Source: Alphaproteobacteria bacterium (GTDB lineage: Bacteria > Pseudomonadota > Alphaproteobacteria > SMXQ01). Taken from it: a stretch of DNA of 44,055 bases. The position numbers and the translations under genes are program-made. Each line of letters starts with the position of its first letter. The stretch's first letter is position 1. The stretch spans positions 1-44,055 of the forward strand of contig SMXQ01000039.1 of the NCBI GenBank assembly GCA_004356985.1, read 5' to 3'. The notes under the pieces were generated by a model. That model worked only from the letters and a program-made list of their open reading frames with translations. It did not search any database and was not told where the DNA came from. This document shows positions 1 through 44,055 of the stretch, one piece after another.

Positions 1-1290
1 AACACCCTAAAAATGCTCAAGGCCTTGAACATGGACGCGTCGATCCTCAGTGGCCTTGACAAGGAACTCGCGGTGCCCCAGGCCTGGGTGGACGGCGCCA
101 AGAAGGAAGGCGCGGTCAAAGTCTGGACCACCTATCGCCGCAAGCCCTGGAACAAGATGGGGAGAATTTTCTCCGAGCGCTATCCCTACATCAAATTGCA
201 GCACGACCGTGTCTCCCATACCTCGCGGCGCGTCATCAAGCCGCTCGTCGCCTTCAAGACGGGCCGGGTGCTGACCGACGTGATCACCGGCCTTTCCGGT
301 TCGGTCCATATGTTCGAGGCCGCCGGCGCCTTCGTCGATCTCAGGGACCTGCCGTCCTACAACAACGTGCCGAAATCCCTGCATCATCCCAAGGGCCTGT
401 CGGCGGTGGGGCGGATTCGCTATTACTGCATGTCGTACAACACCCAGAAGGTGAAGAAGTCCGACCTGCCGAAGACCTGGGACGACATGGTCAACGGCAC
501 GCGGTGGGCCAACAAGAAGCTCGGCCTGGTGAATCGGCCCAACAACTGGCTGCTGCCGATCTGGAAGCATAAGGGCTCGGCCTGGGGCAGGGATTTCACC
601 GACAAGCTGTTCGCGCTTCGCCCGCAGCTCCGCAAGGAAGGCCAGGGCGCGGTGCTGGCCCTGGTGATCGCCGGTGAAATGGATGCCGCGATACCCTCGG
701 CCATGAACCGCGTCGCCGAATACATCAAGAAGAACGCCAAGACGCCGATCGGCCATCACTGCCCGACGCCGGTGCCCTTCACCATCTCCGAAACCGGGGT
801 CATGGCCAAGAGCGCGAACCCGAACGCGGCCAAGATCTATGTGAACTGGTACCTGTCCAAGGAAGGGCAGTTGGCGCAGTTCTGGGCTAATGATTCGACG
901 CCGTCCCACAAGGAATTACGCGACAAGCGGTTCGTCTATTGGCCCGATGCCATCAAGGGTAAGGAATTGGCCCAGTTCAGTTACAAGAATCCCGAGGTCA
1001 ACGCCGAGGTGCTCAAGTATTGGGATAGCAAGTGGATCGCCGTTGCCGGCAAGCCCAAGGGCCCGCAGGCCTTCAAGGGCACGGTGCTCAGCTCCAAGCG
1101 CGGTGGCCGCAGGATTACGCTCAGGGTCAAGGGCAAGGAGGTGCTCTTCCGGATCAGCGGGTCGCGCTCGGAGGTCATGATCAACGGCAAGAGCGCCGAG
1201 CGCGGCAACGTCAAGGCCGGCATGAAGTGCTCGGGGACCTATGTGCCCAAGGGCAAGGCCGTCGAAGCCCGCAAGTTCAACTGCAAGTAA
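1..1290 (+). CDS. ABC transporter substrate-binding protein, ferric-iron type (5' end outside window)
   Basis: This is a solute-binding protein of the ferric-iron/polyamine-like extracellular family that would deliver substrate to the permease and ATPase encoded just downstream. The reading frame is open to the window edge, and the first internal ATG (13) has no signal peptide after it. The stretch around AWVDGAKKEG is where mature family members normally begin, so the true start and export signal lie upstream. The two-lobe binding fold occupies roughly residues 20-345 counted from that ATG. A further ~70 residues (about 354-425) are not part of the family and form a small basic domain with KRGGR, SGSR, INGK and KAGMKC motifs and two cysteines. 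A closely similar tail ends the TctC-like protein at 12613-13956. The ligand is unknown; iron is only one possibility. Confidence 0.85.
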   Translation, partial: NTLKMLKALNMDASILSGLDKELAVPQAWVDGAKKEGAVKVWTTYRRKPWNKMGRIFSERYPYIKLQHDRVSHTSRRVIKPLVAFKTGRVLTDVITGLSGSVHMFEAAGAFVDLRDLPSYNNVPKSLHHPKGLSAVGRIRYYCMSYNTQKVKKSDLPKTWDDMVNGTRWANKKLGLVNRPNNWLLPIWKHKGSAWGRDFTDKLFALRPQLRKEGQGAVLALVIAGEMDAAIPSAMNRVAEYIKKNAKTPIGHHCPTPVPFTISETGVMAKSANPNAAKIYVNWYLSKEGQLAQFWANDSTPSHKELRDKRFVYWPDAIKGKELAQFSYKNPEVNAEVLKYWDSKWIAVAGKPKGPQAFKGTVLSSKRGGRRITLRVKGKEVLFRISGSRSEVMINGKSAERGNVKAGMKCSGTYVPKGKAVEARKFNCK

Positions 1291-1310
1291 CGCGGCTCGG
1301 AAGGTTGCTG

Positions 1311-1347
1311 AAAAGGAAGCGGGTCCCTCATGGGGCCCGTTTTCCTT
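1311..1347 (+). terminator. Hairpin with T-run between binding protein and permease genes
   Basis: A stem forms between GCGGGTCCC and GGGGCCCGT around a TCAT loop, with one G-T wobble. It is flanked by complementary AAGGAA/TTCCTT arms, and the 3' side carries TTTTCCTT. It lies 21 bases after the binding-protein stop and about 140 bases before the permease start. It could be a partial terminator that lets the binding protein be made in excess over the membrane subunits; this is inferred from position and structure. Confidence 0.55.
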
Positions 1348-1488
1348 GGGCGGTGGGACGGCGTTTGGCGAGGCCGGGGCCATGCCTTGACCGCCATACC
1401 CCGATCGGTCACTGTTGACTTCAATGGGCATCGGCGGCGGGTCCGCCGGCAAAATGCCGAATTCTGAATGTGGGGTGGAGATACTAGA

Positions 1489-3264
1489 ATGGCGGTAGAA
1501 ACCTACCCTCTCGTGCGTCGGCGGTTTTCATTTATCCGCGCCTTGGGGCGGGTGAATTACTGGCATTGGACGCTGCTGATCGTGGTTTCCACCCTGGTGG
1601 TGACGCCCCTGGCACTGCTGACCCTGGGCAGTTTCTCCACCTCCGCGCTGCCCACCGATATCTCGATCTCAAATCTCAGCTTCGAGAATTACATCGACGT
1701 CTGGACCGACCCCGCCACCTATGCGCTGTTCTACAACACCGGCGTCTACGTGACCGGCGCCACCGCCTTCGGCATCACCATGGCGGCGGTCTTGGCGTGG
1801 CTGGTGGAGCGCACCAATATCCCGGGCAAGATCTGGATCTATGCCGGCGTGCCGTTGACGCTGGTTTTGCCCGGGCTCCTCCAAGCCATGGCGTGGGTAT
1901 TGTTGCTGAGCCCGCGCATCGGCTTTATCAACACATTCCTCATCGATACCCTGGGCTTGGGGATCGAGCCCATCAACATCTATTCCCTCGGCGGCATGAT
2001 CTTCGTCGAGGGGTTTCGGTTGGTGCCGACGGCCTTTTTGATGATGGTGCCGCTGTTGCGCTCCATGGACCCGTCGCTCGAGGAAGCCGCCGCCATGTCC
2101 GGCGCGTCGCCCGGCACCACCCTTAGGAAGATCACCCTCCAGCTGATGCTGCCGGGCCTGTTGGCGGTCTTGATCTATCAGTTCATCACCGCCTTCGAGG
2201 TGTTCGAGGTGCCCGGCATCCTCGGCATGCCGGCCGATATCTTCGTCTTCTCGACCAAGATTTACGCGCTTCACCGCTCGGTGACGGTGGAACCCTCCTA
2301 TGGCGAGGCCAATGCGCTGTCGATGATCTACCTGCTGGTGGCCGTGGTGGCGACCTATCTCTATTCCCGGGTCATCGCCAAGTCGGAAAAGTTCACCATC
2401 ATCACCGGCAAGGGGTACCGGCCGCGGCTCATGGAACTGGGGCGCTGGAAGTGGCCGGCCTTTTCGCTGGTGGTGTTGTTCCTGGTGGTCACCATCTTTC
2501 TGCCGTTCCTGGTGTTCCTCTACGTGTCCTTCCTGCCTTACCTGATGACGCCGTCCTTGGAGGCCTTCCAGGCCATGACGTTCGAGTTCTATATCGAGGT
2601 CTTCAACGACGAGTTGATCGGCATTTCGCTGTGGAACACCTTCGTGATGACCGTGGTCACCTCCACCGCGGTGGTGGTGGTCTCCTTCCTCATATCCCTG
2701 GTGGTGGTGCGCTCGAAATTCTGGGGACGTAGGATGCTCGATCAGATGGCCTTCATGCCCCACGCGATCCCCGGCATCGTCATGGGCGTCGCCTTCCTGT
2801 GGGTATTCATCAACATGGACAATATGGGGATTCCCATCTATGGCGGCATCTGGTCGATCACCATCGCCTTCACGGTGGGCTATATCGCCTATGGCACCCG
2901 GGCCATGAATGCCGCCATCCTGCAAATCCACAAGGACCTGGAAGAAGCCGCCTATGTTTCTGGTGCCGTTCAGTGGCGCACCATGTGGCGCATCTTCTAC
3001 CCGCTGATGATCCCCACCTTCGTCGGCGTCTGGATTTGGGTGATGTTGCACGCCGTGCGGGCCGCCAGCATGCCCCTGATCCTGAGCGAGGGGCCGGAGA
3101 ATCAGGTGCTCGCGGTGTTGGTCTGGAACATGTGGGACGAAGGGGCGGGGGGCATCCAGATGGTCGGCGTCATCGGCGTCATCATGATCGTGCTGCTGAT
3201 GGGGGTGACCGTGTGCTTCCGTGCCTTCAGCTTCGGTTCCAGCCGCCATATCCAGAAGGCCTGA
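1489..3264 (+). CDS. ABC transporter permease, fused two-domain ferric-iron type
   Basis: Inner-membrane subunit of the importer, 591 residues. It contains two tandem binding-protein-dependent transport permease domains, as in FbpB/AfuB-type iron permeases, with about twelve hydrophobic segments. Each half carries an EAA-type loop for the ATPase: LEEAAAMSGASPG near residue 200 and LEEAAYVSGA near residue 485. I chose the ATG at 1489 because GGTGGAG stands 8 bases before it; the earlier in-frame ATG at 1468 has no comparable ribosome site. The gene lies between the binding protein and an LVIVD-repeat gene, with the ATPase further downstream, so the transporter is complete. Substrate cannot be deduced from the permease. 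Confidence 0.9.
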   Translation: MAVETYPLVRRRFSFIRALGRVNYWHWTLLIVVSTLVVTPLALLTLGSFSTSALPTDISISNLSFENYIDVWTDPATYALFYNTGVYVTGATAFGITMAAVLAWLVERTNIPGKIWIYAGVPLTLVLPGLLQAMAWVLLLSPRIGFINTFLIDTLGLGIEPINIYSLGGMIFVEGFRLVPTAFLMMVPLLRSMDPSLEEAAAMSGASPGTTLRKITLQLMLPGLLAVLIYQFITAFEVFEVPGILGMPADIFVFSTKIYALHRSVTVEPSYGEANALSMIYLLVAVVATYLYSRVIAKSEKFTIITGKGYRPRLMELGRWKWPAFSLVVLFLVVTIFLPFLVFLYVSFLPYLMTPSLEAFQAMTFEFYIEVFNDELIGISLWNTFVMTVVTSTAVVVVSFLISLVVVRSKFWGRRMLDQMAFMPHAIPGIVMGVAFLWVFINMDNMGIPIYGGIWSITIAFTVGYIAYGTRAMNAAILQIHKDLEEAAYVSGAVQWRTMWRIFYPLMIPTFVGVWIWVMLHAVRAASMPLILSEGPENQVLAVLVWNMWDEGAGGIQMVGVIGVIMIVLLMGVTVCFRAFSFGSSRHIQKA

Positions 3265-3399
3265 CCCACCGGATCACCGCAAAATGCCCTCGGCATGGCG
3301 GGGAGGGCCGGCTTGCGCTCCATGCGCCGATCACGCAGAATTCATCCCCCATGAAGAAGGCCGAATGGGCTTTCCATGAACCGAGAGGAGGGCCCGAAG

Positions 3400-4728
3400 A
3401 TGGCAGCCGACACCAGCGACCTGGGATTCATCGCCCACAACACCCGGCATCTTTGCCGCCTCGACCTGCCCGGCGGCGGCCAGGTCACGGCGCACGGCGA
3501 CACCCTTTATATCGCCCATATGGAACCCCCCTTCGGCACTTCCATCCTCGATATTTCGGACCCCCGCGATCCCAAGGTCATCGGCAAGGTGGAACTGGAG
3601 AACGACCATTCCCACAGCCACAAGGTGCGGGTCGCGGGCGACATCATGATTACCAATGCCGAGTTCTGGTATCGCGGCAGCCTAGCCCAGGGCCGCAAGG
3701 TCCGGAGCACCCAATTGGCGCTGGAAAAGACCCTGGGACGGCCGCCCACGGACCAGGAAATCGCCGCCGAGCTCGGCACCACCGTCGCCGATGTGCTGGA
3801 GATGGTGCGCCTGGAGAACGCCACCGGTTACGACGAGGGCGGGTTCCATATCTGGGACGTTTCCGACAAGGCCAATCCCAAACACATCCACTTCGAGCAG
3901 ACCTTCGGCAAGGGCTGCCACCGCTTCGACATGGATGAGAATTACGCCTACATGTCGACCGAGGTGGAGGGCTTCGTCGGCAATATCTTAGTGATCTACG
4001 ATATCGGCGACCCCGCTAAGCCCCAGGAGGTCTCGCGCTGGTGGCTGCCGGGCCAGAACGTCGCCGCCGGGGAGACCCCGACCTGGGATGGCGCCTCTAT
4101 CCGCCTTCACCATGCGCTGCGGTTCGGCGATACCATGTGGGCCGGTTGCTGGGGCGGCGGCGTCGCGGCGATCGATGTCTCGGATATCAAGAATCCCAAG
4201 ACCATCGGCACCTACGACTACCACCCGCCGTTCCGGGAGGTGAGCCACACCTTCATGCCGGTCCCCTTCGAGGTCGGCGGCCGCCGGGTGGCCCTCGCCA
4301 TCGACGAGGAGGGCCGCCACCCGGCGACCGGCCAGATGCATGCCTTCATGTGGGTGATCGACGTCGGCGACATCGCCAACATGGCGCCCATCGCCACCTA
4401 TTCCATGGACGAGGGCGACAGCCCCCATGCGCGCCCCGCGGTCGCCGCCGGGCTCCGCTTCGGCGCCCATCAGTTCCGCGAAAAGATGACCGATACCTTA
4501 GTCTACGCCACCTGGTTCGCGGGCGGGCTCAGGATCATCGATGTCAAGGACCCGCTTCTCCCCGAAGAGGTCGGGTTCTTCATTCCCGCGCCCAGCCCGG
4601 CGGCGACCATGGTGGAAGGATTCCGCTCGGTGCAAAGCAACGACGTCGATGTCGATGACCGGGGCGTGATTTATATCCTCGACCGCTTGAACGGCCTCGA
4701 CGTGGTCGAATACGTTCCCCACACCTAG
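3400..4728 (+). CDS. LVIVD-repeat (beta-propeller-like) protein with sigma region 3-like insert
   Basis: A 442-residue protein made of LVIVD-type repeats, recognisable as recurring blades such as TSILDISDPRDPKVIG, GGFHIWDVSDKANP, ILVIYDIGDPAKP, VAAIDVSDIKNPKTIG and LRIIDVKDPLLPEE. The start at 3400 follows GAGAGGAGG with an 8-base gap; the ATG at 3376 overlaps that site and is less likely. There is no signal peptide, so it is probably cytoplasmic. Between the first and second blades (about residues 108-140) is a helical insert, LGRPPTDQEIAAELG followed by TVADVLEMV, which closely resembles sigma-70 region 3. The gene lies inside the ABC transporter gene set, between permease and ATPase, suggesting a sensory or accessory role in the same pathway. 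No enzymatic motif is seen and function is unknown. Confidence 0.75.
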   Translation: MAADTSDLGFIAHNTRHLCRLDLPGGGQVTAHGDTLYIAHMEPPFGTSILDISDPRDPKVIGKVELENDHSHSHKVRVAGDIMITNAEFWYRGSLAQGRKVRSTQLALEKTLGRPPTDQEIAAELGTTVADVLEMVRLENATGYDEGGFHIWDVSDKANPKHIHFEQTFGKGCHRFDMDENYAYMSTEVEGFVGNILVIYDIGDPAKPQEVSRWWLPGQNVAAGETPTWDGASIRLHHALRFGDTMWAGCWGGGVAAIDVSDIKNPKTIGTYDYHPPFREVSHTFMPVPFEVGGRRVALAIDEEGRHPATGQMHAFMWVIDVGDIANMAPIATYSMDEGDSPHARPAVAAGLRFGAHQFREKMTDTLVYATWFAGGLRIIDVKDPLLPEEVGFFIPAPSPAATMVEGFRSVQSNDVDVDDRGVIYILDRLNGLDVVEYVPHT

Positions 4729-4730
4729 GA

Positions 4731-4770
4731 CCAAGACGGCCCAAGACGGCCCAAGACGGCCCAAGACGGC
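4731..4770 (+). repeat. Four exact tandem copies of CCAAGACGGC
   Basis: Four uninterrupted 10-base units begin three bases after the LVIVD gene stop codon. The period is about one helical turn. The repeat lies in the 144-base gap before the ATPase gene. It may vary in copy number or bind a protein in phased fashion; nothing in the sequence proves either. Confidence 0.9.
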
Positions 4771-4872
4771 CATTGAAGTGGCGGCGGGAAACCGTCACAC
4801 TAAAATTATGTTGCCAAGGCGGGCATCATGCACCCGCCGAGAACAATTCATAGGGTAGAGGATTGGGAGACC

Positions 4873-5964
4873 ATGATTAATATCAAAAATTTACACGTCC
4901 ACTACGAAAGCACGGAAGGTCGTGTCCACGCGGTCAGAGGCATCGACATCAATGTCGAACGCGGGCAGTTTTACACCCTGCTGGGCCCGTCGGGCTGCGG
5001 CAAGACCACCACCCTCCGATCCGTCGCCGGGCTGGAACGCCCCAGCGCGGGAACCATTTCCATCAACGACGAGGTCGTGTTCTCGACCGATGACCACACC
5101 ATGGTGCCGCCCTACCGGCGGGAAATCGGCATGGTTTTCCAAAGCTACGCCATATGGCCCCACATGGACGTCTTCAACAATGTCGCCTTTCCCCTGCAGG
5201 AGATGAAGGGGCGATTTTCCAAGGCCGAAATCCGCGACAAGGTTTTGCAGGTGCTGCACCTGGTGCAGCTCGACGGCTACGAGGATCGGCCCGCGCCGTT
5301 CCTGTCCGGCGGACAGCAGCAGCGCCTGGCCCTGGCCCGGGCGCTGGTCCGTGAGCCGGCGGTGCTGTTGCTGGACGAGCCGCTTTCGAACCTCGATGCC
5401 AAGCTTCGCGAGGAAACCCGGGCGGAAATCCGCGATCTGGTGAAGCGCCTGGGCATCACGACGATCTATGTCACCCATGACCAGTTGGAAGCCTTGACCA
5501 TGTCCGACGTCATCGCCGTCATGGACGAGGGCAAGATCGTCCAGGAAGGTTCACCGGTGGATATCTACCGCAAGCCGGCGGTCAGATTCGTGGCCGACTT
5601 CATCGGCCTCACCAATTTCATCGAAGGCCGGGTTCGGGCGGTGGGATCCAACGGCGACGGCATGGGCGAAGTGGAAACGCCCTCGGGCATGATCAAGTGC
5701 GAATTGCCTCAAGGGGTGACCACCGGTGCCGAGGTGGTGATCGTGGTCCGGCCCGAGGACGTGAACCTGGTCCCCAATGGCGGCGAGAACGTTCTCCAAG
5801 GCGAAGTGGGCGCGGCCATGTTCATGGGGGATACCAAGGAAGTTCAGATTAAACTGAAGGAATCCTTGATTCGCTTACGGTTGCATCCGACCACGGAAAT
5901 CGACGAAGGGCAGGTGGTCTATCTCGAACTGCCCCCGGGGTGTTGCCGGGCCTTGATCGGCTGA
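4873..5964 (+). CDS. ABC transporter ATP-binding protein with TOBE domain
   Basis: Energising subunit of the importer, 363 residues. It has Walker A GPSGCGKTT (residues 38-46), a Q-loop in FQSYAIWPHM, the signature LSGGQQQR (about 146-153), Walker B VLLLDEP and the switch histidine in YVTHD. The C-terminal ~110 residues form a TOBE-type regulatory domain, as in FbpC, PotA and CysA proteins. The ATPase homology starts at MINIKNLHVHYE, so I chose the ATG at 4873; an in-frame ATG at 4828 would add 15 residues. The gap and tandem repeat upstream allow separate control from the permease gene. Together with the genes at 1-1290 and 1489-3264 it completes one transporter. Confidence 0.88.
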   Translation: MINIKNLHVHYESTEGRVHAVRGIDINVERGQFYTLLGPSGCGKTTTLRSVAGLERPSAGTISINDEVVFSTDDHTMVPPYRREIGMVFQSYAIWPHMDVFNNVAFPLQEMKGRFSKAEIRDKVLQVLHLVQLDGYEDRPAPFLSGGQQQRLALARALVREPAVLLLDEPLSNLDAKLREETRAEIRDLVKRLGITTIYVTHDQLEALTMSDVIAVMDEGKIVQEGSPVDIYRKPAVRFVADFIGLTNFIEGRVRAVGSNGDGMGEVETPSGMIKCELPQGVTTGAEVVIVVRPEDVNLVPNGGENVLQGEVGAAMFMGDTKEVQIKLKESLIRLRLHPTTEIDEGQVVYLELPPGCCRALIG

Positions 5965-5982
5965 TCCCGCGTGATCGGCCGC

Positions 5983-6000
5983 GGCGGCGAGGATGCCGCC
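5983..6000. terminator. GC-rich hairpin in convergent gap
   Basis: A perfect GGCGGC/GCCGCC stem with a six-base loop lies in the 51-base gap between the convergent ATPase and amidohydrolase genes. There is no T-run, so an intrinsic terminator role is only suggested by position. Confidence 0.25.
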
Positions 6001-6015
6001 CGGCGCGCCGGCCGG

Positions 6016-7062
6016 TCACAGCGCATAGAGCCGCGCCGGGTTTGTCTCGAGAATTTTCTTGGTGGTTGCCGCCGGCAGGCTGCCGTCTTCCTGCATGCGT
6101 TTCAACGCCACCACCTCGGTCGCCGTGTCCTTATGGCCGTAATCGGTGCCGATGATCAGGTGGTCGTCGCCGATTTCACCGAGCAGCCAAGGCAGATCGT
6201 CGGTCTTCTGGGTGGTGATGTAGAAGTTGTTTTCCCCCAGGGGGTCGGCGAACATGGGCCGGCCCTTGCGGGTGAGGCGAATCTTTACCTCACCGAGAAC
6301 GTAGGGCACCCATTGGGCGCTGGTTTCGATAAAGGCCCAGCGGAGTTGGGGAAAGCGCGCCGGTACTTCGTGTTCCAAAAGCGCGTTGAACGACGTCATC
6401 ACCGGGAACTTGAAGGTCATCAGGGGGTCGCCGTTCATGGCATCGTGGACGGCGACGCTGTTGTTTCCGGCGTGCAGGCAGATGGCGAGGTCGAGTTCCT
6501 GGGCGATGTCGTAAAGCGCGAAGAAATAACGGTCCGCCAGATTGCGTTCGCATTCCAAGCCCCGCAGGAAGATGCCGCAGGCGCCGTTTTCCTTGCAGAA
6601 CGCAAGCTCGTCGCGGACCTTGTCGGGATTGGCCAGAGACAGCAGCGGCGGCATCAGCGCCCATGGCAAGCGCCCGCCCGAGTTGTTCCAGATATCGGCG
6701 AGCCAGCGGTTGTAGCTGCGGTTGAGGGCAAATTCGACATCCGGCGCCTGGGTGATCGGCCGCAGGAAGAAGGTCGGGAACAGGACCTGGATGTCGATGC
6801 CGATCTCGTCCATATGGTCGAGCCTGGCTTGGATATTGCTCAGGTCCCGGGCATCGGCGGGGACGTCCTGGCCGACGTTGGTCTTGCTGATCAGCCGTTC
6901 GCCCACCACCCAGTATTCATTGCGCTGGTTGGGCCGCCGGGGGGCGCCGTCATCGGGCGCGCGCACGAAGATCTGCGGCCGGAAATCCTGCTCGTCCTCT
7001 TCCAGGTAGGACCAGGTGTGCGGCGTCTCTATGACATGGGCGTCGGCGTCTATGATGGGCAT
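6016..7062 (-). CDS. Amidohydrolase-2 family metal-dependent enzyme (paralogue 1)
   Basis: A 348-residue TIM-barrel enzyme of the amidohydrolase-2 family, which includes ACMSD, gamma-resorcylate decarboxylase and LigW-type decarboxylases or hydrolases. Likely metal-binding and catalytic residues are visible: the IDADAH start (Asp5, Asp7, His9), CLHAGNNS near residue 197, RWAFIE near 240 and GTDYGH near 305-310. It is cytoplasmic. It is the last gene of three same-strand paralogues spaced 25-26 bases apart, an apparent operon. All share FCKENGACGIF and RRPNQR-type segments, pointing to recent duplication. Whether it decarboxylates or hydrolyses, and which substrate it uses, cannot be read from sequence. 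Confidence 0.85.
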   Translation of the reverse strand: MPIIDADAHVIETPHTWSYLEEDEQDFRPQIFVRAPDDGAPRRPNQRNEYWVVGERLISKTNVGQDVPADARDLSNIQARLDHMDEIGIDIQVLFPTFFLRPITQAPDVEFALNRSYNRWLADIWNNSGGRLPWALMPPLLSLANPDKVRDELAFCKENGACGIFLRGLECERNLADRYFFALYDIAQELDLAICLHAGNNSVAVHDAMNGDPLMTFKFPVMTSFNALLEHEVPARFPQLRWAFIETSAQWVPYVLGEVKIRLTRKGRPMFADPLGENNFYITTQKTDDLPWLLGEIGDDHLIIGTDYGHKDTATEVVALKRMQEDGSLPAATTKKILETNPARLYAL

Positions 7063-7087
7063 CGGCTTGCGTCCCCCGGTGTTCGGT

Positions 7088-8143
7088 TCAGTTCAGGCCG
7101 TAGAGGGTGGATGGATTGGTGTCGAGGATCTTGTGGACCGAGTCGGGGCCGAGATTGCCTTCGTCGCCCAAACGCCGCATGGCGTGGATGTCGGTGGCGG
7201 TGTCCCGGTGCCCGTAATCGGTGCCGATCAACAGGTGGTCGTCGCCGACCTCATCGACCAGGCCTGGAATGTCGTCGGTCATCTGGGTGGTGATGTAGAA
7301 ATTGTTTTCGCCGAGGATATCGCCTGGCACCGGCCGGCCGCGGCGGTTGAGCCGGATACGCGCCTCGCCCAGCATGTAGGGCAGCCATTGGGCGCTGGCT
7401 TCGATGAAGGCCCAGCGCAAGCCCGGATAGCGGGCCGGGATTTCCTCCTGGGCGAGCATGGAAAACGCCCCCAGCACCGGGAACTTGGCGCGGAACATGG
7501 CGACGTCGCCGATATAGGCGTCGTGAACCGAGAAACTGTTGATGCCGGCATGGAAGGTGATGGCGAGGTCGAGCTCCTGCACCATTTCGTAGAACGGAAA
7601 GAAATAGCGGTGGGACGGCAGGCGTTCGCATTCCATGCCCCGCATGAAGATGCCGCAGGCGCCGTTTTCCTTGCAGAATTCGAGTTCCGCGCGGACCTTG
7701 CCGGCATCCACCAGGGACAGCAGCGGCGGCACGCAGACCCAACGCAGCCGGCTTTTTTCCTGCTTCCAGATGTCGGCCATCCAGCGGTTGTAGGACCGCG
7801 TCAGGGCGAATTCGACGTCGTGCTCGCGGGTCAGCGGGCGGAGGAACAGGGTGGGAAAGATCACCGCGACGTCGACGCCGATCTCGTCCATGTGATCGAG
7901 CCTGGCCCGGATGTTGGTCAATTCCCGGGCATCGGCGGGGACGTCCTGGCCGACGTTGCTGCCCTTGGATAACAGGCGTTCGTCGATGACCCAGTATTCC
8001 TTGCGCTGGTTGGGCCTCCGGGGCGCGCCGTCATCGGCCGAGCGCTCGAAAATCTGCGGCCGGAAATCCTGCTCGAAGTCCCGCATGTAGGACCAGGTCT
8101 CGGGCGTCTCGATCACATGGGCGTCGGCATCGACCGTGGGCAT
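7088..8143 (-). CDS. Amidohydrolase-2 family metal-dependent enzyme (paralogue 2)
   Basis: A 351-residue protein of the same subfamily as its two neighbours and the most similar to paralogue 1 (shared GAPRRPNQR, NVGQDVPADAREL and YNRWMADIW-type blocks). Metal and catalytic motifs are intact: VDADAH at the N terminus, FHAGINS near residue 200, RWAFIE and GTDYGHRDTA. It is the middle gene of the three-gene unit; a purine-rich GAGGAAAGAGA stretch precedes the ATG. The pocket-region residues after the HAG motif (SFSVHDAYIG here, SVAVHDAMNG in paralogue 1) differ, which may mean different substrates within a common reaction type. Function is inferred from family only. Confidence 0.85.
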   Translation of the reverse strand: MPTVDADAHVIETPETWSYMRDFEQDFRPQIFERSADDGAPRRPNQRKEYWVIDERLLSKGSNVGQDVPADARELTNIRARLDHMDEIGVDVAVIFPTLFLRPLTREHDVEFALTRSYNRWMADIWKQEKSRLRWVCVPPLLSLVDAGKVRAELEFCKENGACGIFMRGMECERLPSHRYFFPFYEMVQELDLAITFHAGINSFSVHDAYIGDVAMFRAKFPVLGAFSMLAQEEIPARYPGLRWAFIEASAQWLPYMLGEARIRLNRRGRPVPGDILGENNFYITTQMTDDIPGLVDEVGDDHLLIGTDYGHRDTATDIHAMRRLGDEGNLGPDSVHKILDTNPSTLYGLN

Positions 8144-8169
8144 GGGCTGTCTCTTTCCTCCTCGGGCCG

Positions 8170-9228
8170 CTAGGGCGCGAAGCCGTAAAGGGCGCAGGCA
8201 TTGGGCCCGAGAATATTATCGATGATTTCCGGCGCGATATTCGATTTTTCCTTCATCAGGCGCATGGCCTCGATCTCGGTCGCGGTATCGTGATGGCCGT
8301 AATCGGTCCCCACCACCAGCCGGTCGGCCCCGGCGATGCCGGCGATATAGCCGATATCCTCGTTGACCTGGCAGGCGACATAGAAATTGTTGTCGCCCAT
8401 GGAATCCTCGGAAAAGCGCCGGCCGCGCCGCTTGAAGCGGCGGCCCAGCTCGCCCAGCACGTAGGGCAGCCAGGCCGAACCGGTTTCCAGGAAGGCCCAG
8501 CGCAGCTTGGGATAGCGCGCCGGAACCTCCTGCAGCATGAGGGAATGGAAGGCGCCGATGACGGGAAACTTGAACTTGGACAAGCCGTCGGCATTGATGA
8601 AGAAATCGTGCACGGCAAGGCTGTCGTTCCCGGCATGGAAACAAATCGGAAGATCCAAGGCCTGGGCTATTTCATAAAGCGGGTGGAAATAGGGGTCGGT
8701 CAATTGCCGGTCGCAGGCAAGGCCGCACATGAAGATGCCGCAGGCGCCGTTTTCCTTGCAGAATTCGAGTTCCGCGCGGACCACGCCGGGATCGCCTATC
8801 GACTGGAGCGGCGCCAAGGCCACCCACCTGAGGCGCCCTTGGGCCTCCTTCCAAATGTCGGCCAGCCAGCGGTTGTAACTGCGGATCAGGGCCAGTTCGG
8901 TCTCCGGCCTGCGGGTGATGGGGCGCAGGAACAGGCTGGGGTACAGCACCTGAACATCGATGGTGAGCTGGTCCATGTGGCGCAGCCGCTTGTCGATGTC
9001 GCTCAGTTCGCGGGCGCCGCGATCGGTGTCGAGGCCGATATTGCGCTCCCGCTCGATCAGCTTGCCGTCGATGCCCCAGAACTCTGTCTGCTTCCTTGGC
9101 CGGCCTTCCATGGGCGCGCCGGCGGCGGTGGAGACCGTGACCGGGCGATGCACCAGGTCCGGCCCCTCCATATAGCTCCACGTGGCCGGCGTTTCGATCA
9201 CATGGGCATCGGCATCGATGGTCGGCAT
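8170..9228 (-). CDS. Amidohydrolase-2 family metal-dependent enzyme (paralogue 3)
   Basis: First gene of the three-paralogue unit, 352 residues, with CGGAGGG just before the ATG. It retains IDADAH, FHAGND, a glutamate in RWAFLE and GTDYGHHDTA, so it is probably active. It is the most divergent of the three (APMEGRPRKQTEFWG instead of the RRPNQR block). Its promoter must lie in the 258-base divergent region shared with the SDR gene, where a palindrome at 9306-9320 and a TATCAT -10-like box at 9295-9300 are seen. Like its neighbours it lacks a signal peptide and would act in the cytoplasm. Confidence 0.85.
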   Translation of the reverse strand: MPTIDADAHVIETPATWSYMEGPDLVHRPVTVSTAAGAPMEGRPRKQTEFWGIDGKLIERERNIGLDTDRGARELSDIDKRLRHMDQLTIDVQVLYPSLFLRPITRRPETELALIRSYNRWLADIWKEAQGRLRWVALAPLQSIGDPGVVRAELEFCKENGACGIFMCGLACDRQLTDPYFHPLYEIAQALDLPICFHAGNDSLAVHDFFINADGLSKFKFPVIGAFHSLMLQEVPARYPKLRWAFLETGSAWLPYVLGELGRRFKRRGRRFSEDSMGDNNFYVACQVNEDIGYIAGIAGADRLVVGTDYGHHDTATEIEAMRLMKEKSNIAPEIIDNILGPNACALYGFAP

Positions 9229-9305
9229 TGGCCCTCCGATGGCGCGGGCCGCCCTCGCGCCCCGCCATGGCCGGTGAAATGATTATTTCGATAAATGATA
9301 ACACA

Positions 9306-9320
9306 TTGCGGTTACCGCAA
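9306..9320. promoter_or_regulatory. Operator-like palindrome in amidohydrolase/SDR divergent region
   Basis: A perfect inverted repeat, TTGCGG-TTA-CCGCAA, lies between the divergent start codons. On the - strand a TATCAT box (9295-9300) sits just downstream of it, so a protein bound here could block the amidohydrolase promoter; the -35 is unclear. Its - strand core CGGTAACCG matches the core of the palindrome at 43568-43584 in 8 of 9 positions. Confidence 0.45.
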
Positions 9321-9414
9321 GAAACCACGCGCCGGGCCAGCCGGCCGGGCGCCGAGGCGGTATTGCTTGGCATCCATGATCCCCTTGTCCATATTGTCTG
9401 GCCTCAGCGCGTTG

Positions 9415-9443
9415 TTGCACCGCCGTGGGGCATCGACTAAATA
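9415..9443 (+). promoter_or_regulatory. Possible promoter for the SDR/Tct genes
   Basis: TTGCAC and TAAATA are separated by 17 bases and lie 44 bases before the SDR start codon. Both boxes are weak matches to the sigma-70 consensus, and no better pair was seen on this strand. Confidence 0.3.
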
Positions 9444-9486
9444 GTTCGCAAATCAGGCCCGGGAACCCGGGCGGGGAGAGGCAAAA

Positions 9487-10389
9487 ATGGAACCGATATC
9501 TCTGTCCGGGAAAGTCGCCATCATCGCCGGCGCGAGCCGGGGCATGGGCCGTGAAATCGCCATCGCTTATGCCGCGGCGGGAGCCAAGGGCGTCACCGTC
9601 ACCAGCGCGCCCGCCAACGATGAGGCGCGTGATGCCATCGAGGCCGAACTGGCCGAAACCGTGGCCGCCATCGACGCGGCGGGGGGCGCGGGCACCGGGC
9701 TCGGCCTGGTCGCCGAGGCGACCGACTGGGCCGATTGCCAGATGGTGGTGGCGCGCACGCTGGAGGCCTTCGGCGCCCTGCACGTGCTTTTCCACAATGC
9801 CGGCAAAAGCCAACGCTATCACGGCGACCGCGACATCCCGTTCTGGGAGACCGAGCCCGAGGGCTGGCGCGACGTGATCACCACCAATGTGGTCGGCCCC
9901 TACATGATGGCCAAGGCGGCGATCCCGAAGATGCTGGAGGGCGGCTGGGGGCGGATCATGGTGACCAACAAGAACGCCGATTCCCAGCATGAGAAATTCG
10001 CCGGCGCCTATGGGCCGTCCAAGGCCGCCGTCGAGGCCCAGGTCCTGAGTTGGGCCGAAGAGACAGCGGGAACCGGCGTGACGGTCAATTGCCTGGGTCC
10101 CGGGGGTGCGGTGAACACCCGTTTCGGGCGTGGCGAGATCCGCGACCGCGGGCTTGATGCCGATGTCATGAACAAGATGGCGCTGTGGTTGGCGTCCGAG
10201 GAGTCCGGCGATTACAACGGTTGCCGGTTTACCGGCAAGTACTGGGACGACTCGCTTCCCAATGCCGAGGCCGCCGAGAAATGCCGCGACGCGCCGCTGT
10301 TTCCGGTGCCCTGCTCCAAGCCCACCAAGCTCGACCGGGCGTGGCGGGATTCCGAACGCGCCGTCGCCGGAACCCAGACCGAAGGCTGA
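9487..10389 (+). CDS. Short-chain dehydrogenase/reductase with atypical catalytic site
   Basis: A 300-residue NAD(P)-dependent oxidoreductase of the SDR superfamily. Visible motifs are the cofactor-binding GASRGMG near residue 15, HNAG near residue 103 and the catalytic YGPSK near residue 175. The serine expected about 13 residues before the tyrosine appears replaced: the stretch reads VTNKNADSQ rather than ISS. This may change or weaken the reaction. GGGGAGAGG precedes the ATG. The C-terminal ~60 residues extend beyond a minimal SDR and include an ESGDYNGCRFTGKYW segment. It heads a + strand unit with tctAB and tctC, so it may act on a transported carboxylic acid or its product. Confidence 0.85.
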   Translation: MEPISLSGKVAIIAGASRGMGREIAIAYAAAGAKGVTVTSAPANDEARDAIEAELAETVAAIDAAGGAGTGLGLVAEATDWADCQMVVARTLEAFGALHVLFHNAGKSQRYHGDRDIPFWETEPEGWRDVITTNVVGPYMMAKAAIPKMLEGGWGRIMVTNKNADSQHEKFAGAYGPSKAAVEAQVLSWAEETAGTGVTVNCLGPGGAVNTRFGRGEIRDRGLDADVMNKMALWLASEESGDYNGCRFTGKYWDDSLPNAEAAEKCRDAPLFPVPCSKPTKLDRAWRDSERAVAGTQTEG

Positions 10390-10427
10390 CGGATAGAATC
10401 AGCGGGAGAATTTTGAAATGAGGTGTC

Positions 10428-12413
10428 ATGGTTGATTTCGACATCGTCTGGCAGGGTATGACAGGCATTCTTCAATTCAAGCCGCTGATGATCATGCTCA
10501 TCGCGGTGGTGGCCAGCAGCGTTTTCGCGGCGCTGCCGGGGGTGGGTTCATCGACGCTGTTGGCGATGTCGATTCCCTTTGCCATGACGCTGCCGCCCTA
10601 TGAGTGCATAGCGCTTATGCTGGGCATCACCATCATCTCCAACACCGCCAATACCTTTCCTTCGGTGTTGATCGCGGTTCCCGGCGGGGCAGGGTCCCAG
10701 GCGACCATCATCGACGGCTATCCCATGGCGCGAAAGGGCGAAGCCAACCGGGCCTTCGGCGCGGCCTTCACGGCTTCGGTCATGGGCGGATTGTTCGGTG
10801 CCGTGGTGTTCCTGTTTTCCATTCCCATCGTCACCCCCCTGGTGCTTCTGTTCGGATCGCCCGAGCTTCTGATGCTGGTCCTGTGGGGGTTGAGCGCGGT
10901 CGGCATCCTATCGGGCAATACCCCCATCAAGGGGTTGATGGCGGCGGCGTTGGGGCTCGGTGTCGCCCTCATCGGCACCGAAGTCCGCACCGGCATCGAC
11001 CGCTTCACCTTCGAAGGGTATTACCTGACCGACGGTGTTCATATCGCCTTGGTGGGGCTCGGCATGTTCGCCATCCCCGAACTCATCGACCTCTCCATCC
11101 GGCGCTCTTCCATTTCCGAGACCGGCAAGCTGGGCTCCGGCCTGTGGCAGGGATGCAAGGACGCCTTCAAGAACTGGTGGCTGGTGATCCGCTGTTCGGT
11201 GGTGGGCGTCTGGGTGGGAATCCTGCCGGGCCTCGGCTCCTCGGTCGCCGACTGGTTCGCCTACGCCCATGCCGCCCAGACCGAGAAGGATACCGAAAAC
11301 TTCGGCAAGGGCGACGTGCGCGGGGTGATCGCGCCGGAAGCCTCCAACAACGCCAAGGAAGGCGGCGCGCTGATTCCGACCATGTTCTTCGGCATTCCGG
11401 GCTCTACCTCCATGGCCCTGGTGTTGGTGGCATTCATCGCCGTTGGAATCGTGCCTGGCGAGGCCATGGTCACCACCACCCAGTATTACATCTTCGCCAT
11501 GATCACCCTGATGGTGGTCGCCAATATATTTGCCGCCGGGCTGTCCATGGGCCTGGCCGGGACCTTCGCCAAGGTCTCGGTGATGCCGTTCTACGTCATC
11601 GTGCCGATGACCCTGATCTTCACCATCGCCGCCGCTTACGGGATATCGTTCTCTTACGAAGACTTGGCGACCCTGGTGGTGTTCGCCTTGATCGGCGTCT
11701 TCATGCGGCGCTATGGCTGGCCCCGGGCGCCGGTGCTGGTGGCGGTGGTCCTCGGCCCCCAGATCCAAACCTACCTGTGGCTTTCCATCGACCGATACTC
11801 GTACGAATTTTTGTTGTTCCCGGGCGTGCTGGTGATAGAGGCGATCATCATAGCCACCGTGTTCTTCCCCATGTGGCGCGACCGCAAAAAGAAAAAGGTC
11901 CAAATGGACTATTACCTGGAAGAGGACCAGCCCAGGATGCAGTCCAAAGGCGGCGTGGTCTTCACCTGCCTGTTTCTGGCGGTGATGATCTGGGGTGTGT
12001 TCGAGGCCATGCAATGGCCCATGCGGGCGGCGATGGATGTCTATTTCGTCGCCGCCTTGGGTGTTATGCTTGGCGGGCTTCAGCTTGTGGTCGATTTTGT
12101 GCGCTACCGCCGCAATCCCGAAGGCATGGAAAAGCCCATCGAAGGCAGCAATATCCACATGCGCTATTTCGAGACGGCGGGCTGGATCGCGGCGACCCTG
12201 GCGGGTATCGTCTTGATCGGCTTCCACATCACGTTCTTCTTGGTGCCGCTGGCCTACGCCCGCGTCTATGGCGGGAGTTGGCGCTTGGCCCTGACACTGG
12301 GGGTCTTGTCGGAAGCCATCCTCGTCGGCTTGTTCGACACCCTCATCCGCATCATTTGGCAGAAACCGATCCTGACACCGTTCCTTTATCCGCTGGAATT
12401 GTCGTTCCTGTAG
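10428..12413 (+). CDS. Tripartite tricarboxylate transporter permease, TctA-TctB fusion
   Basis: A 661-residue inner-membrane protein. Residues 1 to about 495 are the large TctA subunit: LPGVGSSTLLA near the N terminus, the IPGSTSMALVL second-half motif, and repeated DGYPMARKG-type segments. The remaining ~160 residues carry about four further membrane segments, starting near VFTCLFLAVMIWG, and look like the small TctB subunit. The usual two membrane proteins thus appear to be joined in one chain, and no separate tctB is present. It starts 38 bases after the SDR stop and is followed by a TctC-type binding protein. The family imports carboxylates by a cation gradient; the substrate here is unknown. 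Confidence 0.88.
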   Translation: MVDFDIVWQGMTGILQFKPLMIMLIAVVASSVFAALPGVGSSTLLAMSIPFAMTLPPYECIALMLGITIISNTANTFPSVLIAVPGGAGSQATIIDGYPMARKGEANRAFGAAFTASVMGGLFGAVVFLFSIPIVTPLVLLFGSPELLMLVLWGLSAVGILSGNTPIKGLMAAALGLGVALIGTEVRTGIDRFTFEGYYLTDGVHIALVGLGMFAIPELIDLSIRRSSISETGKLGSGLWQGCKDAFKNWWLVIRCSVVGVWVGILPGLGSSVADWFAYAHAAQTEKDTENFGKGDVRGVIAPEASNNAKEGGALIPTMFFGIPGSTSMALVLVAFIAVGIVPGEAMVTTTQYYIFAMITLMVVANIFAAGLSMGLAGTFAKVSVMPFYVIVPMTLIFTIAAAYGISFSYEDLATLVVFALIGVFMRRYGWPRAPVLVAVVLGPQIQTYLWLSIDRYSYEFLLFPGVLVIEAIIIATVFFPMWRDRKKKKVQMDYYLEEDQPRMQSKGGVVFTCLFLAVMIWGVFEAMQWPMRAAMDVYFVAALGVMLGGLQLVVDFVRYRRNPEGMEKPIEGSNIHMRYFETAGWIAATLAGIVLIGFHITFFLVPLAYARVYGGSWRLALTLGVLSEAILVGLFDTLIRIIWQKPILTPFLYPLELSFL

Positions 12414-12464
12414 GGGGTCGATGATGGCGATTCCCGCGGCGCGCGTCATCGGGGAAAGATAGGA

Positions 12465-12492
12465 ATGACGTGTGTGGCCGGTATGTTATGAT
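12465..12492 (+). promoter_or_regulatory. Possible promoter upstream of the TctC-like gene
   Basis: ATGACG and TATGAT are separated by 16 bases in the 199-base gap after tctAB. The -10 box matches the consensus at five of six positions and the -35 is weaker. A separate promoter would suit a binding protein needed in excess. Confidence 0.3.
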
Positions 12493-12612
12493 GAGCAAAA
12501 TAACGCGAACGCCGGTTTTGAAAGCGTCGCGGTCATCGAATCGGCCATGGGCCGCGGTGCCGTGGAAGTCGTTTGCGGCGTCAATCGTCCATGAAGACAT
12601 GGGAGACAAATA

Positions 12613-13956
12613 ATGACTCGTTTCAGCTTGAGAACACTGGTGTTCGGCGTCGTCGCCGCCCTGGGATGGGCCGGCGCCATGGCAGGCGCCAAGGCCGCGC
12701 CCGATTACAAGGACAAGAAGATCAACGTCATCATCGGCTCGTCGCCGGGCGGTGGGACCGACGGCACCACGCGCCTGGTCGGCCGCTTTCTGGCGAAATA
12801 CCTGCCGGGCCAGCCGCAGATGATCTTTCGCAACATGCCCGCGGGGCATGGCGTAAAGGCCAGCAACTATTTTTACAACCAAGCCAAGCCTGACGGGCTG
12901 ACCTGGTTCGGCGGGGCCAGTTCCTACGTCGATCCCAACAATCTGCGCAAGAAGGTGGTCAAATACAATCCCACCCATTACGAATACATCGGCGCCATCA
13001 TCCGCGGCGGGTCGGTGATGATCATAAGCAAGGCGGTGCTTAAGAATCTCACCGACAAGTCCATGAAGCCGGTCATCGTCGGCACCCTCGACGGCAGCCG
13101 CAGCTGGGCCCAGGCGCTTGCCTGGGGGTCGGAGTATCTCGGCTGGAACCTCAGATTCATCGTCGGCTACCCGGGTTCGGCGGCGCTGACCCTTGCCCTC
13201 CGGCGCGGCGAGATCGACATGTTTGGCACCTCCGGGATCCAGATCCTCAGGTCGCTGATCAAGACCGGCAAGTTCCAGGGTTTGGCCCAACTGGGCGAGG
13301 CCGAAGCGGGTGGCGTGGTGCGCCGTAAGTCCTTCCCCGACGTGCCGACCTTGCCCGCGATGATGAAAGGCAAGACCACGGGCATCGCCAAGGAGGCGTT
13401 CGATTTCTGGAGCAGCACCAACCAGATCGACAAATGGTATGCGCTGCCGCCCAAGACACCCAAGGATATCGTCGCCGTCTACCGCGCCGCCTTCACCAAG
13501 GCCACCAAGGACCCGGAATTCATCAAGTTCGGCAGGCATCAGTTCAGCGTCGATTTCCGGACCGTTACCGCCGAGACCATCGCCAAGTTGATCGGCGCCA
13601 CCGCCTACCCGAAACTCGAGCTGATGGAAACGATCCGCCAAATCCGTATCAAGAACGGGCTGCCCGCGGCGCGGCTGTCGGAGGCCGAATTGGCGAAATT
13701 GGCCAAGAAGCTGGGGGGGCCTGGGCTGAAGGTCAAGACCAAGCTGCTGGCGGTCAAGCGCGGCGGGCGCTGGCTCCATTTCAAGAACAAGGGGGCGGCG
13801 CACAAGGCCAAGGTGTCGGGTTCGCGCACCAAGGTCACCATCGACGGCAAGAAGGCCAAGCGCAAGAAGCTGAAGGCCGGGATGATGTGTGAGATCGTCT
13901 ATGGCGCCAATGGCGGCGAAGTGAAGACGGTCAGCTGTTCCACCAGCCAGACCTAG
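12613..13956 (+). CDS. TctC-type substrate-binding protein with C-terminal extra domain
   Basis: Periplasmic binding protein of the tripartite tricarboxylate family (Bug/TctC), 447 residues, partner of the TctAB fusion upstream. It has a signal peptide (basic MTRFSLR, hydrophobic core, cut near AKAA-PDY), then INVIIGSSPGGGTDGTTRLVG and the typical RNMPAGHGVKASNY loop. The family normally ends near 320-330 residues. Here a linker follows (about 355-375) and then a lysine/arginine-rich domain, residues about 372-447, with KRGGR, SGSR, IDGK and KAGMMC motifs and two cysteines. That tail matches the tail of the ABC binding protein at 1-1290. A GGGAGAC site precedes the ATG. Confidence 0.88.
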   Translation: MTRFSLRTLVFGVVAALGWAGAMAGAKAAPDYKDKKINVIIGSSPGGGTDGTTRLVGRFLAKYLPGQPQMIFRNMPAGHGVKASNYFYNQAKPDGLTWFGGASSYVDPNNLRKKVVKYNPTHYEYIGAIIRGGSVMIISKAVLKNLTDKSMKPVIVGTLDGSRSWAQALAWGSEYLGWNLRFIVGYPGSAALTLALRRGEIDMFGTSGIQILRSLIKTGKFQGLAQLGEAEAGGVVRRKSFPDVPTLPAMMKGKTTGIAKEAFDFWSSTNQIDKWYALPPKTPKDIVAVYRAAFTKATKDPEFIKFGRHQFSVDFRTVTAETIAKLIGATAYPKLELMETIRQIRIKNGLPAARLSEAELAKLAKKLGGPGLKVKTKLLAVKRGGRWLHFKNKGAAHKAKVSGSRTKVTIDGKKAKRKKLKAGMMCEIVYGANGGEVKTVSCSTSQT

Positions 13957-13993
13957 CCATCGTTCATATCACGGAAACCCCGAGGAAGGCCCA

Positions 13994-14986
13994 TTGGACC
14001 ACGTACAGTATCCCTACCGGTCATCGAGCCATTTGGTCTTGATGCACGTCATCAACGAATGCGGCGCCTGGGAACGCCACGGCCTTGTGGTCGACTACGA
14101 CAAGGGCATCAATCGCGACGACGCCCATAAACTGGTGCCGACGGGGGAGGTGGAGTTCGTTTCGGGCAACCACGTGTCCACCTACGCCGCCCGCGCGCGG
14201 GGAGACACCTGGGCCTATCTCGGCCAGACCATCTCCAAGAACAACCTTTCGTTGGTCACCCGGCCCGATATCGGCATCGAGAAACTGGAGGACGTCCGCA
14301 AACGCAAATTCGGCTCCCGCGGGCGTCATCCGGGCCTCAATACCTGGCTGTACCTGAAGCAGAACGGGCTTGACCCGGATACCGACCAGGTCGAGATCAT
14401 CCGCGAGGAACGGGTCGAACTGCCCGACGGCACCTTCAAGCTGAACCGCAAGAGCCTCATGGAAATGCTCAAGGACGGCGATATCGATGCCTGTTTCATG
14501 ACCCTTCCCAACAAGGAATTCGCCCAGCGCGAGGGCCTTAAGGTGATCGACCTGGTGCCTCAGGACATGGTCTTTTTCATGACCGTGTCGTCTTCCATGA
14601 AAATGGTGGAGGAACGCCCGGACATCGTCGAGCGGATGCTCAAGGGCGTCCTCGAGGGCATCGCCTTCTTCAAGACCGAGAGGGAAAAGACCATCCAGAT
14701 CATCATGGACAAGCACAAGAAGGAAGGCGATCTCGACCGCCAAACGGCGGAACTGCTGTACGACGATTTCGCGCCGATCCTGGAGCCCAGGCTTTATCCC
14801 GGGCTCAACGCCATTTCCAATGTCTATCAGGAAGCGCTCAAGCAGGACGAGAAGGCCGGCGATGCCGCGCGCATCCACCCGCTGGCCCTGTGGGACTTCC
14901 ACTTCCTGCGCGAGATCGACGATTCCGGGTTCATCGACGACCTCTACAAGGACCACCCCGAACATCTCGAGGGTCACGGGGGATGA
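13994..14986 (+). CDS. NMT1/NitT-TauT-like binding-fold protein without signal peptide
   Basis: A 330-residue protein with the fold of NMT1/THI5 and NitT/TauT periplasmic binding proteins; it shows segments such as GEVEFVSGNHVSTYAARARGD and SLVTRPDIGIEKLEDVRKRKFG. It begins with TTG at 13994, preceded by GAGGAAGG with a 4-base gap, and no ATG fits as well. There is no signal peptide or lipobox, so it should stay in the cytoplasm. Enzymes such as 4,5-dihydroxyphthalate decarboxylase use this fold without export, so a catalytic or sensing role is possible. It is the last gene of the SDR-tctAB-tctC unit and is followed by a hairpin. No permease or ATPase of its own kind is adjacent. Confidence 0.75.
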   Translation: MDHVQYPYRSSSHLVLMHVINECGAWERHGLVVDYDKGINRDDAHKLVPTGEVEFVSGNHVSTYAARARGDTWAYLGQTISKNNLSLVTRPDIGIEKLEDVRKRKFGSRGRHPGLNTWLYLKQNGLDPDTDQVEIIREERVELPDGTFKLNRKSLMEMLKDGDIDACFMTLPNKEFAQREGLKVIDLVPQDMVFFMTVSSSMKMVEERPDIVERMLKGVLEGIAFFKTEREKTIQIIMDKHKKEGDLDRQTAELLYDDFAPILEPRLYPGLNAISNVYQEALKQDEKAGDAARIHPLALWDFHFLREIDDSGFIDDLYKDHPEHLEGHGG

Positions 14987-15027
14987 TGATCGGCCGTTGA
15001 CCGGCCCAAGGGACGATCCCCAGGGGA

Positions 15028-15051
15028 AAGGGCGGCCATGGGGCCGCCCTT
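15028..15051. terminator. Strong hairpin between convergent units
   Basis: A perfect 10-base stem, AAGGGCGGCC with GGCCGCCCTT, closes an ATGG loop; CTTCGTT follows on the + strand. It lies 41 bases after the NMT1-like gene stop, before the convergent CoxM-like gene, and is likely the end of the upstream transcript. Confidence 0.6.
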
Positions 15052-15087
15052 CTTCGTTGCTCGGTGCCGGCCGGGGCCGGAAGTGCC

Positions 15088-15885
15088 CTAACCCGCCGCT
15101 TGGGCGACGGCGCGCTTGGCCATCACGGTGACCAGGTGGGCGCGGTAATCGGCGCCGCAATGGATATCGGCCAACAGGTCGTCCTCGGCGATGGCGATAT
15201 CGGCGACGGCGTCGGCGGAGAACTTCGCCGCCAGCGCCTTTTCCATATCGGTCATCCGGAAAACGCAATCCCTGGCGCCGGTGATGGCGACCCGGACGTC
15301 GCCGCCGAACTTGGCGACGAAGGCACCGACCATGGCGAAGCCCGACGCCGGCTGGGGGAACTTCATATAGGCCGCGGCGTCGGGAATCTTGAAATGGATG
15401 GCGGTGATGATTTCGCCGTCTTCCAGGGCGGTCTCGAACAGGCCGGTGAAGAAATCATCGGCGGCGATCTTGCGCGTATTGGTTTCCACGGTCGCGTCCA
15501 GGCCGAGAACCGCCGCCGGATAATCCGCCGCGGGATCGGAATTCGCCACCGATCCGCCGATGGTGCCGCGGTGGCGCACGCTGGGATCGCCGATGCCGCC
15601 GGCCAGGGCCGCCAGGGCGGGAATGGCCTTGCCCACGTCGGGTGAGGTATGGACGTCGTGATGACGGGTCATGGCGCCGATGGTGACGGTGTCGGAGCCG
15701 ATGGTAATGCCTTTCAAGCCGTCGATATCGGCCAGGTCCACCAGGTCGCTGGGGGACGCCAGGCGCAGCTTCATGGACGGGATCATGGTCATGCCGCCGG
15801 CCAGCACCATGCCGTCTTCGGCCTCTTTGGCGGTGCGCGAGGCTTCCTCCAGGGTCTTGGGCCTGTGGTAGTTGAATTCATACAT
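15088..15885 (-). CDS. CoxM-like FAD-binding subunit of a molybdenum hydroxylase
   Basis: Medium, FAD-binding subunit (265 residues) of a xanthine dehydrogenase/CO dehydrogenase-family enzyme; it carries electrons between the Fe-S subunit and FAD. Flavin-contact motifs are [15 protein letters not shown] near residues 30-45 and [20 protein letters not shown] near residues 105-125. The C-terminal part matches the CO_deh_flav_C region. Its ATG lies inside the end of the CoxS-like gene (8-base overlap), indicating translational coupling. It is the last gene of the L-G-S-M unit. It lacks the cysteine-rich loop of the other flavin subunit in this window (39728-40708). Confidence 0.9.
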
Positions 15886-16387
15886 TCTCTGCTCTCCCTT
15901 GCCCCACTTGGCCCTTGGCGTTCATGGCCTTGATGCCGCTTTCGATGGCTTCGACGATATGTTGATAGCCGGTGCAGCGGCAGATATTGCCTTCCAATTC
16001 CTGGCGGATGGTCTTTTCATCGGCGTCGGGGAGGCGCCGGGCGATATCGCAGGCCACCATCACCATGCCCGGGGTGCAGAACCCGCATTGCAGGCCGTGA
16101 TGTTCCCAAAAGGCCTGTTGCATGGGGTGAAGGGTGCCGTCTTCGTCGGCCAGCCCTTCGATGGTGAGGACGTCTTGCCCTTCGCACTGGATCGCGAAGA
16201 TGGTGCAGGATTTGATCGATTCGCCGTTGAGATGGATGTTGCAACATCCGCATTGGGAGGTGTCGCACCCCACATGGGTTCCGGTGAGGCCCAGGTGTTC
16301 CCTCAGGTATTGAACCAGAAGCGTGCGCGGTTCTACCTCCGCCGAGACCGGCTTCCCATTGACGTTCATGCTGACTTCGATTGACAA
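15878..16387 (-). CDS. CoxS-like [2Fe-2S] subunit of a molybdenum hydroxylase
   Basis: Small iron-sulfur subunit, 169 residues. The N-terminal plant-ferredoxin-type cluster motif is [11 protein letters not shown] followed by a distal cysteine at KSC. The C-terminal helical cluster motif is CGFCTPG followed by [10 protein letters not shown] place the start at a TTG (16387) because AAGGAGGGG stands 4 bases before it on the - strand; the next in-frame ATG is at 16370. The two clusters pass electrons from the molybdenum site in the CoxL-like subunit to the FAD of the CoxM-like subunit. It follows the CoxG-like gene by 30 bases. Confidence 0.9.
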
Positions 16388-16417
16388 GGTTCCCCTCCTT
16401 ATGATTGCGCCACCCAA

Positions 16418-16987
16418 TTAATTGATGATCCAAAGGATGACCAAGGCCACCCCTATCATACCCCAAAACAGGCCCTGGCCATCCGCGACCTTCGCCTGGG
16501 CCGCCGCCGGGGGGGCCGCTTCGCCGGCTTCGCCTTCCGGGGCTCCTTTTGCCTCTAGATAGGCGGCGAAGCTTTCGAAGAACTGCCTGGCCATCTTCTT
16601 GGCCGTGGCATCGATCAGGCGCTGGCCGATTTGGGCGAGCTTGCCGCCGACCGTGGCGTGCACCGTATAGCTGATGACCGTACCATCACCGTCGTCGGAG
16701 AGCGTGACCTTGGCCTCGCCCTTGCCGAATCCGGCGGCGCCCCCGGATCCCTGGCCGCTCAGGGTGTACCCGTTGGGCGCGTCGATGTCGCTGAGTGTCA
16801 CTTGGCCGCTGAATCGCGCCTTGACGGGCCCCACCACGAGCTTGAGCTTGGCCGAGAATTCGGTGTCGGAAATCTTTTCCACCTCTTCGCAGCCAGGGAG
16901 CGAGGCCTTCAACGCGTCGGCGTCGTTAAGTGCGTCCCACACCACCTGCCTGGGTGCGGCGATCCGCTGTTCTCCGGTCATATCCAT
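16418..16987 (-). CDS. CoxG-like SRPBCC protein with C-terminal membrane anchor
   Basis: A 189-residue protein of the CO dehydrogenase subunit G (CoxG) branch of the SRPBCC fold. It begins MDMTGEQRIAAPRQVVWDALND, shortened here to its diagnostic start, and contains LPGCEEVEKI. The fold spans roughly residues 1-150, followed by an Ala/Pro linker and one hydrophobic segment near the end (LFWGMIGVALVILWII) that should anchor it to the inner membrane. In CO oxidisers CoxG recruits the enzyme to the membrane, so this protein may tether the hydroxylase encoded around it. Its ATG overlaps the CoxL-like stop by one base (TGATG), showing tight coupling. Confidence 0.87.
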   Translation of the reverse strand: MDMTGEQRIAAPRQVVWDALNDADALKASLPGCEEVEKISDTEFSAKLKLVVGPVKARFSGQVTLSDIDAPNGYTLSGQGSGGAAGFGKGEAKVTLSDDGDGTVISYTVHATVGGKLAQIGQRLIDATAKKMARQFFESFAAYLEAKGAPEGEAGEAAPPAAAQAKVADGQGLFWGMIGVALVILWIIN

Positions 16988-19344
16988 CAGGAATTTTCTC
17001 CTTCAGCCTTTGCCCCGTGAATTGCACGCCAAATATTGTTGGGCGTCAATGGCATGTCGAGGTGACTCACGCCAAGCGGTTTCAGGGCGTCGAGCACGGC
17101 GTTGACGAAAGCGGCCGGCGCCCCGCAGCACCCCGCCTCGCCGGCGCCCTTGACGCCGAGTTCGTTGTTGGTGGACGGGATGGGATTGAATTCGGCGGTC
17201 ATATGGGACAGGTGTTGGGCCCGGGGCATGCCGTAATCCATGAAGGAGCCGGTCAAGAGCTGTCCCGTTTCCTCGTCGTAAACGGTGTGTTCGCACAGCG
17301 CCTGGCCGATGCCCTGGGCGACGCCGCCATGGACCTGGCCATGGACGATCAGGGGGTTGAGGACGGTGCCGCAATCGTCGGCCGCGCTATAGGCAAGCAT
17401 CTCCACCGCGCCGGTTTCCGGGTCCAGTTCGATCTCGCAGATATGGCACCCGTTGGGGAAGCTCTGGTCGTCGCGCCCGCCGTCGCGTTTATAGAGATAG
17501 GTCTCGTCCAAGCCGGGCTCGAGGCCGTCGGGCAGCCGGCGCGGGTCATGGGCCGCCTTGGCCACGTCCACCATGGTGACCGACCCGCCCCTGGCGGAAA
17601 ACGTGGCGGCCTCGAAGGCGACCTCGGCGGTTTCTGCCTGCAGCAGGTGGCCGGCGATGATCTTGCCCTTTTCAATGATCATGTCGCAGGCGCGGAGGAT
17701 GGCCATGCCGCCCATCTGCGAGGATCGAGACCCGTACGTCCCCGAAGCGCCGGCCGGTGCGGTGTCGGTGTCGCCCTGGATGAGGTTTATGGAATGGTAG
17801 GGCACCCCCATCTTTTCCGACAATATCTGCGAATAGACCGTGGCATGGCCCTGGCCATGGGAAAAGGTGCCGCAAATGATATTCACGGCGCCGTCTTTCT
17901 CGAAACGCACCCGCATGACCTCCTCGGGCCGCCCGCCGGCGCCTTCCAGGAAGGATGCCAGGCCGATTCCGCGCAGTTTGCCCCGCGCCTGGGACCGCGA
18001 CGCCCGCGCCCCGAACCCCGCCCAATCGGAGGTGCTAAGGGCCATGTCCATGCAGGCGGCGAAATCGCCGCAATCGACGTTCATGCCCATCTGGGTGGTG
18101 TAGGGGAAGGTCTTGATGAAATTGCGCCGGCGCAGTTCGTGGGGATCGATGCCCAGTTCATGGGCGGCCTTCTCCATCAACCGCTCGACGATATAGTTGG
18201 CTTCCGGCCGGCCGGCGCCGCGGTAGGTGTCGGTGGAAACCGTGTTGGTCATCATGTTGCGGCAGGAATAGTAGAGCACCGGGATGTCGTAGCAGCCGCC
18301 GAGGATGCGCCCGCCGCCGTCGATGGCAAGCCGGGCGCCGTTTTCGGTGACCCAGGCGCCGATATTCACCAGGGTCTCCAGCCGATAGCCCAGGATCTTG
18401 CCGTCGGCGTCGAAGGCGAGTTGGGCGTCATTGACCTGATCGCGCCCGTGAAGGTCGGAGACGAAGGTCTCCGAACGGTCGCCCAGCCATTTCACGGCGC
18501 GGCCGAGCTTCTTGGCGGCGTAGCAGATGGCGATGATCTCCGGGTAGATCTTGGACCGGGTGCCGAAGCCGCCGCCGGTATTGTCCGAAACATGGCGCAC
18601 CTTTTCGCCGTCGCCGTCGAACAAAAGGTCGGCGATGGCGCCCTGGATCCGGCGCCCGCCCTGGAACGGGGCGTAGATGGTCAGACGCCCGGTCCCGGGG
18701 TTCATGTCGGCGATGCAGCATTTGGGCTCCATGGGCACCGGCACCACGCGGTTGTTGGTCAGCGCGATGGAGACGATCTTGTGCGCCTTGGCGGCGACGG
18801 AATCATAGGCGTCGGGGGTATCGTTCTGCCAATGAAGCGCGCAGTTGTCGGGTAGCTCGTCGTGGAGGATTGCGGCGCCCTGGGCCGCCGCCGCCCGCGC
18901 CGTCACCACCGCCGGCAATTGTTCGACGTCGAAGACGATGCGTTCGACCGCGTCGGCGGCCTGGAAGGCGGTAACGGCGACCACCACGGCCACCGGTTCG
19001 CCGGCGAACCGGACCTTGTCGGTGGGCAGGGCCAGGCGCTGGGTCTTGAAGATCGGCGTGCCGTCGAGCTCCTTGAGATTGATATCGGTCTCCACCCGGC
19101 CGACGCCATCGGCTTCCAGGTCCCGGCCGGTGAACACGGCGAGCACCCCGGGGGCGGCGGCGGCCGCCGTGGTATCGATGTGGTTGATGCGCGCGTGGGC
19201 ATAGGGCGCGCGCAGGAACGCGAGATAGGCCTGCCCTTCGATGTTGATGTCGTCGGTATAGACGCCGCCGCCGGTGAGAAGGCGCTGGTCTTCCTTCCTG
19301 CGGACCGGCTGTCCGATGCCGAATTTTTCCGTAAAGGCTTCCAT
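16987..19344 (-). CDS. CoxL-like molybdopterin catalytic subunit (form II-type motif)
   Basis: Large catalytic subunit, 785 residues, of a molybdenum hydroxylase. It opens with GIGQPVRRKEDQRLLTGGG, typical of CoxL-type proteins. Near residue 370 it has TYRGAGRPE, the pattern of form II CoxL-like enzymes, rather than the AYXCSFR motif of true CO dehydrogenase, so CO oxidation is not indicated. The catalytic glutamate lies in GVKGAGEAG near residue 734. FGGxG-type and QGDTDTAPAG molybdopterin contacts are present. It is the first gene of the L-G-S-M unit, and the fourth amidohydrolase is divergent from it. The enzyme probably hydroxylates or oxidises an aldehyde or a heterocyclic or aromatic compound; the substrate is unknown. 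Confidence 0.9.
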   Translation of the reverse strand: MEAFTEKFGIGQPVRRKEDQRLLTGGGVYTDDINIEGQAYLAFLRAPYAHARINHIDTTAAAAAPGVLAVFTGRDLEADGVGRVETDINLKELDGTPIFKTQRLALPTDKVRFAGEPVAVVVAVTAFQAADAVERIVFDVEQLPAVVTARAAAAQGAAILHDELPDNCALHWQNDTPDAYDSVAAKAHKIVSIALTNNRVVPVPMEPKCCIADMNPGTGRLTIYAPFQGGRRIQGAIADLLFDGDGEKVRHVSDNTGGGFGTRSKIYPEIIAICYAAKKLGRAVKWLGDRSETFVSDLHGRDQVNDAQLAFDADGKILGYRLETLVNIGAWVTENGARLAIDGGGRILGGCYDIPVLYYSCRNMMTNTVSTDTYRGAGRPEANYIVERLMEKAAHELGIDPHELRRRNFIKTFPYTTQMGMNVDCGDFAACMDMALSTSDWAGFGARASRSQARGKLRGIGLASFLEGAGGRPEEVMRVRFEKDGAVNIICGTFSHGQGHATVYSQILSEKMGVPYHSINLIQGDTDTAPAGASGTYGSRSSQMGGMAILRACDMIIEKGKIIAGHLLQAETAEVAFEAATFSARGGSVTMVDVAKAAHDPRRLPDGLEPGLDETYLYKRDGGRDDQSFPNGCHICEIELDPETGAVEMLAYSAADDCGTVLNPLIVHGQVHGGVAQGIGQALCEHTVYDEETGQLLTGSFMDYGMPRAQHLSHMTAEFNPIPSTNNELGVKGAGEAGCCGAPAAFVNAVLDALKPLGVSHLDMPLTPNNIWRAIHGAKAEGENS

Positions 19345-19850
19345 TCGTCCCTGCGCTACCCCGCTGGTGCTTCCGCTGATTCCCTAAATACGGCGCGAGG
19401 CTCTCCCCGCCGCAACGCGGCCAAGTGTGCATTCGCCTGGCCAGGGGACGAAGGTTGGCCGCCGCTCTCGAGATGGCGCCGCAAGAGGCGCGTCGCCGGA
19501 CTGATGACTCGCGCGATATTATCCATTTTGCCGCCAATAATGGAAGAAATTTTGCAATCGGTTCGCAACTTCCCCCGCCGCCGGCCGGCGTGCCCGAGAT
19601 GATCGTTGGGGCGGCGATCACGGCGCCGAGTTATCGCTTGAAGAACATTTCATATCGATTTGAAAAGTATCGGTATTTTTGGTCGAAACCAGGTCCGTCC
19701 AGGCCCCTTCTCCGGGCCCGGGCGGCGGCCCGCGGAAACCCCCGCCCCGGGAGCCTTCTTTGTCGTTTTCCCGGCACCGTGTTGGGGGTAAGCTAGCCCC
19801 CACTTCGAAGCGATACCGGGATGCGGGGTTTGCGCCCCCAGGAGGACCAG
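19345..19850. other. 506-base divergent intergenic region
   Basis: No convincing gene is seen. The region lies between the divergent CoxL-like and amidohydrolase 4 starts, so it should hold both promoters. It has two AT-richer patches (about 19510-19560 and 19630-19690). A small hairpin, TGGGGG with CCCCCA around an 8-base loop (19783-19802), sits about 50 bases before the amidohydrolase ATG. No promoter pair matched well enough to call. Confidence 0.5.
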
Positions 19851-20900
19851 ATGACCGTGATTGACGCCGATGCCCATGTCATCGAGACCGACCTGACCTG
19901 GGCCTATCTGTCCGAGGAAGACCGCAAATATGCGCCCCTGATCCTGGAGCAGACCGGCGGTCAATTCGGCCAGACCAACCGGGGTGCCGTTTCCACCCAA
20001 TGGTGGATGTTCGAGACCAATGTCCAGCCCGCCGACCGCAACATCAACGTCGATGACCTGCCCGCGGAATCCCGGGAGTTGTCGGACGTCAAGCGGCGGC
20101 TCGATCACATGGACCAGTTGGGGATCGACATCCAGGTGCTCTACACCACCATTTTCCTGTCGCCCTGCGCCACCGACGCGGCCGCCGAATTCGCGCTTTA
20201 CCATTCCTACAACCAATGGCTCGCCGAGATCTGGCAAAAGGCGGCGGGCCGGCTTTATTGGGCGGCCATGGTGCCGCTCGGTTCCATGCACCGGATCCGC
20301 GAGGAACTGGAGTTTTGCAAGGAAAACGGTGCGGTTTCGGTCTTCCTGCGCCCCTATGAATGCGATCGCATGGCTTTCGAATCCTTCTTCTTCCCGCTCT
20401 ATGAGTTGGCCCAGGAGCTCGACCTCGCCATCACCTTCCACGCCGGCAACGGGTCGGTCGTCAACAACAAGTTCCTGGAACCCCATAACTTCGCCCGCTT
20501 CAAGCTGGCCATGGTCGCCTCTTTCCATGGCCTGTTGGACCATGAGGTGCCCAAGCGCTTTCCCGAACTGCGCTGGGGGTTCATCGAGGCCTGTGCCAGT
20601 TGGATCCCCCACGCCTTGATCGATGCCGAAAAACGGCTCAAGCGCAGGGGACGGCGCCTCGACGCGGACCCCCTTGGGGCCAACAACATCTATGTCACCG
20701 TGGAGGTGACCGACGATATCCCCTACATCATCAACCGGGTCGGCGACGACAACCTGGTGGTGGGGACCGATTACGGCCACACCGATACCTCGGCCGAGAT
20801 CGAGGCGCTGCGCATCGTCCGTGAAAGCGGCGCGGTCGATGGCGCCAGCATCGACAAGATCCTCGGCCCCAATTCGCGTCGGCTCTACGGCCTCAATTGA
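19851..20900 (+). CDS. Amidohydrolase-2 family metal-dependent enzyme (paralogue 4)
   Basis: A 349-residue member of the same subfamily as the three genes at 6016-9228, but separate from them and on the other strand. The start at 19851 follows AGGAGGACC closely; an upstream in-frame ATG at 19821 lacks such a site. Conserved motifs are IDADAH (Asp5, Asp7, His9), FHAGNGS near residue 200, RWGFIE and GTDYGHTDTS. The FCKENGA block shared by the other paralogues reads FCKENGAVSVF here, losing one cysteine. It is transcribed away from the CoxL-like gene, so the two may serve consecutive steps. Confidence 0.87.
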   Translation: MTVIDADAHVIETDLTWAYLSEEDRKYAPLILEQTGGQFGQTNRGAVSTQWWMFETNVQPADRNINVDDLPAESRELSDVKRRLDHMDQLGIDIQVLYTTIFLSPCATDAAAEFALYHSYNQWLAEIWQKAAGRLYWAAMVPLGSMHRIREELEFCKENGAVSVFLRPYECDRMAFESFFFPLYELAQELDLAITFHAGNGSVVNNKFLEPHNFARFKLAMVASFHGLLDHEVPKRFPELRWGFIEACASWIPHALIDAEKRLKRRGRRLDADPLGANNIYVTVEVTDDIPYIINRVGDDNLVVGTDYGHTDTSAEIEALRIVRESGAVDGASIDKILGPNSRRLYGLN

Positions 20901-21036
20901 GGCAAGGGAACCCGCCGGTGGAAGGGTTCGATGGGGCCGGATGAGGCCCCTAGAAGGGTGAAAGGCCGAAGGCGGTCCCCGGGCCGCCCTTGCGCGCCGC
21001 CATGGCGGCCGCGGTAATCCGGCCGGGAATCCCCCG

Positions 21037-21423
21037 TCAGCCCTTGTCGGAATCGTGGAATTCCAGCACGTTGCGGTCGGGGTCGTGGAAATAGACGCTG
21101 CGCCCGGTGAAGGTCGCGTCGCCGTGGCGTTCCTCATCCATGATGATGTGGATGTTTTTCTCCTTGAGGAACGCGATGGCGCGGTCGTATTCGTCGGCAT
21201 CCACGTAGAACGCGGTATGGATATCGTGCTTGTCGCCCTGGTTGGGGTTGATGGGGGTCTCGGAAAGGGTGAGGACGAAAAAGTCGTCCTGGCAGCTCAC
21301 GAACACCATGTGCGGGTTTTCGCGTTCGAACTTGAAGCCGAGCGTATCGACGTAGAATTCCTTCGCCCGTTTCAGGTCGCTGACGGGAATGGTGAAATGG
21401 GTTAGCCCCTTCATGTTGATCAT
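21037..21423 (-). CDS. VOC (glyoxalase/bleomycin resistance/dioxygenase) family protein
   Basis: A 128-residue single VOC-fold protein made of two beta-alpha-beta-beta-beta halves. Likely metal ligands are the histidine in GLTHFTIPV (N terminus), a histidine in DIHTAFYV near residue 70 and the glutamate in RNVLEFHD near the C terminus. GAGGGAGGAAGAC precedes the ATG. Small VOC proteins include lyases, isomerases, ring-cleaving dioxygenases and binding proteins; nothing here separates these. It is convergent with the amidohydrolase gene across a 136-base gap and divergent from the DUF1491 gene. Confidence 0.8.
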   Translation of the reverse strand: MINMKGLTHFTIPVSDLKRAKEFYVDTLGFKFERENPHMVFVSCQDDFFVLTLSETPINPNQGDKHDIHTAFYVDADEYDRAIAFLKEKNIHIIMDEERHGDATFTGRSVYFHDPDRNVLEFHDSDKG

Positions 21424-21501
21424 GTCTTCCTCCCTCGTTAATGGGCCCGACTATAGTGCCAAGGCGCCGGGACCGCCAAGCCGAACTTGGAAGGCTGGGT
21501 G

Positions 21502-21846
21502 ATGGCCGCGCCCCGCCTTAAGCCGGGGCTCTGGGTCAAGGCCCAGTTGCGGCTCTGCGACCGCGCCGGCATCGCGCTCACGGTCTTGCGCCGGGGCGAT
21601 TACGACGGCGGCAGCGTCATCCTCAAGATCCTCGGGGCCGACGGCCGCGCCGGTCTCTTGGCCCGGGCGACGGCGCCGTCGGGCGCGATCGCCTGGATGC
21701 GCCCGCTGGGGCCTAAGCCGGTGAACGAGGCCGAGGCCGATTCCTACCTCGTCCGCCAGGGCGAATTCGACCCCGATATCTGGGTGTTGGAGATCATCGA
21801 CCGGACCGGAATCTACGCCATCGACGGCGCCCTGCTGGACGGTTAG
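21502..21846 (+). CDS. DUF1491 family protein
   Basis: A 114-residue protein of the alphaproteobacterial DUF1491 family, recognised by RLKPGLWVKAQLRLCDRAG at the start (given here only to its key residues) and the C-terminal DPDIWVLEIIDR. No function is established. ATG 21502 follows GGAAGG with a 7-base gap; a TTG at 21487 is the alternative. Its stop codon TAG lies within the first four bases of the palindromic element at 21843-22110, so the element may have set the present 3' end of the gene. The family suits an alphaproteobacterial host. Confidence 0.8.
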   Translation: MAAPRLKPGLWVKAQLRLCDRAGIALTVLRRGDYDGGSVILKILGADGRAGLLARATAPSGAIAWMRPLGPKPVNEAEADSYLVRQGEFDPDIWVLEIIDRTGIYAIDGALLDG

Positions 21847-22110
21847 AGCACTTTCCGACCAAATTGAATCAATTTGATGGTGCTCATGGGCTTCCAGGGT
21901 AGGCGCGGTCCGAAGCGCGATGCGGTGCATCGGGCGAGGGCCGCAACGCACCCTGGAAGCCCATGAGCACTACCGTAGACCGGGATGATTTTGCCCCAAG
22001 GCGTCGTTGCGTATCTTTGCCGATGCCCCGCATCGCCATGCGACACGCGCCTAGCCTTGGGGTAAAATCATCCCGGTCAAATGGTTCAATTTGGTTGGAA
22101 AGTGCTCTAA
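21843..22110. repeat. 268 bp nested palindromic element with terminal inverted repeats
   Basis: Ends 21843-21868 and 22085-22110 are 26-base inverted repeats with one mismatch (outer sequence TTAGAGCACTTT). Inside are two long hairpins: 21880-21900 pairs perfectly with 21950-21970 (21 bases), and 21978-22002 pairs with 22054-22078 (25 bases, one mismatch that can wobble in RNA). The hairpin tops (21901-21949 and 22003-22053) are related to each other in opposite orientation, and each contains a CGATGC/GCATCG mini-stem with a 3-base loop. The whole could fold as a cloverleaf in DNA or RNA. It encodes no protein and resembles a MITE or large REP/BIME-type element. Confidence 0.88.
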
Positions 22111-22188
22111 TAGGCCCTTTTTTCCCAAGCCCGCCATCTGGTATAGTGGCGCCAATAATCATATGGGAAAACGCCGAAGGAGAATTCC

Positions 22189-22665
22189 ATGACCGTGACA
22201 ATCCAAACCGATGGCCCCACCGAAGAAGAGCACCGGGACGCCGAATCCCGGCTCGTCAAGTTCAGCTACAAGAAGCCCGAAGGTTTCGACCGGCCCAAGA
22301 TATCGGTCCGCTTGGGCCAGACCGATATCCTGCGCGCCCAAATCCAGGTCATCCACCAAGGGGGCGAGAACAACCTGCATTACCATTCCCGTGTCGACGG
22401 CATGTTCACGGTGCTGTCCGGCAAGATCCGCTTCTATGGGCCGGGCGACGAGGTGATCGCCGATTGCGGGCCCATGGAGGGCATCATCATTCCCCGCAAC
22501 GCGCGCTATTGGTTCGACAATATCGGCGAGGGCGATGCCGAGATCATGCTGGTCCAGGGCTTCCACGTGCCCGGTGCCGAGACATCGGGCCGCACGGACT
22601 CATCCGCCCGCAAGCTGGCCGACGCCGGGGCCATGAGCGGCCAGTACACCGCCGTGGTGAAGTAG
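22189..22665 (+). CDS. Cupin-domain protein with incomplete metal site
   Basis: A 158-residue protein with one conserved cupin beta-barrel, residues about 45-130. In motif 1 both histidines are present (NNLHYHS), but the usual glutamate is replaced (SRVDGMF). In motif 2 the usual histidine is a tyrosine (PRNARYWFDN). So at most two of the four standard metal ligands remain, and it may bind metal weakly or act as a binding protein. AAGGAGAATTCC precedes the ATG. It lies just beyond the palindromic element and is convergent with typA. No pathway can be assigned. Confidence 0.78.
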   Translation: MTVTIQTDGPTEEEHRDAESRLVKFSYKKPEGFDRPKISVRLGQTDILRAQIQVIHQGGENNLHYHSRVDGMFTVLSGKIRFYGPGDEVIADCGPMEGIIIPRNARYWFDNIGEGDAEIMLVQGFHVPGAETSGRTDSSARKLADAGAMSGQYTAVVK

Positions 22666-22726
22666 CGCCTAAGGGGCCGCCAATCGTCCATGTCGTTTAG
22701 AAAACGCCGCGCGGGCCGGTTCTCGA

Positions 22727-24550
22727 CTAGCCCGCGGCGGCCTTGGCGCGCGCCGCGCGCTTGCGGTCGTTGATGCTAAGCAACTTTTTCCGCAGGCGAA
22801 AGGTTTTGGGCGTCACCTCCACCAGTTCGTCGTCGTCGATATAGGCGATGGCTTGCTCTAGCGAAAATCGCACCGGCGTGGTCAGGACGACCGCCTCGTC
22901 CTTGCCCGAAGCGCGGATATTGGTGAGCTGCTTGGCCCGGAGCGGGTTGACGTCGAGATCGTTGCCGCGGCTGTGTTCGCCGATGATCATGCCGGCATAG
23001 GTGGCTTCGCCGGGCCCGACGAAAAGCCGGCCGCGATCTTCCAGGTTCCACAGCGCATAGGGCACCATGGCGCCCTGGCTGTTTGAGATCAGCACGCCGG
23101 AATGGCGGCCTTTGATCTCGCCAAGGTGGGGGGCATAGCCATGGAAGACCCGGTTGATGACCCCGGTCCCGCGCGTGTCGGTGAGGAATTCCGAGTGATA
23201 GCCGATCAGCGACCGGGTGGGCGCAAGGAAGGTGAGGCGCTGCTTGGCGCCGCCGGTGGGCCGTAGATCCACCAACTCGGCGTGGCGCTGGCCCAGTTTC
23301 TCGATCACCGCGCCGGTGAATTCCTCGTCGACGTCGATCACCACTTCTTCCATGGGCTCCGTCACCTTGCCGGTTTCGGGGTCGGTCCGGAACAGCACCC
23401 GGGGGCGGCTCACCGAAAGCTCGAACCCCTCCCGGCGCATGAACTCGATCAGCACGGCGATCTGCAACTCGCCCCGGCCCGCCACTTCGAATTCGCCGCC
23501 GCCGGTCTGACGCACGTGGATGGCGACATTGCCCTCGGCCTCCCGCGCCAGCCGCGCGCCGATCATCCGCGAGGTGACCTTGTCGCCATCGTTCCCGGCG
23601 AGCGGAGAATCGTTAATCGAAAAGCTCATGGCCAGGGTCGGCGGGTCGATGGGCTGGGCGGCCAGGGGCTCGGTGACCGCGGGATCGCAGAGGGTGTCGG
23701 CCACCGTGGCCTTGGAGAGCCCGGCGATGGCGACGATGTCGCCGGCGTGGGCTTCCTCGATGGGGGTGCGTTCCAGGCCGCGGAAGGCCAGCAACCGCAC
23801 CACCCGCCCGTCCTCGATGGTGCGGCCGTCGCGGTCGATGGCGCGAATCGGCGTATTGATCCGGCAGCTGCCGTCATTGATGCGGCCGGTGAGGACGCGG
23901 CCGAGATAGGAATCGTATTCCAACGTCGTCACCAGTACCCGGAACGGGCCGTCGGGGTTCACGTCGGGCGGTTGCACATGGTCGAGGATAAGGTCGAGAA
24001 GGGGCGCCATGGAGTCCCGGGGGGCGCCGGGGTCGACCGCCGCCCAGCCTTCCTTGGCCGACGCGAACAGGGTCGGGAAATCAAGCTGGCGCTCATCGGC
24101 GCCGAGCGCCGCCATCAGGTCGAAGGTCTCGTCCTGGACCTCGAAGGGCCGCGCGTCGGCACGGTCGGTCTTGTTGATGACGACGATGGGGGCAAGGCCC
24201 AGCGCCAACGCTTTTCCCAGCACGAACTTGGTCTGCGGCATGGGGCCTTCGGCGGCGTCCACCAGCAGCAAGACGCCATCGACCATGGACAGCACCCGTT
24301 CCACCTCGCCGCCGAAATCGGCATGGCCCGGGGTGTCGACGATGTTGATGCGCAACCCGCGCCAGGCGACCGAGGTGCATTTGGCTAAGATGGTGATGCC
24401 GCGTTCGCGTTCGATGTCGCCGGAATCCAGCGCCTGGGCGGCCACCTTCTGGCCGGCGCGGAAGGTGCCGGAATCCCGAAGCAGGCAATCCACCAAGGTG
24501 GTCTTGCCATGATCCACGTGGGCGATGATGGCGATGTTGCGAAGGTCCAT
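22727..24550 (-). CDS. typA: Ribosome-associated translational GTPase TypA/BipA
   Basis: A 607-residue GTPase of the EF-G superfamily that binds ribosomes and helps assembly and stress adaptation. G1 is AHVDHGKTT (residues 10-18), G3 is [16 protein letters not shown] and G4 is NKTDR (NKxD). The C-terminal region includes the family's GxGYHSEF-like [13 protein letters not shown] and [18 protein letters not shown] blocks. The homology begins at [15 protein letters not shown], so the start is 24550; a longer frame to 24616 would overlap the predicted promoter. Length is normal for TypA. It stands alone, convergent with the cupin gene. Confidence 0.95.
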
Positions 24551-24586
24551 GGGATAAAGCGGCGAATGGTGATTGAAGGCTGCGCC

Positions 24587-24616
24587 TATATATGGCGAAA
24601 GCGCCGCTGAGGCCAA
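24587..24616 (-). promoter_or_regulatory. Possible typA promoter
   Basis: On the - strand TTGGCC and TATATA are separated by 18 bases, with the -10 about 37 bases before the chosen ATG. It supports the shorter TypA start. Confidence 0.4.
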
Positions 24617-24763
24617 TGTTTTCGCCCCTTCAGGGGGCCGCTAATCGCCCAGGGAGAGGTCATGGGCCCATGGGGCCTGGGCCGGGCCGCCGGCTAGGCG
24701 GCCCCCCGGTTCCCTTTGGCGGGGAATCCTCTATCCTCGCCGCGCAATCGATAAGGAACATGA

Positions 24764-25873
24764 ATGGCTGAATCGGTCGATGCGGTGGTGATCGGCGCGG
24801 GGGTGGTGGGTTTGGCAGTAGCCCGGGCCTTGGCGCTGGCCGGGCGCGAGGTGATCGTTCTCGAATCCGAAGACGCCATCGGCACCGGGTCGTCGTCGCG
24901 CAATTCAGAGGTCATCCACGCCGGGATCTACTATCCCCAGGGCAGCCTCAAGGCCGGATTCTGCGTCGCCGGCCGGCGGCGGCTTTATCCCTATTGCGCC
25001 GCGCGCGGGGTCGGCCATCGGCGTTGCGGCAAGCTGATCGTCGCCACCCATGAGGCGCAGATCGCCGGCCTGAGGGAGCTTGAAGCCAAGGCCCGGGCCA
25101 ACGGGGTGGACGACATCCGCTGGCTCGAGGGCGCCGAGGCCATGGCCATGGAGCCGGCCCTCCAGTGCGTCGCCGCGTTGGCATCGCCATCGACCGGCAT
25201 CATCGACAGCCACGGGCTGATGCTCGCCTACCAGGGGGATGCGGAGGATGGGGGGGCGGTGATCGCCTTCAAGAGCGCGGTGCTGGGCGGCCGCGTGAGC
25301 GGGGCGGGAGCAATCGAGCTTAGGGTCGGCGGCCAGGCGCCCATGACCCTGGCTGCCCGCGCGGTGGTCAATGCCGCGGGGCTGTTCGCCCAGTCCGTCG
25401 CCGCCACTTTGGAAGGCCTGGATCCAAAAAGCGTGCCTGCGCGCCATCTCGCCAAGGGGAGTTATTTTTCCCTGGCCGGGCCGGCGCCGTTCACCCACCT
25501 GATCTATCCGGCGCCGGATGCCGCCGGGCTTGGCGTGCACCTGACCTTCGATCTCGGCGGCCAGGCCAAATTCGGCCCCGACGTGGAATGGGTCGAGGAG
25601 ATCGACTACCGGGTCGATCCAAGGCGCTCAGAGAGTTTCTACGACGCCGTGCGCCGCTATTGGCCGGGCCTCGCCGACCATAGCCTGCGCCCCGCCTATG
25701 CGGGCATTCGCCCCAAGCTCCAGGCACCGGGAGAGGCGGCCCGGGATTTTGTCCTCCAGGGTGCCGCGGATCACGGCGTTGCGGGCCTGGTCAACCTTTA
25801 CGGCATCGAATCCCCGGGCCTGACCGCGTCTCTCGCCATCGCCGACGCCGTGGTGGCCCTGCTGGAGGCCTAA
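24764..25873 (+). CDS. FAD-dependent oxidoreductase, L-2-hydroxyglutarate oxidase-like
   Basis: A 369-residue flavoprotein of the DAO/L2HGDH family. The dinucleotide-binding motif is [16 protein letters not shown], residues about 9-24, followed by the [19 protein letters not shown] substrate-region signature that marks L-2-hydroxyglutarate dehydrogenase-like proteins. YAGIRPKLQ and [14 protein letters not shown] occur near the C terminus, also characteristic. It probably oxidises a 2-hydroxy acid and passes electrons to oxygen or quinone. AAGGAAC precedes the ATG. It is monocistronic, divergent from typA and 229 bases before the TetR gene. The specific substrate is inferred from family resemblance. 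Confidence 0.85.
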
Positions 25874-25930
25874 GCCTAAGCGCCAAGCCCCCCCCGGCGC
25901 CCGCGCTTTTAGCCCCCAACCCCCGGCGAC

Positions 25931-26005
25931 CGACCCTCTGGCGTCCCATCCTCTAGCGTCCGACCATCAAGCGCCGGGCCATCTGGCGTCCGACCCCTTG
26001 GCGCT
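25931..26005. repeat. Five imperfect 15-base tandem units
   Basis: Consecutive 15-base blocks beginning at 25931, 25946, 25961, 25976 and 25991 share the consensus CGACCNTCTGGCGTC with a few changes each; a weaker related block precedes them at 25916. The unit length is a multiple of three and is in phase with the preceding flavoprotein gene, but stop codons separate them. Confidence 0.65.
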
Positions 26006-26059
26006 CATCGACGAATACTGCGGCCTTGCCTCGGGACAGTTTTTCCATTATTTTTAAAC

Positions 26060-26069
26060 AAACGTTTGA
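26060..26069. promoter_or_regulatory. Palindrome CAAACGTTTG before the TetR gene
   Basis: A perfect 10-base palindrome in an AT-rich stretch 33 bases before the tetR-type start codon. TetR-family regulators commonly bind such sites in their own promoter, so it is a candidate autoregulatory operator for the RND efflux unit. Confidence 0.5.
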
Positions 26070-26102
26070 ATATTAATTGACCGATTTTTCAGGGCGTACC
26101 CC

Positions 26103-26912
26103 ATGAGCAGACAAGCAAGCCGCCGGGCCGGACCCACGGCCCCGGCCAGGAGGCCGCGGAAAACGGTGCCGGCGGTCGGCGCCGGGCAGCGCCCGGGCAA
26201 GGGTGATCCGGCGCGCAGCCCGGGCCGGCCCGGGGGCGCGCAGAGCCGCAGCCGGATCCTCGACGAAGCCGGCCGGTTGTTTGCCCGGGACGGCTTCGAG
26301 GGCGTTACCATCCGCCGCATCGCCGCCCGGGCCGAGGTCAATCTGGCCGCGGTCGGGTACCATTTCGGAGGCAAGAAAGGCCTCTATCACGAGGTCATGC
26401 GCCAGATCATCCACGATGTGCGCCCGATCATCGAACCGGTGGTGGCGCGCCTTCACGGCGGGGTCGCCGCGGCCGCTGGAGACCGCGGCGCGCTTTCCCT
26501 GCTGGCCGCCCAATTCGTCCGCCACATCCTGACCGCCATGCTGACCAACGAGCGGCTGCGCTGGCAGCACGCGCTCTTGGTGCGCGAGTTTTCACAGCCC
26601 TCGGACGAGTTCCCGATGATCCTGGCCGAGGCGGTCGGCCCCATGCACGACGCGGTGGAGAAACTGGTGGCCGCGGCCATGGGCAAGGAGGCGCCGGATC
26701 CCCAAACGCGGCTTTTGACCACCAGCGTGGTGGGCCAATGCATGATCTATCAAATCGCGCGAACCCTGGTTTGCGCCCGCATGGGGTGGAATGATTACAC
26801 GCCGGGCAATGTGGACCGGCTGATCGCCATGGTCACGGGGACGGTGCAGCGAACCCTTGGGCTGCCGGAAACCGGACCCGCGAACCAGGCTGCGCGGGAG
26901 CCCGGCGGATGA
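26103..26912 (+). CDS. TetR/AcrR-family transcriptional regulator, CerR type
   Basis: A 269-residue repressor-like protein. After a ~47-residue Arg/Pro-rich basic tail comes the TetR DNA-binding domain (about 48-100): RILDEAGRLFARDGFEGVTIRRIA (shown only by its ends RILDEAG and TIRRIA) and the helix-turn-helix AEVNLAAVGYHFGGKKGLY. The C-terminal ligand domain resembles CerR/DUF1956 proteins (LREFSQPS-like VREFSQPSDEF, GQCMIYQIAR). Its stop overlaps the adaptor gene start by 4 bases (ATGA), so regulator and pump are one operon. It probably senses a compound exported by the pump and acts at the palindrome at 26060-26069. The long N-terminal tail is unusual; a later start is possible. Confidence 0.87.
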   Translation: MSRQASRRAGPTAPARRPRKTVPAVGAGQRPGKGDPARSPGRPGGAQSRSRILDEAGRLFARDGFEGVTIRRIAARAEVNLAAVGYHFGGKKGLYHEVMRQIIHDVRPIIEPVVARLHGGVAAAAGDRGALSLLAAQFVRHILTAMLTNERLRWQHALLVREFSQPSDEFPMILAEAVGPMHDAVEKLVAAAMGKEAPDPQTRLLTTSVVGQCMIYQIARTLVCARMGWNDYTPGNVDRLIAMVTGTVQRTLGLPETGPANQAAREPGG

Positions 26913-28156
26913 TCGCCATCAAGGACACCCTGCGCATTGGCGCCCCGGTGGTGGTCCTGGCGGTCGCGGTCGCGGGATTCTATTACCTGCGGGCGACCAA
27001 GCCCGAGACGGCGCCGAGCGCCCCCCAAGAGCGCATCTGGCCGGTGGCCACGGTGGCCGCGGTACCCCGGGATTTCGAGCCGGAGATCAAGGCCTTCGGG
27101 CAGATCTTCGCCGGCCGGCAGGTCGAGCTGCGGCCCCTGGTCGAGGGCCGGGTCGTCGAAACCGGGCCGGCCTTCATGGAGGGCGGCATCGTCGCGGCCG
27201 GGGAACTTTTGGTCGCCATCGATCCCTTTGATTACCAAAACGCTTCCCAGGAACGCCGGGCCCAGGTCGACGAGGCACGGGCCAGGCTCGGTGAAATCCA
27301 GGTCGATCGCAAGGGGGCGCTCGAGCTTCGGGTGCGCGACAAGGAACAGGTGGTGTTTCGCCAACGCGACGTGGCGCGGCGCCGGCGGCTGGCCGCGCGC
27401 GGCGCCGGTTCGGAAAAAGCCTTGGATGACACGCGCCTGGCGCTCTCCCAGTCGCGCCAACGCCTGATCGAGCGGGAGCGCGACATCGCCCGATACGGTT
27501 CGCGCATTTCCCAGCAGAAGGCGGTCATCGACCGGGCCGAGGTTCGCCTGCGCCAGGCCGCCCGCGACTTGGAACAGACCAGACTGGTGGCGCCCTTCGA
27601 GGGATTTCTGGTCGATGTTTCCACCGAACTGGGCAAGCGCATCGGCCGCTCCGACCCGGTCGCCCGATTGATCGACGCCCGCCGCCTGGAGGTCCGGTTC
27701 TCCCTCTCCAACGAGAACTTCGGACGGTTGCTTGCTATGGGCAATTGGCGGGGCCGCGAAATTCGCGCGGTCTGGACCGCGGGGGACATGGTGCACGGCT
27801 TTACGGCCACCATCGACCGCATCCAGGGCGAGATCGATGCGGCCAAGGGCGGGGTCGATATTTTTGCCCGGATCATTGGCGCCGGGCCCAAAACGCCGCT
27901 CCGGCCGGGCGCCTTCATCGAGGTCTGGTTCAAGGACAGGCGCTATGAAAACCTGGTGCGGATCCCGCAAACGGCGCTGCATCCCGGGCCCAGAGTTTTC
28001 GTCGTGCGGGGCGGCAGGCTCGTGCAACGCAAGGTCGAGGTGCTGGTGCGCGGCGGCAACCACGTCTTCATCCGGGGCGCGTTCGCGCCCGGCGCCGAGA
28101 TCGTCGTCACGCGGTTCGCGGAAATGACCGCCGGCCTCAAGGTCGTGGTGCGCTGA
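26909..28156 (+). CDS. RND efflux periplasmic adaptor (membrane fusion protein)
   Basis: A 415-residue adaptor that links the inner-membrane RND pump to an outer-membrane channel. An N-terminal hydrophobic anchor (VVVLAVAVAGFYYL, residues ~14-27) is followed by a lipoyl half-motif (RQVELRPLVEGRVVE). Next comes a long coiled-coil hairpin rich in Arg/Glu/Gln (about 110-225), the second lipoyl half (ETRLVAPFEGFLVDV-like) and beta-barrel domains. It starts inside the tetR stop and ends one base into the pump gene. No TolC-type gene is nearby, so the outer-membrane partner must be elsewhere. Confidence 0.9.
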   Translation: MIAIKDTLRIGAPVVVLAVAVAGFYYLRATKPETAPSAPQERIWPVATVAAVPRDFEPEIKAFGQIFAGRQVELRPLVEGRVVETGPAFMEGGIVAAGELLVAIDPFDYQNASQERRAQVDEARARLGEIQVDRKGALELRVRDKEQVVFRQRDVARRRRLAARGAGSEKALDDTRLALSQSRQRLIERERDIARYGSRISQQKAVIDRAEVRLRQAARDLEQTRLVAPFEGFLVDVSTELGKRIGRSDPVARLIDARRLEVRFSLSNENFGRLLAMGNWRGREIRAVWTAGDMVHGFTATIDRIQGEIDAAKGGVDIFARIIGAGPKTPLRPGAFIEVWFKDRRYENLVRIPQTALHPGPRVFVVRGGRLVQRKVEVLVRGGNHVFIRGAFAPGAEIVVTRFAEMTAGLKVVVR

Positions 28157-31100
28157 TGCCGGGCGCCGGCCCGCTGCATTTTTTCGTGCGCCATCCCACG
28201 GCGGCGAACCTGCTGATGGCGTTGATCATCTTGCTCGGGGTGTTCGCCCTCGGCCGCCACAATGTCCAGTTCTTCCCCGATTTCGGTATCGACCAGGTCA
28301 TGGTCGAGGTGGAATGGCCCGGATCCTCGGCCGATGACGTGGACATGGCCATCGTTCAAGCCATCGAGCCCGAAATCCGTTTCCTCGACGGGATCAAGCG
28401 GGTGGTGTCCTCGTCGGTGGAAGGCCGCGCCACTATCGCCATCGAATTCTACCCCGGCACCGACATGGGCGCGGCGTTGTCCAACGTGGAAACCGGAATC
28501 GGCCAGGTCACCACATTGCCCGAAGACGCCTTGAAGCCGGTGATCCGCCGCGCGGTGCGCTACGACACCATCGCCCGGCTGATCGTCAGTGGTCCCTATT
28601 CCGAGGCCGCTCTCAAGGTGATGGCCAAGAGGATTCGCGATGAGCTGTTGAACCGCGGCATCCAGAAGGTCGATCTGTTCGGCGCCCGGGATGAGGAAAT
28701 CTGGGTCGAGATCAAGCCGGAAACCCTGCTGCGTCTCGATCTCAAACTGTCCGACGTCGCCGCCCGCATTCGCGAAACCTCTCAGGACCTGCCGTCGGGC
28801 AGCATTCGCGGGGCATCGGAAAAGCAGATCCGGAGCCTCGGCCTGATCAAGCAGGCGGGCCGCCTGGGCGAGATCGAGGTCAAGGCCCTGGCCGGCGGCC
28901 AGAAGGTGCTGTTGCGCGACATCGCAGCCATAACCGAGCGGTTCGACGTGGACGACCCCCAGGCGCGGCGCCGTCTCAGGCCGGCCATCGAGATTCACGT
29001 GCAGCGCGCGGTCAACGCCGATGCCTTGGAGCAGGCGGAAATCATGGATTCCACCCTGGCCGGGCTGCGCGGCCGGCTGCCGCCCGAACTCACCATCGAG
29101 AAACACGCCGTGGCCGCCGACCTGATCAAGAGCCGCATCGATCTGTTGCTGCGCAACGGCCTGTCGGGGTTGGCGCTGGTGGTCTTGGTGCTGTTCGTCT
29201 TCCTCGACTCCCGGGTGGCGTTCTGGGTGGCCGCGGGGATTCCCATATCCCTGATGGCGACCCTGGTGGTCATGCTGGCGACCGGCCAGAGCATCAACAT
29301 GATCAGCCTGTTCGGCGTGATCATGGCCATCGGCATCGTCGTCGACGAGGCCATCGTCGTCGGCGAGCATGGCGATTTCCGGTTTCGATCGGGGCTTGCA
29401 CCCTTGGCCGCGGCCGAGGCCGGCGCCACCCGCATGGCGGCCCCGGTGATGAGTTCGGCGCTGACCACCATCGCCGCTTTCACGCCGCTTTTAGTGATCG
29501 GCGATATCATCGGCGTGATCATCGCCGCCATTCCCCTGGTGGTGATCGCCATGATCGCATCAAGCGTTCTCGAGTGTTTCTTCATCCTGCCGGCCCACCT
29601 GAAAGGTGCCTTCGCCAAGGCCGGCGTCAAGCGCCACGCCATGCGTGAAAGGTTCGATCGCGGCTTCGAACGCTTTCGGGACGGCGTTTTCGCGCGGGTG
29701 GTGGCCTTCGCCGTGGACTGGCGCTATCTGACCCTGGCCCTCGCCGTGGCGGCGCTGGCGTTGTCCGTCGGCCTGGTCCAAGGGGGGCGGGTCAATTTCC
29801 AGTTCTTCCCGACACCCGAGGCCGACCGCATTCACGCCAACATCGAAATGGCGGCGGGCACGCCCCGGGCCCGGACCCAGGCGATGGTCGATGAATTGGA
29901 GAGGGCCGCCTTGGCCGCGGAAAAGACCTTGACCGGCGGCCAGGGGGGCTTGATCCACGTCACCCTTTCCAAGATCGGCACCCGGGTCGGCGGCCATGGC
30001 GGGATCCGCACCAGGGGCGACAACATCGGCGGCGTGACCCTGGAATTGATGCCGTCGGACCAACGCCAGGTCCGCACCAAGGACATGATCGCCCAATGGC
30101 GCCGATCCGCACGGCTGATGGCCGGTGTCGAAAGCCTCACCATGGTGGGGGAAAGCGGCGGGCCGCCCGGCCGCGAGATCGACATCAGGCTCACCGGCGG
30201 CGATACCCGGGTGCTCAAGGCCGTGGCCAAGGAGGTCAAGGGGTTGCTGGCACGCTACCCGGGGGTAAGCGACGTCGAGGACAACCTGCCCTACGGCAAG
30301 GCCGAGGAAATCCTCCGCGTCACGCCCCGGGGCCGGGCCCTTGGTTTCACCACCCAAAGCGTCGCCCGCCAAGTGCGCGATGCCTTCCAGGGCGCCATCG
30401 CCCGGCGTTTCGCCCGCGGCGACGAAGAGGTTCTGGTGCGCGTGCTCCATCCGCGCCGCGCCGCCGACATGGCGGCGCTCGACAGCCTCTATCTGCGCGC
30501 CCCCGGCGGCGCCGAGGTGGCGCTCAGTGAGGTCGTGACGCGCGAGACCAAGCGTGGATTTTCCCAAATTCGCCGCGAAAACGGCGTTCGCGAAGTCGCG
30601 GTGACGGGGGAAATCGACGAGACGGTGGCCTCTTCCAACAAGGTGCTGGCGGCGCTGGAGAAGGATGGGATCCGGGACATCGCGGCGCGCCAAGGTGTCA
30701 CCGTGCGGTTCGCGGGCAAGGCCGAGGAACAGTCCGATACCCTGGCCGACATGAAGATGGGGGCCGCCATCGGCCTGGTGATGATCTACATCATCCTCGC
30801 CTGGGTGTTCGCCTCTTTCACCCGGCCCGCGGTGGTGATGGCGATCATTCCCTTCGGCCTGATCGGCGCCGTCCTGGGCCATTGGATGCTGGGTTTCGAC
30901 CTCACCATCCTGAGCCTGATCGCCCTGGTCGGGCTGGCCGGGATCGTGGTCAACGCCTCGATCATCTTGGTGACCACCATCGATCAGAGGATCGGCGCCG
31001 GGGAGCCGCTTCGCGACGCCATCGTCCACGGCAGCGCCGACCGCCTGCGCGCCGTCATCCTGACCTCCGCCACCACCATCGGCGGCTTGCTGCCGCTTTT

Positions 31101-31287
31101 GTTCGAGCGCAGCTTCCAGGCCCAGTTCCTGATCCCCATGGCGTTGACCATCACCTTCGGCCTCATGATAGCGACCTTGCTGGTTTTAGTGGTGGTGCCG
31201 GCCCTGATCGCCGTCCAGGCCGACCTGGCCAAGGCATTTTTCCGGCCGCTTCGCGCCGCCGAGGGCCGCGCCCGGGAGGGGGCTTAG
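28156..31287 (+). CDS. RND-family efflux pump, inner-membrane subunit
   Basis: A 1043-residue AcrB-like proton-driven exporter with about twelve membrane helices and two large periplasmic loops. It starts at the overlapping TGATG junction with the adaptor. In helix 4 the classic Asp-Asp proton relay reads VVDEAIVVGEHGD (near residue 395), with the second aspartate replaced by glutamate. In helix 10 the AcrB lysine position falls in GIVVNASIILV (near 929), with no lysine. The GIVVN pattern is known in a broad RND branch outside AcrB/MexB. Drug, lipid or solvent specificity cannot be predicted. It forms an operon with the TetR regulator, the adaptor and dusA. Confidence 0.9.
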   Translation: MPGAGPLHFFVRHPTAANLLMALIILLGVFALGRHNVQFFPDFGIDQVMVEVEWPGSSADDVDMAIVQAIEPEIRFLDGIKRVVSSSVEGRATIAIEFYPGTDMGAALSNVETGIGQVTTLPEDALKPVIRRAVRYDTIARLIVSGPYSEAALKVMAKRIRDELLNRGIQKVDLFGARDEEIWVEIKPETLLRLDLKLSDVAARIRETSQDLPSGSIRGASEKQIRSLGLIKQAGRLGEIEVKALAGGQKVLLRDIAAITERFDVDDPQARRRLRPAIEIHVQRAVNADALEQAEIMDSTLAGLRGRLPPELTIEKHAVAADLIKSRIDLLLRNGLSGLALVVLVLFVFLDSRVAFWVAAGIPISLMATLVVMLATGQSINMISLFGVIMAIGIVVDEAIVVGEHGDFRFRSGLAPLAAAEAGATRMAAPVMSSALTTIAAFTPLLVIGDIIGVIIAAIPLVVIAMIASSVLECFFILPAHLKGAFAKAGVKRHAMRERFDRGFERFRDGVFARVVAFAVDWRYLTLALAVAALALSVGLVQGGRVNFQFFPTPEADRIHANIEMAAGTPRARTQAMVDELERAALAAEKTLTGGQGGLIHVTLSKIGTRVGGHGGIRTRGDNIGGVTLELMPSDQRQVRTKDMIAQWRRSARLMAGVESLTMVGESGGPPGREIDIRLTGGDTRVLKAVAKEVKGLLARYPGVSDVEDNLPYGKAEEILRVTPRGRALGFTTQSVARQVRDAFQGAIARRFARGDEEVLVRVLHPRRAADMAALDSLYLRAPGGAEVALSEVVTRETKRGFSQIRRENGVREVAVTGEIDETVASSNKVLAALEKDGIRDIAARQGVTVRFAGKAEEQSDTLADMKMGAAIGLVMIYIILAWVFASFTRPAVVMAIIPFGLIGAVLGHWMLGFDLTILSLIALVGLAGIVVNASIILVTTIDQRIGAGEPLRDAIVHGSADRLRAVILTSATTIGGLLPLLFERSFQAQFLIPMALTITFGLMIATLLVLVVVPALIAVQADLAKAFFRPLRAAEGRAREGA

Positions 31288-32325
31288 ATGGGGGGAAACG
31301 CCGTGGGCGGGCCCGACCGCAGGCTGTCGGTGGCGCCGATGATGGATTGGACCGATCGCCATGAACGGTTCTTCCTGCGCCAGATCACGGCGCGGACGCT
31401 GCTTTATACCGAGATGATCACCACCGGCGCCATCCTCCATGGCGACCGCGAGAGGCTGCTCGGCTACCACCCTTGCGAACACCCGCTTGCCCTGCAGGTC
31501 GGCGGATCGGACCCAGGGGCCCTCGCCCAATGCGCCGGGATCGCCAAAGATCTCGGCTTTGATGAAATCAACCTCAACGTCGGCTGCCCATCGGACCGGG
31601 TGCAATCGGGACGTTTCGGCGCCTGCCTGATGGCCGAGCCCGCCCGGGTGGCCGAATGCGTCGCCGCCATGGCCGCCACCGGCATCCCGGTGACCGTGAA
31701 ATGCCGCATCGGCATCGACGGCCGCGACGCCTTCGGCAACCTTTTGGAATTCGTCGCCGCGGTGCGCGGCGGCGGCGTGCGCTCGTTCGCCGTGCATGCG
31801 CGGGTGGCCATCCTCACTGGCCTCAGCGCCAAACAGAACCGCGAGATCCCGCCGCTGCGTTACGGCGACGTGTACCGCCTGAAGGCGGAGATGCCGGAGC
31901 TTGAGGTCGTCATCAACGGCGGCGTCGGCAACCTTGACCAGGCGTGCGATCACCTGGCCCTGGTGGACGGTGCGATGATCGGCCGCGCCGCCTATAAGAA
32001 CCCCTGGATGCTGGCTCATGCCGACCGGGTGGTGTTCGGCGTCCCCGGCCCTGGCCCCAGCCCCGACCAGGTCATCAACCGGGTGGTTGAATACGCCGAG
32101 AAACACCTAGCCGCCGGCGGGCGCCTGGGCGACATCACCCGCCATATCCTGGGCCTGTTCCAGGGCGTGCCGGGCGCCCGGGCCTGGCGCCGGCATTTGT
32201 CGGAGAACGCGCATTTACCTGGGGCCGGAAGTGACGTGTTGCGCGCCGCGGCGGCCCTGGTTCCGGCCGAGATCAGGGCGGCCCACGCCGGGGCGCAAGA
32301 GGATTTGGACGATAAAGTGCTCTAA
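31288..32325 (+). CDS. dusA: tRNA-dihydrouridine synthase DusA
   Basis: A 345-residue FMN-dependent TIM-barrel enzyme that reduces uridines in the tRNA D-loop. DusA-specific blocks are LSVAPMMDWTDRH (residues ~11-23), YTEMITTGA, the catalytic cysteine in NLNVGCPSDRVQSGRFGACLM (near residue 96) and NGGV near 210. Its ATG directly abuts the pump gene stop (TAG-ATG). The final codons read GAT AAA GTG CTC TAA, and the last 12 bases equal the tip of the palindromic element at 22110; the gene overlaps the convergent sufA end by 4 bases. Confidence 0.93.
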   Translation: MGGNAVGGPDRRLSVAPMMDWTDRHERFFLRQITARTLLYTEMITTGAILHGDRERLLGYHPCEHPLALQVGGSDPGALAQCAGIAKDLGFDEINLNVGCPSDRVQSGRFGACLMAEPARVAECVAAMAATGIPVTVKCRIGIDGRDAFGNLLEFVAAVRGGGVRSFAVHARVAILTGLSAKQNREIPPLRYGDVYRLKAEMPELEVVINGGVGNLDQACDHLALVDGAMIGRAAYKNPWMLAHADRVVFGVPGPGPSPDQVINRVVEYAEKHLAAGGRLGDITRHILGLFQGVPGARAWRRHLSENAHLPGAGSDVLRAAAALVPAEIRAAHAGAQEDLDDKVL

Positions 32326-32681
32326 ACGCTGAAGCTCTCGCCGCAGCCGCAGCGCGCGGTCTCGTTGGGATTGCGGAAGACAAAACCGGAATCGAGATCC
32401 TTGTCCTCGTAGTCGATTTCGGTGCCGTAGAGGTACAGCATGGCCATGGGGTCGATCACCAGGGTGATGCCCTTGTCTTCCACCACCTGGTCATTGGGGC
32501 CGATTTCCCGGGCGTAATCCATCTTGTAGGTCTTGCCCGAGCAGCCGCCCTCGCCGACGCCGATCCACAGCCCGGCGACGGTCCCCTCGGCGGCGTCGAG
32601 GATGACCCGCGCGCGCGCCGCCGCGGCCTCGGTCAAGGTGATGATTTTCGGCTGTTGCTGAGCGCTTGTGGGTTCCGTCAT
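32322..32681 (-). CDS. sufA: SufA/IscA-type iron-sulfur carrier
   Basis: A 119-residue A-type carrier that passes assembled Fe-S clusters to target proteins. The three ligating cysteines are present: GGCSGKTY near residue 68 and the C-terminal CGCGESFSV. KIITLTEAAAARAR marks the N-terminal part. It is the last gene of the suf operon, 15 bases after the sufT-like gene. Its TAG stop is part of TTAGAGCACTTT, the same 12 bases that end the DUF1491 gene at the palindromic element. It overlaps dusA tail to tail. Confidence 0.9.
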   Translation of the reverse strand: MTEPTSAQQQPKIITLTEAAAARARVILDAAEGTVAGLWIGVGEGGCSGKTYKMDYAREIGPNDQVVEDKGITLVIDPMAMLYLYGTEIDYEDKDLDSGFVFRNPNETARCGCGESFSV

Positions 32682-32696
32682 CTGATCAGATCTTTC

Positions 32697-33068
32697 CTAA
32701 ATAAAACCGAGTTCAAGCTTGGCCGCCTCGGACATGCGGTCGGGCGTCCAGGGAGGGTCCCAGACCAGTTCGACGGAGACCGAGCGGATTCCGGGCACCG
32801 AGCCGACCCGGTCTTCGACCTCGCCGGGCATGGATTCGGCGACCGGGCAATTGGGCGTGGTCAGCGTCATGACCACCCGCGCGTCGCCGTCGGCGTTGAT
32901 TTCGACCTCGTAGATCAACCCTAGCTCGTAGATATTGACCGGAATTTCGGGATCCGTGACCGTGGCCAGCATCTCTATGACGGCCTGTTTCAGGGCGCCC
33001 GTATCGCCGCTCTCTGGCGCCGTCGCCGCGCCGTCGGTCTGTTCGGTCCTGGGGGATTGTTGGTCCAT
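32697..33068 (-). CDS. sufT: SufT-like (DUF59/MIP18) Fe-S maturation protein
   Basis: A 123-residue protein with a ~30-residue Glu/Thr/Ala-rich N-terminal tail and then the MIP18/DUF59 domain: TVTDPEIPVNIYELGLIYEV (key residues DPEIP and DLGLIY-like ELGLIY) and TTPNCPVAESMP with the conserved cysteine. Members help mature or insert Fe-S clusters and are common in suf operons. The start at 33068 is 5 bases after the SufU stop; a longer reading frame upstream only shadows sufU in another frame. Confidence 0.88.
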   Translation of the reverse strand: MDQQSPRTEQTDGAATAPESGDTGALKQAVIEMLATVTDPEIPVNIYELGLIYEVEINADGDARVVMTLTTPNCPVAESMPGEVEDRVGSVPGIRSVSVELVWDPPWTPDRMSEAAKLELGFI

Positions 33069-33073
33069 TGGGG

Positions 33074-33523
33074 TCACTCCGTCACCACGGTTTCGTCGGT
33101 TTGTTTCAGCGCCGCCTTGAGCGTGTGCCAGGCGAGGGTCGCGCATTTGACCCGCATGGGATAGCCGCGCACGCCGGCGAGCACATTGAGCTTGTCGAGT
33201 CCGTCGTCGAGCTCTTCGCCCTTTTCGCCGGTCACCACGGCATGAAAACGCTCGAACATGGCCTGGGCGTCGTCCTCGGTCCGTCCCTTCAAGAGTTCCG
33301 TCATGAGCGACGCCGAGGCGGTGGATATGGCGCAGCCGCGGCCTTCGAAGCTGAGGTCCTTGACGATGCCGTCCTCGACCAGGACATAGACCGTGAACTT
33401 GTCGCCGCAAAGCGGGTTGTTGCCCTTGGCCTGGCGGTTGGACGGCTGGTGATGCCCGAAATTCCTTGGGCTGCGGGAATGATCGAGGATCACTTCCTGG
33501 TAAAGGTCTCGTAATTCAGACAT
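33074..33523 (-). CDS. sufU: SufU-type Fe-S scaffold/sulfur acceptor
   Basis: A 149-residue NifU-N/IscU-fold protein of the SufU branch, which accepts sulfur from SufS. The zinc-site residues are visible: NPLCGDK (Cys and Asp near residue 40), GRGCAIST (near residue 66) and VKCATLAW (near residue 127). The insertion around residues 80-110 is typical of SufU rather than IscU. It overlaps the sufS stop by one base, giving coupled translation. This operon has sufU and no sufE is present. Confidence 0.92.
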   Translation of the reverse strand: MSELRDLYQEVILDHSRSPRNFGHHQPSNRQAKGNNPLCGDKFTVYVLVEDGIVKDLSFEGRGCAISTASASLMTELLKGRTEDDAQAMFERFHAVVTGEKGEELDDGLDKLNVLAGVRGYPMRVKCATLAWHTLKAALKQTDETVVTE

Positions 33524-34776
33524 CAGCCGAATAACTCCCGAACTTGGTCAAGCGCGCTCACCAGCGTGTCAATGTCGTCGCGGCTGGAATAGGCCCCGAA
33601 CGACGCCCGGACCGTGGCCGCCACGTCGAAATGATCCATCACCGGCTGGGCGCAATGGTGCCCGGCGCGCACGGCGACCCCTTGGCTGTCCAAAACGGTG
33701 CCGATGTCGTGGGGATGGGCGGTGTCCAGCACGAAGGAAATCACCGCCGCCTTGTCCGGCGCGGTGCCGATGATGCGCAGCCCCGGCACCTCGGATAGGC
33801 ACGCGGTGCCATAGGCCAGCAGGTCGTCCTCATGGGCGGCAAGGCCATCGAGGTCGAGGCCCTGAAACCAGTCGATGGCCGCGCCCATGCCGATGGTGCC
33901 GGCGATATTGGGCGTGCCCGCCTCGAACCTGTGGGGCGGCGCCGCGAATTCCGTCTTCTCGAAGGTGACCGAGGCGATCATGTCGCCGCCGCCCTTCCAG
34001 GGCGGCATATGGGCCAGCAGATCGGCCTTGCCGTAAAGCACGCCGATGCCCGAGGGGCCATAGAGCTTGTGGCCGGAAAAGGCGTAGAAATCGCAATCCA
34101 AGGCACGGACATCGGTGGCCAGGTGGGGGATGCCCTGGGCCCCGTCCACCAGGACGAGGGCGCCGGCGGCATGGGCCATGGTGGTGATCTCGCGGACCGG
34201 GAGGATGGTGCCCAGCGCGTTGGAGAGCTGGGTCACGCAGACCAGTTTGGTGCGTTCGCTCAAGCTTTTCTCGAAGGTTTCCATGATCAGGACGCCGTGG
34301 TCGTCGAACGGCGCGACCTTGAGCGTGAACCCCGTCTGGTCCCGCAGCAGTTGCCAGGGCACGATGTTGGAATGGTGTTCCATCTCGGTGATCAAAACTT
34401 CGTCGCCGGGACCGAGATTGGCGCGTCCCCAGCTTTGGGCCACCAGGTTGATGCTTTCCGTGGTGCCGCTGGTGAAGATGATTTCGTCGTCATGGGCGGC
34501 GTTGATCAGGCCCCGGGCCTTGCCGCGCACCGCCTCGAAGGCCGCCGAGGTGCGTTCGGAAAGGTCATAGACGCCGCGATGGATATTGGCGTATTGCCCC
34601 TCGTAGGTCTCGGCGACGGCGTCGATCACCACCTGGGGTTTCTGGGCCGAGGCCGCGGAATCGAGGAAGGTCAACGGCTTTCCATGGCACCGGGTCCCGA
34701 GGATCGGGAACTGGCCGCGGATGGCGGCGGCGTCGAAGCGCCGGGCGGCTTTGATCGCCGACGCGGTGTCAGCCAT
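33523..34776 (-). CDS. sufS: Cysteine desulfurase SufS
   Basis: A 417-residue PLP-dependent group II desulfurase that takes sulfur from cysteine for cluster building. The N-terminal FPILGTRCHGKPLTFLDSAA block, the PLP lysine in SGHKLYGPSG (near residue 234) and the catalytic cysteine in RAGHHCAQPVM (near residue 371) are all present. The 11-residue extension that distinguishes SufS from NifS/IscS-type proteins fits. Its start lies within the last codons of sufD (8-base overlap), and its stop overlaps the sufU ATG. Confidence 0.95.
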   Translation of the reverse strand: MADTASAIKAARRFDAAAIRGQFPILGTRCHGKPLTFLDSAASAQKPQVVIDAVAETYEGQYANIHRGVYDLSERTSAAFEAVRGKARGLINAAHDDEIIFTSGTTESINLVAQSWGRANLGPGDEVLITEMEHHSNIVPWQLLRDQTGFTLKVAPFDDHGVLIMETFEKSLSERTKLVCVTQLSNALGTILPVREITTMAHAAGALVLVDGAQGIPHLATDVRALDCDFYAFSGHKLYGPSGIGVLYGKADLLAHMPPWKGGGDMIASVTFEKTEFAAPPHRFEAGTPNIAGTIGMGAAIDWFQGLDLDGLAAHEDDLLAYGTACLSEVPGLRIIGTAPDKAAVISFVLDTAHPHDIGTVLDSQGVAVRAGHHCAQPVMDHFDVAATVRASFGAYSSRDDIDTLVSALDQVRELFG

Positions 34777-36112
34777 GGAAGCCTCCTTGGTCCCGATCCT
34801 GCCACCGGGCGACGCAGGCGTGGAGGTGCTGGGCCACGGCGCCCTGGTCGAAACGGTCGATGACGTCGCCGATGAAGCCGGCGATCAGCAAGCGGCGCGC
34901 CTCGGCCTCGGAAAGCCCCCGGGTCATCAGGTAAAAGAGCTCATCGGCGTCGAGATCGCCGACCGTGGCGCCATGGGTGCATTTGACGTCGTCGGCGAGG
35001 ATCTCGAGCTCGGGCTTGGTGGACGCCGCCGCCCGGTCGGACAGCAACAGGGCTTGGTTCTTTTGCCGCGCGTCGGTGCCGATGGCCTGGGGCGCGACCC
35101 GGATCAGGCCCTGGAAAACCCCGTGGGCGCGGTCGTCCAGAACCCCCTTAAAGAATTCTTCGGTGCAGCATCGGGGATGGGCGTGGTCGACCCGGGTGGT
35201 GTGATCGAGGTGCTGGCGGTCGCGTCCGAGATAGGCGCCGAAGAGGCGTACGCCGCCATTGGGCCCGGTGAAGGTGGCGTCGGTTTCCTGGCGCGACAGC
35301 GCCGCCCCCATGGCCAGGGCGAAGCTTGTGTAATGCGCGCCCTTGGCGATCTCCACCACGGCGCGGGCGGTATGCACGGCGCCTGGCCCGAGGTCCTGGA
35401 CGCGGACATGCATCAGGGCGGCGCCTTCGCCCAAAGCCACGTCGGTGACGGCGTTGGAGAAGGCGGCGGCCTGGTCGCCGCCCGGCGCGCCATGGGTCTC
35501 GATCACCGTTGCCTCGGCCCCGGCCCCCAGGGTCACCAGATTGCGGACATGGTGCGCGCCATGCTTGGCGCCCGAGGAGAGGAAGACCAGGCTGATGGGC
35601 TTGTCCAGCTTGGCGCCGGCCTCCAACCGAACCACCGCGCCGTCGGCCATGAAAGCGGCGTTGAGGTCCCAAAGGGCGCCGGCGGCGCCGTCAACGGCGC
35701 TGAGTCGTCCTTCGATGAGGCCGGGGGTTTTGCCGAGCGCCGCGGCCAGGGTGGTGACGGTAACGCCCTTGGCAAGGGTGGATCGCCGGGACCGCCCGGC
35801 GTGGAACCGGCCGTCGACGAAGACCAGCTTCGCGGCGTAGCCGCCGGGTCCGAAATCAGATCCGGCCTCGGCCTCGGCGGCGGCCTCGGGCACCGGGGAA
35901 AAGGCGTGTTTGGCGAGCAAATCTAGGCCGGTGAACTTCCAGGCCTCCAGTCCCCGGTGGGGCATGCCGGCATCCTTGAAGCGCCGGAACGCATCGCGGC
36001 GCAGCCTGTCCAGCCAATCGATGCCGCGGCCCGGGAGCCCGGGCGCCAGCCGGCCGAACGCCTGGAGATGGGCGTCCCGGGTGGTGGCGCAATCTATCGT
36101 CGTCGTGGTCAT
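34769..36112 (-). CDS. sufD: SufD, scaffold partner of SufBC
   Basis: A 447-residue beta-helix protein that forms the SufBC2D assembly complex. It carries the C-terminal family block with EILADDVKCTHGATVGDLD, FYLMTRGLSEAEARRLLIAGF (only key residues listed: THGAT, RGLSE) and FIGDVID. An N-terminal helical part contains AFRRFKDAGMPHRGLEAWKFTGLD. It follows sufC by 15 bases and overlaps sufS. It is more diverged than SufB, as is normal for the family. Confidence 0.93.
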   Translation of the reverse strand: MTTTTIDCATTRDAHLQAFGRLAPGLPGRGIDWLDRLRRDAFRRFKDAGMPHRGLEAWKFTGLDLLAKHAFSPVPEAAAEAEAGSDFGPGGYAAKLVFVDGRFHAGRSRRSTLAKGVTVTTLAAALGKTPGLIEGRLSAVDGAAGALWDLNAAFMADGAVVRLEAGAKLDKPISLVFLSSGAKHGAHHVRNLVTLGAGAEATVIETHGAPGGDQAAAFSNAVTDVALGEGAALMHVRVQDLGPGAVHTARAVVEIAKGAHYTSFALAMGAALSRQETDATFTGPNGGVRLFGAYLGRDRQHLDHTTRVDHAHPRCCTEEFFKGVLDDRAHGVFQGLIRVAPQAIGTDARQKNQALLLSDRAAASTKPELEILADDVKCTHGATVGDLDADELFYLMTRGLSEAEARRLLIAGFIGDVIDRFDQGAVAQHLHACVARWQDRDQGGFHG

Positions 36113-36127
36113 GGTGGGGCGGCGCGG

Positions 36128-36889
36128 TCAGGCCGCGCTCTTTTCTCCGGTGAAGGCGGCGTAGCCTTTCTCTTCCAGTTCGAGGGCAAGTTCCTTGCCG
36201 CCCGTGCGCACGATACGGCCATCGGCCAGGACATGGACGCGGTCGGGCACGATGTAGTCCAGAAGGCGCTGGTAATGGGTGATCACCAGCATGGCGCGGT
36301 CGGCGGCGCGCAGCCGGTTGACGCCGTCGGCGACGATGCGGAGGGCATCGATATCCAATCCCGAATCGGTTTCGTCCAGCACCGCCAGGGTGGGTTCGAT
36401 CATCGCCATTTGAAAGATTTCGTTGCGCTTTTTCTCGCCGCCGGAAAAACCGACATTGATGGGCCGGGTGAGGAATTCCTGGTCCATCTCGAGTTCGGCC
36501 AAGTACCCCTTGGCGCGCTTGAGGAAATCCATGGCGTCGAGTTCGGCTTCGCCGCGGGCGCGGCGTTGGGCGTTGACCGCGGCCTTGAGGAACACCGAAT
36601 TGGCGACGCCGGGGATCTCCACCGGGTACTGCAAGGCAAGGAAAACCCCGGCCTGGGCGCGCTCGTCGGTGCGGAGGGAAAGCAGGTCCTGGCCCCGGTA
36701 GATGACCTCGCCCTGGGTCACGTCATAGCCATGACGGCCGGCCAAAACGTAGGCCAGGGTCGACTTGCCCGATCCGTTGGGCCCCATGATGGCGTGAACC
36801 TCGCCCGCCGGCAGGATGAGGTCGATGCCCTTCAGAATCTCGGTCCCGTCGACCGATGCGTGCAGGTTGCGTATTTCGAGAATATTCAC
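36128..36889 (-). CDS. sufC: SufC, ABC-type ATPase of the SUF complex
   Basis: A 253-residue soluble ATPase that powers the SufBCD scaffold. Walker A is MGPNGSGKST (near residue 35), the signature is FSGGEKKRNE, Walker B is LAVLDETDSGLD and the switch histidine is in VITHYQ; the FSGGEKKR pattern is specific to SufC. The start is a GTG (36889), since the homology begins at NILEIRNLHAS and an AGGA motif stands about 10 bases upstream. The frame is open well beyond it inside sufB, but that part is only a shadow. It lies 11 bases after the sufB stop. Confidence 0.94.
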   Translation of the reverse strand: MNILEIRNLHASVDGTEILKGIDLILPAGEVHAIMGPNGSGKSTLAYVLAGRHGYDVTQGEVIYRGQDLLSLRTDERAQAGVFLALQYPVEIPGVANSVFLKAAVNAQRRARGEAELDAMDFLKRAKGYLAELEMDQEFLTRPINVGFSGGEKKRNEIFQMAMIEPTLAVLDETDSGLDIDALRIVADGVNRLRAADRAMLVITHYQRLLDYIVPDRVHVLADGRIVRTGGKELALELEEKGYAAFTGEKSAA

Positions 36890-36900
36890 TTGGTGGTTTC

Positions 36901-38373
36901 CTATCCGACGCTGCCTTCGAGGCTGATGCCCAGAAGCTTCTGGGCCTCGACGGCGAATTCCATGGGCAGCTTCTGCATGACCTCCTTGCAGAAGCCGTTG
37001 ACGATCAGCGAAACCGCGTCCTCGGCCCCGAGCCCCCGGCTCTGGCAATAGAACATCTGGTCGTCGGAAATTTTCGACGCGCTGGCTTCGTGTTCGACCC
37101 GGGCCGAGCGGTTGCGCACCTGGATATAGGGCACCGTATGGCCGCCGCAGTTCTCGCCGATCAGCAGCGAATCGCACTGGGTATAGTTGCGCGCGTTGTG
37201 GGCTTTGGGATTGATCCGCACCAGGCCGCGATAGGTGTTCTGCGACCGTCCCGCCGAGATGCCCTTGGAGATGATGGTGGAGGTGGTATTGGGCGCCAGG
37301 TGGATCATCTTGGTGCCGGTATCGGCCTGCTGATGATTGTTGGTGACGGCCACCGAATAAAACTCGCCGACCGCGCCTTCGGCCTCCAGCAGCACCGACG
37401 GGTATTTCCAGGTGATGGCCGCGCCGGTTTCCACCTGGGTCCAGGAAATCTTGGCGTTGCGCCCGCGGCACGCCCCGCGCTTGGTGACGAAATTGTAAAT
37501 GCCGCCGACGCCCTCGGCATTGCCGGGGTACCAGTTCTGGATGGTGGAATACTTGATTTCCGCGTCTTCCAGGGCGATCAGTTCCACCACCGCGGCGTGC
37601 AGTTGGTTTTCGTCGCGCATGGGCGCCGTGCAGCCTTCCAGGTAGCTGACGTAGCTGCCCGGCGCGGCGATGATCAGGGTGCGCTCGAACTGTCCGGTTT
37701 CGGCGGCATTGATGCGGAAATAAGTGCTCAACTCCATGGGGCAGCGCACGCCTTCGGGGATGAATACGAAGGAGCCGTCGGAAAACACCGCCGAATTGAG
37801 GCAGGCGTAAAAATTATCCCCCTGGGGCACCACCGCGCCGAGGTATTTGCGGACCAGTTCGGGGTGTTCGCGCACGGCCTCGGAGAAGGGGCAGAAGATA
37901 ACGCCGATCTCCGCCAGTTTCGCCTTGTAGGTGGTGGCGACGGAAATGGAATCAAACACCGCGTCCACGGCGACGCCGGACAGCACCTCCTGTTCCTTGA
38001 GGGGGATGCCGAGCTTTTCGTAAGTCTTGAGAATTTCCGGGTCGATCTCGTCTAGGCTCTTGGGCCGGTCGTCGTCGGATTTGGGGGCGGCGTAATAACG
38101 GATGTCCTGGAAGTCGATGGGCGGGTGGCTGATCTTGGCCCAAGTGGGGTCCTCTCCCTTCATGCCGAGCCACTTGGCATACGATTCGAGCCGCCAGTCG
38201 AGCAGCCAGGCGGGCTCGTCCTTCTTGGCGGAGATCAGGCGGACGACGTCCTCGTTCAGCCCCTTGGGTATGATGTCCTGGTCAAGCTCGGTGACGAAAC
38301 CATATTTGTAATCGGTTTCCGTCAGGGCGCGGACCTGGTCCATTGACTCGGAGATTGTCTCGGGCGTGCTCAT
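36901..38373 (-). CDS. sufB: SufB, core scaffold of the SUF complex
   Basis: A 490-residue scaffold on which the nascent Fe-S cluster forms. Conserved blocks include [17 protein letters not shown] near the N terminus, [61 protein letters not shown] and [19 protein letters not shown] (each named here by its key residues). Cys-rich EGC and RGAC sites are intact. The ATG at 38373 follows GAGGGAGC; a longer frame to 38430 overlaps the sufR stop and lacks a site. It is the first structural gene after the regulator. Confidence 0.95.
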
Positions 38374-38389
38374 GTGCGTTGTCGCTCCC

Positions 38390-38848
38390 TCAGGCGGTTC
38401 GGTTGGATTGCCGGGCGGGCGGCGGAACATCGCCGAACATGGCGGGCGTCCCCATCAGGTCGGCCAGGGTGACCTCGGACAAGGCGCGCTCCACCGCCTG
38501 GTTGATCTTGTGCCAGCCGGCGCGGGAAGGGCACAGCGCCTCCACGGTGCAGTCCTCCGCCGTGTGGTCGACGCATTGGGTCAAGGCGATGGGGCCGTCG
38601 ATGGCGGCGATGATGCGGGCGACGGAGATGCGCTCGGGCGCCGCCGCCAGGCGGTAGCCGCCCTTGGCGCCCCGCACGCTCGCCAGCAGGCCTTGGCGGG
38701 TGAGATTGGCCAGCACCTTGGCCACCGTCGGCACCGGAAGTCCGGTGCCCGCCGCCAGGTCCAGCGCATTGTGCACGCCCTTGGGCTCGGGGCCCATTTG
38801 GGTCAGCAAAACAACCGCGTAATCGGCGAGTCGGCTGAGCTTGATCAT
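38390..38848 (-). CDS. Rrf2-family SUF regulator (SufR/IscR-like)
   Basis: A 152-residue winged-helix regulator, first gene of the suf operon. It starts [15 protein letters not shown], and the recognition region lies around [18 protein letters not shown]. The cluster-binding cysteines are spaced as in the SUF-system Rrf2 regulators: [20 protein letters not shown] (three cysteines, near residues 93-108). It probably binds a [2Fe-2S] cluster and lowers suf expression when clusters are sufficient. The start at 38848 is set by homology; the frame extends further upstream without support. A palindrome at 38899-38911 may be its site. Confidence 0.9.
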
Positions 38849-38898
38849 GGTCGTCTCAGGACCGGGAAAAGCCCGGTACGCCCTCGTCTCATAAAGGT

Positions 38899-38911
38899 GA
38901 CCGAATTGGTC
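38899..38911. promoter_or_regulatory. Candidate operator before the suf operon
   Basis: GACC-GAATT-GGTC, an inverted repeat 51 bases before the regulator ATG. On the - strand a perfect TTGACA (38942-38947) lies upstream, with TCTAAT at 38915-38920; the 21-base spacing is long, as in activator- or repressor-modulated promoters. Assignment to the Rrf2 protein is inferred. Confidence 0.35.
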
Positions 38912-39016
38912 TTGATTAGAGATCGGGCATCTCCCCCCGAATGTCAACCCCGTTTGTCAGGATTAGGGCATAATTTCGTGTTAGATCAGTTCTCTAGATG
39001 TTTTTGAAACCTTAAT

Positions 39017-39703
39017 TCAGGCCTGAGTCCCGCCCGCCATGTGGCCGTCGAGGAAGACGAGGGTCCGGGCGCGGGCGATTTTGGTGGCTTCCGGGTGATG
39101 GCGGGCGCCGCGCGTTTCGTTGTCGAAGCCGTGCACCGCGCCGGGATAGACGTGAAACGGGACATCGGGGTACCGCGCCTGGAATTGCGCCACCTTTTTT
39201 GGGCTCAACGCGGTATCCAGCGCGCCCACATGGCATTGCACGGGGCAGTGGCCGTCTTCGTCCATGTAGCGCGTCATTTCCCCGCCATAATAGGCGACGG
39301 CGCAGGCGAAAGAACTGCGGCAGGCGGCCAGCCAGGCCAGCGAGCCGCCGAAGCAGAAACCAAGGATGGCGACCCGCCCGGCCATCGCCACGGCGTCGCG
39401 CGCGGCCTCCAGGTCAACCATCGCCTTGGACCAGTCGTAATTACGGTAGATTTGCTTGGCGCGGCGGTTGCCTTCATCGTCGTATTCGATGGTCAGCCCC
39501 GGTTCCAGCCGGTCGTAGAGCCGCGGCGCGATGGCGAGATAGCCCTTGGCCGCGTAATGCTCGACGACGCCGCGCAGGTAGCCGTTGACCCCGTACATTT
39601 CCTGGGCGATGACCAAGCCGCCCTTGGCCCGGCCTTCGGGTTCCGCTTGCCAGGCCGAGAGCCGGTGGCCGTCGGCGGCGGTGATATCGATCCAGCTTGC
39701 CAT
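39017..39703 (-). CDS. Dienelactone hydrolase-family protein
   Basis: A 228-residue alpha/beta hydrolase of the dienelactone hydrolase family. The cysteine nucleophile lies in GFCFGGSLAW near residue 117, the acid in LDTALSP near residue 161 and the histidine in VHGFDN near residue 193, forming the family's Cys-Asp-His triad. The N-terminal IAQEMYGVNGYLRGV loop is also typical. Members open lactone rings after ring cleavage of aromatics. It is the gene just downstream of the 4-hydroxybenzoyl-CoA reductase-like set on the same strand, 24 bases away, which supports an aromatic-degradation role. The actual substrate is unproven. Confidence 0.88.
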   Translation of the reverse strand: MASWIDITAADGHRLSAWQAEPEGRAKGGLVIAQEMYGVNGYLRGVVEHYAAKGYLAIAPRLYDRLEPGLTIEYDDEGNRRAKQIYRNYDWSKAMVDLEAARDAVAMAGRVAILGFCFGGSLAWLAACRSSFACAVAYYGGEMTRYMDEDGHCPVQCHVGALDTALSPKKVAQFQARYPDVPFHVYPGAVHGFDNETRGARHHPEATKIARARTLVFLDGHMAGGTQA

Positions 39704-39727
39704 GGCGTTGCCCTGCCGGATCGCGGC

Positions 39728-40708
39728 CTAACCGCCGAGGTAGAGGGCTCGGATCATCGAACGGGTCAGTTTGGCGACCACGCGGCGGCGGTAACCGGGG
39801 GGAGAGAAGGTCGAGCTCATGGGCTGTATCTGCCTGCCGATGAGCGCGTCCAAGCCTTCCAACATGGCCTCATCGGGCGGCCCGCCGGTCAACCCTTCGG
39901 TTCCTTCGATAGCCAAAGGCATGGAATTGGTGCCGGTCAGGGCGATTCGCAGCTCGGCGATGGCCTTACCCTCGCGCCGCAGGCCCACCGCCACGCCGGC
40001 CAGGGGAAAGTCGATGGCGGACCGCACATGGGACTTGGCGTAACCGGTGCGGAAGCCCTCGGCGAGGGCCGGAAGGCGCACCGCGGCGATCATTTCGTCG
40101 GCTTCCAGCAGTAGGTAGTCGATGCCGTCGTCCTGGTAGATCGCGCCCAGGGGGACCACCCGAGAGCCCTTGGGCGCAATGATCTCGACCTCGGCGCCGA
40201 TCACCAACAGGGCCGGCGCCAGGTCGCCCGAGAAGGCGGCGAAGCAATGGTCGCCCTTGGGCGCGACGTGGCACACCTCGCCCTTTGACTTGAGGCAGTA
40301 ATCGTTGGCCCGCCGCCACCATTCGCTTTGGTTATAGAAAACGCAGCGGGTGTCCAGGCAGAGATTGCCGCCCACCGTTGCGACCTCGCGGTGGGTGTTG
40401 GCGGCGACCCCGCCCGCTGCCTGCGCGAGTCCGCCATAGGCGGTGCGCACGCGTTCATGGGCGGCCAGTTCAGCGAGGGTGACCGCCGCGCCGATCCGGA
40501 GGCCGCCGGCCAAGGGCTCGATGCCGCGCATCTCGGCGATGCCGGCAAGGTCGATGACGGTCGGCGGCGCGACAATGCCGCGGCGAATGTTGGGCACCAG
40601 GTCGGTGCCCCCGGCGAGGAAACGGGCGCCCGGTTCGGCCGCCTTGATGGCCACCGCCTCGGCCATGGTGGCCGGCCGCGCGGTGCGAAATTCCGGCATG
40701 TATTCCAT
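39728..40708 (-). CDS. Flavin subunit of a 4-hydroxybenzoyl-CoA reductase-like enzyme
   Basis: A 326-residue FAD-binding subunit of the molybdenum hydroxylase family. FAD motifs are LAGGTDLVPNIRRG and ATVGGNL. Between them and the C-terminal domain lies a loop with five cysteines (NLCLDTRC, YCLKSKGEVC, HC, about residues 110-155). It matches the [4Fe-4S]-binding insertion of the HcrB/HbaD subunit of 4-hydroxybenzoyl-CoA reductase, including NQSEWWR. The ATG overlaps the large-subunit stop (TGATG). The reading frame extends upstream in other frames of the large gene, but that part is a shadow. HcrB likeness is by motif, not by search. Confidence 0.85.
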   Translation of the reverse strand: MEYMPEFRTARPATMAEAVAIKAAEPGARFLAGGTDLVPNIRRGIVAPPTVIDLAGIAEMRGIEPLAGGLRIGAAVTLAELAAHERVRTAYGGLAQAAGGVAANTHREVATVGGNLCLDTRCVFYNQSEWWRRANDYCLKSKGEVCHVAPKGDHCFAAFSGDLAPALLVIGAEVEIIAPKGSRVVPLGAIYQDDGIDYLLLEADEMIAAVRLPALAEGFRTGYAKSHVRSAIDFPLAGVAVGLRREGKAIAELRIALTGTNSMPLAIEGTEGLTGGPPDEAMLEGLDALIGRQIQPMSSTFSPPGYRRRVVAKLTRSMIRALYLGG

Positions 40709-43053
40709 CACCCGGTGTTCCCTAACTCCGGCTTGTCCCGGCGCCCGTCCCGGGCGCTGCGGACCAAGGCGGTGATCACCCGGTCGGGGGTGATCGGGGT
40801 CTCGTGCAAGCGCAGGCCGATGGCGTCGGTGACGGCATTGGCGACCGCCGGAATGACCGCCGCAAGGGCGCCCTCGCTGGCTTCCTTGGCGCCGAAGGGG
40901 CCGTTGGGATCGATGCTCTCGATGAGCTCTACCTCGATATGCGGCGACTCGACGATGGTCGGCACCCGGTAGTCGAGCATGTTGGGGGCCAACGGCAAGC
41001 CTTTGAAATAGCGGATCTCCTCGCTCAAGGCCTGGCCCAGGCCCATCCACACCGCACCCTGGACCTGGCCCTCGCAGGCCAGGCGGTTCAGGGCAAAGCC
41101 GCAATCATGGGCCACCCAGATTTTTTCCACGGTGACCAGCCCGGTGTCTGAATCGACATCGACCTGGGCGGCGACGGCGGCGTAGGAATAGGCCATGGAC
41201 GGCCCGACGCCGGCGCCGCGATAGCGGCCGCCTTGGTGCGACCGGGGCACCGTGAAGGTGCCCTTGACGGTGATGGTGCCCTCGTGGGCCAACGCTTCTT
41301 CGACCACTTCCTTGAAAGACAGGCCCGGGTCCTGGCCGCCGCGGACACGGTAGATTTCTCCCAGGCACTCGATGTCTTCGGGCTTGGCGTCGAGCTTGCG
41401 CCCGGCCGCCGCGCACAGCACGCCCCTGAGCTTTTCCGCCGCCTCGATGGCGGCGTTGCCGACCATGAAGGTCACCCGCGAGGAATACGACCCGTTGTCC
41501 TTGGGCGTGATCCGGCTGTCATTGGCGATCACCGAGACGCGCTCGATTTCCAGCTGGAGCACTTCGCCGACCAGCTGGGCCAGCACGGTATCGGATCCCT
41601 GGCCGATATCGGCGGCCCCGGTCATGACCGTGACGCCGCCATCGAAGTCGAGCTTGAGATTGACCACCGCATGGGGTTCGCCGGTCCAGTGCACCGGCTT
41701 TGCCGCGCCGCTGACATAATGGGAACACGCCAGGCCAAGGCCCTTGCCCTTGGGCAGGTCGGCGCGCCGCTCCGCCCAGGCGGACGCTTGCTCGACCCAG
41801 TCGAGGCATTGGGGCAGGCCGTAGGATTCGACCCTCAGGCCGTTGATGGTCTCCATGGGCGCCTTGAGCAGGTTGCGGCGCCTGATCTCGAAGGGATCGA
41901 GGCCGAGCTCGCCCGCCATTTCATCAAGCAGGGATTCGAAGGCATAGCGGACATTGACGGTGCCATGGCCCCGCATGGCCCCACAGGGCGGCGTGTTGGT
42001 GTAGACGCGATAGCCGTCGAACTTGACCGCCGGAATGTCGTAAATGGCGTTGAGCAGGGCGCCCGAATACAGGATCGTCACGATTCCATAGCCGCCATAG
42101 GCGCCGCCGGCCTGGATGGTCTCGCAGGCGCAGGCCGTCATGCGCCCATCCTTGGTCATGCCGATTTTGACCTTGATCCGCGTGTTGGGGCGGCCGCGAT
42201 GGGTGAGGAAGGTTTCCTCGCGGCTCAGCTTCATGCGCACCTTGGCCCGCGCGGCGCGGGCCAGGATACAGGTGATGATCTCGAAATTCAGGGTCTCTGA
42301 GCGATGGCCGAAGCCGCCGCCCACATGGGGCTTGACCACGCGGATGCGCGACGTGTCCATGCCCAGGCACTGGGCCGCGTGCAGATGGACGTAATAGGGA
42401 ACCTGGGTGCAGGTGTGCAAGATCAGGCGGTCGCGCTCGGCGTCGTATTCGGCCAGCGAGGCATCGGGCTCCATCTGCACGTGGGTCACTTCGCCGCAAT
42501 CGAAGATCCCCTCGCGCACCAGGTCCGCCGCCTCGAAGCCCGCGGCGACATCGCCGAACTCATGGTGAACGCCGCGCTCCAGGTTGCCCGGCCGATCCCC
42601 ATGGAGGTCCACGGCGCCGGGCGCGCGGGCCTTGTCGGGGTGGTAATAGGCGGGAAGTTCTTCCACCTCCAAATCGATGAGCGCGAGCGCCGCCTCGGCC
42701 GCGGCCTCGTCCATGGCGGCCACCGCGGCGACCGGTTCACCGCGATAGCGCACCTTGTCCCGCGCCATGGGATATTCATTCTGGGCGATGGGCAAGACGC
42801 CGAACGGCACGTCGCAATCCTCTCCGGTCACGATGGCGATCACGCCGGGCAGCGCCAAGGCCTTCTCCACGTCGAGGCGCACGATCCTGGCGTGGCTATG
42901 GGGGCTTCGGAATATGCGCCCCACCAGGGCGTCGTGATGGTCGAGATCGGCGGTGTAGTCGGCCCGCCCGGTTACCTTTTCGATGCCGTCGATCAGCGGC
43001 ACATGGGCGCCGATGGCACTGGCGCGGGGGTGTGCCACGGATTGCTCGCTCAT
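40708..43053 (-). CDS. Molybdopterin catalytic subunit, 4-hydroxybenzoyl-CoA reductase-like
   Basis: A 781-residue molybdenum catalytic subunit. It starts with the [19 protein letters not shown] block of the HcrA/aldehyde-oxidase group. Molybdopterin contacts include [10 protein letters not shown] (near residue 245) and [11 protein letters not shown] (near 359), and the catalytic glutamate lies in [10 protein letters not shown] near 719. [12 protein letters not shown] and [14 protein letters not shown] fit the family. It overlaps the Fe-S subunit gene stop and the flavin subunit gene start, so the three are one transcript. With a CoA ligase divergent upstream, dehydroxylation or hydroxylation of an aroyl-CoA is plausible. 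It is distinct from the CoxL-like protein at 16987-19344. Confidence 0.9.
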
Positions 43054-43529
43054 GGGGCGGCTTCCTCAATCGCACTGCGGACCGATTCGATGATTTTCAC
43101 GTAGCCGGTGCAGCGGCAGATGTTGCCGCTCAGCCCCTGACGGATTTCGTCGTCATCGGGGTTGGGGTTTCTCCTCAGCAGCCCTTCTGCCGCCATGATC
43201 TGGCCGGGTGTGCAGTAGCCGCATTGGGAACCGAGCTTTTCATGGAAGCCACGCTGCAGGCGCGACATGCGCCCGTCGCTGAGCGCCCCTTCGATGGTCT
43301 CGACCCGGCGCCCGGCCACCGAATGGGCGAGGGAGATACACGACAGCCTCGGCCGGTCGTCGACCAGCACCGTGCAAGCGCCGCATTCACCGCCATCGCA
43401 GCCCATCTTGGTGCCGGTAAGCCCGCAGACCTCACGCAAGTAGTCGATGAGCAGCATGTTGTCGGCCACCGCATGGTCGCGCCGCCGATTGTTCAAAACC
43501 AGGCTTAAGATGGATTTCGCCATGATCAT
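43050..43529 (-). CDS. [2Fe-2S] subunit of the 4-hydroxybenzoyl-CoA reductase-like enzyme
   Basis: A 159-residue Fe-S subunit. Cluster motifs are [14 protein letters not shown] with LSC further on, and CGYCTPGQ with [10 protein letters not shown]. The start is uncertain between 43529 and 43523; the more upstream ATG at 43562 is excluded because it falls between the -10 box and the expected transcription start. It overlaps the large-subunit start by 4 bases. It is the first gene of the three-subunit set, directly downstream of the promoter at 43564-43593. It pairs with the flavin and molybdenum subunits to form an alpha2-beta2-gamma2-type hydroxylase. Confidence 0.88.
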
Positions 43530-43563
43530 CCGCGCCCTAGGGTACCCCATTGTGGGGCCCATT

Positions 43564-43593
43564 ATTATGTTCGGGTACCGAACAATATATCAA
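43564..43593 (-). promoter_or_regulatory. Promoter of the reductase-like genes
   Basis: On the - strand TTGATA (43588-43593) and CATAAT (43564-43569) are separated by 18 bases; each matches the sigma-70 consensus at five of six positions. The expected start of transcription is near 43557, about 28 bases before the chosen ATG. A perfect palindrome fills the spacer. Confidence 0.6.
43568..43584. promoter_or_regulatory. Operator-like palindrome TGTTCGGGTACCGAACA in promoter spacer
   Basis: Perfect 7-3-7 inverted repeat lying between the -35 and -10 boxes of the reductase-like promoter, the classic place for a repressor. No regulator gene is in this part of the window. It shares its core with the palindrome at 9306-9320. 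Confidence 0.6.
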
Positions 43594-43766
43594 GATACAC
43601 CGAAACCGCCGATCACACAACCGGCCATTGCCGAATCCCTGGAGGCCGGCGGTTGGCCCCCGGCTCAGGCCCCCTAAAACCCCCCATGGCGCCTTCCTCG
43701 AAGCGGCGCCGGAGAGCCCCAAGAAGGCCGATTGAAGGGGCCTCTGGCCCGTGATAGCTTCATTCC

Positions 43767-44055
43767 ATGGCAGTGAATTGTGGAAATTACCGGCCCATCC
43801 GGGCTTTGATCGCGGAACAGGCTTCGCGCTTCCCAGACAAGACCTACGCCTATTCCATCGACCAGGACAAGAGCCTGACCTACGGCCAGCTCCATGTTCT
43901 GGGCAACCGCATGGCGCGGTATTTCCGAGACCGCGGGCTCAAAGCCAACGACCGGGTCCTGTTGCTGTCGGAGAACAGCTTGGAATTCATGGCGATCTTC
44001 TTGGGCGTCCAGCGCCATGGCGCCACCATCGCCACCGCCAATGTGGAGATGAACC
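43767..44055 (+). CDS. AMP-binding acyl-CoA ligase, N-terminal part (3' end outside window)
   Basis: The first 96 residues of an ANL-superfamily AMP-forming ligase run off the window edge. Visible family features are RALIAEQASRFPDKTY, LTYGQLHVLGNRMARYF and RVLLLSENSLEFMAIFLGVQRHGA, given here by key residues. The ATP-binding and catalytic motifs lie beyond the window. It is divergent from the reductase-like genes across 237 bases. That context fits an aryl-CoA ligase supplying the reductase, but fatty-acyl or other acid specificity is equally possible from this fragment. Confidence 0.8.
   Translation, partial: MAVNCGNYRPIRALIAEQASRFPDKTYAYSIDQDKSLTYGQLHVLGNRMARYFRDRGLKANDRVLLLSENSLEFMAIFLGVQRHGATIATANVEMN

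Follow-up and report, generated by a model that had tools for sequence, protein, structure and literature searches.

The solute-binding proteins of Gram-negative bacteria are generally regarded either as free to diffuse or as anchored by a lipid, and we know of no explanation for the large expansions of TctC proteins, many of which have no membrane partner. TctC proteins are described as being about 300 residues long when mature (PMC5812351). The protein encoded at 12613–13956 of the stretch of DNA analysed here (44,055 nucleotides from an alphaproteobacterial genome, called the window below) resembles the TctC/Bug family (PF03401; TphC, Bug27 and BugD structures) in the fold of its body, but differs in carrying a C-terminal tail: the solved TctC chains that it matches are 288–302 residues long and have none, and we found no known TctC or Bug protein described with an extra C-terminal barrel. 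The Sulfolobus bindosome, in which sugar-binding proteins are assembled at the cell surface (PMC4187195), is like the arrangement that we propose below in that the binding proteins of several transporters are held together in the envelope; it differs in being archaeal and in having no OB module, and the analogy is functional only.

The window encodes two binding proteins that end in this tail, which we refer to as the module. The relevant features are as follows.

1–1290 (+): ABC-type solute-binding protein (SBP_bac_8/1/6 by Pfam), tail-bearing; 5′ end lost at the contig start
1042–1287 (+): C-terminal module of the ABC-type protein; invariant cysteine codons at 1228–1230 and 1282–1284
1468–3264 (+): ABC permease (BPD_transp_1), adjoining the tailed ABC binding protein
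4828–5964 (+): ABC ATPase (ABC_tran and TOBE_2), in the same gene run as the tailed ABC protein
10428–12413 (+): TctA membrane component, 661 residues, TctA domain at residues 20–437; directly upstream of the tailed TctC
12613–13956 (+): TctC/Bug-type binding protein; Sec-type signal peptide at the N-terminus, module at the C-terminus
13663–13722 (+): linker from body to module in the TctC-type protein, residues 351–370; pLDDT block means 64 and 50
13723–13953 (+): C-terminal module of the TctC-type protein, a predicted six-stranded OB-like barrel; invariant cysteine codons at 13888–13890 and 13936–13938

The bodies of the two tailed proteins belong to distinct Pfam families, SBP_bac_8/1/6 and TctC. 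The body of 1–1290 is over the Pfam cut-off for SBP_bac and has permease and ATPase genes nearby, and that of 12613–13956 passes the TctC cut-off (29.2 bits against 27) and has the TctC fold according to a Foldseek search with its AlphaFold model (E = 4.5e-17). The carriers thus have the look of functional parts of transporters: TctA lies directly ahead of the tailed TctC, and a permease and an ATPase come after the tailed ABC protein. A preliminary description of this DNA had claimed that these bodies are unrelated and that the tails behind them align, and we confirm that the bodies are of different families and that the tails match. The ABC-type protein ends in KRGGRR...SGSRSEVMINGKSAE...KAGMKC...NCK and the TctC-type protein in KRGGRW...SGSRTKVTIDGKKAK...KAGMMC...SCSTSQT; the tails align without gaps over 61 residues at 43% identity (BLASTP, E = 2e-9), with the shared features where they had been placed. 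The two tails are also each other's significant matches, as a search of the whole genome (2.69 Mb in 169 contigs, the window being contig C119) with the TctC tail found 38 places, one of which is the ABC tail (E = 2.3e-9). The observation made on two proteins was thus real but understated, because the tails are not a pair but members of a family with dozens of copies per genome. The tail had further been said to end in a pair of cysteines; the pair is present, but the TctC tail continues with STSQT beyond its last cysteine.

The module is a lineage-restricted family, with dozens of copies on the nutrient-binding proteins of one uncultured alphaproteobacterial group. The window's genome contains about 38–40 copies (38 places by the single tail, 40 by a profile of 37 tails), and there are 7–69 copies per genome in all 11 genomes examined from its order, which represent one family and five genera. 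Among 385 sampled genomes from the class, clear matches outside the order were confined to two families with 1–4 copies per genome: four genomes of family f105 carry 2–4 copies each, and a lone copy is present in one genome of the other family. Two additional matches in this sample were marginal. In a sample of 399 genomes from the phylum, the window's genome was the only one with clear matches; a weak match (E = 3e-4) fell in a 126-residue frame, an exported protein that Pfam identifies as DUF5666. A scan of named genomes, with a closer subset of tails as query, found the named relatives with the module to be metagenome-assembled genomes of uncultured alphaproteobacteria, recorded as Alphaproteobacteria, Rhodospirillales, Rhodospirillaceae or Proteobacteria. 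A plasmid collection gave no match to the module.

The loci retrieved contain 171 modules in 168 open frames. As assigned by HMMs built for this analysis, the body is of TctC type in 141 of these frames and of ABC type in 20, and is missing from 7. Five of the seven bodiless frames are lone modules; the other two are short and probably represent fragments. Among 35 carriers from the window's genome, Pfam identified 16 as TctC and 4 as SBP_bac, and the remainder cluster with those. The tail is located at the extreme C-terminus, ending 0–5 residues short of the stop, and in three proteins (binding proteins, at loci L046 and L199) two C-terminal modules occur in tandem. A simple scan found a Sec-type signal peptide in 140 of 151 carriers and a lipobox in only one; the carriers therefore have no lipid anchor that would do the job of a tether. 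It had been anticipated that the tail would be found on diverse exported proteins: the carriers are indeed exported, but they are not diverse, all being binding proteins or lone modules. On the other hand, the description of the tail as portable is well founded, since it occurs on TctC, ABC and lone exported proteins, in tandem copies, and scattered over the TctC tree.

Tailless TctC paralogues share genomes with tailed ones: genome G005, for example, has 59 TctC matches and only 7 tails. It is therefore clear that the tail is not required for a TctC protein as such. The median open frame is 448 residues for tailed TctC proteins and 381 for tailless ones. On a tree of TctC bodies (138 tailed and 48 tailless) the tail requires 13 changes, compared with 42.5 when the trait is shuffled, and the well-supported branches force at least six, which indicates that the tail was gained or lost repeatedly. 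In a tree of the tails, which has only 77 columns and is poorly resolved, the ABC tails appear in several places (9 changes), and they may nevertheless have a single origin.

A pair of cysteines, mostly 16 residues apart, is present in 171 of 171 modules, as the preliminary description would lead one to expect, although the collecting profile itself contains cysteines, and the count thus describes the family as found. Exactly two cysteines are present in 167 of the 171. The glycines of the module are 98–99% conserved, the lysine before GM is 96% conserved, and the basic positions (GR, SGSR, GK, R and K) are conserved in most tails. In most genomes the tails have a median net charge of +25 to +27 per 100 residues, while that of the bodies is +6 to +7; it is lower at +12 in G010 and +3 in G005 and G009, of genus g3. 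The 18 low-charge tails keep basic residues at columns 84 (94%), 60 (83%), 32 (72%) and 80 (67%). Because the tails of genus g3 are near-neutral, charge alone is not the mechanism, and a purely electrostatic tether is weakened as a general account. Between orthologues of G000 and G006 the tails are as conserved as the bodies (median 69% and 62% identity respectively, 27 pairs). For a given divergence of the bodies, tails from the same genome are more similar by about 2–6 points; these pairs are not independent, and we therefore make no claim of homogenisation within genomes.

The module is probably an OB-like domain of about 75 residues, containing a putative disulfide. An OB fold is a small closed β barrel of at least five strands, and the AlphaFold prediction from the alignment of 37 tails is a barrel of this kind with six strands (pLDDT 87.9). 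In the model of the full-length TctC-type protein, body and module are confident and are joined by a low-confidence linker (50–64 over residues 351–370). The body of this model matches a terephthalate-binding protein, TphC and Bug27 (Foldseek, E from 1e-16 to 1e-17). Foldseek searches with the module model returned OB proteins, namely an S-layer self-assembly domain, LysRS, IF1, CusF and a cold-shock protein, none of them below E = 0.001. The AlphaFold model and these matches support, as a prediction, the OB-like fold suggested earlier. The best of these matches is the self-assembly domain from the S-layer of Viridibacillus arvi (PDB 9fs9), which is of similar size (TM 0.6); it is a weak match (E = 0.007, 11% identity) and gives no sign of kinship. 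No match below E = 0.001 was found in a viral structure library.

We also looked for the module among known domains. Pfam and NCBIfam contain no model that matches the window tails, and across the 37 tails there were only scattered weak matches; we therefore rejected an explanation by a known domain. A PDB sequence search with a single tail or the profile gave nothing significant, and the open-access literature searched contained no description of the module. The closest candidate is DUF5666 (PF18914), of which the same literature contained brief mentions only. Like the module, DUF5666 is a small exported OB-like domain, and a true DUF5666 protein is matched weakly by the tail profile; unlike the module, the DUF5666 sequences examined have no cysteine pair. 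The two tails alone gave no match to PF18914, which was likewise absent from the families listed for the 37 tails at E ≤ 1. Aligning the module with DUF5666 using hhalign gave a probability of 17% for 37 tails, which rose to 62% (P = 7.5e-5) when 171 modules were used, with 53 columns in register at 15% identity; reversed and column-shuffled controls gave 0.3% or less. A search for additional DUF5666 relatives found only two weak ones. On these profile comparisons the module is likely, though not proven, to be a distant and cysteine-stabilised relative of DUF5666. The suggestion that it is an undescribed domain thus stands as regards Pfam and NCBIfam, qualified by this likely distant link, and the module is an obvious candidate for inclusion in Pfam as a new family.

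Lone modules, which are small exported proteins consisting of a signal peptide and the module, occur in three genera: one in G000 (L225:3388-3867), one in G006 (L226:5541-5855) and three in G010 (L227). Four cysteines, and hence a second pair, are found in those of G000 and G006 and in one of the three from G010. In all three genomes the gene order is TctA, a further open reading frame, the lone module, and then directly a tailed TctC, and the tailed TctCs adjoining lone modules form one supported clade in the body tree. The intervening frame, about 230 residues long in G000 and G006, has no Pfam match and is probably TctB. The TctA frame of the window (10428–12413) continues for about 220 residues after the TctA domain; this extension may be a fused TctB that Pfam does not recognise.

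Given that the only carriers are binding proteins (141 TctC-type, 20 ABC-type) or lone exported modules, the function of the module should lie with solute capture; and as these binding proteins serve two unrelated transporters, it is not specific to one membrane complex. A role in docking or clustering is the simplest account of a module that stands by itself or in tandem, that invariably occupies the C-terminus after a linker, and that many paralogues lack. The preliminary description had suggested that the tail may anchor, target or pair binding proteins, which is an inference. We tentatively propose, as the likeliest reading, that the tail is a docking or clustering module or tether, to which we assign a probability of about 0.45. 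It would fold independently as an OB-like domain, probably closed by one disulfide, and a predicted flexible linker would join it to an otherwise ordinary periplasmic binding protein. The tails could then attach binding proteins from different transporters to a single partner that they share in the envelope, for which an anionic glycan or lipopolysaccharide, peptidoglycan, or a common protein are candidates; alternatively, they might dock onto each other and onto the lone module protein encoded with one of the transporters. In either case, loaded binding proteins would be kept at high concentration close to the membrane transporters rather than being free to diffuse. The weak Foldseek match to the S-layer self-assembly domain also speaks for this proposal; the tailless paralogues, the near-neutral tails of genus g3 and the Foldseek values of the module, all above E = 0.001, count against it.

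Several other roles would also place such a domain on binding proteins. It could be an accessory ligand-capture domain that binds an anionic substrate or polymer through its basic positions and hands small ligands on to the body. Oligosaccharides and nucleic acids are common ligands of OB barrels, TctC proteins typically bind carboxylates, and the tails are strongly basic in most genomes, with basic positions partly retained even where the charge is low; but the same module is carried by TctC and ABC proteins, whose substrates are presumably different, and is near-neutral in G005 and G009, and we consider ligand capture rather unlikely. That the tail is only a stabilising or neutral appendage with no partner, spread by duplication and recombination as the binding proteins expanded, seems to us improbable: copy number does track this expansion, and a trait that is easily gained and lost could account for the 13 changes on the TctC tree, but the two cysteines are invariant in 171 modules, the tails are as conserved as the bodies, and lone module genes have been retained in three genera.

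Less probable again is that the tail is a signal for sorting or secretion, recognised by a dedicated system as the C-terminal domains of type IX secretion are. In favour are its restriction to one lineage, its dozens of copies per genome and its strictly C-terminal position on exported proteins. However, its cargo is limited to binding proteins or lone modules, in contrast to the diverse cargo of a type IX-like system; it also occurs alone and in tandem, it has a confidently predicted and cysteine-conserved fold, and the f105 genomes retain merely 2–4 copies. There is a slim chance that the cysteine pair is not a structural disulfide but a redox or metal site resembling that of CusF, which is among the Foldseek matches (E = 0.02), given two invariant cysteines. 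Against this, the CusF-like set of Met, His and Trp is absent: no His or Trp is conserved, the sole conserved Met is beside the first cysteine, and only the two cysteines are fully invariant. They are about 16 residues apart and lie on or beside the last two predicted strands, as those of a structural disulfide would, and a second cysteine pair is present in three of the five lone modules.

That one module is shared by dozens of binding proteins from two families of transporter suggests some control over where these proteins are located or pooled. A wider possibility, which we regard as doubtful, is that the order has a gathering system in which many TctC-type and some ABC binding proteins would be tethered via the OB module to a shared scaffold, with the lone modules as scaffold parts or regulators. 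The module offers a single domain to purify, to delete, and to pull partners with.

The window contains other genes close to the two transporter loci. Directly downstream of the tailed TctC is a gene for an NMT1/THI5-like binding protein of 330 residues (13994–14986, +), for which no tail match was reported, and between the loci there are two adjoining Amidohydro_2 genes on the opposite strand (7091–9228, −). An LVIVD-repeat protein (3376–4725, +) matches sigma-70 region 3 at residues 106–148 (E = 3e-8). This stretch is spanned in relatives (in G006, 73% identity over residues 16–449), and some other copies of the LVIVD protein align only to either side of it.
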